Shown piece by piece: positions 1 through 64,000 of a stretch of DNA of 64,000 nt; the stretch's first letter is position 1, and each line of letters begins with the position of its first letter. The stretch spans positions 29,488 through 93,487 of the forward strand of contig JAFPBO010000002.1 in the NCBI GenBank assembly GCA_017390475.1, given 5' to 3'. Both the position numbers and the translations under genes were made by a program. The notes beneath the pieces are model-generated. The model was not told where the DNA came from and ran no database searches. It saw only the letters and a program-made list of their open reading frames with translations. This DNA is from Loktanella sp. (GTDB lineage Bacteria > Pseudomonadota > Alphaproteobacteria > Rhodobacterales > Rhodobacteraceae).

Positions 1-1
1 A

Positions 2-613
2 GAGGCCGCATTTGCCCCGCGCGCCAACCGCTATACCAGCGCCGCAGCGGCGCTAGCAGAGGCCAGCCGCGCCATCGCGCAACAGGCAGGCGGCGGGCGC
101 GCCGGGATCGCCGCCCTGGTGGCCGAGGCCGAGGCGCGGTTTGCCTATGCCCATCCCAAGCGGAAATTCAACGATGGGATGGATACGGTGCCCTATCTGT
201 CCTGTGGGCTGACCGAAGGGTCCTGCGTCGATATCAATACCTATCTGGTCGCCAGTCTGCGCGCGGCTGGTTATGAAGCCGCTTATATCTATGGCTATTT
301 CTTTCCGCAGGAACGCGGCGGCATGACAGATGATGGCCATTGCTGGGTGGTCACGCGCCATGCGGGCGAAGTGCTGGAATGGGACATTGCCCATCACCTC
401 AAGGCCAATCTTGGGCCGACGCGGGCAGGGTTGAACCCACGCCGGGGTGAACGTGTGGCGCTGACCCATTCGATGGGGCATTGCTACGATCTGCCCGGCG
501 GTCCTGTCGCGCTGAAGCTGCTGGGTGAACCCATGCTGCTGGCAGCGGAGGCCGCACCGGCCTACACCAGCCTTGTCGCGCGGCTTTCACCTGTCGCACC
601 AACTGCCACGTAA
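2..613 (+). CDS. Transglutaminase-like cysteine protein, 5' truncated by window edge
   Basis: The frame is already open at base 2, so the true start lies upstream and about 203 residues are visible. A transglutaminase/protease-like core is recognisable: Cys in EGSCVDINTY (visible residue 75), His in DDGHCW (113) and Asp in EWDIAHH (128), which have the order and spacing of the Cys-His-Asp triad of bacterial transglutaminase-like proteins. These act as peptidases or amidases, and the substrate cannot be told here. The next gene, an MFS transporter, starts about 20 bp downstream on the same strand, so the two are probably co-transcribed. The C-terminal 60 residues show no motif I recognise. The fold is fairly sure; the function is not. 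Confidence 0.7.
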   Translation, partial: EAAFAPRANRYTSAAAALAEASRAIAQQAGGGRAGIAALVAEAEARFAYAHPKRKFNDGMDTVPYLSCGLTEGSCVDINTYLVASLRAAGYEAAYIYGYFFPQERGGMTDDGHCWVVTRHAGEVLEWDIAHHLKANLGPTRAGLNPRRGERVALTHSMGHCYDLPGGPVALKLLGEPMLLAAEAAPAYTSLVARLSPVAPTAT

Positions 614-632
614 TCCCCGCGAAGGTTCCCTG

Positions 633-1793
633 ATGATCGCAAGACTATCCTCTGCCCGCCGCGGCCTCACCGTCGCCGCGCTGGGCACGTCGCAGACCAT
701 CAGTTGGGCGTCGAGCTATTATATTCCTGCCGTTCTGGCCGTGCCGATGGCGCAGAGTTTCGACCTGTCGCCGGTCTGGGTCTTTGGTGCGTTTTCCATG
801 GCGATGGTGGTTTCCGCTATGGTCGGCCCTTGGGCGGGCGCGCGGATCGACGGGTTCGGCGGGCGCGGGGTGTTGATGCTGTCGAACCTGATCTTTGCCG
901 CAGGGCTGTGCCTGCTGGCGGCGGCCCCGGTGCCGGCGATGCTGTATCTTGGCTGGGCGGTAATCGGCTTTGGCATGGGGATCGGCCTGTATGAGGCGGG
1001 GTTTGCCACGCTTGCAGGTATTTATGGCAAGAATGCACGCGGCCCGATCACCGGGATCACGCTGATCGCAGGCTTTGCCAGCACGGTGGGTTGGCCGCTG
1101 TCGGGCATCATGCTGGCGACATGGGGCTGGCGCGAGGCCTGTCTGGGCTGGGCGCTGATCCATATCCTGATCGCCCTGCCGCTGAACGCCTGGTTGCCAC
1201 GGGGCAGCGAGGCCTTGCCGAAACCCGCCACGCCGGAACCCGCAGGCAAGCCGCCGTCGCGGTTTGCGCTTTATGTGCTGGGCTTTGTCTTTGCGGTGAC
1301 ATGGTTCAATTCCACCGCGATGGCTGCCCATCTGCCGGGCCTGTTGCAGGCGGCGGGGGCCAGCACCGCAATGGCGATTGCGGCAGGCGCGCTGATCGGC
1401 CCGGCGCAGGTTGCGGCACGGGTGCTGGAATTCGGGCTGTTGCGGCGCTTTCATCCCTTGGCCTCGACCCGGCTGGCGGCGGCGGCGCATCCGGTGGCGG
1501 CGGTTGCGCTGATCAGCTTTGGCGGGCCGGCGGCCTATGTTTTCGCGATTTTGCATGGGGCGGGCAATGGGATCATGACGATTGCCAAGGGCACGCTGCC
1601 GCTGTCGCTGTTTGGCGCTGCGGGTTACGGGCAGCGGCTGGGGTGGCTGAATGCGCCCGGGCGGATCAGCCAGGCGGCGGCACCGCTGATTTTTGGTGCG
1701 GCGCTGACCGCCTGGGGGGTGCATGCGATCTGGCTGACGGCGGGGCTGGGGGTTCTGGCGCTGATTGCCTTGCTGATCCTGAAACGCAACTAG
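633..1793 (+). CDS. MFS transporter
   Basis: A 386-residue inner membrane protein with about 12 hydrophobic segments in two halves, separated by a hydrophilic stretch rich in Pro and Lys near residue 200, as expected of the major facilitator superfamily. Substrate is unknown. The frame extends upstream to a Met at 525, but that stretch overlaps the transglutaminase gene and is not membrane-like. The ATG at 633 follows a GAAGG-like ribosome binding site and begins MIARLSSARRGLT, a normal MFS N-terminus. It sits between the transglutaminase-like gene and the A-T-R enzyme, so it may export a product of the latter; that is an inference from position only. Confidence 0.8.
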   Translation: MIARLSSARRGLTVAALGTSQTISWASSYYIPAVLAVPMAQSFDLSPVWVFGAFSMAMVVSAMVGPWAGARIDGFGGRGVLMLSNLIFAAGLCLLAAAPVPAMLYLGWAVIGFGMGIGLYEAGFATLAGIYGKNARGPITGITLIAGFASTVGWPLSGIMLATWGWREACLGWALIHILIALPLNAWLPRGSEALPKPATPEPAGKPPSRFALYVLGFVFAVTWFNSTAMAAHLPGLLQAAGASTAMAIAAGALIGPAQVAARVLEFGLLRRFHPLASTRLAAAAHPVAAVALISFGGPAAYVFAILHGAGNGIMTIAKGTLPLSLFGAAGYGQRLGWLNAPGRISQAAAPLIFGAALTAWGVHAIWLTAGLGVLALIALLILKRN

Positions 1794-1823
1794 CGTAAAA
1801 GTTGTGCGTGACCGGATCGTGAC

Positions 1824-1852
1824 TTGACCTTTGCCCTTGCGGACGGGATACC
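1824..1852 (+). promoter_or_regulatory. Candidate sigma-70 promoter for the A-T-R gene
   Basis: TTGACC at 1824-1829 and GATACC at 1847-1852 are separated by 17 bp in the 98-bp gap before the A-T-R gene. The -35 box is good and the -10 box is weak. A promoter here would let the large enzyme be expressed separately from the MFS gene upstream. Confidence 0.35.
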
Positions 1853-1891
1853 AAGCCCCTGTCGCAAATGTAGGGCAAAGAGGCGTTTTTG

Positions 1892-4693
1892 ATGATCGAC
1901 TACCCCAAAGGCAATGTTCCCGCACAAATCGCCCTTGCCTTGCAGGACCATGCCGACAGGATCGCGATCAAAGATGCCGATCTGACGCTGACCTATGGGC
2001 AATTGGCCGATTGCATCGCAAGGCTGGGTGAAAACCTTCCCCGCGGGGAAGTTGCCGTCTTCGGCAAACCGACGGCGCTGTTTGGTGCGGCAGTGATGGC
2101 CTGCGTGGTTCTGGGGCGGCCTTTCGTGCATCTGGACCCGGCGATGCCGGATGAGGTGCTGCGCAATATCCTGTCGGAACTGGATATTGATGTGGTGCTG
2201 CTGTCGGAGGCTGCGAGGCCCGGCCAGATCCCTGACCATTGCCGCCACGTCGATGTCGCGCAGGTCATCGCGGGCTTTGCCGATGCGCCCGCCGCACCCG
2301 TCCAAGCCGCCGCTGTCGCGGCTGATGACATCATTTATCTGGTCGCCACATCCGGCACGACGGGCAAGCCCAAATGCATCCCGGTGACCCATGACGCGGC
2401 CTATCTGTCGTATATGTGGCGCGACGCTTATACGCCCTATGCGCCGGGTGATGTGGTGGGTGTCTATATCTTTGCGATCTGGGAAATGTTCCGGCCCTTG
2501 CGCGATGGTGCCGCGGTGTGTTTTCCGCGCATGGCGGAGCTGATGAACCCCGAAGCGTTGCGTGGGTTCTTGGTCCGGCATCAGGTGACCGAGATGCTGT
2601 TCACGCCGTCGGCCATTGACAAGACGTTGCAGGGGTGGGGGGCAGGCGCGTCCGAAGGACACGCCCTACGGCGTATCATCCTGAATGGGGAGGTCGTCAC
2701 CGATGATCTGGTTGCTGTGGCAGAAGATAAACTGCCCGGTGTAACTGTCTGGAACTTATATTCAATTTGTGAAACGCATGATATCTGCATGACGCAGGTT
2801 TCCGGCCAGTCTGGGCCGCGCCAGACCGGCAGTGTTGGTAAGGCGATGCCCTATCTGACGCCTGTCGTGCTGGACGATCACGATCAGCCTTGCCCGCCCG
2901 GCACGCCGGGTCTGTTGCATTTTGAGGGGCCAAGGATGCTCGGCCCCGGTTATATCAACCGGCCCGAGGAAACCGCGCTGCGGTTCCGTGAACTGAACAT
3001 CGACGGGCGTGTCGCGCGGCTCTATGACACTGGCGATCAGGGCTATGTCACTGACGATGGCACGATCTTCGTGCTGGGCCGGGTGGCGCATATGCTCAAG
3101 CTGCGGGGGCATTCGATCCAGACGCGGGAATTGACGGAGTCCCTGCATGGGTTCCTGCAGTTCAGCACCGCAGTGCCTTGGGTGCAGGATGTGCCGGGGC
3201 AGGGCAAGGTGCTGGTGTTCTATTATTGCGCTGATGATGCGCAGGCGGCTGCGAACCAGCGGCAATGGGGGATAGAGGCAGGGCAAATGCGCATGCCCGC
3301 CAGCCTGTCGCAGGCGTTGCGCGCGGAATTGCCGGCCTATTGCATCCCAAGCTATCTGGTGCGGCTGGATGCACTGCCGCTGCATCCGGTGTCGGGCAAA
3401 TGCGATTACAAGGCCTTGCCCGCGATTGAAGCTATGGCCGATGTGGCCGATGCCGACGTGATCCCGACAATTGCGCAGGCGGCTGCGGTGATGGGCTGTT
3501 CTGCCAGCACACTCGACCCTGATCTGTCGTTTCATGACCAAGGCGGGGATTCCCTGATGGCGGTGACCCTGCTGCTGGCGCTGGAAGAGGTTTATGGCCG
3601 CCCCGTCGATTTCGATTTCGCGCTGAATGTGCCGCTGGGCCGGTTGCATGACCTGCTGTTGGACGCAGTGCCGATGGCGCAAGCGCAAGGCCAGTTCGAC
3701 CGCCCCGGTATCCTGCTGACGGGGGCGACCGGGTTTCTGGGTAGTCGCGTTCTGGCCGCCGCTGCGCGTAGTTTGCCAGAGGGCGAGGTGATCTATTGCC
3801 TGATCCGCCCCAAACGCCGCGATCCGTTGGAACGGCTCCATGCCATTGCCACAGAGCAGGGGGTGGATTCCGCGAGACTGGTGCTGGTGCCTGCGTCGAT
3901 TGACGATGAACGTTTCGCGCTGACGGACGCCGATTATGCCAGCCTTGCGCGCAACACCCGGCAGGTCATCCATTGCGCGGCGATGGTGAACCTCGCCGTG
4001 GACCGGGATCATATGGAAAGCTGGTCCAAGGCGGGGATCAGCAATATCTTGCAATTCTGCGCCGATGCCGGGGCGGATCTGCGGTTTTCCTCCTCGACAG
4101 CGGTCTTTGCCGATCAGGGCGGGCGCTATCCCGAAGGGCCGACCACGGCCTATCCGCAAATCTCCGGCTATGGCGCGGCCAAGGTCGCGGCGGAGGCGTT
4201 GATTGCGGAGTCAGGTGTCGATGCGGCAGTGGTGCGGCTGCCGTCGCTTTACGATCTGGGCAATCCCAATCCGAACGATATCTATGAAATCATTATGAAA
4301 GCCTGCGCGCAGATGCAGGCGGTCCCCGAGGGCCTGACCTTCCGCATGATCGCTGTGCAGGCGGCGGCGCGGTTCCTTGCCGATCTGCCAAAGGCGGAAG
4401 GGGTGCGCTGTTTCAACCTGACGCCTGATATCTATGCGACAGCCCCTGCCATGCCGGTGCTGCCGGCGGATCAATGGCTGCGTGAAGCGCCCCTGTCCGA
4501 GGGGGAACGCGCTCTGATCAACGCTGATCTGTCTGTCTTGCAGGCGACGGCCACGCTGACCCATGACGCGGCAAGCGCGGCTTGGCAGCAGATCACAGGT
4601 GAAGTTTTTACAGCAGTTTCTGACCCCGCAGCCCTGATCAAAGCCCGGCTTGGGAGCGTTTCACATCACCATAATGACCCGGCATTGACCTGA
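1892..4693 (+). CDS. NRPS-like adenylation-thiolation-thioester reductase (carboxylate reductase type)
   Basis: A 933-residue three-domain enzyme with no condensation domain. The adenylation domain (about 1-520) carries TSGTTGKPK near residue 152, YDTGDQG, and SGKCDYKAL with the catalytic Lys. The carrier domain has GGDSLMA with the phosphopantetheine Ser at about 554. The reductase domain has the Rossmann motif GATGFLG at about 611 and YGAAK with the Tyr/Lys pair at about 760/764. Such A-T-R enzymes activate a carboxylic or amino acid as AMP ester, load it on the carrier arm and release it reductively as an aldehyde or alcohol. The ATG at 1892 follows GAGG; an in-frame TTG directly before it is less likely. 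Its end overlaps the convergent SDR gene by 28 bp. A phosphopantetheinyl transferase must act in trans. Substrate unknown. Confidence 0.85.
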   Translation: MIDYPKGNVPAQIALALQDHADRIAIKDADLTLTYGQLADCIARLGENLPRGEVAVFGKPTALFGAAVMACVVLGRPFVHLDPAMPDEVLRNILSELDIDVVLLSEAARPGQIPDHCRHVDVAQVIAGFADAPAAPVQAAAVAADDIIYLVATSGTTGKPKCIPVTHDAAYLSYMWRDAYTPYAPGDVVGVYIFAIWEMFRPLRDGAAVCFPRMAELMNPEALRGFLVRHQVTEMLFTPSAIDKTLQGWGAGASEGHALRRIILNGEVVTDDLVAVAEDKLPGVTVWNLYSICETHDICMTQVSGQSGPRQTGSVGKAMPYLTPVVLDDHDQPCPPGTPGLLHFEGPRMLGPGYINRPEETALRFRELNIDGRVARLYDTGDQGYVTDDGTIFVLGRVAHMLKLRGHSIQTRELTESLHGFLQFSTAVPWVQDVPGQGKVLVFYYCADDAQAAANQRQWGIEAGQMRMPASLSQALRAELPAYCIPSYLVRLDALPLHPVSGKCDYKALPAIEAMADVADADVIPTIAQAAAVMGCSASTLDPDLSFHDQGGDSLMAVTLLLALEEVYGRPVDFDFALNVPLGRLHDLLLDAVPMAQAQGQFDRPGILLTGATGFLGSRVLAAAARSLPEGEVIYCLIRPKRRDPLERLHAIATEQGVDSARLVLVPASIDDERFALTDADYASLARNTRQVIHCAAMVNLAVDRDHMESWSKAGISNILQFCADAGADLRFSSSTAVFADQGGRYPEGPTTAYPQISGYGAAKVAAEALIAESGVDAAVVRLPSLYDLGNPNPNDIYEIIMKACAQMQAVPEGLTFRMIAVQAAARFLADLPKAEGVRCFNLTPDIYATAPAMPVLPADQWLREAPLSEGERALINADLSVLQATATLTHDAASAAWQQITGEVFTAVSDPAALIKARLGSVSHHHNDPALT

Positions 4694-5430
4694 ATATCTT
4701 CCATCGTGATCGCGCGGCCTGCGTCGCTGACCAGAAAGGCGGCCAGTTCGGCGATTTCTTCTGGCTGGACCAATGCGCCCTGCGGGTTCGAGGCCTCGTA
4801 TTTCGCCCGGACCTCGGCACGTGACGCGCCGGTTTCGGCGATCTCCTGATCGATGAATTGCTTGAGCATCTCGGTTTCCACCCAGGTCGGGCTGATGCTG
4901 ACGCAGGTGACGCCATGCGCAGCGCCTTCAAGGCTGACACAGCGGCCCAGCCCCAACAGCCCGGCCTTTGACGCGCAATAGGCGGCGTTGCTGGGCATCC
5001 CCTGATGGGCTGCGACCGAGGCCAGATTGACGATCCGTCCCCAGCCGCGTGATTTCATGCCGGGGAACACGGCGCGGATCATCTTGAACGTGCCGGTCAG
5101 ATTGGTGTCGATGGTCGCATCCCACAGATCATCGGGGTGATCGATAACGGGGGATTCTTCATAAACACCGGCGGTGTTGATCAGGATATCGACCTGCCCA
5201 TGCGCGGCGACAACCTGCGCGACAAAGCTGTTCACGCTGTCAGTGTCGCGCACGTCCAGTGCGGCGACCATGACCGGCGCGCCTATAGCCTCATGCAGCC
5301 CTGCGACTGCCGCTTCATCCCCGCCGCGCCGCGCACCGATGCAGATGGTCACGCCGTCACTGTGCAATTTGCGCGCTATCGCAAGGCCCATGCCCGATAA
5401 TCCGCCGGTGATGATGGCTGTTCTGGTCAT
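4666..5430 (-). CDS. SDR-family oxidoreductase (3-hydroxybutyrate dehydrogenase-like)
   Basis: A 254-residue classical short-chain dehydrogenase. The cofactor motif TGGLSGMG lies at residues 8-15, NTAG at 85-88, and the catalytic residues are Ser138, Tyr151 and Lys155 (YCASK). The overall pattern (WxNxLP-like inserts and ITMEDIQVNAGSLW at the end) resembles 3-hydroxybutyrate or acetoacetyl-CoA-type reductases, but the substrate cannot be fixed. It is transcribed against the A-T-R gene and the two 3' ends overlap by 28 bp. It may reduce an aldehyde made by that enzyme, but convergent orientation argues against a shared operon. Confidence 0.8.
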   Translation of the reverse strand: MTRTAIITGGLSGMGLAIARKLHSDGVTICIGARRGGDEAAVAGLHEAIGAPVMVAALDVRDTDSVNSFVAQVVAAHGQVDILINTAGVYEESPVIDHPDDLWDATIDTNLTGTFKMIRAVFPGMKSRGWGRIVNLASVAAHQGMPSNAAYCASKAGLLGLGRCVSLEGAAHGVTCVSISPTWVETEMLKQFIDQEIAETGASRAEVRAKYEASNPQGALVQPEEIAELAAFLVSDAGRAITMEDIQVNAGSLW

Positions 5431-5505
5431 GATATCCTGCCTGTGCTGCTGCGTTGTTGCCCCCTTATGTCCCGATCAGGGCACAGGTTTCAACCAAAGC
5501 GGGCT

Positions 5506-5865
5506 TTATTCGGCGCGCTGCGCCATGATCTGCGCCAGGTTATCCTCGATACAGGCGGCGAGCGCGTGAACCTTCGCCGCCACCTCTACCCCCAGGGGTG
5601 TCAGATCATATTCCACATGCGGCGGCACCACCGGATGCGCAGTGCGGCGGACAAAGCCGTCTTCCTCCAACAGCCGCAGGGATTGCGTCAGCATCCGTTC
5701 CGACACCCCGCCGATCCGGCGGCGCAGGGCGCTGAACCGTAAGGTGCCGTCCTGCAGGGCGATCAGCACCAGCACGCCCCAGCGGCTGGTCACATGGTTC
5801 AAGACCTGCCGCGACGGGCAGCGGTCGTTGAGGACATCGGGGGTCAGGTCTTTGGCCATTTTCAT
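5506..5865 (-). CDS. HxlR-family transcriptional regulator (QorR/YtfH-like)
   Basis: A 119-residue single-domain winged-helix protein. The N-terminus reads DRCPSRQVLNHVTSRWG, with Cys16 where redox-sensing HxlR regulators such as QorR carry their reactive cysteine; the helix-turn-helix LRRRIGGVSERMLTQSL and the wing follow. A much longer open frame extends upstream but crosses the divergent promoter and the QorB gene, so the ATG at 5865 is chosen. It is divergent from a QorB-like reductase, the same arrangement as E. coli ytfH/qorB, so it probably represses that gene and itself and responds to quinone or electrophile stress. Confidence 0.85.
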   Translation of the reverse strand: MKMAKDLTPDVLNDRCPSRQVLNHVTSRWGVLVLIALQDGTLRFSALRRRIGGVSERMLTQSLRLLEEDGFVRRTAHPVVPPHVEYDLTPLGVEVAAKVHALAACIEDNLAQIMAQRAE

Positions 5866-5883
5866 ACTTACAAATATGTGGGT
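5866..5883. promoter_or_regulatory. Candidate HxlR operator in the divergent intergenic region
   Basis: An imperfect dyad, ACTTACA-AATA-TGTGGGT, directly abuts the regulator start codon in the 78-bp gap shared with the QorB-like gene. A second ACTT half-site follows. HxlR regulators commonly bind such GTAC/ACTTAC-type sites; the assignment rests on position and partial symmetry. Confidence 0.35.
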
Positions 5884-5943
5884 ACTTCCTTTTCGTGCGT
5901 ATGCCGTTATCTGTTTGGTGTCAATCAATGAACGGAGCTTTCC

Positions 5944-6789
5944 ATGACCATCGCCATCACAGGTGCCACCGGCCAATTGGGCCGTCTGGCCATCGCCCAT
6001 CTGAAAACCCTGACCGATCCTGCGCAGATCATCGCCCTGGCGCGTGATCCGGGTAAAGCGGCTGATCTGGGTGTCGCTGCCCGCGCCTTTGACTATACCG
6101 CGCCCGAGACGATGGCAGAGGCGTTGCAGGGCGTCACCGTGTTGGCGCTGATTTCTTCCAATGATTTCAACGACCGTGTGGGTCAGCACCGCAATGTGAT
6201 CAACGCGGCCAAAGCCGCAGGGGTCGGGCGGATCGTCTATACCTCGATTATGCAGGCCGATTCCTCGCCCATGCTGATCGCCGCCGATCACAAGGCGACA
6301 GAAGCAGCGATCCATGAGGCAGGGCTGACCGCCACGATCCTGCGCAATGGCTGGTATAGCGAAAACTGGACCGGCAATCTGGCCGGTGCGATCAGCGCCG
6401 GGGCGATGATCGGTGCGGCGGGCGATGCGACATTCACCCCTGCAACCCGTGCCGATTATGCCGAGGCCTTGGCCGTGGTGGCAGCAGGTGATGGCCATGC
6501 CGGGCAGGTCTATGAACTGGGTGGGGATGAGGTGATCACGCTGGCGGATATCGCCGCCGAAGTCTCGCGTCAGACCGGCAAGGATATCCCCTATAACAAC
6601 CTGCCGGGCGATGTGTATCAGGGTATTCTGGAAAGTTTCGGCCTGCCTGCCGGTTTTGCCAGCGTTCTGGTCGACGTGGATGTAAAGGCGGGCGGGGGGT
6701 GGCTGGCTGATACGTCCGGCACCCTGCGCAATTTGCTGGGTCGTCCGACGGTGCCGATGTCAGAGGCTGTGCGTGCCGCGCTTGCCTGA
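5944..6789 (+). CDS. qorB: NmrA/QorB-type NAD(P)H:quinone oxidoreductase
   Basis: A 281-residue atypical SDR with the N-terminal nucleotide motif GATGQLG (residues 7-13), the RNGWYSENW segment typical of QorB/YtfG proteins, and no Tyr-x3-Lys catalytic pair. QorB reduces quinones using NADPH, and its length matches that family. It begins 78 bp from a divergent HxlR regulator, as in E. coli, which supports a redox or quinone stress role. A ribosome binding site (GGAG) precedes the ATG. Its last 30 bp overlap the convergent methyltransferase gene. Confidence 0.8.
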   Translation: MTIAITGATGQLGRLAIAHLKTLTDPAQIIALARDPGKAADLGVAARAFDYTAPETMAEALQGVTVLALISSNDFNDRVGQHRNVINAAKAAGVGRIVYTSIMQADSSPMLIAADHKATEAAIHEAGLTATILRNGWYSENWTGNLAGAISAGAMIGAAGDATFTPATRADYAEALAVVAAGDGHAGQVYELGGDEVITLADIAAEVSRQTGKDIPYNNLPGDVYQGILESFGLPAGFASVLVDVDVKAGGGWLADTSGTLRNLLGRPTVPMSEAVRAALA

Positions 6790-7377
6790 GGTAAAGACCG
6801 CCATCTGGCTGGCCCCACCCAGCACCGGATGCGCACCTGCGATATCATGAAAGGCGGCGGTATAGCCCGCCGCCTTGGCCGCGCGCCCGCACCATTGGCG
6901 GAACCGCGCGCGGTCCCATTCGAAACGGTGATCGGGATGGCGCATCCGGTGCGCAGGCACCCCCAGCAGTGGATTGAATTCCGCATTGGGCGTGGTGATG
7001 ATGATCGTCTGGGGGCGCAGCACGGTGAACAAGGCCCGTTCAAGGCGTGACAGATCGCCGGGGTCGATATGTTCGATGGTTTCCAGCAGCACGGCGCAAT
7101 CATAGCCCCCCAGATCACGTGACGGTTCGGTCATCGAAGCATGGCGGACATCAACCTTGCCTGCCTGCACATCCAGCCGCTGCAGCTTTGCCCGCAAACG
7201 ATCAAGTGACGCCGTGCAGATATCCAACCCCACCAGTTCTGTCAGTTCCGGCATGGCGGCAAGACGAACGAACAGATCGCCATCGCCACATCCCAGATCA
7301 AGCACGCGGGCTGCACCGCTGTCGCGGATCGCGGTCAGGACGGCTTGCAGGCGGTCTTCATGCAGGTAGCTGGTCAT
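6760..7377 (-). CDS. Solo Hen1-like 3'-terminal RNA ribose 2'-O-methyltransferase domain
   Basis: A 205-residue SAM-dependent methyltransferase. Motif I is LDLGCGDGD (residues 26-34). The signature of the Hen1 family follows: ETIEH with Glu99, Glu102 and His103, then RHPDHRFEW with His150. In Hen1 an E-x2-E-H group plus a later His bind the divalent metal that activates the terminal RNA 2'-OH, and the spacing here fits. Bacterial Hen1 proteins are normally about 450 residues, carry an extra N-terminal domain and are paired with the kinase-phosphatase-ligase Pnkp in RNA repair. Here the domain stands alone and no Pnkp is in the window. Neighbours (QorB-like gene, NUDIX) give no clear partner. 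The family is well supported; an RNA substrate is inferred. Confidence 0.75.
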   Translation of the reverse strand: MTSYLHEDRLQAVLTAIRDSGAARVLDLGCGDGDLFVRLAAMPELTELVGLDICTASLDRLRAKLQRLDVQAGKVDVRHASMTEPSRDLGGYDCAVLLETIEHIDPGDLSRLERALFTVLRPQTIIITTPNAEFNPLLGVPAHRMRHPDHRFEWDRARFRQWCGRAAKAAGYTAAFHDIAGAHPVLGGASQMAVFTSGKRGTHSL

Positions 7378-7609
7378 GCGGTTTCTATCGTGGAGCGGGG
7401 GGCAAAAGGCAATCGCTGTGGCCCTGGCGCGTCAGGTCAGGCAAACATGCTGCACCGACGCTAGGCAAGTGGAACGATAACTGCCACATTGCGTTGCAAT
7501 AGTTAACAAACGCGGTCGGCTTTTTCCGACATCTTTGCTTTTTGCAGAAAAATTCTATATATCTCATAGAGAACGAACAATAAAACCCCGATCAAGGGTG
7601 GAGAAATTA

Positions 7610-8071
7610 ATGACAACAGCGATGCTCAGGACATGGACAGATTATGTCCTGCCGTTTTTCAGACGCCCGGCCCGGCTTCAGGTTGCCGCTTTATGCTATC
7701 GTCAGGGCAAGGCCGGTAAAAAAGAAGTGCTGTTGATCACGTCACGCGGCACAGGCCGTTGGATCATTCCCAAAGGCTGGCCGATTGATGGCAAGGACGC
7801 GGCTGGTGCCGCCTTGCAGGAAGCCTGGGAAGAAGCAGGCGTGCGCTCTGGCCGTGTCATCAGCGGTGCGGTTGGTGTGTTCAGTTACGAAAAAGAGCTT
7901 TCGACAGGATTACCGGTGCAGGTGGAAACACTGGTCTTTGCTGTCGAAGTCAGCAAGCTGGACGCCGATTACCCCGAAGTCACCGAGCGCCGCCGCAAAT
8001 GGGTTAGCCCGATGAAGGCCGCGAATATGGTGCAGGAACCGGAATTGCGGCAAATCCTCCGGGATATGTAA
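7610..8071 (+). CDS. NUDIX hydrolase
   Basis: A 153-residue protein with a central Nudix box, GWPIDGKDAAG...QEAWEEAGV. The metal-binding glutamates of the E-x2-EE core are kept, but the box Glu after the first Gly is Lys and the usual Arg before Glu is Gln. The box layout (IPKGWP...EAWEEAGV) resembles the DIPP/diadenosine polyphosphate group seen in alphaproteobacteria. It likely cleaves a phosphoanhydride of the NDP-X type. The ATG at 7610 follows GTGGAG; an earlier in-frame start at 7535 lacks one. The phosphate transporter starts 18 bp downstream, so the two may be an operon. Confidence 0.8.
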   Translation: MTTAMLRTWTDYVLPFFRRPARLQVAALCYRQGKAGKKEVLLITSRGTGRWIIPKGWPIDGKDAAGAALQEAWEEAGVRSGRVISGAVGVFSYEKELSTGLPVQVETLVFAVEVSKLDADYPEVTERRRKWVSPMKAANMVQEPELRQILRDM

Positions 8072-8089
8072 CAGAATTGTATCATTTTT

Positions 8090-9649
8090 GTGACAGACTC
8101 GGTTGCCACACCGGTCAGCCTGCCATATGCCGCGTCCGAACTGAATCAGACGGGGTATCGGCCTGTGAGCGATCTGCAAAATAACGCCCGCCACCTGGAT
8201 ACCCTTGACCGGGATCTGCAGCGGTTCTCGCATCTGGAGACCGCCACGCAATATGTGGCCCGGCCAATGGTCGCGCCCGGCATCGCGCTGGCGTTCATCG
8301 TGCTTACGGGGCTGGCAGCATCGGTGTTCTTTGGGGAATCTCCGTCCAGTTTCGTCGTGATCGCTGCGGCGGTTTTCGGCGCCTATATGGCGCTGAACAT
8401 CGGTGCCAATGACGTTGCCAACAATATGGGTCCGGCGGTCGGGGCCAATGCGCTGACGCTGGGCGGCGCGATTGCGATTGCCGCGATCTTTGAAACGCTG
8501 GGTGCGTTACTGGCGGGCGGGGATGTCGTCACGACCATTTCCAGCGGGATCATCGATCCTGCGACAGTGGCGGATACACAGGTCTTTATCTGGGCCATGA
8601 TGGCGGCGCTGATCTCGGCGGCCTTGTGGATCAATCTGGCGACATGGGTCGGCGCACCAGTGTCCACAACCCATTCCGTTGTCGGCGGGGTGATGGGGGC
8701 AGGCATTGCTGCGGCTGGATTTGCCGCCGTGAACTGGACCACAATGAGCGCGATTGCAGCGTCCTGGGTGATTTCGCCGTTTCTGGGCGGGCTGATCGCA
8801 GCGCTGTTCCTTGCCCTGATCAAATCGCGGATCATCTACCAGGATGACAAAATAGCTGCGGCCCGCCGTTGGGTGCCGATCCTTGTGGGCATCATGGTCG
8901 GGGCCTTTGCGACCTATCTGGTACTGAAAGGGTTAAGCCGGGTCGTCACCGTCGGGCTGCAAACCGCAGCCATCATCGGTCTGGTGCTGGGCGTGATTGC
9001 CTGGATCGTGACGATCCCGTTGATCCGGCGGCAATCGCAGGGGCTGGAAAACCGCAACAAGTCGCTCAAGGTCTTGTTCAGTGTACCCCTGGTGATCTCT
9101 GCCGCGCTGCTGAGCTTTGCGCATGGGGCCAATGATGTGGCCAATGCCGTGGGGCCGCTGGCCGCGATCGTTCATGCCGCCGAGTTTGGCACCGTCACTG
9201 CGCAGGTCGCGATCCCTTTATGGGTGATGATCGTGGGGGCCTTCGGGATTTCCTTTGGCCTGTTCCTGTTCGGTCCGAAACTGATCCGGATGGTCGGATC
9301 GCAGATCACCAAGCTGAACCCGATGCGCGCCTATTGTGTGGCATTATCAGCCGCGTTCACGGTGATCCTGGCCAGTTGGCTGGGGCTGCCGGTGTCTTCG
9401 ACGCATATCGCGGTCGGCGCGGTTTTCGGCGTTGGCTTTTTCCGTGAATGGGACGCGGAACGCCGCCTGCGCAACAGCACGCTGACCCGCGAAGCGACAT
9501 TGCGCATCGCACCCGAAGAACGGCGGCGGCGCAAACTGGTGCGCCGGTCGCATTTCATGACGATCATCGCCGCCTGGGTGGTGACCGTGCCTGCCGCCGC
9601 GCTGATCTCGGCACTGGTTTTCGTGGTGTTGAACAGCCTGGCGGTCTAG
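8090..9649 (+). CDS. pit: PiT-family inorganic phosphate transporter
   Basis: A 519-residue inner membrane symporter for inorganic phosphate. The duplicated PiT signature is clear: GANDVANNMGPAVGA near residue 105 and GANDVANAVGPLAA near 346, each followed by the APVSTTHSVVGG / LPVSSTHIAVGA repeat. An N-terminal soluble stretch of about 65 residues precedes the first membrane segment, and a basic Arg-rich loop sits before the last one. The start is GTG at 8090, since no better codon exists before the first membrane segment. It follows the NUDIX gene, and its end overlaps the convergent CaiD-like gene by 4 bp. Confidence 0.9.
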   Translation: MTDSVATPVSLPYAASELNQTGYRPVSDLQNNARHLDTLDRDLQRFSHLETATQYVARPMVAPGIALAFIVLTGLAASVFFGESPSSFVVIAAAVFGAYMALNIGANDVANNMGPAVGANALTLGGAIAIAAIFETLGALLAGGDVVTTISSGIIDPATVADTQVFIWAMMAALISAALWINLATWVGAPVSTTHSVVGGVMGAGIAAAGFAAVNWTTMSAIAASWVISPFLGGLIAALFLALIKSRIIYQDDKIAAARRWVPILVGIMVGAFATYLVLKGLSRVVTVGLQTAAIIGLVLGVIAWIVTIPLIRRQSQGLENRNKSLKVLFSVPLVISAALLSFAHGANDVANAVGPLAAIVHAAEFGTVTAQVAIPLWVMIVGAFGISFGLFLFGPKLIRMVGSQITKLNPMRAYCVALSAAFTVILASWLGLPVSSTHIAVGAVFGVGFFREWDAERRLRNSTLTREATLRIAPEERRRRKLVRRSHFMTIIAAWVVTVPAAALISALVFVVLNSLAV

Positions 9650-10440
9650 CGGCCTTTCCAGACCGGATCACGTTTTTCGGCGAAAGCGCGTGCGCCTTCC
9701 AGTTGGTCGTCACTGGCATAAAGCACATCGACACTGGAAAACTGCCGTTTCGTGATCCGGTTGAGCGCATCCTGAAACCGCATATCCTCTGCCTCGCGGA
9801 CGATTTCCTTGATGGCGGCATAGACCAGCGGTGGCCCGCTTTCGAGCAATCGCGCCAGGTCCCATGCCTTGGGCAGCAGATCAGCGGGCGTCGTGATCTC
9901 GCGCAAAAGACCCCAGCGCAGCGCCTCTTCCGCGTCGAACCAGCGCCCCGTCAGCAGCAGATCCATCGCGACGTGATAAGGGATGCGTTTGGGCAATTTG
10001 ATCGATGCGGCATCGGCGATCGTGCCGGACCGGATTTCGGGCAGCGCAAAGCTGGCGTTGTCAGAGGCGAGGATCAGATCACAGCTAAGCGCCAGTTCCA
10101 GCCCGCCGCCACAGCAAATGCCGTTCACAGCCGCGATCACCGGCTTGTTCATCTGTGGTAATTCCTGCAAGCCGCCAAAACCGCCGACCCCGTAATCGGC
10201 ATCGACGGCATCGCCATCGGCGGCGGCTTTCAGATCCCAGCCGGGGCAGAAGAATTTATCTCCCGCGGCCCGCAGGATCGCCACCCGAAGGCTGTCATCA
10301 TCGCGGAAATCGCGGAACACTTCGCCCATGATCCGGCTGGTGGCCAGATCAATGGCATTGGCCTTGGGCCGGTCCAGCGTGACTTCCAGCACAGCGCCTT
10401 CGCGTCTTGTGCGGATCGGGCCTTCATTCAGCATCTGCAT
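9646..10440 (-). CDS. caiD: Enoyl-CoA hydratase family, carnitinyl-CoA dehydratase-like
   Basis: A 264-residue crotonase. The oxyanion segments NKPVIAAVNGICCGGG and the acidic pair Glu115 and Glu135 are 20 residues apart, as in CaiD (Glu111/Glu131). CaiD interconverts crotonobetainyl-CoA and L-carnitinyl-CoA in the cytoplasm. It is the last gene of the carnitine cluster; its first 17 bp overlap the end of the CoA ligase gene, so it is translationally coupled. A second in-frame ATG lies two codons in and may be the real start. Other short hydroxyacyl-CoA substrates cannot be excluded, but the cluster makes a betaine substrate likely. Confidence 0.75.
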   Translation of the reverse strand: MQMLNEGPIRTRREGAVLEVTLDRPKANAIDLATSRIMGEVFRDFRDDDSLRVAILRAAGDKFFCPGWDLKAAADGDAVDADYGVGGFGGLQELPQMNKPVIAAVNGICCGGGLELALSCDLILASDNASFALPEIRSGTIADAASIKLPKRIPYHVAMDLLLTGRWFDAEEALRWGLLREITTPADLLPKAWDLARLLESGPPLVYAAIKEIVREAEDMRFQDALNRITKRQFSSVDVLYASDDQLEGARAFAEKRDPVWKGR

Positions 10441-12439
10441 CGTCGTTTTCCTTCCAGATCACGGCATCAACCGCGATGGCCCCCTGCGCGCGGACCATCA
10501 GCGGGTTGATTTCTATTTCGTCCAGCAGCCTGTCATCACGCAGCATATTCTGCAACGCCAGTGCCGTGGCGATGACAGCATCCACATCGGCCAGCGGCCT
10601 GCCGCGATAGCCATCCAGCAGGGGCCAAAGCTGCAAATGCAGCAAGGCTGCGCGCAGGTCATCGGCGGTGACCGGCAAGACCAGCGTCACAGTATCGGCC
10701 AACAATTCCGCCGTGACACCGCCAAAGCCCAGCGTCAGCGTCGCGCCATAAACCGGATCGCGCCGCGCGCCGATCAACATTTCGGCCAGCGCGCCGGTGA
10801 CCATTTCTTCGGCGAGATAGCCTGTCGCACCGGGGATATCTGCCTGCCCGTCAAGTGATGGCAGGTTCAGTCGGACGGCCCCGGCCTCAGTCTTATGGGC
10901 AAAACCAAGTCCTTTGAGCACCAAGGGCGGGGTCAGATCGCTGGCCTGTTGCGCCAGATCAGACAGCGTCACGGCGCTGATGCCGCGCGGCGTGGCAATG
11001 TCCGCCGTGTTCAGCAACGCCTTGGCCGCGCTTTCAGGCAGCAACGTCAGCGGGCGCTTGCGCGGGACCACGGGCCATGGCCGCCAATCCGCGCGCCCCG
11101 GCGTCACCTGCGCCGCGCGGATCGCGGCCAGCGTGGTGTCCAGCCCCATCAGGGGCGCGATCCCCTGATCGATCAAGGCAATCGCGCGATCCTCGTCAAA
11201 GTTTTCGGGCAAGGAGGCGACGGGAAAGGCGGGCTTTCCGGTGGTTTTGCCTGCCGCGACGATGGCGTCCAACGCCGGTTCAAAGCTGGCCGGATCGCAG
11301 CGGTCCGCGCGCGGCGGGTCAATCACAAAGATCCCCGCATCATAGCCAGCCAGCATGGTGGTAAAGACATCGGTGGTGCACGGCCCGTCGCCCCAGATGA
11401 ATGTGTGATAATCCAATGGATTGCTAATCGTGACAATCGGGCCAAGGATATCGGACAGGCGGGCGCGCTGTTCTGTGCTGGGGGTCGGAAAATCGAGGCC
11501 AAAAGGCGCGGCCAGATCGGCGACCAGCCCGGCCTCGCCACCCGAACAGGACAGCGAACACAGCCGCCGCCCCAGACCGAGGCCATGGACATGCAGGATT
11601 TTCAGGGTTTCGATCAGTTCGGCGGGGGTGTTCACCTCTGCCACACCGACCTGGCGCAGATAGGCCGATGATGCCGCCCCGCCGCCTGCAAGCGTGGCGG
11701 TATGAGATGCTGCGGCATCGCGCGCGGCGGCGGTCTTGCCCGATTTGATCGCCACGATACCCTTGCCCGCCTGCTGCGCCGCCTCTGCGATGGCGGCGAA
11801 AGCAGGGGCATCACCCAGACCTTCGATATAGAGCCCCAATGCCGTGACGCGGTCATCAGCCAAGAGCGCCTGCGCCAGCTGCGCAAGGCTGACCTGAGCG
11901 GCATTGCCCAGACAGGCGACATAGGCAACCGGCAGGCCACGTGTCTGCATCGTCATATTGATCACGATATTGGAGGATTGGCTGAGCAGCGCCACCCCGC
12001 GTTCCACCCGCCGCCCACCGTGCTGGTCGGGCCAAAGCAGCGCGCCATCGAGGTAATTGATCACGCCATAGCAATTCGGCCCAAGGATCGGCATTTGTCC
12101 GGCATTTGCGACCAGCTGGTCCTGCAGACCGGTTTCGCCTGATTCCGACCAGCCCGATGCAAAGCAGATCGCCCCGCCTGCGCCCATCGTAGCCAGTTCT
12201 GTCACGACATCCAGCGTGGCATGACGGTTCACACCGATGAAGGTCGCGTCGGGGGCGCCGGGCAGGTCAGACAGCGTCGGATAGCAGGTGACACCGGCAA
12301 TCTGATCGCGTGTCGGATGCACCGGCCAGACCGGACCGTCAAAGCCCATCTGCTGGCATTGCGCGATGACATTGCTGGCCCAGCCAGAGCCCAGCACGGC
12401 AATGCTGCGTGGTCGCAACAGGCGCGACAGGTCGGTCAT
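10424..12439 (-). CDS. ADP-forming acyl-CoA synthetase (fused alpha-beta), probable carnitine/betaine-CoA ligase
   Basis: A 671-residue acetate--CoA ligase (ADP-forming) type enzyme: CoA-binding Rossmann domain (about 1-130), succinyl-CoA-ligase-like flavodoxin domains (about 145-430) with the phospho-His at His246 in ASHTATLAG, and a C-terminal ATP-grasp domain (about 450-671). It makes acyl-CoA from acid, ATP and CoA through a phosphohistidine. Between CaiD-like and acyl-CoA dehydrogenase genes it probably activates crotonobetaine, gamma-butyrobetaine or carnitine, the task done by the AMP-forming CaiC in enterobacteria. Upstream lies a 264-bp gap with a repeat pair. The substrate is inferred. 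Confidence 0.75.
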   Translation of the reverse strand: MTDLSRLLRPRSIAVLGSGWASNVIAQCQQMGFDGPVWPVHPTRDQIAGVTCYPTLSDLPGAPDATFIGVNRHATLDVVTELATMGAGGAICFASGWSESGETGLQDQLVANAGQMPILGPNCYGVINYLDGALLWPDQHGGRRVERGVALLSQSSNIVINMTMQTRGLPVAYVACLGNAAQVSLAQLAQALLADDRVTALGLYIEGLGDAPAFAAIAEAAQQAGKGIVAIKSGKTAAARDAAASHTATLAGGGAASSAYLRQVGVAEVNTPAELIETLKILHVHGLGLGRRLCSLSCSGGEAGLVADLAAPFGLDFPTPSTEQRARLSDILGPIVTISNPLDYHTFIWGDGPCTTDVFTTMLAGYDAGIFVIDPPRADRCDPASFEPALDAIVAAGKTTGKPAFPVASLPENFDEDRAIALIDQGIAPLMGLDTTLAAIRAAQVTPGRADWRPWPVVPRKRPLTLLPESAAKALLNTADIATPRGISAVTLSDLAQQASDLTPPLVLKGLGFAHKTEAGAVRLNLPSLDGQADIPGATGYLAEEMVTGALAEMLIGARRDPVYGATLTLGFGGVTAELLADTVTLVLPVTADDLRAALLHLQLWPLLDGYRGRPLADVDAVIATALALQNMLRDDRLLDEIEINPLMVRAQGAIAVDAVIWKENDDADAE

Positions 12440-12467
12440 GGCCGCATCTGCCTGCGGCGCAGGCAGC

Positions 12468-12515
12468 CGGGGGCTTTGCCCCCGGACCCCCAGGATATTT
12501 TTGAACAGATGAAAA
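12468..12515 (+). repeat. GC-rich intergenic repeat, copy 1 (plus orientation)
   Basis: Begins with a C/G hairpin, GGGGGCTTTGCCCCC, continues GGACCCCCAGGATATTTTT and ends near GAACAGATGAAA. A matching copy in opposite orientation lies at 12630-12695. From memory, this hairpin followed by a CAGGATATTT...AGATGAAA tail is a common intergenic repeat of Rhodobacteraceae; the relation of the two copies is seen directly. Confidence 0.6.
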
Positions 12516-12525
12516 GGGCGTGTCG

Positions 12526-12551
12526 CCCTGTCCCGCGTAAGCGAGACAGGG
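12526..12551. terminator. Strong hairpin between the two repeat copies
   Basis: CCCTGTC-C-CGC, loop GTAA, GCG-A-GACAGGG forms a long stem with one mismatch. It sits in the non-coding gap between the acyl-CoA dehydrogenase and CoA ligase genes (both on the minus strand). No run of T follows on either side, so it may attenuate or stabilise the transcript rather than terminate it. Confidence 0.35.
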
Positions 12552-12629
12552 AAACTTCACCTGTTGCGGTCATCGGGGTCCCCCCCTGTACCGCCTGATC
12601 TTTATCGCAGCGATTGATTAACATTTCGT

Positions 12630-12695
12630 TTCATTTGTTCCCAAATATCCTCGGGGGTGAGGCGCGCCAGCGCCGAGGGGGCAGACAGCCCCCTT
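12630..12695 (-). repeat. GC-rich intergenic repeat, copy 2 (minus orientation)
   Basis: Read on the minus strand it is a GGGGGCTGTCTGCCCCC hairpin, an insert with its own GGCGCTGGCGCGCC-like dyad, then CCCCCGAGGATATTTGGG and AACAAATGAAA. It matches copy 1 in structure and tail but differs in the middle. The two copies face each other about 115 bp apart. Confidence 0.6.
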
Positions 12696-12703
12696 CTTTC
12701 TGT

Positions 12704-13867
12704 CTAGCCACCATGCGGGCGCAGCAGTGCGCGGCTGATGATATGGCGCTGGATTTCGCTGGTGCCTTCCCAGATCCGTTCGACCCGCGCATCGCGCCAG
12801 ATCCGCTCCAGCGGCAAATCATCCATCAACCCCATGCCGCCATGGATCTGGATCGCCTCATCGGCAACCATGGCCAGCACTTCGCTGGCTTTGAGTTTTG
12901 CCATGGCCATATCGGCATCGGTCACATTGCCCTGATCGAGCTTCCAGCCTGCCTCCCAAGTCAGCAATTCTGCGGCTTTCAGTTCCATCGCCATATCGGC
13001 GAGTTTGAAACTGACACCCTGAAACTTGCCGATCTGCTGGCCGAACTGGCGGCGTTCGGCGGCATAGCTGATCGCATGCTGCAAGGCGCGGTCGGCGCGG
13101 CCAAGGCAGGTGGCGGCGACTTGCAGGCGGGTGGCACCGAGCCAGTCATTGGCGACCTCGAAGCCTTTATGAACCTCGCCGAGGATATTTTCGGACGGCA
13201 CCCGGCAGTCATCGAACTCCAGCACCGCATTGGAATAACCCCGGTGGCTGACATTGCGATAGCCATCCCGTACGGTGAACCCCGGCGTGCCTTTGTCGAC
13301 GAAGAAGGCGGTGATCTTTTTCTTCTTGCCGCGCGGCGTCTCCTCTTCCCCGGTCGCCATGAAGGCGATGGTGAAACCCGCGATATCAGCATGGCTGATG
13401 AAATGTTTGGTGCCGTTCAGCACCCAGTCGTCGCCGTCCTGTCGCGCGTTGGCCTGCATGCCGCGCAGGTCAGACCCGGCGCCGGGTTCGGTCATGGCCA
13501 GACAATCCCAGGTTTCGCCACGCAGGCAGGGATAGAGGTATTTTTCCTGCTGTGCTTCGGTGCCCGCCAGCAGGATGTTGGACGGTCGCGCGACGCAGGT
13601 CCAGTGCAGCGCGTAATTGGCGCGCCCCAGTTCGCGTTCATAGAGCAGCCAGGAGAGCGTATCGAGGCCTGCGCCGCCGACCTCTTCGGGCATGTTGGCG
13701 GCATAGAGTCCCGCTGCCATCGCCTTGGCCTGAATCTCGCGGATCAGCTCCATCGGCAGATGGCCCGTGCGTTCGACCAAGGCCTCATGCGGGTAAAGTT
13801 CCGCCTCTACAAAGGCGCGGGTCGTGTCCACGATCATCCGCTGTTCGTTGGTCATGCCAAAATGCAT
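12704..13867 (-). CDS. Acyl-CoA dehydrogenase, probable gamma-butyrobetainyl/crotonobetainyl-CoA dehydrogenase
   Basis: A 387-residue flavoprotein of normal family length. Visible motifs are LAMTEPGAGSDLRGM (FAD/substrate loop), RRQFGQQIGKFQ, IQIHGGMGLMDDLP and WEGTSEIQR, whose Glu (about 367) is at the position of the catalytic base. It removes two hydrogens at C2-C3 of an acyl-CoA, passing electrons to ETF. The start codon overlaps the carnitine dehydrogenase stop codon by one base, so the genes are coupled. In this context it most likely oxidises gamma-butyrobetainyl-CoA to crotonobetainyl-CoA, the CaiA-type reaction run oxidatively. The substrate is inferred. Confidence 0.75.
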   Translation of the reverse strand: MHFGMTNEQRMIVDTTRAFVEAELYPHEALVERTGHLPMELIREIQAKAMAAGLYAANMPEEVGGAGLDTLSWLLYERELGRANYALHWTCVARPSNILLAGTEAQQEKYLYPCLRGETWDCLAMTEPGAGSDLRGMQANARQDGDDWVLNGTKHFISHADIAGFTIAFMATGEEETPRGKKKKITAFFVDKGTPGFTVRDGYRNVSHRGYSNAVLEFDDCRVPSENILGEVHKGFEVANDWLGATRLQVAATCLGRADRALQHAISYAAERRQFGQQIGKFQGVSFKLADMAMELKAAELLTWEAGWKLDQGNVTDADMAMAKLKASEVLAMVADEAIQIHGGMGLMDDLPLERIWRDARVERIWEGTSEIQRHIISRALLRPHGG

Positions 13868-15309
13868 CAGGTTTTCCTTTGTCCGACATGGCGGCCTGCG
13901 CTGGCGGGGCGCGGCAGGCTGGCATGAGCATCGCGGATCGGCAGCAGGCGGGCGAGGATATCGGGGGCGGCCGGGCAGGTCTTGCCTGCCGCCATATCGA
14001 CATGCAGCAGCATCTGTTCCAGTGTCGCCACTGGCGTGCCATCTTTCGCGATTGTGATGAAGACATGCAGCCGCTTTTCATCGGCTTCCAGCACCTGCAC
14101 TGATCCGGTCAGGTGGTCGCCCAGTTTTGCCTCGCCCAGATGCAGGATATGGGTTTCGGCGGTGTAATAGCTGTGCCCGCCCGCGACATAATCCATATCC
14201 GCGCCGATCAGCCGCAGCAGCGCGTCCGAGGTTTCTGAGCCTGCAAACAGGTAGCGGCTTTCGGTCATATGGCCGTTGTAATCGATCCAGCTGGGCAGGA
14301 CCTGCAGGTTTACCAGCGGGCCATCGGCATCCGGCGCTTTCACAGTGTCGCGCCGCAATGCGTCATGCGCGTTCAGCACCTGACCGGCCCCCCAGTCGCG
14401 GTCTTTCAGCACCCGCAGAAAGCCGACAAGATTGCCGTCGCGGATGCGTTCCAGATCGCGGATCGAATGATGGCCGGATTGGGCATCCGATTGTCCGGCG
14501 ATCAGATCGACCAGGTCTTCGTTGAAGTCCGGCACATCCATCAATCTGGTCCAGGGCCAGGTCAGGCAGGGGCCGAATTGTTCCAGAAAATGTTTCATGC
14601 CAGCCTCGCCACCTGCGATCCGGTAGGTTTCGAACAGGCCCATCTGGCCCCAGCGCAGGCCGAACCCCATGCGGATCGCCTCGTCGATTTCCTCGGTGGT
14701 GGCGATGCCGTCCTTGACCAGCCACAGCGCCTCGCGCCAGACCGCCTCCAGGAACCGGTCGGCGATATGGGCGTCGATTTCCTTGCGCACATGCAATGGG
14801 AACATGCCAAGGCTGCGCAGCGTGTCTTTGACGGTTTCGATCAGGGTCATGTCGCTGGCGGGGCTGGGCACCACCTCGACCAGCGGCAGCAGGTAGACCG
14901 GGTTGAACGGATGCGCGACAAAGATCGCGGCGGGGTTGATCGCGCCTTCCTGCAATTGGGACGGCTTGTAACCGGATGTGGAAGACCCCAGCGGTGTGTC
15001 AGGTGCCGCGTGCTGGATCTCCGCATAAACGCGATGTTTCAGGTCCAGCCGTTCGGAGACCGATTCCTGAATGTAATCCGCCCCTGTCACGGCCTCTGTC
15101 AGGGTCGTGGCATAGCTGAGCTGGCCCATCGCGGGCAGCGGCACGTCCGATAATGCGGGCAGTGATAATCTGGCATTGTCCAGCACCGCGTTGATTTTGC
15201 GGGGGGCGGCGGGGTCGGGATCGAAGACCGCCACATCCCAGCCGTTCAGCAAGAAACGCGCCGCCCAGCCGCCACCGATCACGCCACCACCGATGATCGC
15301 GGCCTTCAT
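13867..15309 (-). CDS. lcdH: L-carnitine dehydrogenase fused to betainyl-CoA thioesterase
   Basis: A 480-residue fusion. Residues 1-310 are a 3-hydroxyacyl-CoA dehydrogenase-type protein with GGGVIGGGWAARF for NAD and the C-terminal helical domain; residues 330-460 are a hotdog thioesterase domain (WIDYNGHMTESRYL, the active Asp/Asn segment of 4HBT proteins). This fusion is known from rhizobial carnitine dehydrogenases: the first part oxidises L-carnitine to 3-dehydrocarnitine, the second hydrolyses betainyl-CoA to glycine betaine. The gene overlaps the BKACE gene upstream by ATGA and the acyl-CoA dehydrogenase downstream by one base, giving a tight operon. Confidence 0.88.
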   Translation of the reverse strand: MKAAIIGGGVIGGGWAARFLLNGWDVAVFDPDPAAPRKINAVLDNARLSLPALSDVPLPAMGQLSYATTLTEAVTGADYIQESVSERLDLKHRVYAEIQHAAPDTPLGSSTSGYKPSQLQEGAINPAAIFVAHPFNPVYLLPLVEVVPSPASDMTLIETVKDTLRSLGMFPLHVRKEIDAHIADRFLEAVWREALWLVKDGIATTEEIDEAIRMGFGLRWGQMGLFETYRIAGGEAGMKHFLEQFGPCLTWPWTRLMDVPDFNEDLVDLIAGQSDAQSGHHSIRDLERIRDGNLVGFLRVLKDRDWGAGQVLNAHDALRRDTVKAPDADGPLVNLQVLPSWIDYNGHMTESRYLFAGSETSDALLRLIGADMDYVAGGHSYYTAETHILHLGEAKLGDHLTGSVQVLEADEKRLHVFITIAKDGTPVATLEQMLLHVDMAAGKTCPAAPDILARLLPIRDAHASLPRPASAGRHVGQRKT

Positions 15310-16214
15310 AATGGTGCCCTCTTGGTCAGGTGCAAGCGTTCACGCACCGCATCCGGCCCGATCACATTTGCGCCCATGTTTTCCACGATAGTGACTGCCT
15401 TTTCGACCAGCTGCGCATTGCTGGCCAGCACGCCTTTGGACAGGTAGAGGTTGTCTTCCAGCCCGACCCGCACATTGCCGCCCGCCAGCACAGAGGCCGC
15501 GACATAGGGCATTTCATTGCGTCCGAGTGCAAAGGCTGACCAATGCCAATCGTCGGGGACGTTGTTGACCATCGCCATGAAGGTGTTGAGGTCATCCGGC
15601 GCGCCCCAAGGCACGCCCATGCATAGCTGCACCAGCACCGGGTCGGGGATGATGCCTTCTTTTACCAATTGCTTGGCGAACCACAGATGGCCGGTGTCGA
15701 AGGCTTCAATCTCGATCCGCACGCCGGTGGCTGCCATGCGCGCTGCCATGTCGCGCAACATGCCGGGCGTGTTGACCATGACATAATCGGCCTCGGCAAA
15801 GTTCATCGTGCCGCAATCGAGGGTGCAGATTTCAGGGCGGCAATCGACGATATGCTGCACCCGTTCGGCGGCACCTGCCATGTCGGATGTCTGCGACATG
15901 CGGTTCATCGTTTCGGTGCCGTCGAACATCAGATCGCCGCCCATGCCTGCGGTCAGGTTCAGGATCACATCGACCTCTGCGTCGCGGATGCGTTCGGTGA
16001 CTTCGCGGTACAGTGCGGGGTCGCGTGAGGGCACGCCTGTTTCAGGGTCGCGCACATGGCAATGGACAATGGCGGCCCCGGCCTTGGCCGCGTCAATCGC
16101 GGCGGTTGCGATCTGTGCGGGGGAACGTGGCACATGCGGTGACATATCCTGCGTGCTGCCTGATCCGGTGACGGCACAGGTGATGAAAACCTCGCGGTTC
16201 ATGGTGAGTGGCAT
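15306..16214 (-). CDS. BKACE-family 3-dehydrocarnitine:acetyl-CoA cleavage enzyme
   Basis: A 302-residue DUF849/BKACE (3-keto-5-aminohexanoate cleavage) protein, a TIM barrel. The metal site HCHVRDPETG is present (His51, His53), as is the C-terminal GNVRVGLEDNLYLSKG segment. BKACE enzymes transfer the acetyl part of a beta-keto acid to CoA; the version beside carnitine dehydrogenase converts dehydrocarnitine and acetyl-CoA into betainyl-CoA and acetoacetate. The gene starts the carnitine operon, 67 bp from the divergent GlxA regulator, and ends with an ATGA overlap. Confidence 0.85.
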   Translation of the reverse strand: MPLTMNREVFITCAVTGSGSTQDMSPHVPRSPAQIATAAIDAAKAGAAIVHCHVRDPETGVPSRDPALYREVTERIRDAEVDVILNLTAGMGGDLMFDGTETMNRMSQTSDMAGAAERVQHIVDCRPEICTLDCGTMNFAEADYVMVNTPGMLRDMAARMAATGVRIEIEAFDTGHLWFAKQLVKEGIIPDPVLVQLCMGVPWGAPDDLNTFMAMVNNVPDDWHWSAFALGRNEMPYVAASVLAGGNVRVGLEDNLYLSKGVLASNAQLVEKAVTIVENMGANVIGPDAVRERLHLTKRAPL

Positions 16215-16281
16215 TGGCTGTCTCCTTTCCCGGCAGGCTAACAGGGTTGCGCGGGCAGGCTTGGCGATTTACGAAACAGAT

Positions 16282-17250
16282 ATGGCATTTTCTGCAACCA
16301 TCTTTGCGCCTTCGGACCGCCCGCTGGACATTGCAGTGCTGGTGCTGCCGCGGGCGTCGATATTGGAGGTGGCGTCGGTGCTGGACCCGTTGCGCAATGC
16401 CAACCGGCATCTGGGGAAGGAGGGGTTTCGCTGGCGCGTGGTGTCGCCCGATGGCGATGATGTGGCGCTGACCTGTGGGATCGCCTTGCCTGCCATCGGG
16501 CCGTTGAGTGCTGCCGTGGGCGCTGATGCGCTGATCGTGGTCGCGGGGTATAACCAGTCGGAGGTTGCGACCCGTCCTTTAATCGCGGATTTGCGCCGCA
16601 TCGCTGGACAATTCCGCGCTGTGGGTGCGGTGGATGCCGGGCCTTGGGTGCTGGCGCGGGCGGGTCTGTTGGACGGGCACCGCGCCACCGTGCATTGGGA
16701 AGATCTGGAGGATTTCGCAAGCGCCCATCCGGCGGTCGAGGTCGTGCCAGACCGTTTTGTCATTTCGCGCAATCGCTTTACGGCGGGCGGTGCGGCCCCT
16801 GCGGCTGATCTGATGCTGCATCTGATTGGCGCGCGCTATGGCGCGGCACTGGCGGGGCAGGTGGCGGCGTCGTTTCAATATGAACCACAGGTTGATGGTG
16901 CTCGCCCGCAGCGCCCGGGTCTGGTGCCTGTCGCGGGGGATGCGCGGTTGGCCGGAGCGCTGGCGATGATGAATGCGCATCTGGAGGATATTCTGCCGCT
17001 GGCCGCTATCGCCCACGCCCAAGGGCTGGGCCTGCGCCGGATGGAGCAATTGTTTCGCGATGCTTTGGGCCAGGGGCCGGGCGCGGCCTATCTGGACCTG
17101 CGGTTACAGATGGCACGGCGGATGGTGACGGACACCGACCATACGCTGCGCGATATCGCGCTGCGCTGTGGGTTCGTTGATCCGACCAGCTTTTCCCGGG
17201 CGTTCCGCCGCAGGTTCGGGGTGCCGCCCAGCCGGGTCAGGACACAGTGA
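16282..17250 (+). CDS. GlxA-family AraC-type regulator (CdhR-like)
   Basis: A 322-residue regulator: an N-terminal DJ-1/PfpI-like ligand domain (about 10-190, DIAVLVLPRASILEVASVLDPL) and a C-terminal AraC double helix-turn-helix (about 225-322, ending LRDIALRCGFVDPTSFSRAFRRRFG). Members such as CdhR activate carnitine genes in Pseudomonas. It is divergent from the BKACE/carnitine dehydrogenase operon, which supports the same role. The frame is open far upstream, but that part overlaps the BKACE gene; the ATG at 16282 gives a normal N-terminus. Its 3' end overlaps the convergent AruI-like gene by 14 bp. Confidence 0.82.
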   Translation: MAFSATIFAPSDRPLDIAVLVLPRASILEVASVLDPLRNANRHLGKEGFRWRVVSPDGDDVALTCGIALPAIGPLSAAVGADALIVVAGYNQSEVATRPLIADLRRIAGQFRAVGAVDAGPWVLARAGLLDGHRATVHWEDLEDFASAHPAVEVVPDRFVISRNRFTAGGAAPAADLMLHLIGARYGAALAGQVAASFQYEPQVDGARPQRPGLVPVAGDARLAGALAMMNAHLEDILPLAAIAHAQGLGLRRMEQLFRDALGQGPGAAYLDLRLQMARRMVTDTDHTLRDIALRCGFVDPTSFSRAFRRRFGVPPSRVRTQ

Positions 17251-18784
17251 CCGGCGGCAATGTCACCTCGATCATCCGGGGGCCGTGGGCTGTTGCGTCC
17301 AGATTTGCGGGCGTCGTGCAGGTATAGGGCAGACCGCAGGCCCGCGCGAAATCGGCAAAGGCGGGTGGCCGGGGGGTGCAGCCCAGAACCACTGCCCCTG
17401 CGGATTTCATTGCATTTGCGATCTCGCCAAAGCCTGCGTTATTGAAGACGATGAAGGTGATGTTCAGGTTTTCCTCGACCGCTGTCATCAACTCGCCGGG
17501 CGCGAACATCAGTCCGCCATCGCCGATCAGGCACAGGATGCGCGCATCAGGTGCGGCCAGTGCCGCCCCGACTGCCGCACCCGTCGCATAGCCCAAAGCG
17601 CCATAGCCGGTGGCGGCGTTAAACCAGCCACGTGGGCGGTCGTGATCGTAATACATATTACCTGCATAGATCACTTGTGTGGAATCGCCGACCATGATGG
17701 CATCCGGACAGGTGTCGCGCAGGGCGTCGAGCAAGGCGATCTCCGCAGCATAACCTGCGGGGAGGGCGGCATGCGCTGCTTTGCGTGTGTCAGCCGCGCG
17801 GGGAGGGCCATCTTGTGCGGGGGTGGCGCGTGTCAGATGCGGCAGGATCGTTACGACATCGCCTTGAAGTGTCAGGGCGGCGGGATGGCGGGCGAGTTGG
17901 TCTGCGTCGATATCGACGCGGATCATCGGTGCAAGGCTTGGGAAACCACCATCGTCATACATATCGTAATCGGTCGGCCCCATTTCAGAGCCCAGCACCA
18001 GCACCTGATCTGCAGCGCGGATCAGGTCGCGCACCGGCGCAAGGCTGGGTGTGGCAGGCACGACCAGCGGATGCCCATGCATCAGCCCGCGCGCATTGGT
18101 CGTCAGGATCACCGGCGCGCCGAGCCGTTCGGCCAGCGCCTGCAATTCCGCACCCGCATGGCGACAGCCGCCACCGGCAAGGATCACCGGGGATTCCGCA
18201 CGGTCAAGCAGGACATTTGCACGGGTCACATCTGGCATCGTGGCGGGATCACCCGCAACATTTTCGGGCGCGTCTGGTGCCTCTGCCGCCATCAGATCGA
18301 GCGGGATTTGCAAATGCACAGGACCGCCGCGACCATTTGTCAGGGCGGTCGCGATGTTGGTCAGGATGCCGGGCAATTCGTCAGGCTGATCCAGATGAAA
18401 GGTCGGACCCAGCGTTTTGGTCAGCGCCAGTTGGTCGGGCAGTTCATGCAGATGGCCCAGCCCTTTGCCCAAGCTGCCGCGCCGGTTCACGCCCGAAATC
18501 ACCAGCATCGGCACCGAATCCGCCCGCGCTTGCGCCATCGGCGTCAGGATATTGGTCAGCCCCGGCCCTGTGATCACCAAGGCCACGCCGAACCGGCCTG
18601 TCACCCTTGCATAGCCATCGGCCATGAAACCCGCGCCAGCCTCGTGCCTTGGCGTGACATGGCGGATACCGGCATCCGGCAAGGCGCGGTAAAGCTCGAT
18701 CGTATGGACGCCGGGGATGCCGAAGATCACTTCGGTTCCCATGGATTTGAGCCAGCCGACAAGGGTTTCGGCGACGGATGTCAT
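17237..18784 (-). CDS. aruI: ThDP-dependent 5-guanidino-2-oxopentanoate decarboxylase-like enzyme
   Basis: A 515-residue enzyme of the acetolactate synthase fold with Pyr, central and PP domains. Glu48 in RHEAGAGFMADGYAR is the cofactor-activating glutamate; GDGGLMFAPGELMTAVEE...NN is the ThDP/Mg motif. The start (FGIPGVHTIELYRAL) and the ISGVNRRGSLGKGLGHLHE segment closely resemble AruI, which decarboxylates 2-ketoarginine to 4-guanidinobutyraldehyde. It overlaps the AruH-like aminotransferase by ATGA, which supplies the keto acid. It is somewhat shorter than Pseudomonas AruI. Another long-chain amino keto acid as substrate is possible. Confidence 0.75.
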   Translation of the reverse strand: MTSVAETLVGWLKSMGTEVIFGIPGVHTIELYRALPDAGIRHVTPRHEAGAGFMADGYARVTGRFGVALVITGPGLTNILTPMAQARADSVPMLVISGVNRRGSLGKGLGHLHELPDQLALTKTLGPTFHLDQPDELPGILTNIATALTNGRGGPVHLQIPLDLMAAEAPDAPENVAGDPATMPDVTRANVLLDRAESPVILAGGGCRHAGAELQALAERLGAPVILTTNARGLMHGHPLVVPATPSLAPVRDLIRAADQVLVLGSEMGPTDYDMYDDGGFPSLAPMIRVDIDADQLARHPAALTLQGDVVTILPHLTRATPAQDGPPRAADTRKAAHAALPAGYAAEIALLDALRDTCPDAIMVGDSTQVIYAGNMYYDHDRPRGWFNAATGYGALGYATGAAVGAALAAPDARILCLIGDGGLMFAPGELMTAVEENLNITFIVFNNAGFGEIANAMKSAGAVVLGCTPRPPAFADFARACGLPYTCTTPANLDATAHGPRMIEVTLPPVTVS

Positions 18785-19959
18785 AGCTGATATCCTTGCG
18801 CGAAATCAGCGATCCGGGTGCAGGCGGCGCGCGTGTCATCATCGCTGGCGTTCAGGGCAAGGCGCAGCCAACCCTCGAACGCCGCGCCGAAAGAGGCACC
18901 GGGCATGACGGCGACTTTTGTCGCATCGAGCAGGGCGAAGGCGAAAGCCTGTGAATCCTGACTAAGGGCGCGGATGTCGAGCAAGGCAAACATTCCCGCC
19001 TCTGGCAGATGCACGTGCAGGCCTGCCACCCCGTCCAATGCGTCGTGGATAATGCGGGCGCGATTTGCCATGCGTCCGGCCATGGCGCGGGCGAGGGTGG
19101 GGGGGCTGGCCACCGCCTCTGCCGTCATATCGGCGATGAAAGGCTGCGAGCCGAACAGCATGGTTTCCGACAAGGGCAAAGCCCGCGCGCAGAAATCAGC
19201 CGAGGCACAGACCCAGCCCGACCGGAACCCCGGTGCCGCATGGGATTTCGAGATTGAGGCGGTGACGATCACCCTTTCCTCATAGGCCGGATTGGCCAAG
19301 GCCGAGGTGAAGACCGCGTCATTATGCGTCAGATTGCTGTAAACCTCGTCCGAGATGACCCAGAGGTCATGTTCTTCCGCCACCGCACAGATCGCGTCCA
19401 GATCATCGGGTCCCAAAATTGCGCCGGTCGGGTTATGCGGTGTGTTCACCATGATCGCGCGGGTGGCGGCGGTGATCTTTTCGGCGATATCGCTGGCTTG
19501 CAGCCGGAAGCCATGCGCAGGGTCCAGCGTGACATGCACCGGGACGGCACCGGCGGCGCGGATCAGACCTTCGTAGGTGGCATACATCGGGTCGCCGAGG
19601 ATCACTTCGGACCCCGGATCGCAGATCGCCATCAGCACCAGAAACAAGGATGTCTGCGTGCCGGGCAGGCACAGGAAACGGTCGGTTCCGATATCGCGCC
19701 CGGTTAACTCGCTATAGCGTCCCGACAGGGCGCGCAGCAGGGCCGGTTCCCCACGCCCGTTGGAATAGCCGGTGCGCCCGGCCTGCATCGCGCTTGTGGC
19801 GCTTTGGATCAGGGTATCGGGTGTCGGGACATCGGGTTCGCCGATGGTCAGGTTGATCACCTTTTCACCCGCGCGAATCCGCGCATTGGCAGCGGCGCTA
19901 AGCGCCCATTTATCAGACCCCATCCCGGCAAGGCGGGTGGTCACAGCAGCATAATGCAT
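18781..19959 (-). CDS. aruH: PLP aminotransferase, arginine:pyruvate transaminase-like
   Basis: A 392-residue fold-type I class I/II aminotransferase. PLP contacts are HNPTG (Asn176), SDEVY (Asp204, Tyr207) and the Schiff-base Lys238 in SISKSHAAPGFRSG. The layout around MYATYEG and SDEVYSNL recalls AruH, which moves the amino group of L-arginine to pyruvate. It is coupled to the AruI-like decarboxylase by ATGA. A GTG one codon earlier is possible; the ATG at 19959 has a GGAG at 7 bp and is preferred. The pair would yield an omega-guanidino aldehyde, but no aldehyde dehydrogenase or guanidinobutyrase is nearby. Confidence 0.75.
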   Translation of the reverse strand: MHYAAVTTRLAGMGSDKWALSAAANARIRAGEKVINLTIGEPDVPTPDTLIQSATSAMQAGRTGYSNGRGEPALLRALSGRYSELTGRDIGTDRFLCLPGTQTSLFLVLMAICDPGSEVILGDPMYATYEGLIRAAGAVPVHVTLDPAHGFRLQASDIAEKITAATRAIMVNTPHNPTGAILGPDDLDAICAVAEEHDLWVISDEVYSNLTHNDAVFTSALANPAYEERVIVTASISKSHAAPGFRSGWVCASADFCARALPLSETMLFGSQPFIADMTAEAVASPPTLARAMAGRMANRARIIHDALDGVAGLHVHLPEAGMFALLDIRALSQDSQAFAFALLDATKVAVMPGASFGAAFEGWLRLALNASDDDTRAACTRIADFAQGYQL

Positions 19960-19962
19960 CAC

Positions 19963-20592
19963 TTACTCCGGTAGGTTGAGGTCGAGAAGGCGGCCAAAGG
20001 CGCGGATCGCAAGGCTGCGCATCTCGCCGGTCGCAAATTGGTCGGGCAGAACGGAAGCTTCGATCCAAAGCCCGTCCAGCAGCGCATTGCCAGCGATGGC
20101 GAGGCTGCGGGTGGTCGCCTGATCGCAGGGTTTGCCGGTCTCGCGCATTGCATCGGCAATCATCGCCTCCAGCCGGTTGCGGAAGGCAAGATAGGTGCGT
20201 TCATGCACGGCGCGCATCGCCGCATCACGCGGGACCAGTTGCATCGATGCCGCCCAAAGCGCCATGGCGCGTGGGTCGACCACCGGTGGTGTGACCGCAT
20301 TGGCGACAAAACCTGCCAGACGCGCCAAAGGATCAGCCGGCAGATCGTCAAGTGATGCGGCACTCGCCTCGGTCAGGCGGGTCATCAGGGTTTCGTGGGC
20401 GGCGGCAACGAGGTCTTCTTTGCTGTCGAAATAATGTTTGATCAGTCCCGGCGTCACGCCTGCCTTTACGGCGATGGCGCGCACTGTCGCGGCCTGCGGC
20501 CCGCCTGCGGCGATGCAGTCCAGCGTGGCGTCGATCAGCGCTGCGCGCCGCGCTTCTTCGCCTTCGCGCTTGAAGGTGCGGCGGGTGGTCAT
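19963..20592 (-). CDS. TetR-family regulator (BetI-like)
   Basis: A 209-residue TetR protein. The N-terminal helix-turn-helix reads ATVRAIAVKAGVTPGLIKHYF; the C-terminal ligand domain is of the BetI type (LYLAFRNRL, MRSLAIRAFGRLLDL). It lies inside the operon between the deiminase-like gene (ATGA overlap) and aruH (3-bp gap), so it is probably autoregulatory and controls the arginine-type genes and perhaps the divergent importer. A longer frame upstream overlaps the deiminase gene; the ATG at 20592 is chosen because of the ATGA junction. Confidence 0.82.
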   Translation of the reverse strand: MTTRRTFKREGEEARRAALIDATLDCIAAGGPQAATVRAIAVKAGVTPGLIKHYFDSKEDLVAAAHETLMTRLTEASAASLDDLPADPLARLAGFVANAVTPPVVDPRAMALWAASMQLVPRDAAMRAVHERTYLAFRNRLEAMIADAMRETGKPCDQATTRSLAIAGNALLDGLWIEASVLPDQFATGEMRSLAIRAFGRLLDLNLPE

Positions 20593-21458
20593 CCGCGCAG
20601 CACCGGGCGGGTCAGGCAGGTTGGCCCGCCTTCGCAGGCGATGCACAGCGCGTCACCGGCAAAGACCTGCACATTGCAGCCAGCCTGTTCCATCAGGGCG
20701 CGGGTTTTAGGGAAACCATCGACCATCACCACATCGCGCGCGCGCAGGGTCAGGACGTTCAGGTTCAGCCCGCCCGAGGCGATGAATTCATCCTGTGGCG
20801 CATGGATCAGGGTCCAGCCGCGCGCGTCCATCTCAGCCCAAAGCGCATAGGGCAGCAAAGGCGCGTGGATCAGCGCGATATCGGGGCCAAGAGGCGAGAC
20901 AAGTGACATCAGATGCAGGCACGCAGCAGGGCCGGTCCAATAGGGCAGGTCATAGGCTTGCACCGCAATGCCATGCGGGTTCAGAATGTCCGTCAGCGCG
21001 TCGATCCCCGCCTGATTGGTCCGCACGCCGCGCCCGACGGCAAGGGTTTGCGGGTCTAGCCAAAAACAATCGCCGGATTCCACTGTCGCATCGCCGGTCA
21101 GGCGGCCGATGATCGGGACGCCGATGGAGGTGTAGAAGGTTTCGTGCATATCCGGTTCAGCCCGCCGCAGGGCCTTGCCCATGTTCAGGATCACGGCACC
21201 GTGGCGGGTAACAAAAGACGGGTCCTGCACAAACACCGCATCGGACAGATTGTCATCATCCGATGGCATCCAGTGAATCTCTGCCCCGTTGGCGGTGACA
21301 ATCCGGGCCAGTTCGGCATGCTGGATTTCAGCGCGCGCAGGGTCAAACCCAGGCCCGTAATGCCAGTCTTTCGGATCGGCCTTGGCCATGGCGGGGCCGG
21401 GGGCGCGCATGATCACGGCAGTCAGGGGTCTTGATCGGTCTTCGGCACCATAGCGCAT
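20589..21458 (-). CDS. Arginine deiminase/amidinotransferase-superfamily hydrolase (DDAH-like)
   Basis: A 289-residue pentein-fold enzyme. Catalytic residues expected of the superfamily are visible: Asp79 (VQDPSFV), Glu127 (VESGDCFW), His182 (CLHLMS) and nucleophile Cys281 in EGGPTCLTRP. Such enzymes attack the guanidinium carbon of arginine, dimethylarginine or related compounds, releasing an amine and leaving a ureido product. It heads the operon with a TetR gene and aruH/aruI, so its substrate is likely arginine-derived, but hydrolysis of the guanidino group before or after transamination cannot be decided. Length is closer to dimethylarginine hydrolases than to fermentative ArcA. An extra 23 codons upstream are open but lack a ribosome site. 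Confidence 0.72.
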   Translation of the reverse strand: MRYGAEDRSRPLTAVIMRAPGPAMAKADPKDWHYGPGFDPARAEIQHAELARIVTANGAEIHWMPSDDDNLSDAVFVQDPSFVTRHGAVILNMGKALRRAEPDMHETFYTSIGVPIIGRLTGDATVESGDCFWLDPQTLAVGRGVRTNQAGIDALTDILNPHGIAVQAYDLPYWTGPAACLHLMSLVSPLGPDIALIHAPLLPYALWAEMDARGWTLIHAPQDEFIASGGLNLNVLTLRARDVVMVDGFPKTRALMEQAGCNVQVFAGDALCIACEGGPTCLTRPVLRG

Positions 21459-21616
21459 AGCGGATTCACTTCTGCTGAAATTATACACTTGAATAATTGC
21501 GCGGATTTTGACCAGATACAATGACAAATCTGTTGCGGTGGAATTCGCGCAGGCGCAGCCTGATCATCAAGAGGTGCAGCCAGCACCCGCATGTTCAACA
21601 ACAAGGAGAGATGAAA

Positions 21617-22384
21617 ATGAAAAAACTGACACTTTTGGCAACGACTGCCCTGATCGCTGCCGCTGGCATGGCCCAGGCTGATCAGGTCCGTATCGGTATT
21701 GCCGCTGAACCTTACCCGCCTTTCACTTCGCCTGATGCCGCAGGCAATTGGGTCGGCTGGGAGGTCGAGGTGATCGATGCGGTCTGCGCCGCCGCCGAGC
21801 TTGATTGCGTGCTGACGCCGACCGCGTGGGACGGGATCATTCCCGCGCTGCTGTCAAACCGGATCGACGCGATCATGACGTCGATGTCGATCACGGCAGA
21901 CCGTCTTGAAACCATTGATTTTTCAGACCCCTATTACAACACGCCGACAGTGATCGTCGGCCAGCGTGACATGGAAATGGACCCCAGCCCCGAAGGTATA
22001 GCAGGGCTGGTGCTGGGTGTGCAGGTATCGACTATCCACCAGACCTATGCGCAGACCTATTTCGAGGCCGAGACCGAACTGCGCCCCTATCAGACTCAGG
22101 ACGAGGCCAATCAGGACCTTGCCGCTGGCCGGATCGATGCGACACAGGCCGACAGTCTGGCGATGGATGATTTTCTGGCCAGTGATGCCGGTGCCTGTTG
22201 CGAGGTGAAAGGTGCGGTTGCGATGGATGAGGATATTCTCGGCTCTGGTGTCGGCGCGGGTCTGCGCAAGGGCGATGATGCGCTGCGTGAGGCGATCAAT
22301 GCAGGCATCGCCGCAATTCTTGAAGACGGCACTTATGACGAGATCACGGCGCGCTATTTCGCCACTTCGATTTATGGCAATTAA
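21617..22384 (+). CDS. Basic amino acid ABC transporter substrate-binding protein
   Basis: A 255-residue periplasmic family-3 binding protein with a Sec signal peptide (MKKLTLLATTALIAAAGMAQA). The segments EPYPPFTSPDAAGNWVGWEV and DAIMTSMSITADRLETIDFS match the lysine/arginine/ornithine and histidine group. Of two close ATGs, the one at 21617 has AGGAG at a good 8-bp distance, while the one at 21611 almost touches it. It is divergent from the deiminase/aruHI operon (about 160 bp between), suggesting that the imported ligand feeds that pathway. Two permease genes follow after 13 bp. Confidence 0.85.
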   Translation: MKKLTLLATTALIAAAGMAQADQVRIGIAAEPYPPFTSPDAAGNWVGWEVEVIDAVCAAAELDCVLTPTAWDGIIPALLSNRIDAIMTSMSITADRLETIDFSDPYYNTPTVIVGQRDMEMDPSPEGIAGLVLGVQVSTIHQTYAQTYFEAETELRPYQTQDEANQDLAAGRIDATQADSLAMDDFLASDAGACCEVKGAVAMDEDILGSGVGAGLRKGDDALREAINAGIAAILEDGTYDEITARYFATSIYGN

Positions 22385-22397
22385 GCGCTGCTGACGG

Positions 22398-23141
22398 GTG
22401 TTGGACTGGCTTTATGCTGTTTGGCCGGGGCTTGAGGCCTCGGTCAGCCTGTTATCCCTTCAGCCGCCGGGCTGGGGGGGGAATTTGCTGCGCGGAGCAT
22501 GGGCCAGTTTGCAGATCGCGCTGGGGGCCTTTGCGCTGGGGCTGGTGATCGGCACATTCGGCGCGCTGGGCAAGCTGCATGGCGGGCCGGTGACCCGCGA
22601 TCTGTTGTCGGTCTATACGGTCGTGGTGCGGGCGGTGCCGGAACTGATCCTGATCCTGATATTGTATTATGCAGGGACAGATATTCTGAACCAAGCCTTG
22701 CAGGCGATGGGCCAGCGGCCTGTCGAAATCTCTGGCGTGGTCGCGGGCATCGCGGTGCTGGGCATCGTGCAGGGTGCCTATGCGACAGAGGTTTTGCGCG
22801 GTGCCATCCAGTCCGTGCCGCGCGGCCAGCATGAAGCGGCACGCGCCTATGGCATGGGGTCGGTGCAGACGCTCCGGCGGGTGACCTTTCCCGCGATGCT
22901 GCCCTTGGCCTTGCCCGGCCTGTCCAACCTGTGGCTGATCGCGACAAAGGATACGGCTTTGCTGGCTATTGTTGGCTTTGCCGAACTGACGCTGGAGACA
23001 AGGCAGGCTGCGGGGTCCACACGGGCCTATTTCACATTTTTCCTGGCGGCGGGCGCGCTTTATCTGATGATGACGCTGCTGTCGGGCCGCATTTTTGGCT
23101 GGATCGAAGCGCGCTATCGCCGTGGGCAGGTGCGGCAATGA
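22398..23141 (+). CDS. Amino acid ABC transporter permease (HisQ-like)
   Basis: A 247-residue inner membrane permease with the EAA loop (HEAARAYGMGSVQTLRRVTFP) that docks to the ATPase. The segment RAVPELILILILYY is typical of HisQ/ArtQ permeases. GTG start at 22398, 13 bp after the binding protein gene. It forms a pair with the next permease through an ATGA overlap. Polar amino acid uptake, presumably arginine or related ligands. Confidence 0.85.
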   Translation: MLDWLYAVWPGLEASVSLLSLQPPGWGGNLLRGAWASLQIALGAFALGLVIGTFGALGKLHGGPVTRDLLSVYTVVVRAVPELILILILYYAGTDILNQALQAMGQRPVEISGVVAGIAVLGIVQGAYATEVLRGAIQSVPRGQHEAARAYGMGSVQTLRRVTFPAMLPLALPGLSNLWLIATKDTALLAIVGFAELTLETRQAAGSTRAYFTFFLAAGALYLMMTLLSGRIFGWIEARYRRGQVRQ

Positions 23142-23932
23142 TAACAAGGGCAAGGTTGGCGCAGGAGATTTTCGTGCCGCATCGTCTGGTGATGATCGCG
23201 GTGGCGATTGGTCTGGTGGTCTGGGCCGCCACGGCAATGCGCTGGCACTGGATACCACGCTATTACGATCTGGCGTTGCAAGGATTATGGCGCACTATCT
23301 GGCTGCTCGGCCTCAGCTGTCTGATCGGTTTCGCCTTGGCGGTGCCTTTGGGGCTGGCACAGGCGGCTGGGCCACGCATCCTTGCCGCGCCGGCGCGCGC
23401 CTTTTGCACGGTGATCCGCGGCACGCCGATTTTGCTGCAACTCTGGCTGATCTATTACGGCGTCGGCAGCCTTTTCCCGCAATTTCCCTGGATCAGGGAA
23501 AGCGAGCTTTGGCCCTATCTGCGGCAGGCCTGGCCCTATGCGTTGTTAGCCTTGTCGCTGAGTTTTGCGGGCTATGAGGGCGAGGTGATGCGCGGTGCGT
23601 TCCGATCCGTCCCCGGCGGTCAGTTAGAGGCAGCGCGGTCGATGGGCATGGGCCGTTTGGCGATTTTCCGCCGGATATGGTTCCCGCAGGCGTTGCAGCG
23701 GGCCTTGCCGACCCTGGGCGGTGAAACCGTTTTGCAGCTGAAGGCGACACCATTGGTTGCAACGATTTCGGTCATCGATATCTACGCTGTAGCCAGCCGG
23801 GTGCGGCAGGATACGTTCATTATTTATGAACCTTTGCTGTTATTGGCGGTGATTTACATGATGATCGCGGGACTGCTGGCTTTGGGTTTCAAGCTGCTGG
23901 AACAGCGGTTCAATCGCGGCATGATCGGATAG
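23138..23932 (+). CDS. Amino acid ABC transporter permease (HisM-like)
   Basis: A 264-residue second permease with RGTPILLQLWLIYYG and the EAA loop LEAARSMGMGRLAIFRRIWFP. It would form a heterodimeric channel with the upstream permease. The frame is open earlier, but the ATG at 23138 forms the ATGA junction with the HisQ-like gene. No HisP/GlnQ-type ATPase gene follows: after 173 bp the next gene is oppA. The importer must borrow an ATPase encoded elsewhere. Confidence 0.85.
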   Translation: MITRARLAQEIFVPHRLVMIAVAIGLVVWAATAMRWHWIPRYYDLALQGLWRTIWLLGLSCLIGFALAVPLGLAQAAGPRILAAPARAFCTVIRGTPILLQLWLIYYGVGSLFPQFPWIRESELWPYLRQAWPYALLALSLSFAGYEGEVMRGAFRSVPGGQLEAARSMGMGRLAIFRRIWFPQALQRALPTLGGETVLQLKATPLVATISVIDIYAVASRVRQDTFIIYEPLLLLAVIYMMIAGLLALGFKLLEQRFNRGMIG

Positions 23933-23957
23933 GGCAAAGTGCCGGTCTGGCGGCATT

Positions 23958-23980
23958 GAAAGTGCCGTCGCGGCACTTTC
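23958..23980. other. Perfect 10-bp hairpin in the oppA leader
   Basis: GAAAGTGCCG (23958-23967), loop TCG, CGGCACTTTC (23971-23980) is a perfect inverted repeat. It follows the HisM-like gene and precedes oppA. No T-run follows, so it is not a clear Rho-independent terminator. Two weaker dyads follow at about 24022-24045 and 24062-24077 (CATGTC-CGAT-GACATG) within the same 170-bp leader. Confidence 0.5.
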
Positions 23981-24105
23981 GGCATGCTCTTGTCATTTCT
24001 GCAAAGACGCCCCAGAGTTGCGGTCTCGCGACAGAGATCGCGACCCAACAGATCTGTGGCACATGTCCGATGACATGCCCCACCCTCGCCAACAGGGAGA
24101 TTTTC

Positions 24106-25737
24106 ATGAAACTGAAATCGTTACTCAAAACCGGCAGCGCATTGGTGCTGCTATCGGCCGTTGCAGCCAATGCGCAGGCGACTCATCCGCAAACCGGCGA
24201 AGCGCTGGCCGAGGTGCAAACATTCACCTATCGCGTTCTGGATGAACATTCCTCGGTCGATCCGCAGGTGGTCGAAGATACCTATGGTGCCGATATTGTC
24301 CGTGATCTGTTTGAAGGTCTGATGAACCAGGATGCCGAAGGTGAAGTGACACCCGGTGTCGCCACCGGATATGAAGTATCCGAAGACGGGCTGACCTATA
24401 CGTTCACGCTGCGCGACAATGCGCTTTGGTCCAATGGCGACCCGATTATGGCCAGCGATTTCGTCTTTGCATGGAAACGCGCTGTCGATCCGGCACTCGC
24501 TTCTGAATATGCATGGTTCATGGAATTGATGTCGATCCAGAACGCGGCAGAGATCATCGCGGGCGAGATGGACAAAGATGACCTGGGCGTCGCCGCCCCT
24601 GACGACAAGACCTTCGTCGTGACCCTGTCTCAGCCCTTGCCCTATTTCGCGCAGATGACGACGCATTCCACGACCTTCCCGGTGCATCCGGCGACTGTCG
24701 AAGAATTCGGCGACGCATGGACGCGCCCTGAAAACATCGTGTCCAACGGCGCTTACATCCTGCGCGAACACGTCCCGCAGGAACGTCTGGTGCGCGTGCG
24801 CAACGAAAACTACTGGGACAATGACAACACCATCCTTGATGAAGTCACATCGCTGGTGATCAATGACGTCAATCAGGGCCTGACCCGTTTTCTGGCAGGC
24901 GAGCTTGACCGGACAGAGATTCCTCCGGGTCAGTTCACCCGTCTGGCCGATGAATATCCTGATCAGGCGATCAGCATTCCGCGCCTGTGTTCCTATTACT
25001 ACAACTTCAACCTGGCCGAGGGCGGGCCGGAAGCCTTGCAGGACGTGCGTGTACGCCAGGCGATGAACCTCGCTGTCAACCGCGATGTGATCGTCAATAA
25101 TGTGCTGGGTGCAGGGCAGACTGCGGCCTATAACTTTACCCCGGTGCTGACGGCAGGTTTTGAACTGCCCGAATTGCCGATTGCAGACATGACGCAGGAA
25201 GAACGCAATGCTATGGCGGTCGAACTGATCACAGAGGCCGGTTACGGCATCGGTGGCCAGCCGCTGAGCATCGAGCTGTTGTACAACACCGACGAGGCGC
25301 ACCGGAACATCGCTGTGGCGCTTGGCCAGATGTGGCAGCAGACGCTGGGTATCCAGACCTCGCTGGCCAATCAGGAATGGCAGACCTTCCTGCAGACCCG
25401 TGGCAACCAGAACTTTGAAATGGCCCGCGGTGCCTGGTGTGGTGATTATAACGAAGCTTCGACCTTTCTTGATCTGGTCACCACCAATTCCGGCTACAAC
25501 GACGCGAAATATTCCAACGCCGAAGTCGATCAGCTGATGGCCGATGCCAAAACGGCCGAGGACCCGCAGCCGAACTATACCCGAGTAGAAGAGATCATCG
25601 CCGAAGAAGTGCCGATCATCCCGATCTACCATTACGCCGATGGCTATATGTTCGATGAGACCCTGCGCGGCTGGCCGGTCGATAACGTCGAGCAGAACTG
25701 GTATAGCCGCGACCTTTACAAAGTCGTCGCGGAATAA
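24106..25737 (+). CDS. oppA: Oligopeptide ABC transporter substrate-binding protein OppA
   Basis: A 543-residue family-5 periplasmic binding protein, the same length as E. coli OppA, with a signal peptide ending ANAQA. The N-terminal half carries the family pattern DPQVVEDTYGADIVRDLFEGLMN and the later YTFTLRDNALWSNGDPI. It captures peptides for OppBC. ATG at 24106 is preceded by AGGGAGA; the earlier open frame lies in the leader with its hairpins and is rejected. First gene of a five-gene operon ordered as in enterobacteria; a G/C hairpin separates it from oppB. Confidence 0.9.
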   Translation: MKLKSLLKTGSALVLLSAVAANAQATHPQTGEALAEVQTFTYRVLDEHSSVDPQVVEDTYGADIVRDLFEGLMNQDAEGEVTPGVATGYEVSEDGLTYTFTLRDNALWSNGDPIMASDFVFAWKRAVDPALASEYAWFMELMSIQNAAEIIAGEMDKDDLGVAAPDDKTFVVTLSQPLPYFAQMTTHSTTFPVHPATVEEFGDAWTRPENIVSNGAYILREHVPQERLVRVRNENYWDNDNTILDEVTSLVINDVNQGLTRFLAGELDRTEIPPGQFTRLADEYPDQAISIPRLCSYYYNFNLAEGGPEALQDVRVRQAMNLAVNRDVIVNNVLGAGQTAAYNFTPVLTAGFELPELPIADMTQEERNAMAVELITEAGYGIGGQPLSIELLYNTDEAHRNIAVALGQMWQQTLGIQTSLANQEWQTFLQTRGNQNFEMARGAWCGDYNEASTFLDLVTTNSGYNDAKYSNAEVDQLMADAKTAEDPQPNYTRVEEIIAEEVPIIPIYHYADGYMFDETLRGWPVDNVEQNWYSRDLYKVVAE

Positions 25738-25763
25738 TCACGACAGTCTGAACCCGGATCTGT

Positions 25764-25780
25764 GCCCCCATTGCGGGGGC
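25764..25780 (+). terminator. Hairpin between oppA and oppB (attenuator or mRNA stabiliser)
   Basis: GCCCCC (25764-25769), loop ATTGC, GGGGGC (25775-25780) in the 78-bp oppA-oppB gap. There is no T-run. Such hairpins behind binding protein genes usually protect the upstream mRNA or reduce read-through, giving more binding protein than permease. Confidence 0.5.
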
Positions 25781-25815
25781 GCAGGCGATTTATCCATTGG
25801 GCAGCGGAGACGTTC

Positions 25816-26739
25816 ATGTTCAACTTCGTGCTGAAGCGGCTGGCGATTGCCGTGCCGACGATCCTTATTCTGGTCATCTTGTCCTTCATGCTGATGTTCG
25901 CGGCCCCGGGTGGGCCGTTCAACAGCGAAAGGCCGCTGCCGCCACAGGTGCTTGCCAATATCGAGGCGCGCTATGGGCTGGATCAGCCTTATTGGAAGCA
26001 GATGTATGATTATGTGGTGAATGTCGTCACCCGGTTCGATTTCGGCCCGTCATTCCAATATCGCGACCGCAATGTGAATGATGTCATCATGCAGGGGTTT
26101 CCGGTGACGCTGACCTATGGTTTCTGGTCCTTTCTGATCGCCGTCGTTGTTGGTGTGTCGCTGGGCGTCGTGGCCGCTATCCGGCATAATACATGGCTGG
26201 ATTATTTCGCCGTGGGGATCACGGTCGGCGCGCAGGTGCTGCCGAATTTTGTCATGGCCCCGATCCTTGTGCTGGTTTTCACACTTTGGCTGGGATGGTT
26301 GCCGGGCGGTGGCTGGCAGGGCGGGCAATGGCAATATCTGGTGCTGCCGGTGATTGCGCTGTCGACCAGCTATATGGCCTCGATCGCGCGGATCATGCGG
26401 TCTTCGATGCTCGAAGTGCTGAACGCCGGTTTTATCCGCACCGCCCATGCCAAGGGGCTGCCGATGTGGCGGATCATCCTGCGCCACGCGCTGAAACCCG
26501 CGATGCTGCCGGTCCTGTCCTATCTGGGGCCTGCTTTCGTGCTGATGATCACCGGTTCGGTGGTGATCGATGTCTATTTCTCGACCGGCGGGATCGGCCA
26601 GTTTTTTGTGAATTCCGCCTTTAGCCGTGACTATGCGGTCATCATGGGGATTACCATTCTGGTGGGCGTACTGACCATTCTTTTCAACCTTGTGGTGGAT
26701 CTGCTTTATGCATGGATCGACCCCAAGATCCGCTATTGA
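25816..26739 (+). CDS. oppB: Oligopeptide ABC transporter permease OppB
   Basis: A 307-residue inner membrane protein (E. coli OppB has 306). It starts with the typical MFNFVLKRLAIAVPTILILV segment and has the EAA-type loop RTAHAKGLPMWRIILRHALKPAMLPV. The ATG at 25816 follows CGGAGA. Together with OppC it forms the peptide channel. An 7-bp gap leads to oppC. Confidence 0.9.
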   Translation: MFNFVLKRLAIAVPTILILVILSFMLMFAAPGGPFNSERPLPPQVLANIEARYGLDQPYWKQMYDYVVNVVTRFDFGPSFQYRDRNVNDVIMQGFPVTLTYGFWSFLIAVVVGVSLGVVAAIRHNTWLDYFAVGITVGAQVLPNFVMAPILVLVFTLWLGWLPGGGWQGGQWQYLVLPVIALSTSYMASIARIMRSSMLEVLNAGFIRTAHAKGLPMWRIILRHALKPAMLPVLSYLGPAFVLMITGSVVIDVYFSTGGIGQFFVNSAFSRDYAVIMGITILVGVLTILFNLVVDLLYAWIDPKIRY

Positions 26740-26746
26740 GGGGGCG

Positions 26747-27676
26747 ATGATGTATCCCGACAAGACAACCGCCGACGGGCTGGTCGGTGCCGCACATCTG
26801 GCCGAGGTGCAGGGCCGGTCGCTGTGGAAAGATGCCCGCCAGCGTTTCGCGCGCAACAAGGCGGCAGTGGCCGGTCTGATCGCGCTGATCCTGATCACGC
26901 TGTTTGCGTTTTTCGGCGGCGTTCTGACACAATGGTCCACTCAGGAAATCGACTGGCCAATGATGGGCCGTGTCGCGCAGGATGGTGGCCCAAGCTTTGC
27001 CAATGGCCATTACTTTGGTGTCGATGAACTGGGCCGCGACCTTTATGCCCGCACGGTGCAGGGCACACGGATATCCTTGCTGGTCGGTTTTGTCGGTGCC
27101 GGGATCGCGGTGATTGTCGGCACGCTCTATGGGGCCATCGCCGGTTATTTCGGCGGGCGGATCGACGGGATCATGATGCGCAGTGTCGATATCCTGATGG
27201 CGATCCCGTTCATGTTCGTGCTGATCCTGATGCTGGTGATTTTCGGGCGGTCAATCCTGATGCTATTCATCGGCATCGGGCTGATTTCATGGCTGGATAT
27301 GTCGCGTATCGCACGCGGCCAGACCTTGACGCTGAAGAACAAGGAATTCGTCGAGGCGGCCGTTGCCACCGGTGTGCGCCCACTAACGATCATCCTGCGC
27401 CATATCGTGCCGAACCTGCTGGGCCTTGTGATCGTCTATGCCACCTTGCTGGTCCCCAGCATGATCATCACCGAAAGTTTCATCAGCTTTCTGGGCCTTG
27501 GCGTACAGGAGCCGGCGACATCGCTGGGCGCGCTGATCTCGGCTGGTGCCGGCCAGATGCAATATGGCGTGATCTGGCAACTGGCCTTTCCGCTGTTCTT
27601 TTTCATTGTGACGCTTTTCGCGTTCTTTTTCGTGGGCGACGGTCTGCGCGATGCGCTCGACCCCAAGGACCGCTGA
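26747..27676 (+). CDS. oppC: Oligopeptide ABC transporter permease OppC
   Basis: A 309-residue permease with the extended N-terminus of OppC (SLWKDARQRFARNKAAVAGLIAL), the HYFGVDELGRDLYARTVQGTRISL segment, and the EAA loop FVEAAVATGVRPLTIILRHIVPN. Two adjacent ATGs occur at 26747 and 26750 behind a GAGGGGG; the second has the better spacing. The gene overlaps nothing, and oppD begins one base after its stop codon. Confidence 0.9.
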   Translation: MMYPDKTTADGLVGAAHLAEVQGRSLWKDARQRFARNKAAVAGLIALILITLFAFFGGVLTQWSTQEIDWPMMGRVAQDGGPSFANGHYFGVDELGRDLYARTVQGTRISLLVGFVGAGIAVIVGTLYGAIAGYFGGRIDGIMMRSVDILMAIPFMFVLILMLVIFGRSILMLFIGIGLISWLDMSRIARGQTLTLKNKEFVEAAVATGVRPLTIILRHIVPNLLGLVIVYATLLVPSMIITESFISFLGLGVQEPATSLGALISAGAGQMQYGVIWQLAFPLFFFIVTLFAFFFVGDGLRDALDPKDR

Positions 27677-27677
27677 C

Positions 27678-28646
27678 ATGACCTTATTGCAGACCAAAGA
27701 CCTGACCGTGACATTCCAGACCGCTGATGGCCCCGTCAATGCGGTCAACGGGGTGAATTTCAACATCGACACCGGCGAAACCCTGGCCATCGTTGGGGAA
27801 AGCGGGTCTGGCAAGAGCCAGACTGCCTTTGCGATCATGGGCTTGCTTGCGCGCAACGGTAAAGCCAGCGGGCAGGCTCTGTTCGACGGGCAGGACCTGC
27901 TGAGCATGTCGACAAAGGCCCTGAACAAGATCCGCGCGAATGAGATCGCGATGATCTTTCAGGACCCGATGACATCGCTGAATCCCTATATCCGCATTTC
28001 CGACCAGATGGCCGAGGTGTTGACGCTGCACAAAGGCCTGTCCAAACGTGAGGCTATCGCGCAATCGGTGCGGATGCTGGATGCGGTGCGTATCCCCGAC
28101 GCCAAGGCGCGGATCAGCAGCTATCCGCATGAATTTTCCGGCGGTATGCGGCAGCGGATCATGATTGCGATGGCGCTACTTTGCGAACCGCGGCTGTTGA
28201 TCGCGGATGAACCGACCACCGCGCTGGATGTGACTGTGCAGGCGCAGATCATGCAGGTGCTCGCCGATATCCGGCGCGATTTCGGCACGGCGATTATCCT
28301 GATCACGCATGATCTGGGGATCGTGGCCGATGCCTGTGACCGGACGCTGGTGCTTTATGGTGGGCAGATCATGGAGGAAGGGGCGACGGATGACGTCTTT
28401 GCACGCCCGGCGCATCCTTATACATCGGGCCTGCTGCGTGCCGTGCCACGGCTGGACCGCGACGATGATGAATTGCTGACCATCGCGGGCGAGCCGCCGG
28501 ATATGTCGCGTCTGCCTGCGGGCTGCCCGTTTTCGCCGCGCTGCGCCGTCGTGATGCCGCATTGCCCCACAGTCAAACCCGCGTTGGAAAGGTTCGACGG
28601 CACCCGCCGCCGCGCCTGCCATCTGCCGGTGCAGGAGGTCGCATGA
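27678..28646 (+). CDS. oppD: Oligopeptide ABC transporter ATP-binding protein OppD
   Basis: A 322-residue ATPase: Walker A GESGSGKS near residue 38, Q-loop FQDPMTSLNP, signature FSGGMRQR, Walker B LLIADEPTTALD and the switch His in ITHD. The C-terminal oligo_HPY domain has four Cys in PAGCPFSPRCAVVMPHC and ACHLP, the pattern that binds an Fe-S cluster in some Opp/Dpp ATPases. It pairs with OppF, which starts within its stop codon (ATGA). Confidence 0.9.
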   Translation: MTLLQTKDLTVTFQTADGPVNAVNGVNFNIDTGETLAIVGESGSGKSQTAFAIMGLLARNGKASGQALFDGQDLLSMSTKALNKIRANEIAMIFQDPMTSLNPYIRISDQMAEVLTLHKGLSKREAIAQSVRMLDAVRIPDAKARISSYPHEFSGGMRQRIMIAMALLCEPRLLIADEPTTALDVTVQAQIMQVLADIRRDFGTAIILITHDLGIVADACDRTLVLYGGQIMEEGATDDVFARPAHPYTSGLLRAVPRLDRDDDELLTIAGEPPDMSRLPAGCPFSPRCAVVMPHCPTVKPALERFDGTRRRACHLPVQEVA

Positions 28647-29653
28647 TGGACCCGATCCTTTCTGTTCAGGACCTCAAGGTCACCTTTGATGTGATCCCGC
28701 AGGGCGCCTGGCCCTGGACCAAGGCGCAAAAGCTGCATGCAGTGAACGGTATCAGTTTCGATCTGGCACCGGGCGAATGTCTGGGCGTCGTCGGCGAAAG
28801 CGGCTCTGGCAAGTCAACGCTGGCGCGCGCCATCGTCGGCACTGTGCCATCCAGCCACGGGCGGATCATGTTTGAAGGCAATGATCTGGCCGCGATGACG
28901 CCGAACACCCGCCGGGTGCATCGCAAAGATGTGCAGATGATCTTTCAGGACCCGCTTGCCGCACTGAACCCGCGGATGACGGTGGGTGACATCATCGCCG
29001 AACCTTTGATCACCCATGAGCCAAAGACGCCGCGCAAAGAGGTCCGCCAACGGGTGCAGGCGCTGATGGAACGGGTCGGGTTGCTGCCCAATCTGGTCAA
29101 CCGCTATCCGCATGAATTTTCCGGCGGCCAGTGTCAGCGGATCGGCATTGCCCGCGCGTTGATCCTGAAACCGAAACTGCTGATCTGTGACGAACCGGTG
29201 TCGGCGCTGGATGTGTCGGTGCAGGCCCAGGTTGTAAACCTCTTGCGTGAATTGCAGCGTGACATGGGCCTGTCGATGATCTTTATCGCCCATGATCTTA
29301 GCGTCGTGCGTCATGTTTCTGATAGGGTGATGGTCATGTATCTGGGCCGCACGATGGAGCTGGCCGACAGCAAGCTGCTGACCCGCGCGCCGCGCCACCC
29401 CTATAGCCAGGCCTTGATCGCGTCAGTGCCGATCCCTGATCCGGTGCGGGAACGGGCACGCAGACGCCCGGTGCTTGAAGGTGAACTGCCATCGCCACTG
29501 CGCCCGCCATCAGGCTGCGTCTTCCGCACCCGTTGCCCCAAGGCGCAGCAGGTCTGCGCGCAAGAATGCCCGCCGATGATCGATGCAGGCGGCGGCCATC
29601 TGGTCGCCTGCCCTTTCCAGGAAGTGGAACAGGTCTTGCAGCCGGCGGACTGA
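28643..29653 (+). CDS. oppF: Oligopeptide ABC transporter ATP-binding protein OppF
   Basis: A 336-residue ATPase with Walker A GESGSGKST, FQDPLAALNP, signature FSGGQCQR, Walker B LLICDEPVSALDVS and the C-terminal Cys-rich SGCVFRTRCPKAQQVC segment. The insertion AWPWTKAQKLHAVNGI after the first strand is typical of OppF. It completes oppABCDF. The convergent rhamnose isomerase gene ends 17 bp downstream. Confidence 0.9.
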   Translation: MMDPILSVQDLKVTFDVIPQGAWPWTKAQKLHAVNGISFDLAPGECLGVVGESGSGKSTLARAIVGTVPSSHGRIMFEGNDLAAMTPNTRRVHRKDVQMIFQDPLAALNPRMTVGDIIAEPLITHEPKTPRKEVRQRVQALMERVGLLPNLVNRYPHEFSGGQCQRIGIARALILKPKLLICDEPVSALDVSVQAQVVNLLRELQRDMGLSMIFIAHDLSVVRHVSDRVMVMYLGRTMELADSKLLTRAPRHPYSQALIASVPIPDPVRERARRRPVLEGELPSPLRPPSGCVFRTRCPKAQQVCAQECPPMIDAGGGHLVACPFQEVEQVLQPAD

Positions 29654-29670
29654 CCTGTCCGACGATATCG

Positions 29671-30921
29671 CTAACCGCGTGACGCGACGCTGTGCTGATA
29701 TTTCTCAAGCCCGGTCAGCAGGGTATGGCCCACCGGCACATCGGCTCGCGCGCAATGTTCGGCCCAGACAGCGGCAAAGGGCAGATCGCGTGCTTCCTCT
29801 GTCAGCACCAGACGAGCGGTGAAATCGAGGTTGTGTTCCATCGATTTCAACCGGTCCTGCGGCAGCAAAAACGCGCGCAGCAATGCCTTTTGCATATTGC
29901 GCACACCGATGACCCAGGCCGCGGTCCGGCTGATCGTGGCGTCAAAGAAATCCAGCCCGATCCGCGTGCGCGGCAGAAGGTCGGCAAAGACCAGTTCCTG
30001 CGCCATCGCCAGCAGATCGTCGTTCAGCAGGATCACATGGTCGCTGTCCCACCGCACCGGGCGCGAGACATGCAGCAGGATATCCTCGACTGACAGGGCG
30101 ACGGATGACAATTTGTCGGCCACGCTTTCTGTCGGGTGGAAATGGCCCATGTCGAGGCAAAGCGCGGTGCCCTTGCGGATCGCATAGCCGAGGTAGAATT
30201 CGTGGCTGCCTACGGTCATGGATTCCACGCCAATGCCGAAGAGTTTGGATTCCACAGCGTCGATCAGTTCACTTTTCGGCAGCTTGTCGGCCATCATCGC
30301 GTCCAATGACGCTTCCAGCCTGCGCCGTGCGGCCATCCGGTCGACCGGCGTATCCTTGGACCCGTCTGGCACCCAGATGTTATTGACCGCAGCCGACCCA
30401 AGTTCGCGCCCCATCCTTGCGGCAATCTCGCGGCAGCGCTTGCCATGTTCGATCCAGAAATCGCGGATACCTGCATCGGGGTGTGATAGGGTCAGATTGT
30501 CGTCCGCCTTTGCATGGGCAAAGAAAGTCGGGTTGAAATCCAGCCCCAGCCCCTGATCCCTGGCCCAATCGACCCAAGGCATGAAATGGCGGTATTCGAT
30601 CTGGTCACGGTCGGGGTTTTCGTCACTGTCCAGATAGCAGGCATGCAGGTTCAGCCGGTGTTTGCCGGGGATATGCGCAAAGGCGAAATCCAGATCGGCG
30701 CGTAATTCATCAGGATTCCGCGCGCGGCCAGGATGGTTGCCGGTCGCCTGAATACCGCCGCCCGATGCGCCGGTTTTCGTCTCAAACCCCGCCACATCAT
30801 CGCCTTGCCAGCAATGCACGGAAATCGGCACGGTGGACAGCGCGGCCAAGGCTGTTTCGGTATCCACGCCCCAGTCAGCGAATTGGGCGCGGGCGGACTC
30901 ATAGGTGTTGGTCATCATCAT
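29671..30921 (-). CDS. rhaA: L-rhamnose isomerase
   Basis: A 416-residue TIM-barrel isomerase, close to the 419 of E. coli RhaA, and very similar in key blocks: SVHCWQGDDVAGFE, GGIQATGNHPGRARN, DAVESKLFGIGVES, LDMGHFHPTESVADK, HVSRPVRWDSDHV. The Glu, His and Asp metal ligands lie in these blocks. It converts L-rhamnose to L-rhamnulose in the cytoplasm. It is the second gene of the divergent rhaD-rhaA unit (3-bp gap); rhizobial papers call the gene rhaI. The first ATGs are tandem, so the start is uncertain by two codons. Confidence 0.93.
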   Translation of the reverse strand: MMMTNTYESARAQFADWGVDTETALAALSTVPISVHCWQGDDVAGFETKTGASGGGIQATGNHPGRARNPDELRADLDFAFAHIPGKHRLNLHACYLDSDENPDRDQIEYRHFMPWVDWARDQGLGLDFNPTFFAHAKADDNLTLSHPDAGIRDFWIEHGKRCREIAARMGRELGSAAVNNIWVPDGSKDTPVDRMAARRRLEASLDAMMADKLPKSELIDAVESKLFGIGVESMTVGSHEFYLGYAIRKGTALCLDMGHFHPTESVADKLSSVALSVEDILLHVSRPVRWDSDHVILLNDDLLAMAQELVFADLLPRTRIGLDFFDATISRTAAWVIGVRNMQKALLRAFLLPQDRLKSMEHNLDFTARLVLTEEARDLPFAAVWAEHCARADVPVGHTLLTGLEKYQHSVASRG

Positions 30922-30924
30922 CCC

Positions 30925-33021
30925 CTAGCGTGTAAACGCTTCTTTATTGCCGGCATCGACGTTCAGGATATTGCCGGTGGATTTTGCCGACAGGTCCGAG
31001 GCGAGGAAATAGACGCCTTCGGCGATATCCTCTGGCAGCACTGACCGTTTCAGCAAGGACCGTTGACGATACATTTCCTCCAGCCCGTCTTTGTCGGTCT
31101 GGTAGGTGCTGGCGCGCTGGTCGAGCCATTCGCCAGACCAGATTTTCGAGCCGCGCAGCACGGCGTCAGGATTAACGGTGTTGACGCGGATGCCAGCATC
31201 AGCCCCTTCCAGCGCCAGACAGCGTGCCAGATGAATCTCTGCCGCTTTCGCCGTGCAATAGGCGCTGGCATTGGGGCTGGCGGCCAAACCGTTCTTGGAG
31301 GCGACAAAGACCACTGACCCGCCGATCCCCTGGGTGCGCAGCAGTTTGAATGCTTCGCGGCTGACCAGGAAATAGCCGGTGGACAGGATATCCATGTTTT
31401 TGTTCCACAAGGCCAGCGTGGTGTCCTCGACCGGGGCAGAGGAGGCGATACCGGCGTTGGAGACCAGAATATCGACGCCGCCGAACTCCAGCGCTGTTTG
31501 CGCATAGGCGGCGATCACCTGCGCCTCATCCGTGACATCCATGGCGCAGGCGCGCACGACATCTGCGCCAAAGGCTTTCGCCATGCCAGCCGCTACATCA
31601 TCTACTGCCGCACCGTCGATATCGGCGAGCATGACGCAGGCACCTTCTTTCAGCAGCCGTTCGGCGGTGGCGGACCCGATCCCGCCCGCGCCGCCGGTGA
31701 CGAGGGCGATGCGGCCAGCCATGGATTTGGGTTTCGGCATGCGTTGCAGTTTGGCTTCTTCCAACAGCCAATATTCAATATCGAAGGCTTCCTGTTCCGG
31801 CAGGCCCTGATAGGTGGACACGGCAGAGGCCCCGCGCATCACGTTGATCGCGTTGACGTAGAATTCGCCGGATATCCGCGCCGTCGCCTTGTCCAGCGCA
31901 AAGGTGATCATGCCGACGCCGGGCACCAGATAGACCACCGCATTGGGGTCACGCAGGGCAGGGCTGTTGTCATGTTTGCAGCGGTCGTAGTAGGCGGCGT
32001 AATCGGCGCGGTAATCCTCGATCGCGGGGGCAAGGCTGGCGAGCGTTGCGGCGATATCCGGCTTGGCCGGATCGAAATCCACCACCAGCGGGCGGATTTT
32101 CGTGCGCAGGAAATGGTCCGGGCAGGAGGTGCCCATCGGGGCGAGCGTGTCCAGCATTTCAGAGCCGACGAATTCCAGCACCGCAGCAGAATCATCGAAA
32201 TGACCGACCTTGTGCCGGTCGCCAGAGATCAGCCCGCGGATCACCGGCATCAGCTGTGCTGCAACAGCGCGGCGTTCCTCTGCGGGCAGGTCCGGGCGTT
32301 TGACGCCGCCAAAGGCGGGCTTGCCTGCGGATTGTTCCGCCAGCCAATCGGCGGCGGTGTTGATGATTTCCAGCGTAGTCAGATAGCATTCCTTGGCATC
32401 ATCTGCCCAGGTGAACAGCCCGTGGCTTTCCAGCACAGCGCCGCGCATCTGCGGATTTTCCATGGCCAGCTTTTCCAGCCAAAGACCCAGTTCATAGCCC
32501 GGCTTTTTCCAGGGCAGCCAGCCGATATCATCGCCAAACACCTCTGCCGTCAGGTCGCGCGAATTGACCGAGGCGGCGATGGCGATGATCGCGTCGGAAT
32601 GCACATGATCAACATGCTTGCGCGGCACATAGGCATGCAGTGGCGTGTCGATGCTGGCCGCGCGCGGGTTGAGGCTAAAGGTGCAATGCGGCAGATAGCC
32701 GACCATTTCATCCTCATGGTCCAGACCGCGATACATGCCTTTCAAGGCTTGCAGCTTGTCCATGTAAAGCGTCGAAAATCCGTCCATCTTGATCGACCCG
32801 ATATCGCCGCCGGAGCCTTTGACCCACAACACCTCGACCATATCACCCGTCAGCGGGTCGCGTTCCATAACCTTGGCGCTGGTATTGCCGCCGCCGTAGT
32901 TGGTGACGCGCTTGTCAGAGCCAAGCAGGTTGGAGCGGTAAAGCAGCTTTTCCGATTCGCTCATGGCAGCCGCCTGCGCGTCATCCCACAGGTTTTTCAA
33001 ATGGTTGTCGGGTGCTGTCAT
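30925..33021 (-). CDS. rhaD: Bifunctional rhamnulose-1-phosphate aldolase / L-lactaldehyde dehydrogenase
   Basis: A 698-residue fusion. Residues about 1-420 form a class II aldolase/adducin domain (GGGNTSAK, HVHSDAIIA and ESHGLF with the Zn His residues). Residues about 435-698 form an SDR domain (VTGGAGGIGSATAE, ASAYCTAKAAEIH with Tyr/Lys). The family splits rhamnulose-1-phosphate into dihydroxyacetone phosphate and L-lactaldehyde and oxidises the latter to lactate. ATG at 33021 follows GAGGACACC; 22 upstream codons are open but contain the likely leader. It begins the operon opposite rhaR. Confidence 0.92.
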   Translation of the reverse strand: MTAPDNHLKNLWDDAQAAAMSESEKLLYRSNLLGSDKRVTNYGGGNTSAKVMERDPLTGDMVEVLWVKGSGGDIGSIKMDGFSTLYMDKLQALKGMYRGLDHEDEMVGYLPHCTFSLNPRAASIDTPLHAYVPRKHVDHVHSDAIIAIAASVNSRDLTAEVFGDDIGWLPWKKPGYELGLWLEKLAMENPQMRGAVLESHGLFTWADDAKECYLTTLEIINTAADWLAEQSAGKPAFGGVKRPDLPAEERRAVAAQLMPVIRGLISGDRHKVGHFDDSAAVLEFVGSEMLDTLAPMGTSCPDHFLRTKIRPLVVDFDPAKPDIAATLASLAPAIEDYRADYAAYYDRCKHDNSPALRDPNAVVYLVPGVGMITFALDKATARISGEFYVNAINVMRGASAVSTYQGLPEQEAFDIEYWLLEEAKLQRMPKPKSMAGRIALVTGGAGGIGSATAERLLKEGACVMLADIDGAAVDDVAAGMAKAFGADVVRACAMDVTDEAQVIAAYAQTALEFGGVDILVSNAGIASSAPVEDTTLALWNKNMDILSTGYFLVSREAFKLLRTQGIGGSVVFVASKNGLAASPNASAYCTAKAAEIHLARCLALEGADAGIRVNTVNPDAVLRGSKIWSGEWLDQRASTYQTDKDGLEEMYRQRSLLKRSVLPEDIAEGVYFLASDLSAKSTGNILNVDAGNKEAFTR

Positions 33022-33074
33022 GGTGTCCTCCTCTGACCTCTGGTTGAAAATTGCGCCGAGTTCGCAATGAAAGT

Positions 33075-33151
33075 CAATCAATAACAATCATATTCAATCA
33101 TGCTGCGTTGCAGAAATGATCATGATGACTGAAAATGATTGACAATGATTG
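33075..33151. promoter_or_regulatory. Phased TGATTG operator array for the DeoR-type RhaR
   Basis: CAATCA occurs at 33075, 33085 and 33095 (exactly 10 bp apart), and TGATTG at 33136 and 33146 (again 10 bp). The two groups face each other across a centre with ATGATCAT at 33116-33123. Each divergent unit thus has its own helically phased array. DeoR-family regulators often use tandem direct repeats of this kind, so these are the probable RhaR sites. Confidence 0.6.
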
Positions 33152-33186
33152 TTTTAGTTGGAAACTAAGCAACAGGGGAGACGGTA

Positions 33187-33999
33187 ATGCACGAAAGCGA
33201 ACGCCACAGGATCATCTTGTCATCCATCGAAGGCCGACCCGTTGTCACGGTCGCCGATCTGGTCACGTTGACAGGGGCGAGCGAGGCCACAATCCGCCGC
33301 GATATCGCCGCCCTGCATTTGCAAAAGAAACTGCGCCGGGTGCGCGGCGGGGCGGAATCAGTCGCGCCGTCGCAATTCGTCAGCATCAATGCCCGACCGT
33401 TCAGCCTGAATGAAACGATCCGTCTGGCCGAAAAACGCGCGATTGCGCGGGCGGCTGTCGATCTGTGCAAGGATGGCGAGGCGATCATCATCAACGGCGG
33501 CACCACGACATTCCAGATGGTGCATCCGCTGACCGCGCGCCGATGCCAGGTCTTTACCAACAGCTTTCCCATCGCGGAACATCTGCTGAAACATTCCAAA
33601 AACACGGTGCTGCTGCCCGCCGGTGCGATTTACCGCGAACAGAACATCATCCTGTCGCCCTTTGATGAGGATGGCAGCCGCAATTTCTATGCCAGCCGCA
33701 TGTTCATGGGCTGTCGTGGCCTTGGCGCGCTCGGGTTGATGGAAGGCGATCCGATGCTGGTGCAGGCCGAACAAAAGCTGATCAATCAGGCCGATGAACT
33801 GGTGGTTCTGGCCGATAGCACGAAATTTTCCGCCCGCTCCAGCCTGCTGCTTTGCGCATTGTCGCGGATCCATACCGTCATCACCGACGAAGGGATCAGT
33901 GACCGCGACGCCGCCATGCTGGACGCAGCGGATATCAAGCTGATCGTGGCCCGCACAGGGGCCGCTGACAGGACGGAGGACCGGGCAGGCGACGCCTGA
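33187..33999 (+). CDS. rhaR: DeoR-family rhamnose operon regulator
   Basis: A 270-residue DeoR regulator: an N-terminal helix-turn-helix (VTVADLVTLTGASEATIRRDIAAL) and a C-terminal sugar-phosphate sensor domain of the isomerase fold (GEAIIINGGTTTFQMVHPL, LVVLADSTKFSARSS). In rhizobia, RhaR controls the rha genes from this same divergent position. It has a GGGGAG before the ATG. It is first in the unit rhaR-S-T-P-Q-M-K and the likely ligand is a rhamnose-derived phosphate. Confidence 0.87.
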   Translation: MHESERHRIILSSIEGRPVVTVADLVTLTGASEATIRRDIAALHLQKKLRRVRGGAESVAPSQFVSINARPFSLNETIRLAEKRAIARAAVDLCKDGEAIIINGGTTTFQMVHPLTARRCQVFTNSFPIAEHLLKHSKNTVLLPAGAIYREQNIILSPFDEDGSRNFYASRMFMGCRGLGALGLMEGDPMLVQAEQKLINQADELVVLADSTKFSARSSLLLCALSRIHTVITDEGISDRDAAMLDAADIKLIVARTGAADRTEDRAGDA

Positions 34000-34027
34000 C
34001 GGATTTTTAACTGGGAGGAACGAAACA

Positions 34028-35020
34028 ATGTCTATTATGAAGAAAGCGCTGGCATCAGCGGCAATGGCAACAGTGATGCTGGCGCAGCCAGCATTGGCCG
34101 ATGATGTGCGGATCGCGCTGGTGGTCAAGGCGCTGGGGATCGGCTTTTTCGAAGCCGCCAATGAAGGCGCGCAAGAAGCCGCTGCCGAGTTGGGTGATGT
34201 TGAGATCATCTACACCGGCCCGACCAGCACCACCGCCGAAGGCCAGATCGAGGTGATCAACGCCCTGATCGCGCAAGGCGTCGATGCGATTGCGATTTCC
34301 GCCAATGACCCCGACGCTGTCGCCCCCGCGCTGCAGCGCGCGATGGACCGTGGCATCACCGTGATCTCATGGGATTCTGGTGTCGCCCCTGCGGGCCGTC
34401 AGATGCATCTGAACCCGTCATCGCCGGAATTGATCGGCAATACGATCATCAAACTGGCTGCCGATCATCTGCCCGATGGCGGCGATGTGGCGATCCTGTC
34501 GGCGACCTCGACATCGACCAACCAGAATATCTGGATTGAAGAAGCCACCAAGGTGCTGCCTGATTACCCCGGCATCAACCTTGTGGCGACGGTTTACGGC
34601 GACGATCTGGCTGATAAATCCTATCGTGAGGCGCAGGGCCTGATGTCCACCTATCCTGATCTGCGCGCGATTATCGCGCCGACGACTGTAGGTATTCTGG
34701 CTGCGTCACAGGCTGTCGCCGATGCTGGCAAGATTGGTGAGGTGAATGTTACCGGTCTGGGCCTGCCGTCGGAAATGGCGGGGGCTGTCGAATCCGGTGC
34801 CACGGTCAGCTTTGCGATCTGGAACCCGATTGATCTGGGTTACGCTGCAACGATGATTTCCTACAACCTCCTGAAAGGTGAAGCGACTGCCGAACCCGGT
34901 GCGACCATTTCGATGGGCCGGATCGGTGAGGCTGTGCTGGACGAGAACAATGAGGCGGCAATGTCCGACCCGTTCACCTATGACGCATCGAACATCGACG
35001 AGTTCAAGTCGATCTTCTAA
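34028..35020 (+). CDS. rhaS: Rhamnose ABC transporter substrate-binding protein
   Basis: A 330-residue type-1 periplasmic sugar-binding protein with signal peptide MKKALASAAMATVMLAQPALA. It has the fold pattern KALGIGFFEAANEGAQEAA, ISANDPDAVAPALQRAMDRGI and SWDSGVAP of the RhaS group. It delivers L-rhamnose to RhaPQT. GGGAGG stands before the ATG. A stem-loop follows the gene, consistent with a higher level of binding protein. Confidence 0.9.
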   Translation: MSIMKKALASAAMATVMLAQPALADDVRIALVVKALGIGFFEAANEGAQEAAAELGDVEIIYTGPTSTTAEGQIEVINALIAQGVDAIAISANDPDAVAPALQRAMDRGITVISWDSGVAPAGRQMHLNPSSPELIGNTIIKLAADHLPDGGDVAILSATSTSTNQNIWIEEATKVLPDYPGINLVATVYGDDLADKSYREAQGLMSTYPDLRAIIAPTTVGILAASQAVADAGKIGEVNVTGLGLPSEMAGAVESGATVSFAIWNPIDLGYAATMISYNLLKGEATAEPGATISMGRIGEAVLDENNEAAMSDPFTYDASNIDEFKSIF

Positions 35021-35028
35021 GCCTCCAC

Positions 35029-35057
35029 ACCCCGGCGCGGCTTGACCCTGCCGGGGT
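35029..35057 (+). terminator. Stem-loop between rhaS and rhaT
   Basis: ACCCCGGC (35029-35036) pairs with GCCGGGGT (35050-35057) around a 13-nt loop; the sequence CCACTTTTG follows. It lies in the 61-bp rhaS-rhaT gap, where partial termination or mRNA protection is expected. A four-T run makes partial termination possible. Confidence 0.55.
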
Positions 35058-35081
35058 CCACTTTTGCCAAAGGCCTCTCTG

Positions 35082-36578
35082 ATGGAACCGATCCTGTCGC
35101 TTCGCGGCATTTCCAAGTCATTTCCGGGTGTCAAAGCCTTGCAGGACGTCCAGCTTGACCTGTACCCCGGTCAGGTCACCGCCTTGATCGGTGAAAACGG
35201 TGCCGGGAAATCCACGATTGTGAAGGTGCTGACCGGCATCTACCAACCCGAAGAAGGCACGATCACGATGGATGGTCAGGATCTGCATTTCGCCAATGCG
35301 CAGGATGCGTCCAAGGCCGGCGTGACCGCGATTCATCAGGAAACCGTGCTGTTTGACGAATTGACCGTCGCTGAAAATATCTGGCTCGGCCATGCGCCAC
35401 GCAACCGGTTTGGCCTGATCGACAAACGCGCGATGCGCGACGGGGCGCGCGATTTGCTATTGGGGATCGGCTCTGACATGGACCCTGATCTGCGGCTTGG
35501 TGATCTGGGCATTGCGTCCAAACATCTGGTGGCGATTGCGCGTGCGCTGTCCACTGACGCGCGGGTCGTCGTGCTGGATGAACCGACGGCGGCGCTGAGC
35601 CACAAGGAAATCCACGAACTCTATGATCTGGTCGAGACGCTGAAGGCGCAGGGCAAGGCGATCCTGTTCATCAGCCATAAATTCGATGAAATCTTCCGGA
35701 TCGCCGACCGCTACACTGTCTTTCGTGACGGGCAATTCGTTGGCGCAGGTGCAATGCAGGATGTGACCGAAGGTCAGCTGGTCCAGATGATGGTTGGCCG
35801 CGCTGTAGACCAGATTTTCCCGACCCGCACCCCGCAGATCGGCGCCCCGGTGCTGACGGTTGCGGGTTATGACCATCCGACCGAATTTGCCGATATCCGG
35901 TTCACCCTGCATCAGGGAGAAATCCTTGGCTTTTACGGCCTCGTCGGGGCAGGGCGGTCAGAGGTGATGCAGGCCCTGTTCGGCATCACCACCCCGTCGA
36001 AAGGGGCTGTGCGGATTGATGACAAGTTCCGCGTGATCCGGTCTACCCATGACGCGATCTCTGCCGGGATCGTCTATGTGCCTGAAGATCGCGGGCGGCA
36101 GGGCGCGATCCGCGGTTTGCCGATTTTCCAGAACGTCACCTTGCCGTCACTGTCGCGCACCGGGCGGGGCGGGTTTCTGCGACTGGCAGAGGAATTCAAA
36201 CTCGCCCGTGACTATACCCGCAGGCTTGATCTACGCGCCGCCAGTCTGGATCAGGAACTGGGGCTGCTGTCGGGGGGCAACCAGCAAAAGGTAGTCATCG
36301 CCAAATGGCTGGCCACGAAACCCCGCGTGATCATTCTGGATGAGCCGACCAAGGGGATTGATATCGGGTCCAAGGCGGCGGTGCATGAATTCATGGCCGA
36401 ACTTGCCGCCGAAGGGCTGGCGGTGATCATGGTCAGTTCCGAAATTCCCGAAGTGCTCGGCATGTCTGACCGCGTGATCGTGATGCGCGAAGGCCGGATC
36501 GTGGATGAAGTCACAGGCGGCGCGATGACCCCCGAAAGGCTGGTCCGCGCTGCCGCAGGCATAGCGGAGGCTGCATGA
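35082..36578 (+). CDS. rhaT: Rhamnose ABC transporter ATP-binding protein
   Basis: A 498-residue double ATPase of the ribose type. The first half has Walker A GENGAGKST and the switch segment FISHKFDEIF; the second half has the degenerate A-loop GLVGAGRSE and the intact signature LSGGNQQKVVIAKWL and Walker B VIILDEPTKGID. It powers RhaPQ. The ATG at 35082 has AAAGG upstream. It overlaps rhaP by 4 bp (ATGA). Called rhaT after the rhizobial ABC system, not the E. coli permease of that name. Confidence 0.9.
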   Translation: MEPILSLRGISKSFPGVKALQDVQLDLYPGQVTALIGENGAGKSTIVKVLTGIYQPEEGTITMDGQDLHFANAQDASKAGVTAIHQETVLFDELTVAENIWLGHAPRNRFGLIDKRAMRDGARDLLLGIGSDMDPDLRLGDLGIASKHLVAIARALSTDARVVVLDEPTAALSHKEIHELYDLVETLKAQGKAILFISHKFDEIFRIADRYTVFRDGQFVGAGAMQDVTEGQLVQMMVGRAVDQIFPTRTPQIGAPVLTVAGYDHPTEFADIRFTLHQGEILGFYGLVGAGRSEVMQALFGITTPSKGAVRIDDKFRVIRSTHDAISAGIVYVPEDRGRQGAIRGLPIFQNVTLPSLSRTGRGGFLRLAEEFKLARDYTRRLDLRAASLDQELGLLSGGNQQKVVIAKWLATKPRVIILDEPTKGIDIGSKAAVHEFMAELAAEGLAVIMVSSEIPEVLGMSDRVIVMREGRIVDEVTGGAMTPERLVRAAAGIAEAA

Positions 36579-37543
36579 ATATTCTCAAAAACCGCGATGT
36601 CTTGCTGGCCTTTGCCATCGTCCTGCTGATCGGCGGGGTGGCTGCGCGTTTCCCCGCCTTTGTGCGGCCCGGCAATCTGGTCAATGTGTTCAACGATACG
36701 TCGCCGCTGATCCTGCTGGCGATTGGCCAGATGATCGTGATCCTGACCAAATGTATCGACCTGTCGGTCGCGGCCAATCTGGCACTTTGCGGCATGGCAG
36801 CGGCGCTGATGAACGGCATGGGCGTGCCCTTGCCACTGATACTGCTGGCGGTGGTGTTGCTGGGCGGTGCATTGGGTGCGGCGAACGGATTACTGGTCTG
36901 GAAACTGGGTATTCCGTCCATCGTGGTCACCTTAGGTACGATGACCATTTTCCGCGGCACGATCTTTCTGATGACCGGCGGCGCATGGGTCAACGCGCAC
37001 CAGATGAGCACGGCATTCAAAGCACTTCCCCGCATGGTCTTTCTTGGCCTGCCCGTGATGAGCTGGGTGGCATTGGCTGCAATCGCATTATTCTTTATGT
37101 TGCTGACGCGCACACCCTTGGGCCGGTCGTTCTATGCCGTGGGCGGCAACCCCCATGCGGCGGTCTATACCGGCCTCGATGTCGGCCGGACGCAATGTAT
37201 CGCCTTTGTGATATCGGGTGCGCTGGCGGGGCTGACTGGGTATCTGTGGGTTGCGCGATACGCCGTTGCCTATGTCGATATCGCGGCGGGATTTGAATTG
37301 CAGGTCGTGGCTGCCTGTGTGATCGGCGGAATCGCGATCGTCGGCGGGGCTGGCAGCGTGATCGGTGCCGTGCTGGGTGCGCTGTTTCTGGGTGTCATCA
37401 ACAACGCCCTGCCGGTGATCAGGATTTCGCCGTTCTGGCAGATGGCGATTTCGGGCAGTGCCATCGTGATCGCCGTGACGCTGAACGCCACCCAGAACCG
37501 CCCCAAAGGACGTATCATCCTCAAAGAGGTAGAGCCGACATGA
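36575..37543 (+). CDS. rhaP: Rhamnose ABC transporter permease
   Basis: A 322-residue ribose/xylose-type permease with eight or more hydrophobic segments, including the AIGQMIVILTKCIDLSVAANLAL and GLPVMSWVALAAIALFFMLLTRTPLGRSFYAVGGNPHA-like blocks typical of branched sugar permeases. It starts inside the rhaT stop codon and ends in an ATGA overlap with rhaQ. Confidence 0.88.
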   Translation: MNILKNRDVLLAFAIVLLIGGVAARFPAFVRPGNLVNVFNDTSPLILLAIGQMIVILTKCIDLSVAANLALCGMAAALMNGMGVPLPLILLAVVLLGGALGAANGLLVWKLGIPSIVVTLGTMTIFRGTIFLMTGGAWVNAHQMSTAFKALPRMVFLGLPVMSWVALAAIALFFMLLTRTPLGRSFYAVGGNPHAAVYTGLDVGRTQCIAFVISGALAGLTGYLWVARYAVAYVDIAAGFELQVVAACVIGGIAIVGGAGSVIGAVLGALFLGVINNALPVIRISPFWQMAISGSAIVIAVTLNATQNRPKGRIILKEVEPT

Positions 37544-38526
37544 CCCAGACATTGCGAACAGGCCGCGCCATTCCCGACCGGCTGCAATCACCCGCGATGC
37601 GCGCGTTGCGGTCCTGGGAATCGATCCTTGTCGCGGTTGCGATTGCGATCTTTGTGACCAATTCCTTTACCTCGCCTTATTTCCTGAATGCGTGGAACCT
37701 GTCCGACGCAACGTTCAATTTCACTGAAAAAGCGATGATTGCATTGGCAATGGCGCTGCTGATCATCTCGGGTGAGATTGATTTGTCGGTGGCATCGATC
37801 ATTGCGCTGGCATCCACCGCGATGGGCGTGGCGATGCAGGCCGGGGCAGGGGTGCCGATGCTGGTGCTCATCGGGATCGGGACGGGCGTCTTATGCGGGG
37901 CCTTCAACGGCATATTGGTCGCGGGCATGGGCCTGCCATCCATCGTGGTGACCATCGGCACGATGAGCCTGTTTCGCGGCATCGCCTATATCGTGCTGGG
38001 TGATCGGGCCTTCACCGGCTATCCACCCGGTTTTGCCTATTTTGGGCAAGGTTATGTCTGGTGGGTATTCAGTTTTGAACTGGTGTTGTTCACGGTGCTG
38101 GCGGTTATCTACTGGGCACTGCTGCACCGGACGAGCTTCGGGCGCGCGGTCTATGCCATCGGCAACAACGCCACAGCGGCGCAATTTTCGGGCATCCGCG
38201 TGGCCAGGGTGAAATTCATCCTGTTCCTGCTGACCGGCCTGATGTCGGGGATCGCAGCGGTCTGTCTGACCTCGCGGCTTGGGTCCACACGGCCTTCCAT
38301 CGCCGCCGGCTTCGAATTGGAGGTGGTGACGATGGTCGTTCTTGGCGGCGTCAGCATCCTTGGTGGATCGGGCAGTATCCTCGGCGTCGTGCTGGCGGCA
38401 TTGATCATGGGTATGGTCACCTTCGGCTTTGGCCTGCTGAACGTGCCGGGGATTGTCATGAGCATTTTCCTTGGGGTGCTTCTGATCAGCGTCATCGCTT
38501 TGCCACGGCTGTTCGGGAGAAAGTGA
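37540..38526 (+). CDS. rhaQ: Rhamnose ABC transporter permease
   Basis: A 328-residue second permease. MALLIISGEIDLSVASIIALAS and the GLPSIVVTIGTMSLFRGI block mark the ribose-type family; LHRTSFGRAVYAIGNNATAA is the cytoplasmic loop. With RhaP it forms the membrane channel. It overlaps rhaP by 4 bp, and rhaM begins immediately after its stop codon. Confidence 0.88.
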   Translation: MTQTLRTGRAIPDRLQSPAMRALRSWESILVAVAIAIFVTNSFTSPYFLNAWNLSDATFNFTEKAMIALAMALLIISGEIDLSVASIIALASTAMGVAMQAGAGVPMLVLIGIGTGVLCGAFNGILVAGMGLPSIVVTIGTMSLFRGIAYIVLGDRAFTGYPPGFAYFGQGYVWWVFSFELVLFTVLAVIYWALLHRTSFGRAVYAIGNNATAAQFSGIRVARVKFILFLLTGLMSGIAAVCLTSRLGSTRPSIAAGFELEVVTMVVLGGVSILGGSGSILGVVLAALIMGMVTFGFGLLNVPGIVMSIFLGVLLISVIALPRLFGRK

Positions 38527-38841
38527 ATGGAAAAATACGCATTCAAGATGCAGCTTCATCCGGGGATGGAGGATGAATACAAGCGCCGCCATGATGCGAT
38601 CTGGCCGGAGCTGGTCGATCTGCTGCATCAGGCGGGCGTCAGCGATTATTCCATCCATCTGGACCCTAATACGCATATCCTGTTCGGCGTGCTCTGGCGG
38701 CGTGATGATCATCGGATGGATGCGCTGCCCGATCATCCCGTGATGCAACGCTGGTGGGCACATATGGCCGATATCATGCAGACCGGACCAGACAACGCGC
38801 CCGTCAGCATCCCGCTGACGCCGGTGTTTCACATGCCATGA
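38527..38841 (+). CDS. rhaM: L-rhamnose mutarotase
   Basis: A 104-residue RhaM/RhaU protein, the same length as E. coli RhaM (104). The active-site His22 lies in [12 protein letters not shown]; the C-terminus [11 protein letters not shown] is also typical. It interconverts the alpha and beta anomers of L-rhamnose, helping the isomerase. In rhizobial operons it is rhaU in the same position between rhaQ and the kinase. It overlaps the kinase gene by ATGA. Confidence 0.92.
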
Positions 38842-40190
38842 GGCATATCGCCGTTATCGATGTGGGCAAGACCAACGCCAAACTTGCGCTGGTCGCGGCA
38901 GGCTCTTTGCGTGAAATCAGCGTCGTGACCCGGCCCAACAAAGTCCTGCAAGGCCCGCCTTGGCCGCATTTTGATCTGAACGGGCATTGGGATTTCTTTC
39001 TGCACCATCTGGCAGCCTTTCATGCGCAATGGGGCGTCGATGCGATCTCTGTCACCACCCATGGTGCGGCGGCGGTCCTGCTGGATCAGCAAGGCCAGCT
39101 TGCCGCCCCGATGCTGGATTACGAATATGGTGGTCCGGATGATCTGGCGGCAGTGTATAACGCCCTGCGTCCCGATTTTGCACTGACCGGATCACCGCGC
39201 CTGCCCAATGGATTGAACCTGGGCGCACAATTGCATTGGATGCTGGAAACCGACCCCGATCTGCGCGACAGGACGGCCCATGTGCTGACCTATCCGCAAT
39301 ATTGGGGCTGGCGGCTGACCGGGAAGATGGCCTGTGATATGTCGTCGTTGGGTTGCCACACCGATCTGTGGAACCCCTGGACCGGCCAGTTTTCAACACT
39401 TGTGGACCAGCTGGGGCTGGCAGGCAAAATGGGTGCGCCGCGCAGGCCCGTCGAACGACTGGGCCGGATTTTACCCGCTATAGCCAAGGCCACCGGCCTG
39501 TCGCCGGAGACGCTTGTCAGCGTCGGAATCCACGATTCCAATGCCTCACTTTATCCGCATCTTTCGGGGCAGCCAGCGCCGTTTGGCGTTGTGTCGACCG
39601 GCACATGGGTCGTTTGCATGGCGATTGGTGGTGATCTGATCCCACTTGATCCGGCGCGGGATGTGCTGGTCAATGTCAATGCGCGCGGCGATGCGGTGCC
39701 ATCGGCCCGGTTCATGGGCGGACGCGAATATGAGTTGATCCGCCAAGGGCAGGATGCTGCCCCCGATGCCGCTGACCGGGCGGCCGTGCTGCAGCAATCG
39801 CTGATGATTCTGCCCGCCGTTGAACCTGGCTCTGGCCCGTTTCAGGGACAGGCGATGCGCTGGACAGGTGATGCTGCCACGCCCGGCGAAAGAGCGTTGG
39901 CGCTGTCGTGGTATCTGGCATTGATGACCCGCACCTGTCTGGACCTGACCGGCGCGCGCGGACCCGTGATCGTCGAAGGGCCTTTCGCGCGCAATGCCGA
40001 TTATCTGAGCATGCTGACAGCCCTGTCGCCGGAAGGTGTCAAGACCGCCTTGTCCGCGACCGGTACATCTTCCGGTGCGGCCCTGTTGTTGACCGGGCCG
40101 GGGGCTGCACCGGAAACGACAGATGTTCCGACGCCACCGCATGCAAAGGATTTGCGAGCCTATGCGCAAATCTGGCGGGCGCATATCTAA
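38838..40190 (+). CDS. rhaK: Rhamnulokinase (FGGY family)
   Basis: A 450-residue FGGY kinase. The N-terminal phosphate motif [12 protein letters not shown] and the ATP-binding segment [16 protein letters not shown] and STGTWVV are visible. It phosphorylates L-rhamnulose before aldol cleavage. This is the rhizobial RhaK type (last in rhaRSTPQUK); in R. leguminosarum RhaK is also needed for uptake by its ABC system. It begins in the rhaM stop codon and its last 4 bp overlap the convergent phosphatase gene. Confidence 0.85.
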
Positions 40191-40777
40191 TCCGGCGCAT
40201 CCAGTGACAGCCCGTCGGCGGTCACATTCATCGCCTCCAGCCGCGCCTGACCATCGCGTAGCGCCAGCACGGTCAGGCTGGCAGGGCCAACGGGCAGCAG
40301 GCGATGTGGCGGCAGGCCGATCAGTCCGTCAAGCAAGGCCCGGATCACGCCGCCATGGCAGACAATCAAGGTGGTGCTCTGTCCGGCGTTTTGCGTCTCT
40401 GCGACGACCGCACAGGTGCGTGCGAGGAAAGTTGGCCACTGCTCACCACCCTCTGGGGCATAAGTGCCAGCCCGCCAGCGCTTGTATTGTTCCGGATTCA
40501 ATGTGCTTATGGCTTGCCCGGTCCAGTCGCCGACGTTGATTTCACGCAACCGTGGTTCCGGTTTCGCCGCAGGATAGCCCAGCCCCTGCGCCGTCTGCAT
40601 GGCGCGTTGCAGGTCAGAGGTCAGCACGACATCGGGGGCCAGCCGCCCGATCAGCGGGGCCAGCGCTTTTACCTGTGCCAGACCGCGGTCAGACAGTGGC
40701 ATATCGGCCTGCCCTTGCAGGCGTCGCGTGGCATTCCAGATGCTTTCACCGTGGCGGACAAGGAATAATCTTTTCAT
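40187..40777 (-). CDS. Histidine phosphatase family protein
   Basis: A 196-residue phosphoglycerate mutase-like protein. The catalytic RHGE motif is at residues 8-11 (His9 phosphorylated), the QRAMQTAQ arginine segment follows, and the second His lies in IVCHGG near residue 140. It hydrolyses small phosphate esters. The start overlaps the ABC ATPase stop codon (ATGA), so it belongs to the transporter operon, which suggests it acts on an imported phosphate compound. The exact substrate is unknown. Confidence 0.83.
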   Translation of the reverse strand: MKRLFLVRHGESIWNATRRLQGQADMPLSDRGLAQVKALAPLIGRLAPDVVLTSDLQRAMQTAQGLGYPAAKPEPRLREINVGDWTGQAISTLNPEQYKRWRAGTYAPEGGEQWPTFLARTCAVVAETQNAGQSTTLIVCHGGVIRALLDGLIGLPPHRLLPVGPASLTVLALRDGQARLEAMNVTADGLSLDAPD

Positions 40778-41814
40778 ATCACCCGCCTGCCTTGGACATC
40801 AAAAATCGCTGCCGCTGCCAGAGGCAGCCGGAAATGCAGATCAGCAGGCAGCGGGGAATGCGGATCGGTCACGGCAGTCAGGCGCTGGCCCTGAACCAGA
40901 CCCGTCACCAGCCGCCGCCCGGCCATCGGTACGACCTCGACCAGATTTGCGGCGATGACACCCGGTTCCGGTGCATTGGCCAGCATCAGGTCTTCGGCGC
41001 GGATCATGCCATGGCCGCTGGCCCCGCGCAGCGCTGCGCAGGGCATCATGCCGAACCACGAGCCATCCTGCACCGGGATCAGATTGGCAGGGGGTGTGCC
41101 GATAAACCGCGCCACAAAGGCCGATGCGGGATCCGACAGCAACCGTTGCGGCGTATCGAATTGTTCGACCTTGCCGCCGTTCATCACCGCGACATGGGTC
41201 GCCATTGTCATCGCCTCGATCTGATCATGCGTGACATAGACGGCGGTCGCCCCGGTCGCGCGATGGACCCGCAACAACTCGGTCCGCATTTCGACCCGCA
41301 ACGTCGCATCAAGGTTGGAAAGCGGTTCATCGAACAACAGCACGCGCGGACGCGGTGCGATCATCCGCGCGATAGCCACGCGTTGTTGCTGGCCGCCCGA
41401 AATTTCGCCGGGATAGCGATTGGCGAGTTTGGCAACGCCGAGCATCTCCAACGCTTCAGCAACCCGCGCGCGCCGTTCTTCCCGGTTCAGATTGGCAACA
41501 CGCAGCGGCCATTCGACATTGCCCGAGACTGTCATATGCGGCCAGAGCGCGTAGGATTGAAATACCAGCCCGGCATTTCTGCGGCCCGGTTCCAGTGTGA
41601 AGCCGCGTCCTGCATCGGCGACCACGGTGTCGCCAAAGCGGATGATACCTTGTGTGGGATGTTCCAGCCCTGCCAGCATCCTCAGGATCGTGGTCTTGCC
41701 GCAGCCTGACGGGCCGAGCAGCACGAGGAAGGCACCTTCGGGCACGGTCAGGCTGACATCCTCCACGGCCATCGCCGTGCCGAACGTCTTGCCGAGTTGG
41801 TTCAGCGTGATCAT
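40774..41814 (-). CDS. ABC transporter ATP-binding protein, Fe(III)/AfuC type
   Basis: A 346-residue ATPase: Walker A GPSGCGKTT, Q-loop VFQSYALWPHMTV, signature ISGGQQQR, Walker B VLLFDEPLSNLD, switch VTHD, and a C-terminal TOBE-like domain (about 240-346). Belongs with the FbpC/AfuC/PotA group. The frame is open 27 codons further upstream but the ATG at 41814 gives the normal MITLNQLGKTFG start. 7 bp after the permease gene, ATGA with the phosphatase. Confidence 0.87.
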   Translation of the reverse strand: MITLNQLGKTFGTAMAVEDVSLTVPEGAFLVLLGPSGCGKTTILRMLAGLEHPTQGIIRFGDTVVADAGRGFTLEPGRRNAGLVFQSYALWPHMTVSGNVEWPLRVANLNREERRARVAEALEMLGVAKLANRYPGEISGGQQQRVAIARMIAPRPRVLLFDEPLSNLDATLRVEMRTELLRVHRATGATAVYVTHDQIEAMTMATHVAVMNGGKVEQFDTPQRLLSDPASAFVARFIGTPPANLIPVQDGSWFGMMPCAALRGASGHGMIRAEDLMLANAPEPGVIAANLVEVVPMAGRRLVTGLVQGQRLTAVTDPHSPLPADLHFRLPLAAAAIFDVQGRRVI

Positions 41815-41821
41815 AAAATCC

Positions 41822-43555
41822 TCATGAAGAAAGCCATGGCCGGTTGCGTCCGCGCAGAAGTGCGGCAAGCCCGGCGGCAAGGGTGGAAATCGCAAGGATC
41901 ACCAAGGTCACCGCATTGGCGAATTGGTGAAACCCGTCGGATGCATAACGATAGGACAGCACCGAAAACAGCGGGGTGGTCGGCGTGTAGAGCAACACGA
42001 CAATGGCCAGGTCGCTGACCACATTGACAAAACAGAGCAAAAGGCTGGCAATCAGCCCCCGGCTGGCCAGGGGCAAGGTGATCGCGCCGATCCGGCGTAA
42101 AAAACCCGCGCCGGTCAGCCGCGCGGCCTCGTCTATATCGCCGGAAATCTGTGCCACTGTCGCGCGCCCGGTCTGCACCGCGAAAGGCAGCATGGCCGCC
42201 GTCAGTGCCAGTGCCAGCAGTGTCGTCGTACCGTAAAGCGCGGGCAAAGGTCCGATGGGCGCGCCGTAAAGCGCGATATAGGCTGCGCCAAAGGCGATCC
42301 CCGGCAACAGCATTGGCAGAAAGCTGAGCTGGCTGACCGCTTCGCTGATGCCGCGCAGCCGGTGCCGGGTCAGCGCGACCGCGATCAGGATGCCGATCAC
42401 ATTGGCGATCAGGGCAACGATAGCACCCAGCCCCATCGTCAGCGACAATGCGCGCAACAATTGGGGGTTGTTCAGGATACCGGCCTGCCCACGGGCAAAG
42501 GCGGGATCGGCGTCACCGATCCAGAATTGCAAAGTCCAGTTTGAAAACAGGGCCGAGGCCATCGGCGCAAGGCTGGCTGCGATCAGCAGGAGGATTGGCA
42601 CAATCGTGGTCAAAACACAGATCAACAGCGCCAGCGCGGTCAGCGGCAGCCGTGCAGTCCCCAACGCGAACCGCCGTGCCCGCCCGCCCTTGCCGCTGAT
42701 CGTTGCAAAGCTGCGTCGCCCGGCCAGTAGCCGGTTGCCCAAAGCCAGAAACACCGCTGATATCGCGATCAGCAGGATGGCAAGGACATAGCCGCGTTCG
42801 ACCTGACCGATCTCGATCATCCCGAACAGCCGGGTGGACAGCGTCTGCATCCGCACCGGCAGACCAAGCAAGGCGGGTGCAGCAAAGTTTGACACGGCGG
42901 CGGCAAAACACAGCGACCCACCAGCGATGATTGCGGGCATCACGACTGGCAGTACGATGCCGAACAGTACGCGGCGGCGGTTTGCACCGGTCATCTGCGC
43001 TGCTTCGACCAGATCGCCGTTTACAGTGGCGAGCGCTGCAGCGATGACCGTAAAGGCCAACGCATAATAATGTGCGATCAGAACGAGCATGGTCGGGACC
43101 ATCCCCCAGGCCAGCGCATCGGGCACGGCGATACCCATTCCCTCCAGCAGACCACCGCCGCCACCGACGCGCCCGTTGCGAAAGACGGTGCCCCAGGCCA
43201 GCGCGGTGGCAAAGCTGGGGATCATGAATGGCAAGGTCGCCAGAAAACCGATCAGGCGACGAAACGGCATGTCGGTCATCACCACAAGCCATGCCAGCAA
43301 GCCGCCGATCAGCACGCAGCCGGTGGCGACGCCAAAGCCAAGGATCATCGTATTGGCCGCAGGCCGCCAGAACAGGTTGGGCGACAAAGGACTGGCCAAA
43401 ACGTCGCGCCACGCGCCGATCCGGTCGGGTGCGAGGGTCTGCATCAAGATCGTCAGCAAAGGTGCGGCAACGAGCAGTACCAGCACCAGCAACACAATCA
43501 GGTTGAGGCCCAGCCCGGCGGGCAGTTGCAACGGGCGGAATGGCCGTATGGGCAT
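41822..43555 (-). CDS. ABC transporter permease, fused two-half FbpB/AfuB type
   Basis: A 577-residue inner membrane protein with two homologous permease halves, each about 270 residues and each with an EAA loop (the second reads EAARLTGAGFLRRIGAITLPLASRG; the first is in VEAAQMTGANRRRVLFGIVLP). Such fused permeases pair with Fe(III)-type binding proteins. Located between the binding protein gene and the ATPase gene. Confidence 0.87.
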   Translation of the reverse strand: MPIRPFRPLQLPAGLGLNLIVLLVLVLLVAAPLLTILMQTLAPDRIGAWRDVLASPLSPNLFWRPAANTMILGFGVATGCVLIGGLLAWLVVMTDMPFRRLIGFLATLPFMIPSFATALAWGTVFRNGRVGGGGGLLEGMGIAVPDALAWGMVPTMLVLIAHYYALAFTVIAAALATVNGDLVEAAQMTGANRRRVLFGIVLPVVMPAIIAGGSLCFAAAVSNFAAPALLGLPVRMQTLSTRLFGMIEIGQVERGYVLAILLIAISAVFLALGNRLLAGRRSFATISGKGGRARRFALGTARLPLTALALLICVLTTIVPILLLIAASLAPMASALFSNWTLQFWIGDADPAFARGQAGILNNPQLLRALSLTMGLGAIVALIANVIGILIAVALTRHRLRGISEAVSQLSFLPMLLPGIAFGAAYIALYGAPIGPLPALYGTTTLLALALTAAMLPFAVQTGRATVAQISGDIDEAARLTGAGFLRRIGAITLPLASRGLIASLLLCFVNVVSDLAIVVLLYTPTTPLFSVLSYRYASDGFHQFANAVTLVILAISTLAAGLAALLRGRNRPWLSS

Positions 43556-43631
43556 CGCGGGCGATCTTTCTATGGAGGCAAATCTGGTGCCGGGCGGGCA
43601 GGGCTGGCCTGTCCGCCCGGAGAAGCGGCGC

Positions 43632-44750
43632 TTACTGCACTTGCAGGATCAGATCGGCGACGTCGGCGCGGATTGTGGCGGTTTGCTGCGGGTCTATGCG
43701 CCAGCCGTTGAAATCATCCAAGGGGATCGCGTCGGGATGCGGGGCGATATCGGTCCGCGTCGCCCAGTCGCCCGCGACATAGAAAGGCGCGAAACCTGCG
43801 CCGCCCGTCTCTGTGTCGTCGCCCATCAGAAAATCGACGGCGAGACGTGCCGCCGCGGGGTTTGGTCCGTTCGGGTTCAGTGCCAGCAGTGCGGGAAACA
43901 CGATCCCATTCGATGGCATCACCTCGTTGGCGACCTGCAGGGCCCAGCCTTCGTCCGCGTTGTCACGGCGGTCGGAATATGTGGTGAAACCGATCGGGGC
44001 GGCATCCTGACCGGTTGCGCCGATGGCGACATTCACGTCATCGGTGGACCCGAACAGCACAACATCATTGGCGAACAGATCGACGATGAACTGCCGACCG
44101 GCATCGGTGATGCCGTCATCAAGGGTGATTTCCTCGCCGAACGCCGCCTCATAAGCGACCGCCATCTCGTCGGCGCGCAGCACGATTTCTGTCATCAGGT
44201 CGAGATAATCGCCGCGCTGCAACGGATCGACCATCATCACGCGGCCATTCCATGCCGGTTGGGTGAGGTCCCACAGATTGTCGACGGGAGCGCCATCAGG
44301 ATAGCTTTCTTCGTTATACATCAGCACTTTGGTAGACAGGCGCTGTTGTAACACTGGTGACTTCGCGCTGTCGGGCAGCAGATCAGCGACGCGCGGTGGC
44401 ACGTAGGGCGCGATCAGACCGGCGTCCAGCAGTTCCGTCAGCACGACCGGTGAATCCGAAACATAGATCACATCGGCATTGGCGATCCCGGCGCTAGCTT
44501 CGCTGCGCAGCCGCGCGATCATTTCGGTCGATGACAGATCGAAACCGATCATGTCGATGCCGGGATAAGCTGCTTCAAAGGCGGCTTCGACACGGCCGAT
44601 CCGGCTGGTGAAGGAATAGACGGTGACAGTGCCTTCTTCCTGCGCCAGCGGCAGCAAGTCGGCGGGTGTCAGCATGTCGAGGTCCTGTGCGAAGGCGGGG
44701 GTCGCCAGTGGCAAGGTCAGGCAAAGTGAAAACAGGGCAGGGCGCATCAT
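43632..44750 (-). CDS. ABC transporter substrate-binding protein, Fe(III)/AfuA type
   Basis: A 372-residue periplasmic protein with signal peptide MMRPALFSLCLTLPLATPAFA. The mature part begins with EGTVTVYSFTSRIGRVEAAFEAAYPGI and continues MIARLRSEASAGIANADVIY, the pattern of Fe(III), putrescine and sugar-phosphate binding proteins. The two adjacent Tyr of iron-binding FbpA (Tyr-Tyr near the C-lobe) are not obvious, and the operon contains a phosphatase and an RpiR regulator, so a sugar phosphate ligand, as for AfuA, is at least as likely as iron. AAAGGA precedes the ATG. Confidence 0.75.
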   Translation of the reverse strand: MMRPALFSLCLTLPLATPAFAQDLDMLTPADLLPLAQEEGTVTVYSFTSRIGRVEAAFEAAYPGIDMIGFDLSSTEMIARLRSEASAGIANADVIYVSDSPVVLTELLDAGLIAPYVPPRVADLLPDSAKSPVLQQRLSTKVLMYNEESYPDGAPVDNLWDLTQPAWNGRVMMVDPLQRGDYLDLMTEIVLRADEMAVAYEAAFGEEITLDDGITDAGRQFIVDLFANDVVLFGSTDDVNVAIGATGQDAAPIGFTTYSDRRDNADEGWALQVANEVMPSNGIVFPALLALNPNGPNPAAARLAVDFLMGDDTETGGAGFAPFYVAGDWATRTDIAPHPDAIPLDDFNGWRIDPQQTATIRADVADLILQVQ

Positions 44751-44794
44751 GTGATTCCTTTGGATCAGGGCAGATGCTGAGCTTTGTAATGTAT

Positions 44795-44831
44795 ACTTGC
44801 AACAATTTTATGACGTGCAAGTTTACTTGCA
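44795..44831. promoter_or_regulatory. ACTTGCA operator for the RpiR regulator
   Basis: A perfect dyad, TGCAAGT-TT-ACTTGCA (44816-44831), lies just before the binding protein gene, and a third ACTTGCA half-site is centred 30 bp away (44795-44801, three helical turns). It is in the 84-bp gap between the RpiR gene and the binding protein gene, so it probably controls the transporter unit. Confidence 0.5.
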
Positions 44832-44834
44832 AGA

Positions 44835-45671
44835 TTAGCTTTCGAAGGACGCGATCAGCGACCCCAGCTTGCCCAGTATCTCCAGCGCCGCCTCGCCACG
44901 TTCCGCTGCCAGGGCCAGAACCAGCGCATTGCACACCGCCATCGGCACTGTCAGGGTCTGGAAACCGTCGCGCGCACCAGATCTGGGTGCCGCCAGCAAC
45001 AGGTCCGGCGCAGGTGCAAGCGCCGGTCCGAGACTGCCCGAGATCGCCAGCGTGGCCGCACCCCGATCCTGTGCGAGGCCAATGATGCGGGCATAATCAC
45101 GCGGCTGACGGCGGAAGGCGAACAGCAGCACAGCATCGTCGCCATTCAGGGTCAACATCTGTTCCGCCAGATCGCGGGCATCGCCGCGCAGCAGCACAGT
45201 TGCGACACCCATTCGGCGCAGGCGACGATCCATCAACACTGCCAAGGCTTCGGCATTGCCGCGGGCAAACAGAAATACCCGCGGCCGGTTCAGCATGCGC
45301 GCGGCGGCAATGATTTGGCTGTCCTGCACATAATCCGACAATCTGGTCAGCGCTGCGATCTCTTCGGTGATCAGATGCGGCAGAAAGCCGGTTTCGTGGG
45401 TGCCACTCAGGGTCTGGGCGACGCGATGCGACGGCGACGCATTGGTCAGGAATTCCGCGCGCAGGTGATCACGAAAGGCGGCGTAGCTGTCGAACCCAAG
45501 TTTGCGTGCCAGCCGTGATGTCGTGGCCTCATGCGCACCGATCCGCGCAGCAAATTCCGCCGAGGTGCCAAGGGCAATCTCGCGCGGGGACTGCATGAGT
45601 TCGGTGACCAACCGGCCTTCGGTGCCGGTGAGGCTGTCCGCAATTTTCTGCACGCGTTCGATCAGTGTCAT
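44835..45671 (-). CDS. RpiR/MurR-family transcriptional regulator
   Basis: A 278-residue regulator: an N-terminal helix-turn-helix (EFAARIGAHEATTSRLARKLGFDSYAAFRDHL, residues about 35-75) and a C-terminal SIS domain (about 125-260) that in this family binds phosphosugars. It is first of the transporter-phosphatase genes on the minus strand, 84 bp before the binding protein gene, with a perfect dyad in that gap. The SIS sensor supports a phosphorylated sugar as the inducer. Confidence 0.85.
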   Translation of the reverse strand: MTLIERVQKIADSLTGTEGRLVTELMQSPREIALGTSAEFAARIGAHEATTSRLARKLGFDSYAAFRDHLRAEFLTNASPSHRVAQTLSGTHETGFLPHLITEEIAALTRLSDYVQDSQIIAAARMLNRPRVFLFARGNAEALAVLMDRRLRRMGVATVLLRGDARDLAEQMLTLNGDDAVLLFAFRRQPRDYARIIGLAQDRGAATLAISGSLGPALAPAPDLLLAAPRSGARDGFQTLTVPMAVCNALVLALAAERGEAALEILGKLGSLIASFES

Positions 45672-45760
45672 GGGGTCCCGTCGGATGTAGAAAGGGGCGG
45701 TTCACTGTACATAGTGCAACAGCACGACATTCTGCAAATGTTGCTGCCGGGCAGTACCGT

Positions 45761-45780
45761 CGCGCGGCCTGTGCCGCGCG
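45761..45780. terminator. Perfect 8-bp GC hairpin after nrdF
   Basis: CGCGCGGC (45761-45768), loop CTGT, GCCGCGCG (45773-45780), in the 130-bp gap after nrdF and before the RpiR gene (both minus). No T-run follows on the minus strand, so it may be a weak or Rho-assisted terminator. A further dyad CACT-GTACAT-AGTG at 45703-45716 lies closer to the RpiR start. Confidence 0.4.
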
Positions 45781-45801
45781 TTGATACTATGATAATCTGT
45801 C

Positions 45802-48910
<3,109 letters not shown>

Positions 48911-48929
<19 letters not shown>

Positions 48930-49321
48930 TGTGTTCTCCAGAAAATGTCCAGCCCGTCGCGGACGCGGGCAATATCGGTGGCGGTTCCCGCAAGCTCGAA
49001 CCGGTAGAGCACGGGTACGTCGCATTTGCGGGCGATCACATCACCAGCAAGGGCAAAGGTGGTGCCGAAATTGCGGTTTCCCCCGGCGATGACACCGCGC
49101 AACAAGTCGCGTCGTGCCGGGTCGTTCAGAAAGCGGATCACCTGTTTCGGCACGGCACCGCGCCCTTCGCCATCGGCAAAAGTCGGGCAGATCAGCACGA
49201 AAGGCAGCGTTGGTGCCGGGCCAGCATCAGGTCCCGCGATACGATCGGCGGGCAGGCCAAGCGCCTGCACGAACCGCGCCGTATTGCCGGAACGTGACGA
49301 ATAATAGACCAGCCCGCCCAT
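48911..49321 (-). CDS. nrdI: Flavodoxin-like NrdI protein
   Basis: A 136-residue NrdI, the same length as E. coli Nrd[14 protein letters not shown] is the FMN phosphate loop, and [19 protein letters not shown] is characteristic of the family. NrdI supplies the oxidant for assembly of the Mn cofactor of NrdF. Located between nrdH (5-bp gap) and nrdE (19-bp overlap). Confidence 0.93.
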
Positions 49322-49326
49322 CGCAT

Positions 49327-49548
49327 TCAGGCCAGTTGGCCGATCAGGTCGGGACGGAACCCGGCCCAGTGATCATCCCCCGCAATCACCACCGGGGCTT
49401 GTCGGTAGCCAAGCGCGCTGACGCGGTCCATCGCGGCGTCATCCTGTGTCAGGTCGATCAGGTTGTAATCCAAACCACGGGCTTCCAGCGCGCGGGTGGT
49501 TGCGGTGCATTGCACGCAGGCCGGTTTGGAATAAACGGTGATTGTCAT
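49327..49548 (-). CDS. nrdH: Glutaredoxin-like NrdH protein
   Basis: A 73-residue thioredoxin-fold protein with the redox motif CVQC at residues 11-14 (the usual family motif), [19 protein letters not shown] in the C-terminal half. It reduces NrdE. First gene of the operon; its ribosome binding site (AGGGA at 49560-49556) lies within a hairpin downstream of the cobalamin riboswitch. Confidence 0.93.
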
Positions 49549-49554
49549 GTCTTG

Positions 49555-49581
49555 GTCCCTTATATGTTATCAGGCAGGGAC
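49555..49581 (-). promoter_or_regulatory. RBS-sequestering hairpin (riboswitch expression platform)
   Basis: On the minus strand GTCCCT (49581-49576) can pair fully with AGGGAC (49560-49555); the latter contains the nrdH ribosome binding site, 7 nt before the ATG at 49548. A ligand-bound riboswitch could favour this hairpin and stop translation. The pairing is seen in the sequence; its use is inferred. Confidence 0.55.
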
Positions 49582-49660
49582 ACCGGACCCGCGGCAGGCC
49601 AACAGCCCCCACGTATCGCTAGCGCGCCCCAAGGCCCTCCGCCTTTGGTCATCGTATCTG

Positions 49661-49822
49661 GCTTTGGCAGGTTTCCTGGCTCGCGGGTCGATGCGCGGCT
49701 GGCCTTCCCAGGGGTTTCCCAGTGGCGTTTCAGCTTCGCTCGCCGCTTACAGTTGCGGGGGCAGCACCGGAATTGCACCGGCTTCCCTCTTAGCTAACGA
49801 AATGACTCGGAAGCACCAAAGC
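49661..49822 (-). promoter_or_regulatory. Cobalamin (B12) riboswitch aptamer upstream of nrdHIEF
   Basis: On the minus strand the region carries the cobalamin riboswitch consensus blocks in order: GGGAAGCCGGTGCAATTCC, GCTGCCCCCGCAACTGTAA, GCCACTGGGAAACCCC, and GAGCCAGGAAACCTGCC. The closing P1 stem is visible as GCTTTGG (5' end, 49822-49816) with CCAAAGC (49667-49661). A promoter ends just before it. It senses adenosylcobalamin and normally represses when B12 is bound; here it would lower the B12-independent reductase. Confidence 0.93.
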
Positions 49823-49828
49823 ATCTGC

Positions 49829-49858
49829 ATATTGGGCCGCAGGTCATGGTGATGTCAA
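49829..49858 (-). promoter_or_regulatory. Sigma-70 promoter of riboswitch-nrdHIEF
   Basis: TTGACA (49858-49853), 18 bp, CAATAT (49834-49829) on the minus strand. The expected start of transcription is near 49822, exactly the first base of the riboswitch P1 stem, which supports both calls. Confidence 0.6.
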
Positions 49859-49948
49859 TATATAGATATAAGCTAAGGCCAAGATTGCCGCAGCGGGGCG
49901 CTGCGAGACCTGAAAAGACAGGCTTTTGCAAGGGCACCTGCCTGCTAC

Positions 49949-49960
49949 TCTTACGTAAGA
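49949..49960. promoter_or_regulatory. 12-bp perfect palindrome TCTTACGTAAGA
   Basis: A perfect palindrome in the 515-bp gap between nrdH and the ABC operon, followed by an A/T-rich stretch. It may be an operator for either divergent unit; no regulator is identified. Confidence 0.35.
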
Positions 49961-50021
49961 AAAAAATATTAATTTTGCATATTGCGGGCTGTGCCGATCC
50001 AGCGCAGATTACCCCGGCATT

Positions 50022-50034
50022 GTTACATAGTAAC
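50022..50034. promoter_or_regulatory. GTTAC-ATA-GTAAC dyad, candidate Zur-like operator
   Basis: A perfect 5-bp inverted repeat with a 3-bp spacer, about 30 bp before the start of the ABC operon. It resembles the GTTAT...ATAAC core of alphaproteobacterial Zur sites, which would fit a metal-related importer; the match is partial. Confidence 0.35.
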
Positions 50035-50063
50035 GGCAAACCGCAATTTTCCCGGAGAATGCC

Positions 50064-51614
50064 ATGTCTCAATTGATCCGCGCCCCCCTGTTGCTTGCGG
50101 CGCTTTCCCTTGTAGCGTTGCCCGCCGTCGCGCAGAATGAGGTGCCTGTGATGACGATCTCGCTCAGCGGCAGCGCGCCTGAATCGGTTCCGAATCCGCG
50201 TGCGCAGGGAGCCGCCTGGCATTTGGGGCGGGCCGGAATTGCCGAGACCTTGCTGCGGCTTGATCAAGACCTGCGGCTGGCACCACTGCTGGCGACCGAC
50301 TGGGAAAATACAGCGCCTGATACATGGGTGCTGACCCTGCGCGACGATGTGACGTTTCACGACGGCAGCCTGCTGGATGGCGCGGCGGTCAAAGCCTCCT
50401 TCGACGTGCAGGGCGATGAACAACAATCCGCCTACAACCCACGCCTGATGCGTTTGCTGGACCTTGCGGCAATCGAAACGGACGGCTTCACTGTCACCTT
50501 CCGCACCAATGCACCCAATGCCGCCTTTCCCTATGCGCTGGTTGAACCGACAGCCGCCATCCTGCGCCCCGCAGGCACCGCCGATCTGCCGCTGATCGCA
50601 ACGGGGCCTTATGTTTTTGTCGCCAATGAGCCAGGCAGACGGCTAAGCGCGCGGGCCTTCCCTGACTATTGGGGCGGTGTGCCCGCCTTGGCTGGGGTCC
50701 ATCTGGACACGATCACTGATCTGCAAACCGCGCGGCTGGCTTTGATGGCTGGCGATACCGATCTTGCCTTTGACTTTCCCGAAACGGATTTCGCCCGATT
50801 GCAACGCGACGGTGTGGGCGATCTGCAATTGTTCAGCGCGCCGACAGCGCGATTGTTTTTTATGACCGCCAATCTGCGCAACGGCCCTTTGTCTGCCCCC
50901 GCAATCCGCGAGGCAGTGTCGTTGGCCATTGACCGCGATGTGCTGGTCGATATCGCGGCTGGCGGCGTCGGTGCCGTGCCTGCGCGCACAATTTTTCCCG
51001 AAATTATGGCTGACTGGATCAACCGCGATATGACGCTGACCGATGATCCCGCCCGCGCCGCTGCCTTGCTGGATGCCGCTGGCGCTGTGGACAGCAACGG
51101 CGACGGGCTGCGCGACTGGAACGGCGCGCCTTTGGTGCTGCGACTGGCCACTTATGAAGGGCGCGCCGCGCTTCGTCCTGCCGCCGAGACGATGCAGGCG
51201 ATGTTGGGTGCCGTGGGTATCGGCGTCGAGGTCCGTGTTGCCGAATTTGACGCCAATAATGCCGCCCTGCGCGCGGGTGAGATCGATCTGCATCTACAGG
51301 CCTGGGTGACTGCCCCTGTCGGTGATCCCGGCTATTTCCCCGAGACGCTGTTCGTATCCGATGCGGGGCTGAACGATGGCGGCTATGCAAACGAACGGCT
51401 GGATGGATTGCTGGTCGCTGCGCGCACCGCCTTTGATCCCGGCGAAAGACGCGCGATCTTTGACGAAGTGCAGGAGATTTTGCTGACAGACCTGCCGCTG
51501 ATCCCGCTGTTCCATGCGACGCAAACCTCGGCCGGTGCGATGGGGCTGCGCGGCTTTGCGATCCATCCGGCTGAAACAGTGATCGTCACGCCGGAACTTG
51601 GTCTGGTCCCGTGA
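50064..51614 (+). CDS. Nickel/peptide-type ABC transporter substrate-binding protein
   Basis: A 516-residue family-5 periplasmic protein with signal peptide ending PAVAQ. Blocks typical of the NikA/DppA/CntA group are LGRAGIAETLLRLDQDLRLAPLLATDWENTAPDTWV-like N-terminal repeat pattern and TLRDDVTFHDGSLLDGAAVKASF. It could bind a peptide, nickel or a metal-metallophore complex. It starts an operon of six overlapping genes (GTGA with the ATPase). A GGAGA precedes the ATG. The ligand is not determined. Confidence 0.8.
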   Translation: MSQLIRAPLLLAALSLVALPAVAQNEVPVMTISLSGSAPESVPNPRAQGAAWHLGRAGIAETLLRLDQDLRLAPLLATDWENTAPDTWVLTLRDDVTFHDGSLLDGAAVKASFDVQGDEQQSAYNPRLMRLLDLAAIETDGFTVTFRTNAPNAAFPYALVEPTAAILRPAGTADLPLIATGPYVFVANEPGRRLSARAFPDYWGGVPALAGVHLDTITDLQTARLALMAGDTDLAFDFPETDFARLQRDGVGDLQLFSAPTARLFFMTANLRNGPLSAPAIREAVSLAIDRDVLVDIAAGGVGAVPARTIFPEIMADWINRDMTLTDDPARAAALLDAAGAVDSNGDGLRDWNGAPLVLRLATYEGRAALRPAAETMQAMLGAVGIGVEVRVAEFDANNAALRAGEIDLHLQAWVTAPVGDPGYFPETLFVSDAGLNDGGYANERLDGLLVAARTAFDPGERRAIFDEVQEILLTDLPLIPLFHATQTSAGAMGLRGFAIHPAETVIVTPELGLVP

Positions 51615-53071
51615 GCGATCCGATCCTGAAAGTCCAATCCCTGTCAGCGCAGATTGGCGATACGCCGGTGCTGCAAGAGGCTGATCTGATCATCCGCCCC
51701 GGCGAATGCGTCGCACTGGTCGGGCCCTCTGGCGCTGGCAAAACCTCGCTTTTGCGGATGGCGCTGGGGCTTGACCGACCTGCCCGCCGTGTGGCGGGGC
51801 GGCGGTTTTTGCTGGGGCAGGATATCGACGGGCTGCGCCCCCGCGCCTTGCGGATGCTGCGCGCGGGGGCGGTTGGATTTACCCCGCAGAACCCCGCCGC
51901 CGGGCTTGATCCGCTGGACCGGCTGTCACTGGTCTGGTTGCACACGGCACAGGCCCGCGGCGGCGATACCGGCCCCGCCGCGCGCGCCGCTGCACTGGCC
52001 GCTGTCGGCCTGCCGGATTGCGGCGATGCCTTTCCGCATCAATGGAGCAGGGGGATGCTGCAACGCTTTCTGATTGCGCTGACAAGGCTGGGCGATCCGG
52101 CGCTGACGGTGCTGGACGAACCGACCTCGGCGCTGGACCCCGTGATCGCCGCACAGGTGATGCAGCAGGAGGCTGCCCGCGCAGCGGCGCTAGGCACGGC
52201 TTTGCTGATCGTCACCCATAATGCTGCATTGGCAGAGGGTATCGCCACCCGCGTGGTGCGGATGGAGGGCGGGAGGGTCATTGGTGATCGCGTCGCCCGC
52301 CCCGGCGTGGCACGCCGGGCCCTGCGCTGCGCCAGCTGCCCGGACGAGCCGGAAGATCGCGTATTGGATGTCAGCGGGCTGGCCGTGCGCCGTGGTGCAA
52401 GCATGGCGCTGTCCGACATCGCCCTGCATGTCAATGAAGGCGAAGCGCTGGTGGTGCTGGGCGAAAGCGGCGCCGGCAAGACCACCTTGCTGCGCGCCCT
52501 GGCGGGGATGGTTCCCTTTACCGCCGCACAGAGCCGGATCGCCCCCTGCGCGCTGGTGCTGCAGGACCCGATGGCAGCCATTTGCCCCGCGCATGATGTG
52601 GTGACAGCGGTGAGCGAACCGCTGCTGGCGCAGGGCATGCCGCGCCGCAAAGCCTTTGATCAGGCGGCAGAGGCCACAGCCGAGGCTGGCTTGCCCGCCA
52701 CATTGCTGTCGCGCCTGCCGCATCAATTGTCCTTGGGACAGGCGCAAAGGGTCTGTATCGCGCGGGCGCTGGTCGCGCGGCCAAGGCTGGTGCTTTTGGA
52801 TGAGCCGCTTTCAGCGCTGGACCCGGACGCGGGGGCCGGGATAGCGGCACTTTTGGGCCGTTTGCGCGCGCGGCACCGGCTGGCCTTGCTGATCGTGACC
52901 CATGATCTTGGCTTTGCCCGCGCCATTGCTGACCGTGTGGCGGTGCTGCGCGCGGGGCGGGTCGTCGAACAGGCCAGCGCTGATGATTTCTTTGCCGCGC
53001 CTGCCAGCGATTATGGCCGCGCTTTGGTCAATGCCGGGCGGCGGCTGGGCGCGCTGGAGGCGGCAGCATGA
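51611..53071 (+). CDS. Fused double ABC ATPase, nickel/peptide type
   Basis: A 486-residue protein with two ATPase domains (about 1-230 and 250-486), equal to DppD and DppF fused. Walker A is GPSGAGKTS and GESGAGKTT; Walker B is LTVLDEPTSALD and LVLLDEPLSALD. Signature motifs deviate: WSRGMLQR in the first and LSLGQAQR in the second instead of LSGGQ. No C-terminal oligo_HPY domain is present. GTG start at 51611 within the stop codon of the binding protein gene; ATGA with the permease. Confidence 0.85.
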   Translation: MSDPILKVQSLSAQIGDTPVLQEADLIIRPGECVALVGPSGAGKTSLLRMALGLDRPARRVAGRRFLLGQDIDGLRPRALRMLRAGAVGFTPQNPAAGLDPLDRLSLVWLHTAQARGGDTGPAARAAALAAVGLPDCGDAFPHQWSRGMLQRFLIALTRLGDPALTVLDEPTSALDPVIAAQVMQQEAARAAALGTALLIVTHNAALAEGIATRVVRMEGGRVIGDRVARPGVARRALRCASCPDEPEDRVLDVSGLAVRRGASMALSDIALHVNEGEALVVLGESGAGKTTLLRALAGMVPFTAAQSRIAPCALVLQDPMAAICPAHDVVTAVSEPLLAQGMPRRKAFDQAAEATAEAGLPATLLSRLPHQLSLGQAQRVCIARALVARPRLVLLDEPLSALDPDAGAGIAALLGRLRARHRLALLIVTHDLGFARAIADRVAVLRAGRVVEQASADDFFAAPASDYGRALVNAGRRLGALEAAA

Positions 53072-54009
53072 AAGGCGCTGTTGTCCTTTCCGGGCTGTTG
53101 GTGACGATCCTGCTGGCCACATTGCTGACGATGGCGGTGCTGGATCTGGCCGATGGCGACAGGGCACGTTCCGTCGCTGCTGCGCGTTTCGGCGGCGAAG
53201 GGACCGCAGATGACGCGATGATCGCGGTGGTGCGCGCGGAACTGGGCCTCGACCGCCCGTTTCTGGCGCGGTACGCCGATTGGGCGGGGGCTGCCGTGAC
53301 TGGCGATCTGGGTCAGTCTTTCGTGACCAAAGAGCCGGTAGCGCAGATCCTGACCCGCGCCTTTGCAGTAACCGCGCCAATGGCGCTGGCGGCTTTTGTG
53401 TTGGGTATGGCGCTGGCGATCCCGCTGGGGGTTCTGGCCGCTGTCAGGCCGGGTGGCGTGATCGACCGGGGCACTGTCGCGCTGGCCTCGCTGGGGGCGG
53501 CGGCACCGCCATTCTGGCTGGGGCTGGCACTGATCGGGCTGTTCGCGGTGCAATGGCAGATTCTGCCTGCCTATGGTGCGGGCACAGTGGCGCATCTGGT
53601 GCTGCCTGCCGTCACGCTGGCGGTCTGGGTCATGGCCTCGCATACCCGGCTGATCCGCAGCTTCATGCGCGAGGCACTGGCGGCCCCGCATCTGGATGCG
53701 CTACGCCTGCGCGGTGTGTCGGAGTTCCGCATCCTGACCCGGCATGTCGCGCGTCCCGTTGCGGGTGCCATGGCCCCGCTGCTGACGCTTGATCTGGTCG
53801 GTCTGCTGGAAGGGGCCGTGGTGATCGAGGTGGTCTTTGCCCGCCCCGGCCTTGGCCTGACCTTTGTCGAGGCCTTGCGCGCCCGTGACATGGCGGTGAT
53901 CCTGGGATTTGTGGCGTTTTCCGTCCTGCTTTATGCTGCTGCAAATGCCGCCGCCGATGTGATGTCACGCAGGCTGGACCCGCGTTTGCGTGAGGCATTG
54001 CATGTCTGA
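53068..54009 (+). CDS. ABC transporter permease, DppB/NikB type
   Basis: A 313-residue permease with the DppB/NikB layout: N-terminal membrane helix, a periplasmic stretch with ELGLDRPFLARYADWAGAAVTGDLGQSF, then five helices and the EAA loop PHLDALRLRGVSEFRILTRHVARPVAG. It overlaps the ATPase gene by 4 bp and the next permease gene by 8 bp. Confidence 0.87.
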   Translation: MKGAVVLSGLLVTILLATLLTMAVLDLADGDRARSVAAARFGGEGTADDAMIAVVRAELGLDRPFLARYADWAGAAVTGDLGQSFVTKEPVAQILTRAFAVTAPMALAAFVLGMALAIPLGVLAAVRPGGVIDRGTVALASLGAAAPPFWLGLALIGLFAVQWQILPAYGAGTVAHLVLPAVTLAVWVMASHTRLIRSFMREALAAPHLDALRLRGVSEFRILTRHVARPVAGAMAPLLTLDLVGLLEGAVVIEVVFARPGLGLTFVEALRARDMAVILGFVAFSVLLYAAANAAADVMSRRLDPRLREALHV

Positions 54010-54841
54010 CCTCACTGCCCGCCGCGCGCGCTCGTCACTTTGGGATGCCATCTTGCTGGGCGCGATGCTGGTGCTGGTCGTGCTGGCCGCCGTCGGGCCC
54101 TGGCTGGTGCCCTCAAACCCCACCACCACCGATTTCGGGGCAAGATTGCAAAGCCCCTCTGCCGCCTATCCGCTGGGCACCGATGCCTTGGGCCGGGATC
54201 AATTGTCGCGGCTTTTGGCGGGCGCGCGCGCGACACTTGGGCTGGCGCTGATCATCTCGCTGGGTGCGGCGCTGCTGGGGCTGGCGGCGGGCCTTGCCGC
54301 AGCGGCGATGGGTGGCACTGGTGACCGGCTGCTGACCCGCGCGACCGAAGTGTTGCAGGCTTTTCCCGAACTGATCGCGGCGCTGGCGATTGCGGCGCTG
54401 TTTGGTCCTTCAGTCGGCAATCTGGTGCTGGCGCTCGTCGTGACCGGCTGGATGCGCTATGCGCGGCTGACCCGGAGTATGGCACTGGCCATTGTGGCGC
54501 GCGACCATGTGGCACTGGCGCGGATGGCCGGGCTGTCGCGTCTGGCGGTGCTGCGCCGCCACGTCCTGCCGCTGATCCTGCCGGCGCTGCTGGTGATGTG
54601 GACCGGCGGCTGGGCGCGGTCGATCCTTGCCGTGTCGGCGCTCGGATTTCTGGGCTTTGGCATTCAGCCCCCGGCTGCGGAATGGGGCGCGATGCTGCTG
54701 GATGCCCGGCGGCATATGGTCGAAGCCCCGCATCTGATGTGGGCGCCGGGGCTGGCCATCCTGTTTGCGGTGCTGGCGATCAGCCTTGCCGGTGACCGTC
54801 TGCGTGATCTTTTTCCCTTTGATGAGGCCCGTGTCGCATGA
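54002..54841 (+). CDS. ABC transporter permease, DppC/NikC type
   Basis: A 279-residue permease with YPLGTDALGRDQLSRLLAGARATLGLAL, the DppC/NikC hallmark, and the EAA loop VALARMAGLSRLAVLRRHVLP. The ATG at 54002 overlaps the DppB-like gene; an earlier ATG at 53990 is possible. It ends in an ATGA overlap with the EamA gene. Confidence 0.87.
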   Translation: MSDLTARRARSSLWDAILLGAMLVLVVLAAVGPWLVPSNPTTTDFGARLQSPSAAYPLGTDALGRDQLSRLLAGARATLGLALIISLGAALLGLAAGLAAAAMGGTGDRLLTRATEVLQAFPELIAALAIAALFGPSVGNLVLALVVTGWMRYARLTRSMALAIVARDHVALARMAGLSRLAVLRRHVLPLILPALLVMWTGGWARSILAVSALGFLGFGIQPPAAEWGAMLLDARRHMVEAPHLMWAPGLAILFAVLAISLAGDRLRDLFPFDEARVA

Positions 54842-55734
54842 CCACCACCATATTGCCCCCGATTGACGAAAGGCTGGGCGTTGCCCTGCGTATCGGTTCG
54901 ACCCTTGCCTTTGCCGCCATGGTCGCCTGTATCAAGGCGGTGGGTGATGCCACGCCTTTGGGTCAGATCGTGTTTTTCCGCTCTGCCTTTGCGCTGATCC
55001 CGCTATGCGTGTTTCTGTGGTGGACCGGCGATTTCCCGCGTGGGATCGCTACCAAGCGGCCCTTTGGCCATATCGCGCGCTGCCTGATGGGGGCGGCGGC
55101 CATGTTCACCTCTTTCGCGACGATCCGCCTGTTGCCGGTGGCCGAAGCGACGATGCTGTCCTATCTCGCCCCTGTTGTGTTGGCGCTGCTAGGCTGGGGC
55201 CTGTTGGGCGAAAGGCTGACGCGGCGGCGCGCGGGCGGTGTCGCGCTTGGTTTTCTAGGGGTGCTGGCGTTCTGTGGCCCAGCTTTTGCAGGAATATTAC
55301 CGCCGGGGGCGCTTCTGGGCGTCGGTCTTGGCCTGCTGACGGCCTTTCTGACGGCGGGCGCATTGATTCAGGTCCGCCGGCTGACGCAGGTGGGCGAAAA
55401 GGCGGGCGCAATCGCCTTCTGGTTCGCGGTGGTATCGGCGGTGGCCGGGCTGGCCACGCTGCCGCTGGGCTGGGCACTGCCGGATATGCAAGTATTTGCA
55501 TTGCTGGTCGGTGCCGGGATTGCCGGAGGCGTGGCACATATCCTGATGACCTTGTCATTCCGCTATGCTGAAGCGTCGGCATTGGCACCCTTTGAATATC
55601 TGTCGGTGCTTTGGGCGGTGCTGATGGGGGTTGTGCTGTTTGCGGAAATTCCCGGCTGGTCCTTCGTGATTGCCGCACCGCTGATACTTGCCGGTGCCGT
55701 GGTGGCCAGACCGCAGCGACGGGTGGTGATATGA
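54838..55734 (+). CDS. EamA/DMT-family transporter
   Basis: A 298-residue drug/metabolite transporter with ten hydrophobic segments in two EamA repeats (about 15-145 and 155-290; YAEASALAPFEYLSVLWAVLMG is typical). Members export small molecules. It is overlapped on both sides (ATGA), between an ABC importer and a methyltransferase. In pseudopaline systems an EamA protein exports the metallophore that the ABC system re-imports; here that is only suggested. Confidence 0.83.
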   Translation: MTTTILPPIDERLGVALRIGSTLAFAAMVACIKAVGDATPLGQIVFFRSAFALIPLCVFLWWTGDFPRGIATKRPFGHIARCLMGAAAMFTSFATIRLLPVAEATMLSYLAPVVLALLGWGLLGERLTRRRAGGVALGFLGVLAFCGPAFAGILPPGALLGVGLGLLTAFLTAGALIQVRRLTQVGEKAGAIAFWFAVVSAVAGLATLPLGWALPDMQVFALLVGAGIAGGVAHILMTLSFRYAEASALAPFEYLSVLWAVLMGVVLFAEIPGWSFVIAAPLILAGAVVARPQRRVVI

Positions 55735-56498
55735 GCGCGCCTGCCAATTGGTCGCTGCGCGAAGATATCCGTGCCTATTGGGAACAGCGGGCGCAGACTT
55801 TTGATCTGTCCCCCGGACATGGCACCGATGACCCTGTCGAGATCGCGCTTTGGGCTGATCTGTTGCGCGACCTGGGTCTTGTGCCGGGCATGCGGGTGCT
55901 GGAACCGGCCTGCGGCACCGGGGCCTTTACCACGGCCTTGCTGGCCGCCGGAGCAGAGGTCGAAGGCATCGACTTTACCCATGCCATGCTGGCGCGCGCG
56001 CAGGCCCGGCACGGCACCCGCGCCCGGTTCCGGCTGGCCGCAGCCGAGACGCCTATGGTGGTGCCGGGATATTTTGACGCGATCGCGACCCGGCATCTGG
56101 TCTGGACGCTGACCGCGCCTGCCACGACCTTTGCCGCATGGGCCAAGGCGCTGCGTCCGGGTGGCCTGTTGATCATCATCGACGGCGATTGGCGGCGGCA
56201 GACTGCATTGTCGCGGCTGGCGACAAAGCTGGGGCAGGGCTGGGACCGCAGGGCAGCGCGGGTGCCGCTTTGGGATGATGCGGCCAATACCGCGATCATG
56301 GACCGGCTGCCGTTCGGGGACGGTCTGCGGGCGGAGAAGTTGGCGGGGCTGTTGCAAGAGGCAGGTTTCAGCGCGCCGCGCTTTGCCGCGCTAGGCCCGA
56401 TCCGGTGGCGGCAATTGCGACAGGCGGGTTGGCGTGACAGGCTGGCGCTGTTGCAGACCGCGGCACTGCCCTTTGCCATGGTGGTGCGGCGGCTGTGA
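55731..56498 (+). CDS. SAM-dependent class I methyltransferase
   Basis: A 255-residue methyltransferase. Motif I is RVLEPACGTGAFTTALLAAGAEVEGIDFT near residue 53; post-motif segments FDAIATRHLVWTLTAP and LRPGGLLIIIDGDW follow. The general fold is of the UbiE/Methyltransf_11 type. It ends the six-gene importer operon, joined by ATGA to the EamA gene, and might modify the transported molecule. Its substrate is unknown. Confidence 0.82.
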   Translation: MSAPANWSLREDIRAYWEQRAQTFDLSPGHGTDDPVEIALWADLLRDLGLVPGMRVLEPACGTGAFTTALLAAGAEVEGIDFTHAMLARAQARHGTRARFRLAAAETPMVVPGYFDAIATRHLVWTLTAPATTFAAWAKALRPGGLLIIIDGDWRRQTALSRLATKLGQGWDRRAARVPLWDDAANTAIMDRLPFGDGLRAEKLAGLLQEAGFSAPRFAALGPIRWRQLRQAGWRDRLALLQTAALPFAMVVRRL

Positions 56499-56501
56499 CG
56501 G

Positions 56502-58289
56502 CTAGCGCATCAACCGTGGCCGCGCGCAATGAGCGGCGTTCAGGGTGATCTCGGCTGTGCCAAGCTCGATCCCTGCCAGCCGGAGGACTTCATCTAATGC
56601 TTGATCCACCGGTTCTGCGACACCGGCCAACAGTGCCGTTGGCAAGGCGGCAATGACGGTATTCACGACCGGCCCGACAAGCCCCGCCAGAAGCGGCAAC
56701 TGCGATGGTTCGACCCGGATTTGCAGATTGTCGGCATGCAGCAGACTGCCGATGCCCGTGGACAGAACGTTACCAGAGCTGACCCGTTTGCTGATCTGGC
56801 CGCTGGCAATGTCACTTTGGGAAAAACTAATCTGATCGGTTTGCCCGCTGCCGATAATCGTATGCGACCGCGCCTGCAAGGTCAGCAGGCCGATGCGGAT
56901 CGGCGGCAGCAGAAACAGATCAATCTCGATTGCAATATCAACCAGATCAGCAAATTGCAGGTCAGCGGCACGCAATCCGCCGGGTGCTGTAAATTGGTCC
57001 GGCGTAAAAGAGCCCAGGAACAGTTCGGCTATATGCGGCCCTGCTGCGGTGCCTTGCAGCCCGGTGCTGGTCTGAAATGTCGCAACTGCGTCTGTGGCTT
57101 GCGCGGGCCGGCAATTGAGATCTGTCAGAGTTGCGCGCGCATTAGCGATTTCAAGGTAAAGCGGCAGATGCACCTCCACGACCGAAACACCGATGCCAAG
57201 TCCGGATAAAAGGTTGGGCGCAATGTCAAGATCACTGCGCAGACGTGTTTGTGCCGTATGTAGCGACGCCTGCGGTTCCCCGACGCTGATCCAACCCGAT
57301 TGCGCCGGTCTTTCTTGCACCAAAAGCAACGTATCGACCCCCAGCACACCGGGTATCGCCAGTGCCAGGTCAAGGTCCAGCGCCCGGTCAGCGGAAACCA
57401 CATCAAGCGCAGCAACCAGCAAATCCAGCGCGGTGACCTCTGTCGCGTCGATAAAATCGGCGAGGACTAGGCCCAATTCCGGTTCTGGCAGGCTGATGAT
57501 CCCCTGCAGCGGCAGATTGCGGTTTGGCGCGCGACCTGAAAGATCGGCCAGCACCTGCGCAACAATGCCCGTCTGCGATGCGGCGATGGCGTCCAGCACG
57601 CGGGGCAGGGCCATCTCCAGATCAAGGATGTCGCGGTAATTTCCGGCTGTGACATCGGCATCGGTTGCCAGTGCGTCGAGAAAATCCAGCAGATTGACCT
57701 GTCCTGACAGTAACGCCGCGTGATCCAGCACCGACAAAGATACCGATGTGCCGAATGCCCGCGCCAGCAATGCATTGACTGCGCCGCGGTCCAGCCGCAG
57801 CAAGCCGGAACTGAGGCTGAAGCTTGCGCCACGTGCCTGCATCGCGGTGGCGGTGGTGGACAGCATCACCTCTGTCTGCGGCAGGAAACTGCCCGCGAAA
57901 ACCAGTGGTGTCGGGTGTTGCAGGTCCAATCTGACGGCGTTCACGCCATGATCTGCAGCATCCATTTCGGTAAATCTTGCCGCAGCCGGCACCGTCGGGT
58001 CGGGAATGAACCGGCCATAACGGATCGCCGTGATCGCGGGCGGCTCGGATGCATTGCGGGCGATGACGCTCTGCGCTCTTGGTGCCGCAGCGGGCAGATC
58101 CGCCACGGCACTGATCGCGGCCAGATCGGCATAGCCTTGTAGCCGGGTCTTGTCGCGCGTCAGCAAGCCGAAATCGATGGCGAAGGCGGCAAATCCCAGC
58201 AAGACAGTCAAGAGCAGCGCGACGATGACCGCCACAGCGCCGCTTTCGTCATTTTGGAACGTTGCAGATGATGCCTTGTCAGTAGGCAA
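56502..58289 (-). CDS. tadG: TadG-like Tad pilus protein
   Basis: A 595-residue protein with the PF13400-type TadE/G start: SGAVAVIVALLLTVLLGFAAFAIDFGLLTRDKTRLQ, a single N-terminal membrane helix (about 17-43). The rest (about 70-595) is an extracytoplasmic Asp/Leu-rich domain without a von Willebrand motif that I can see. Probable minor component of the Flp pilus system. Overlaps the tadE gene by 11 bp. Its 3' end is only 3 bp from the convergent methyltransferase gene. Confidence 0.72.
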   Translation of the reverse strand: MPTDKASSATFQNDESGAVAVIVALLLTVLLGFAAFAIDFGLLTRDKTRLQGYADLAAISAVADLPAAAPRAQSVIARNASEPPAITAIRYGRFIPDPTVPAAARFTEMDAADHGVNAVRLDLQHPTPLVFAGSFLPQTEVMLSTTATAMQARGASFSLSSGLLRLDRGAVNALLARAFGTSVSLSVLDHAALLSGQVNLLDFLDALATDADVTAGNYRDILDLEMALPRVLDAIAASQTGIVAQVLADLSGRAPNRNLPLQGIISLPEPELGLVLADFIDATEVTALDLLVAALDVVSADRALDLDLALAIPGVLGVDTLLLVQERPAQSGWISVGEPQASLHTAQTRLRSDLDIAPNLLSGLGIGVSVVEVHLPLYLEIANARATLTDLNCRPAQATDAVATFQTSTGLQGTAAGPHIAELFLGSFTPDQFTAPGGLRAADLQFADLVDIAIEIDLFLLPPIRIGLLTLQARSHTIIGSGQTDQISFSQSDIASGQISKRVSSGNVLSTGIGSLLHADNLQIRVEPSQLPLLAGLVGPVVNTVIAALPTALLAGVAEPVDQALDEVLRLAGIELGTAEITLNAAHCARPRLMR

Positions 58290-58704
58290 GGAATGCCCTC
58301 CCTTCCAAGGATGCGATTTCCAGCCCTAACAGCGTGTCGGCAATGCCCAGAATTGACCCATCCACCGCATAGCTGAGTGTCACCGTCACATCGCCGATCC
58401 CCCCGCCGCTGACCAGCACACCCTGCGTCAGCCGGTCCGGGCGCAGCAGCGGATACCGCGCTATTGCGCGATCCAGATAATCATGCGCGATACTGACCCT
58501 TTCGGCTTGCGTCAGCCCCTGAACAGAGGCGCGCGCCGCTTCAAATGCGAGCTGATGCACGGCATGAGAGGCGCCGAACAGATAACCGAAACACATGATC
58601 CCGAACACCAGCGCAATCAAAAGCGGTGCGATCAGCACGAATTCGACGGCCACGGCACCGTCATCGGCGCGGCAGAACCTGCGGATAAAGCTGTTGGTGG
58701 CCAT
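58279..58704 (-). CDS. tadE: TadE-like pseudopilin
   Basis: A 141-residue protein with the prepilin-like cleavage motif G-AVAVEF at residues 16-21 (Glu at position +5 after cleavage) and the following hydrophobic helix VLIAPLLIALVFGIMCFGYLF. Minor pseudopilin of the Tad apparatus, processed by the TadV peptidase (not in the window). The gene lies 3 bp downstream of tadC and overlaps tadG. Confidence 0.82.
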   Translation of the reverse strand: MATNSFIRRFCRADDGAVAVEFVLIAPLLIALVFGIMCFGYLFGASHAVHQLAFEAARASVQGLTQAERVSIAHDYLDRAIARYPLLRPDRLTQGVLVSGGGIGDVTVTLSYAVDGSILGIADTLLGLEIASLEGRAFLAY

Positions 58705-58707
58705 GCG

Positions 58708-59664
58708 TCACATCCCGCGAATGATATTGTCGAGCACGCTCAGCACAGCCGGGCCGATCAGCACGACGAAAACCGCGGGCATGATCAGAAAGATCAGCGG
58801 GATCGTCATCAGCACCGGCAGTCTTGCGGCTTTTTCTTCGATGCGGAACAAACGGTCCGCGCGCTGATCGCGCATCAGAACCCGCATCGCGGTGCTGAAT
58901 GGTGTGCCGTGCCGCTCTGCCTGCAGCAGGGTCTGGGTAAAATGGCCGATCTCGATCAGGGGCAATCGTTTTGTCAGCCCCTCAAAGGCGCTTTTGCGGT
59001 CGTTGCTCAACCTTAATTCATTGGTTGTGCGGATCAGCTCGTTGGCCAGATCAGGATGCAGATCACGCAATTCGGTTGCAATCCGCACAAGTGCAGGCTG
59101 CATCGCCAGCCCGGCTTCAGACGCGATAACGAACAGTTCCAGCATGTCGGGAAAGCCGCGTCGCGCGGCTTGCAACCGTCGGTTCCGGTGATAGCTGACA
59201 AATAGGTCAATCCCCCGCGCCGACAGCAGCCCGAGCCCCGCAGCAACAGCAATCTGGTACGGTATATTCGCCATCGCCGGTGCCCGGGCCAGCAGCCAGA
59301 TTGCGGCAAAAACAGTCAGGCTGGTCGGCAGGATTGTTTTGACAAAGGCATAGATCACTACCGAATCCCGGTTGGTAAATCCCGCTGATGCCAACAGATC
59401 TGCCGTTCGTTGCGCATCGGCACCGCCCATAATGCTGAGCCTTTCGCCCAGCCCGGCAAACAGGCTCAGTAGCCTTTTGCTGTTTTTGCCGCGCTGCCGT
59501 GGCGGGTCCTGCACGATCTGCGGTACGGCCAGCGTGGCGCGCGCGATCCGCGTGGCGCGCTGGGCGGCGGCTTTCTGCGTCATAAACATGCCATAGGCCG
59601 CCGTCGCCATCAGCGCGACCCCCAGTCCGCCCGCAAGGATAAAGAGGATCACAGGATCAGACAT
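58708..59664 (-). CDS. tadC: Tad inner membrane platform protein TadC
   Basis: A 318-residue type II secretion F-domain protein. Membrane segments lie near 5-25, 110-150 and 265-310; the cytoplasmic core RRGFPDMLELFVIASEAGLAMQPALVRIATEL and the LTKRLPLIEIGHFTQTLLQAERHGTPF segment are typical of TadC. With TadB it forms the inner membrane platform on which TadA acts. Overlaps tadB by 8 bp. Confidence 0.87.
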   Translation of the reverse strand: MSDPVILFILAGGLGVALMATAAYGMFMTQKAAAQRATRIARATLAVPQIVQDPPRQRGKNSKRLLSLFAGLGERLSIMGGADAQRTADLLASAGFTNRDSVVIYAFVKTILPTSLTVFAAIWLLARAPAMANIPYQIAVAAGLGLLSARGIDLFVSYHRNRRLQAARRGFPDMLELFVIASEAGLAMQPALVRIATELRDLHPDLANELIRTTNELRLSNDRKSAFEGLTKRLPLIEIGHFTQTLLQAERHGTPFSTAMRVLMRDQRADRLFRIEEKAARLPVLMTIPLIFLIMPAVFVVLIGPAVLSVLDNIIRGM

Positions 59665-60613
59665 CGAGCCGACCCATCCGCGACAGAACGATGATTCCGG
59701 TCGTCAGGCTGATCAGACCAAGACCGGTCATCGACAGACCGCGCGGATCGGCGACCAGTGGCATCAGATAGGGTGGGTTGATTACCAACAACAAAGCCGC
59801 CACCGCAAAGGGCAAGATGCTGAGGATCAGCGCCGATGCCTTGGCTTCGGCAGACAGCGCACGAATCTTTTTGCGCATCGCCCGGCGCTGACGCAGTTGG
59901 TCCGCCAGATTTTCGATCGTTTCGACCAGATTGCCGCCGGTTTCGGCCTGCAGCTGTGTCGCCACGCTGAAAAACCGCACTTCCGGCACTGCGACACGTT
60001 CGGCCAGCCGCCGCAGTGTTTCCGCCAGATCGTGCCCGACCGACAGCATGTCGCGGGCCCGCCCAAGTTCATCACTCAAAGGGGCGGGGGTGCTTTCAAT
60101 CACCAGCCCCAGCGCATCCGCGACCGGACGCCCGGCCTTTAACCCGCGCGCGAAAGCATCCAATGCCTCGGGCAGATGGGCCACGATCTCTGTCAGGCGG
60201 CGGGTATGGGCGGCGCGCAGCCAGAGACTGCTGCCTGCACCAGCGGCCAATGTGCCAGACGACAGGGCGACAAGGACTGGCAGACTGAACAGAAAATGCG
60301 CCATGGTCGCAAGGGCCAGCGCAAGAAACCCGGTCAACAGCAAAAATTCCATGGCACCGACAGACAGACCCGCCAAAGCCAGCCGCGCATCAAGTGCGGT
60401 GATCAGGCCCGGTCGGGTCCGTTTCGTTTTCCGGGGCTTGGTGATTGCGGGCACACGGTTTGGCTGGCGCTGGGGCAGGGGGCCGCTTTGCACCGCGCGC
60501 ATCAGACGCGCTTTGCGCTGCTGCCGTCGCCGGTCAATCAGCAGTACCGCGACCAGACCCGGGCCGGTAGTGCTGCATAGAATGGCCGCGAAAATGATGA
60601 CCTCGATCCACAT
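59657..60613 (-). CDS. tadB: Tad inner membrane platform protein TadB
   Basis: A 318-residue type II secretion F-domain protein, similar to TadC. The cytoplasmic block HLPEALDAFARGLKAGRPVADALGLV and QLQAETGGNLVETIENLADQLRQRRAMRKKIRALSAEAKAS are hallmarks. It lies 2 bp after tadA and overlaps tadC. Confidence 0.87.
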   Translation of the reverse strand: MWIEVIIFAAILCSTTGPGLVAVLLIDRRRQQRKARLMRAVQSGPLPQRQPNRVPAITKPRKTKRTRPGLITALDARLALAGLSVGAMEFLLLTGFLALALATMAHFLFSLPVLVALSSGTLAAGAGSSLWLRAAHTRRLTEIVAHLPEALDAFARGLKAGRPVADALGLVIESTPAPLSDELGRARDMLSVGHDLAETLRRLAERVAVPEVRFFSVATQLQAETGGNLVETIENLADQLRQRRAMRKKIRALSAEAKASALILSILPFAVAALLLVINPPYLMPLVADPRGLSMTGLGLISLTTGIIVLSRMGRLDV

Positions 60614-60615
60614 CG

Positions 60616-62142
60616 TCAGCCTTCCAGAATGGAGTCGAGCACATGCGCCAGTCCGAATTCGGCGGCCCGTGTCGCCAGAACCGGGCGATAGCCAGTAAAT
60701 ATGAAATCACCGACCACTGCAGCTTTGGTGCTGTGCGGGCTGATCTTGTAGGTAAAGATGTCCTGCAGCGTCACCACGCCGGTTTCCATGCCGACAACTT
60801 CTGACACCGATGTGATCCGGCGTTTACCGTCACGCATCCGCGCGACCTGAATGATCAGATGTACTGCATGGGCGAGTTGCTGGCGGATCGCATCGGGTGA
60901 CAGGTTGTAACCGGCAAGCGCGCACATGCTTTCGACGCGGGTCAGCGCCTCGCGCGGTGCATTCGCGTGCAGCGTGCTCATTGATCCGTCGTGGCCGGTA
61001 TTCATCGCCTGCAACAGATCAAGCGCCTCTTCACCGCGGATTTCGCCGATGATAATCCGATCGGGTCGCATCCGCAGGGCGTTGCGCAGCAAGGCGCGCA
61101 TCGTGATTTCTCCGTCCCCCTCCAGGTTTGGCGGGCGGGTTTCAAACCTGACCACATGCTTTTGCTGCAATTGCAGTTCGGCTGCGTCTTCCAGAGTGAC
61201 GATACGTTCATGTTTTGAAATGCAGCCCGACATGGCGTTAAGCAGGGTGGTCTTGCCTGATCCGGTTCCGCCCGAGATCAAGATATTGACGCGCAATTCG
61301 GCGGCGAGCCCCAGAAAATCGGCCATCTGCCGGGTCAGGGCACCGTTTTCGATCAATGTCTCAAGGCGCATTGCCCGGGCGGGAAATTTGCGGATCGTGA
61401 TTGAAGGACCGTCGATCGCCAAAGGTGGGATCACGACATTCACCCGGCTGCCGTCCTTTAGCCGTGCGTCGACCAGCGGCTGGCTTTCGTCGATCCGGCG
61501 TCCCACGGCGGTGACAATCCGGGTCGCCGTGCTCAGGACATGGGCGTCGTCGCGAAAGGCGATATCGGTTTCTTCGACACAGCCGTGCCGTTCGACATAG
61601 ATGTTGTCGGCACCGTTCACCATGATATCGGTAACCGTCGGGTCGTCCAGCAAGGCTTGCAGCGGACCATAGCCCAGCATTTCGTCAATGACGCCACGCG
61701 CCATGATATCCAGCTCTTCTGCGTTCAGTTGAAGGCGGCGGTCACGCACATAATTGCGGATCAAACCAAAGATTGCGGCGGTCTTTTCTGCCTCTGACAG
61801 CGCGTTGAAGGCCGAGAATTCGACCTGCGCGGTAACTGCCTCGATCATTGCCGCACTATGGCTGACTTGGCGTGACGCGCCACGGGCGGTGATTTTCGTC
61901 GGCCCAGTCATATCGGCAGGCTGTGCCGGTCCCTGGTCGCGCAGCAAGGTTCCCGACACCCGTGCCAGCAGGTCACGCTGTTGATCCAGAGGGACCGCCG
62001 TGCCGCTTTGCTGGACATAGGCAGAAACCGCCTCGTTCAGTAGATGGACGGACAGCGTTTCCGTTCCAGCCGCGGCCTTGGCTGTGTCGATGACCCAGCG
62101 CACGATATCATGCTGGTCAGCCTCTGTCGTTCCCGATGTCAA
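60616..62142 (-). CDS. tadA: Tad secretion ATPase TadA/CpaF
   Basis: A 508-residue ATPase. In the C-terminal domain are Walker A GGTGSGKTT, the Asp box LEDAAELQL, Walker B RPDRIIIGEIRGEEALDLL and the His box STLHANAPREAL. It powers Flp pilus assembly. The long frame continues upstream over cpaE. The start is probably the TTG at 62142, which overlaps the cpaE stop codon as TTGA, giving residues TSGTTEADQHDIVRW and a normal length; an ATG at codon 95 (MTGPTK) would delete a conserved-looking part. Confidence 0.85.
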   Translation of the reverse strand: MTSGTTEADQHDIVRWVIDTAKAAAGTETLSVHLLNEAVSAYVQQSGTAVPLDQQRDLLARVSGTLLRDQGPAQPADMTGPTKITARGASRQVSHSAAMIEAVTAQVEFSAFNALSEAEKTAAIFGLIRNYVRDRRLQLNAEELDIMARGVIDEMLGYGPLQALLDDPTVTDIMVNGADNIYVERHGCVEETDIAFRDDAHVLSTATRIVTAVGRRIDESQPLVDARLKDGSRVNVVIPPLAIDGPSITIRKFPARAMRLETLIENGALTRQMADFLGLAAELRVNILISGGTGSGKTTLLNAMSGCISKHERIVTLEDAAELQLQQKHVVRFETRPPNLEGDGEITMRALLRNALRMRPDRIIIGEIRGEEALDLLQAMNTGHDGSMSTLHANAPREALTRVESMCALAGYNLSPDAIRQQLAHAVHLIIQVARMRDGKRRITSVSEVVGMETGVVTLQDIFTYKISPHSTKAAVVGDFIFTGYRPVLATRAAEFGLAHVLDSILEG

Positions 62143-63368
62143 CGCCCTAGCCTCTTCATCAGTGAAGGCCAGAAGGCCCGCGTCTTTTGCCGTTCTCCGG
62201 GTTTGATCTGCTCCCAGAGCTTGCCGACCTGCTGCGCATAGGGGCTTTTGCGCATCACATCGACCAAGGGTCTGCCCAACTGTTGCGCCTGAACCATGCC
62301 GCGGTGCTGATCGGGCAGGGTTACCGCTGGTTTCCTGCCGATGGCCTGCCCGATGTCCTTCATCGAAAGCCGCGCATCTGACCGGATCTGCGACAGCACC
62401 GGGATTGTTGTCAGCGCGGGGCTGGTGGCATGACAGGATTTGAACAGACGGATATAGCCGCTGAGCCCCGCATAGCCCGGCGTCAGTACCATGATCAGCT
62501 TGTCCAGTGCTGCTGCCAGTTCGGGCCGGAACAGCAATGTCGCACGCGAAATATCGACAAAGATGACATCGAAATGTGGCGCCATATGGTGCAGCAGGCC
62601 CGGCAGATTGCCCTGTAAACGCTGTGCCTCTGCGCCGTCCCGGGCGCAACAGGAATAAAGCCAGAACCCATCGCGCACCTGTGTCATGGAGGCATCCAGA
62701 AACAACCGGTCAACCCGTCCGGGATCTGACAGGGCATCACGAATACCGACGGTCGGTTCCTGATTGAGATCATGCGCCAGTGAGGCAAAGCCAAGGTCCG
62801 CATCCACCAAAGCCACCCGCGCGGCGTCGCGGCCGGCGCTGGCGATCTGTGCCAGATTTTGCGTCAGCATGCTCGCCCCGACGCCGCCGCTGCAACCGAC
62901 AACACCGACGATCATCGCCGTTGTAGCTTTTGCAGGCAGGTGCACGATCTGCGGGTCCAGCGCCCCCAACAGATCGCCGGTCTCAGCCGGAAAGGCGAAA
63001 TAATCCGCGGCACCTGCGGTTTTGAAGGCCCGATAGGTCGCCAGATCATCTGATTTCCCGATGACCACCAGCTGCGCACCGGATCGGGCCACTGCGGTCA
63101 CGCTGTCGCAGGCCTGATCCAGTTCCTCGTTCCCCAGCTCTGCAATCAGCCGCGTCGCTAACGGTCGATCAAAAGTCAGGCGCCCAGCACCGGCCAAACC
63201 GCCGCGATGCACATGGGCTGGGTCCCAGCCGCCTTGCCGGGCGGTTCGGGTTGCCAGGTCAATGCCTTCGTCGGTCAGCACATAAGCGCTGAAGTCAGGG
63301 CAGGGATAGTCACGCATCTGGAACATCTGGAAATACCCGATCAAGGTAGAAAGAGCAGATCGCGCCAC
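62139..63368 (-). CDS. cpaE: Pilus assembly ATPase CpaE/TadZ
   Basis: A 409-residue protein: an N-terminal receiver-like domain (about 30-140) and a ParA/MinD-like domain (about 150-380). The deviant Walker A is VGCSGGVGASML, in which the usual Lys-Thr is Ala-Ser, as in many CpaE/TadZ proteins; VALVDADLGFASLAHDL and DVIFVDISRA follow. It positions the pilus system at the pole. The first ATG at 63368 is used; a start ten to fifteen codons later would also fit. Ends with the TTGA junction to tadA. Confidence 0.85.
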   Translation of the reverse strand: MARSALSTLIGYFQMFQMRDYPCPDFSAYVLTDEGIDLATRTARQGGWDPAHVHRGGLAGAGRLTFDRPLATRLIAELGNEELDQACDSVTAVARSGAQLVVIGKSDDLATYRAFKTAGAADYFAFPAETGDLLGALDPQIVHLPAKATTAMIVGVVGCSGGVGASMLTQNLAQIASAGRDAARVALVDADLGFASLAHDLNQEPTVGIRDALSDPGRVDRLFLDASMTQVRDGFWLYSCCARDGAEAQRLQGNLPGLLHHMAPHFDVIFVDISRATLLFRPELAAALDKLIMVLTPGYAGLSGYIRLFKSCHATSPALTTIPVLSQIRSDARLSMKDIGQAIGRKPAVTLPDQHRGMVQAQQLGRPLVDVMRKSPYAQQVGKLWEQIKPGERQKTRAFWPSLMKRLGR

Positions 63369-63404
63369 ATGATTGGTGCCTCATGCGGCGCTTCGTGGAA
63401 CTGA

Positions 63405-63596
63405 TTAATTACCTGCTGTTAAGGCGGGGAGAGCTTCGCTGACCGATGTAAAGCCAGCGCTTGTCTGTTTCCCGATAGTGCTCACCGTCCCTATGATCAC
63501 TGCTGCAATCAGTGCGGCGAAAAGCCCGTATTCAATAGCTGCCGCCCCGTCTTCGTCGCGTGCGAAAGCCCTGAGCATCACATGAAGTTTTGTCAT
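63405..63596 (-). CDS. flp: Flp/Fap-type IVb pilin
   Basis: A 63-residue prepilin. The type IVb processing site is DEDG-AAAIEYGL: cleavage after Gly17, with Glu at +5 and Tyr at +6, the hallmark of Flp pilins. A 25-residue hydrophobic helix follows. The first gene of the tad cluster, 36 bp before cpaE. Its upstream region contains a repeated 14-mer and, farther out, an IS element. Confidence 0.93.
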   Translation of the reverse strand: MTKLHVMLRAFARDEDGAAAIEYGLFAALIAAVIIGTVSTIGKQTSAGFTSVSEALPALTAGN

Positions 63597-63646
63597 TGCA
63601 ATATCCTTTCCAAACCTAACCGACTGAATTGTTCCGCCGACGCGCT

Positions 63647-63710
63647 GATCAAGATCAGACGAAAGCCCTGTGTAAAGCGTGTTTGAACGTTTGTAGGACC
63701 AAGATCAGAC
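63647..63710. repeat. 14-bp direct repeat upstream of flp
   Basis: GATCAAGATCAGAC (63647-63660) and GACCAAGATCAGAC (63697-63710) match at 13 of 14 bases and start exactly 50 bp apart, in the promoter region of flp. They may bind a regulator of the pilin. The rest of 63597-63827 shows no gene. Confidence 0.45.
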
Positions 63711-63827
63711 TATGGTATGACGGAATTGCCATGTCGGCACTTGAAGTATGACCGCGTATGTCCCGGTAATCGCAGAGTATGATGCCGAAATGTGGGTAGG
63801 CGTTTTGGTGCTGCGGCAATTCGGAAC

Positions 63828-64000
63828 TAGGGTCAGGATGCATTGATTTCTGCTGCGCGGCGTGATTCACGGCTCCGAAAACGGAGTGGCGACATGAGCG
63901 ATCTATACTGGCTGAGCGACACGCAGATGGCCAAGCTGGAACCCTTTTTCCCAAAGTCCCACGGCAAGCCTCGTGTGGACGACAGGCGGGTGATGAGCGG
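63828..64000 (+). mobile_element. Left end of an IS5-family insertion sequence (partial)
   Basis: The element contains the transposase start at 63894 and continues past the window. The left boundary is estimated from ACTAGGGTCAGGATGC at about 63826-63841, which resembles IS5-group ends. The right end is not available, so the inverted repeats and target duplication cannot be seen. Confidence 0.5.
63894..64000 (+). CDS. IS5-family transposase, N-terminal fragment cut by window edge
   Basis: The first 35 residues are present: MSDLYWLSDTQMAKLEPFFP, followed by KSHGKPRVDDRRVMSG. The pattern LSDTQ...L.P.FP...G.PR.DDRRV is the typical start of IS5/IS1031-type transposases (DUF4096 region). The catalytic DDE part lies beyond the window, so completeness cannot be told. 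Confidence 0.8.
   Translation, partial: MSDLYWLSDTQMAKLEPFFPKSHGKPRVDDRRVMS

Follow-up and report, generated by a model that had tools for sequence, protein, structure and literature searches.

A cobalamin riboswitch and a candidate NrdR operator upstream of a class Ib ribonucleotide reductase operon in Loktanella sp.

The nrdHIEF operon and its host genome

The window analysed here (the whole stretch of 64,000 nucleotides from a contig of Loktanella sp.) carries on its minus strand the genes of a ribonucleotide reductase. These are nrdH, a glutaredoxin-like electron donor (49327..49548, with its ATG from 49548; TIGR02194, 98.1 bits, cut-off 85.75), nrdI, a flavoprotein of class Ib cofactor assembly (48911..49321; TIGR00333, 139.6 bits, cut-off 74.65), nrdE, the class Ib large subunit (46785..49025; TIGR04170, 1204.2 bits, cut-off 750), and nrdF, the class Ib small subunit (45802..46797; TIGR04171, 472.9 bits, cut-off 355). 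All four exceed their NCBIfam cut-offs on the same strand and thus make up a complete class Ib, B12-independent reductase; the true start of nrdE probably lies inside the open reading frame given. Divergent from nrdH there is an ABC transporter set of the Opp/Nik type (window positions 50064-54841, permeases recognized by eye), and cmscan of the window reported no riboswitch on that side of nrdH.

The host genome (56 contigs, 4.13 Mb) also encodes class II reductases. Two NrdJ genes lie above the TIGR02504 cut-off, one with 593.2 bits in a 776-aa frame and the other, taken with its neighbour, with 566.9 bits in a 1207-aa frame, so that the B12-dependent reductase which the initial annotation had expected to find in the genome is indeed present. 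A genome-wide search with RF00174 returned three cobalamin riboswitches, the one in the window included. The second stands before genes for an ABC ATPase and for a periplasmic binding protein, which together resemble a B12 uptake system (judged by eye from the translations), and the third precedes a hupE-like gene and one for a CobW-like GTPase (names likewise given by eye), with a match to cobN about 2.5 kb past it. This cobN match (L148, C19:62607-66320 of the strain's own genome, 1582.5 bits) holds one in-frame TGA, which may reflect a sequencing error or a genuine interruption; despite it, the match suggests that the strain synthesizes B12.

The cobalamin aptamer and its counterparts in relatives

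Upstream of nrdH, a cobalamin riboswitch on the minus strand had been read from the sequence, with a search by the Rfam covariance model named as the way to check it. When cmscan was run on the whole window, RF00174 matched at 49835-49649 (minus strand) with 126.2 bits (cut-off 31.5, E 2.7e-31), over its full length (model positions 1-189 of 189), and as the sole Rfam match above cut-off. The search thus bears out the riboswitch, and the closing stem P1 that had been described is there as well, pairing GCTTTGG (from 49822) with CCAAAGC (from 49667). The 3′ end of the aptamer lies 100 nt from the nrdH ATG. Within the aptamer, the loop CCCCCG at 49756..49761 is what we take to be L5, the presumed half of a kissing loop, named so by comparison with the published layout. 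That layout, in which loop L13 of hairpin P13 pairs with L5, has been described for known cobalamin riboswitches (PMC9600662).

Two overlapping sets of loci served for comparison. In the family, 46 genomes with nrdI were available, and 37 of them (the window's included) have an RF00174 match above cut-off on the same strand as nrdH and 77-115 nt before it, with scores from 43.6 to 147.6 bits; the leaders of these 37 loci are the ones referred to below. The nine genomes lacking the riboswitch are G155, G165, G206, G228, G229, G375, G387, G389 and G445, among which G165 has a partial NrdI and yielded no nrdH. The other set consists of 80 named nrdE loci, the top 80 among 592 confirmed candidates. 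Here nrdH could be placed in 79 (by hand in L081), and the riboswitch is present in 70 and absent in nine, as called by nhmmer within at most 700 nt upstream; cmscan confirms the nine absences, and among the 70 the covariance model was applied to L054 alone (39.1 bits). At least G305 (L042), G375 (L072) and G342 (L066) belong to both sets.

Promoter and NrdR-box-like sites

The initial annotation had also placed a promoter directly ahead of the aptamer. Its elements are found as described, a -35 element TTGACA (49853..49858, minus strand) and, 18 nt past it, a -10 element CAATAT (49829..49834), and TTGAC occupies the same place in 36 of the 37 leaders, against 2.3 expected from shuffles. A generic sigma-70 scan, however, called no promoter there, the -10 element (3/6 to TATAAT) falling below the limit of the scan. 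Over the same 37 leaders, the successive -10 places hold C in 32, T or A in 34, A in 33, T in 24, A in 29 and T in 30. A transcription start about 7 nt past the -10 element would coincide with the first base of P1.

Conservation does not end with the -35 element. Relative to the initial T of TTGAC, C is found at -7 in 33/37 leaders, A at -3 in 34/37 and T at -2 in 35/37, and a plain promoter is therefore insufficient as an explanation. The 10-mer that ends in the TTG of TTGAC agrees with CWATATATWG in a mean of 8.35/10 positions across the leaders compared; this motif forms the core of the NrdR box, whose consensus is given as acaCwAtATaTwGtg (PMC4009431). A second box scores best at +31 among offsets from -45 to +45 (mean 7.05 in the 37 leaders, against a background of 2.91, sd 0.86), a score that owes part to the -10 element itself; C at +24, where the hexamer begins, and G at +33, outside it, each occur in 32/37 leaders.

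In the window, the upstream NrdR-box-like site CTATATATTG (49856..49865, minus strand, 10/10 to CWATATATWG) overlaps the -35 element and the downstream site CAATATGCAG (49825..49834, minus strand, 8/10) overlaps the -10 element. Together they score 18/20 at 31 bp, the best pair at a spacing of 31-32 anywhere in the window, with 15 for the next best. In 62 of the 70 named loci with the riboswitch, the best box pair starts 29-33 nt ahead of the first position of the aptamer model. Seven cobalamin riboswitches that precede other genes (two from the same genome, five from relatives) do not have this arrangement, with scores of at most 5/10 in the five that have a TTG[AC] and no TTG[AC] in the other two. 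A box-pair scan before the genome's own two nrdJ genes gave at best only 12 and 13 of 20, about the same as the shuffled means of 10.7-13.6 obtained elsewhere on longer stretches.

The genome contains one nrdR gene (TIGR00244, 162.8 bits, cut-off 124.65). Of the spacers between paired boxes, those of 15-17 bp were bound best by the four NrdR proteins tested in PMC12051234, and with start points 31 bp apart, boxes 15-16 bp long are separated by 15-16 bp, which is within that range. The pair in the window is thus like the known NrdR operators in its paired boxes and its spacer, and unlike those described in PMC12051234 and PMC4009431 in that its downstream box sits on the -10 element and reaches into the sequence that flanks the riboswitch on its 5′ side. 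From this agreement of motif, spacing and conservation we infer with some force that NrdR acts at the nrdHIEF promoter.

Hairpins between the aptamer and nrdH

Directly 3′ of the aptamer, at 49631..49645 (minus strand), lies the hairpin AAGGC-GGAGG-GCCTT. A hairpin of the form C(G[GA]NGG)G follows immediately after P1 in all 37 leaders, with loops GGAGG in 20, GGTGG in 10, GGCGG in six and GAAGG in one. For stem pairs 2-5, 105 of 112 cells (28 distinct sequences) hold standard pairs, of several types, compared with 64, 52 and 41 of 112 when the register is slid. This covarying hairpin is probably P13/L13, which its position right after P1 fits. In the L5-L13 pairing, a mismatch is expected at the central base of the L13 loop; L5 is apparently near-invariant, and covariation is therefore silent on the kissing interaction.

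Further downstream, the initial annotation had drawn a hairpin that masks the nrdH ribosome binding site (49555..49581, minus strand), in which an anti-Shine-Dalgarno (anti-SD) GTCCCT (49581-49576) would pair with the Shine-Dalgarno (SD) AGGGAC (49560-49555). Part of this claim stands, in that SD-anchored helices are longer than expected over the 37 leaders, while the leader of the window folded on its own is no better than its shuffles (z = 0.05) and a swap test on duplex energy, with starts re-picked in the 37 leaders, was not significant (2053/5000). Specifically, the longest helix anchored on the SD core averages 6.51 pairs in the own leaders, 5.34 in shuffled ones (the highest of 100 being 5.97) and 6.00 in swapped ones; the own value was reached in 6/3000 swaps with G-U pairs allowed and in 60/3000 with Watson-Crick pairs only, and all of these figures have to be discounted to some degree, as the test was devised after the outcomes of two other SD tests. 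The first SD swap test (35 leaders, some start codons misplaced) gave a weak 37/2000. Support for the masking hairpin, which comes from sequence comparison, is accordingly modest. An anti-anti-SD pairing of L13/P13 with the anti-SD was also considered and not accepted: it runs to nine contiguous pairs in leaders such as those of L018, L017, L126 and L037, and own leaders are no better than swapped ones (882/2000; 35 leaders, L034 and L119 left out).

The level of control bears on the strongest of the alternatives, namely that the riboswitch works mainly on transcription, through an exposed Rho entry site or early termination, and that the SD hairpin is secondary. The title of Borovok 2006 reports B12 control of Streptomyces nrdABS at transcription, and leaders of 77-115 nt, as found in the 37 loci, leave room for other signals. 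We nevertheless hold this to be unlikely, given that a scan for intrinsic terminator-like sites returned none in 49300-50100, by which a platform of the intrinsic-terminator kind is ruled out, and given the SD-anchored helices described above, longer than in shuffled and swapped leaders. Without an intrinsic terminator-like site, translation is the likelier level of control; control at translation is favoured, and we hold its details with moderate trust.

Retention of the riboswitch and its link with class II NrdJ

If the RNA spares the cell a B12-independent enzyme while NrdJ can work, as the initial annotation had reasoned (NrdJ with B12, NrdHIEF when it is scarce), the riboswitch should go with NrdJ. 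Among the 46 family genomes with nrdI it does, and this, next to the two NrdJ genes of the strain, supports the reasoning. NrdJ exceeds the TIGR02504 cut-off in 42 of the 46, the exceptions being G229, G387, G389 and G445; the riboswitch is found in 37 of the 42 genomes with NrdJ (five lack it) and in none of the four without, a difference with a Fisher p of 0.0008 that ignores kinship and has only four NrdJ-less genomes on one side. Removing G165 and G420 changes p to 0.0005, kinship again being ignored. PF02867 detects no reductase large subunit other than NrdE in G229 and G387. The same model finds a diverged class II-like frame in G389 (L144; 889 aa, 108.5 bits) and a very weak one in G445 (L145; 665 aa, 21.9 bits, below the cut-off of 23.9); these frames are possibly decaying or repurposed NrdJ.

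A stricter rule, by which absence of the riboswitch would mean absence of class II, was rejected, because seven of the nine riboswitch-less named loci belong to genomes with NF005736 above cut-off; the matches of the remaining two (L072 and L075) are below it. Of the genomes with the 80 named loci, 50 were scored with this model (L039-L081 plus seven of the other 37), and 44 exceed the cut-off. The riboswitch-bearing L041, L043, L047 and L056 are below it, with other, shorter or split matches there.

The nine riboswitch-less named loci still have box pairs. Their best pairs score 15-19 in eight Paracoccus loci and 14 in Haematobacter (out of 20), against shuffled means of about 12, and a lenient scan up to E 1 found nothing of the aptamer in L028, L020, L057, L060 and L074; apparently the unit can lose its RNA half and keep its operator half. 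Low-scoring aptamers are also found, in L024 (29.2 bits, Rfam cut-off 31.5), L054 (39.1) and L119 (43.6), where parts of the aptamer follow a promoter that, judged by eye, is still in place. The persistence of the boxes lends something to a second alternative, in which NrdR control alone matters and constant B12 synthesis by the cell makes B12 a weak signal, with nrdHIEF nearly always off. The nrdR gene, a box pair that is the best in the window and the CobN match would all suit it. Against it stands the retention of the aptamer in 37/46 family nrdI genomes and 70/79 named loci (overlapping sets), which would be unexpected if the aptamer had no effect, and we regard this alternative as distinctly improbable.

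Proposed regulation of nrdHIEF

The reading that we prefer, in which B12 and deoxynucleotides both count, is that promoter, NrdR operator and riboswitch form one piece of DNA that gates a class Ib reductase by B12 and dNTP, and we consider it likely. Within it, a B12-sensing RNA very probably shuts off the B12-independent reductase when B12 is available for NrdJ. B12 control at nrdHIEF is supported because the genome holds two NrdJ genes, one NrdR gene and the CobN match.

In such a scheme, the transcript would begin with the first bases of the aptamer, and NrdR would repress transcription when deoxynucleotides are plentiful. On binding of adenosylcobalamin, a pairing would form between L5 of the aptamer and L13 of the hairpin that follows, and in this ligand-bound state the nrdH Shine-Dalgarno is predicted to be held in the downstream hairpin, through a coupling that we infer, so that nrdHIEF would stay untranslated. 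With B12 present, class II NrdJ would then be in use; with B12 absent and dNTP low, nrdHIEF would be made.

A fuller version of the proposal adds that the unit, with box 1 on the -35 element, box 2 on the -10 element and the start at P1, is kept in a nearly fixed register, travels as a mobile cassette and can lose its RNA half by decay; towards this version we lean only slightly. If such a two-signal unit is real, the B12-independent reductase would be made solely at low dNTP and in the absence of B12. The unit would bear on how alphaproteobacteria may let the supply of B12 decide between a B12-dependent and a B12-independent route to DNA precursors. It is testable, and many natural variants exist, some of them low-scoring and apparently decayed, which let one ask when riboswitches persist or vanish.

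Relation to known systems

In E. coli btuB, a cobalamin aptamer with an L5-L13 kissing loop exerts control at the ribosome binding site. There the regulated function is B12 uptake, whereas the leader in the window has a P13 with a G[GA]NGG loop and then a separate SD hairpin. Another case is nrdABS of Streptomyces coelicolor, which reportedly is under a B12 riboswitch that acts at transcription. Both cases have a cobalamin riboswitch ahead of a B12-independent class I reductase; the Streptomyces enzyme is of class Ia, in an actinobacterium and controlled at transcription, whereas that of the window is of class Ib, with control probably at translation. A B12 riboswitch over some reductases of other microbes is also mentioned in PMC5962746, which cites Borovok 2006 on Streptomyces nrdABS, and in S. 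coelicolor NrdR is described as binding the promoters of the class Ia and class II reductases (PMC4009431).

B12 elements also precede nrdDG in Desulfovibrio vulgaris and Desulfuromonas, whose genomes likewise have NrdJ, and the authors of that work propose that B12 represses the B12-independent isozyme, stating that there were earlier cases in other genomes (PMC545781). As described there, these deltaproteobacterial loci resemble the window in having a B12 element ahead of a B12-independent reductase, with NrdJ in the genome, and differ in that the enzyme is of class III, while the window has a class Ib enzyme in an alphaproteobacterium and an NrdR-box-like operator on the promoter. A parallel outside nucleotide metabolism is metE of Priestia megaterium, where a cobalamin riboswitch silences a B12-independent isozyme; B. 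subtilis, which has metE and no metH, is described in the same paper as having no such riboswitch at metE (PMC9600662). The silenced isozyme is the point of likeness, and the B. subtilis case matches the rule seen with NrdJ in the family of the window; the enzyme is a methionine synthase there and a ribonucleotide reductase here.

Published cases thus already exist in which B12 controls a B12-independent reductase in a genome that has NrdJ (nrdDG; nrdABS). For a class Ib nrdHIEF under a B12 riboswitch we found no mention in a search mostly of titles and abstracts, and we do not claim that it is absent from print. The part of most interest appears to be the NrdR operator fused with a riboswitch, as a compact unit in a range of alphaproteobacteria. 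Beyond what the initial annotation contained, the analysis adds an operator of NrdR-box-like sites coinciding with the promoter, the probable P13/L13 hairpin and the patchy distribution in the genus.

Distribution and origin of the unit

Within the genus, nrdI occurs in one of 56 genomes, that of the strain itself. It was found in 46 of the 394 family genomes searched (44 above cut-off) and in six of 385 searched across the class (five above cut-off). The highest NrdE identity among the best 80 of 592 candidates is 87%, to Paracoccus marinus. In a quick NrdE tree of 81 rows, the NrdE of the window groups with P. marinus, an uncultured Rhodobacteraceae and two Lautropia (SH-aLRT 91), nested among mostly Rhodobacteraceae loci that bear the riboswitch. 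Presence and absence of the riboswitch require at least three changes on this tree, two of them forced by well-supported branches, against a shuffled mean of 8.7. The best plasmid match, on a 78-kb plasmid of Marinibacterium anthonyi, covers 99% of 45800-49900 at 80.8% DNA identity. The simplest reading would be that the operon was acquired along with its control region, and the unit was probably taken over whole from another Rhodobacteraceae lineage.

The idea that the riboswitch is a relic of such a transfer and no longer regulates nrdHIEF in the strain draws on the solitary operon in the genus, the low-scoring copies in relatives and the changes on the tree; it is very improbable, as the copy in the window is complete, scores 126.2 bits with RF00174 and retains P1, P13, the promoter and the NrdR-box-like sites.

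Several further observations concern the surroundings of related operons. On the Marinibacterium plasmid, nrdF is directly followed by csoR and by rcnA, a gene for nickel/cobalt efflux (L147, 10308-11480), so that cobalt handling adjoins the operon. The two Lautropia loci (L043 and L056), from betaproteobacterial Burkholderiaceae, have nrdHIEF with the riboswitch within the Rhodobacteraceae part of the NrdE tree; the NrdR box pair of L056 scores 18/20 at another place, and L043 has none above background. A locus titled Nocardioides marinus (L070) shows an nrdHIEF of alphaproteobacterial type with the riboswitch and is probably a mislabelled or contaminated assembly. In five loci a second cobalamin riboswitch lies beside the nrd leader, on the opposite strand and pointing away (L011 636-829, L014 2567-2763, L017 2794-2984, L030 627-826 and L037 2598-2797). 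In two Paracoccus loci, a TPP riboswitch lies on the opposite strand, at most about 4.2 kb upstream of nrdH (L054 3858-3952 and L069 197-303).
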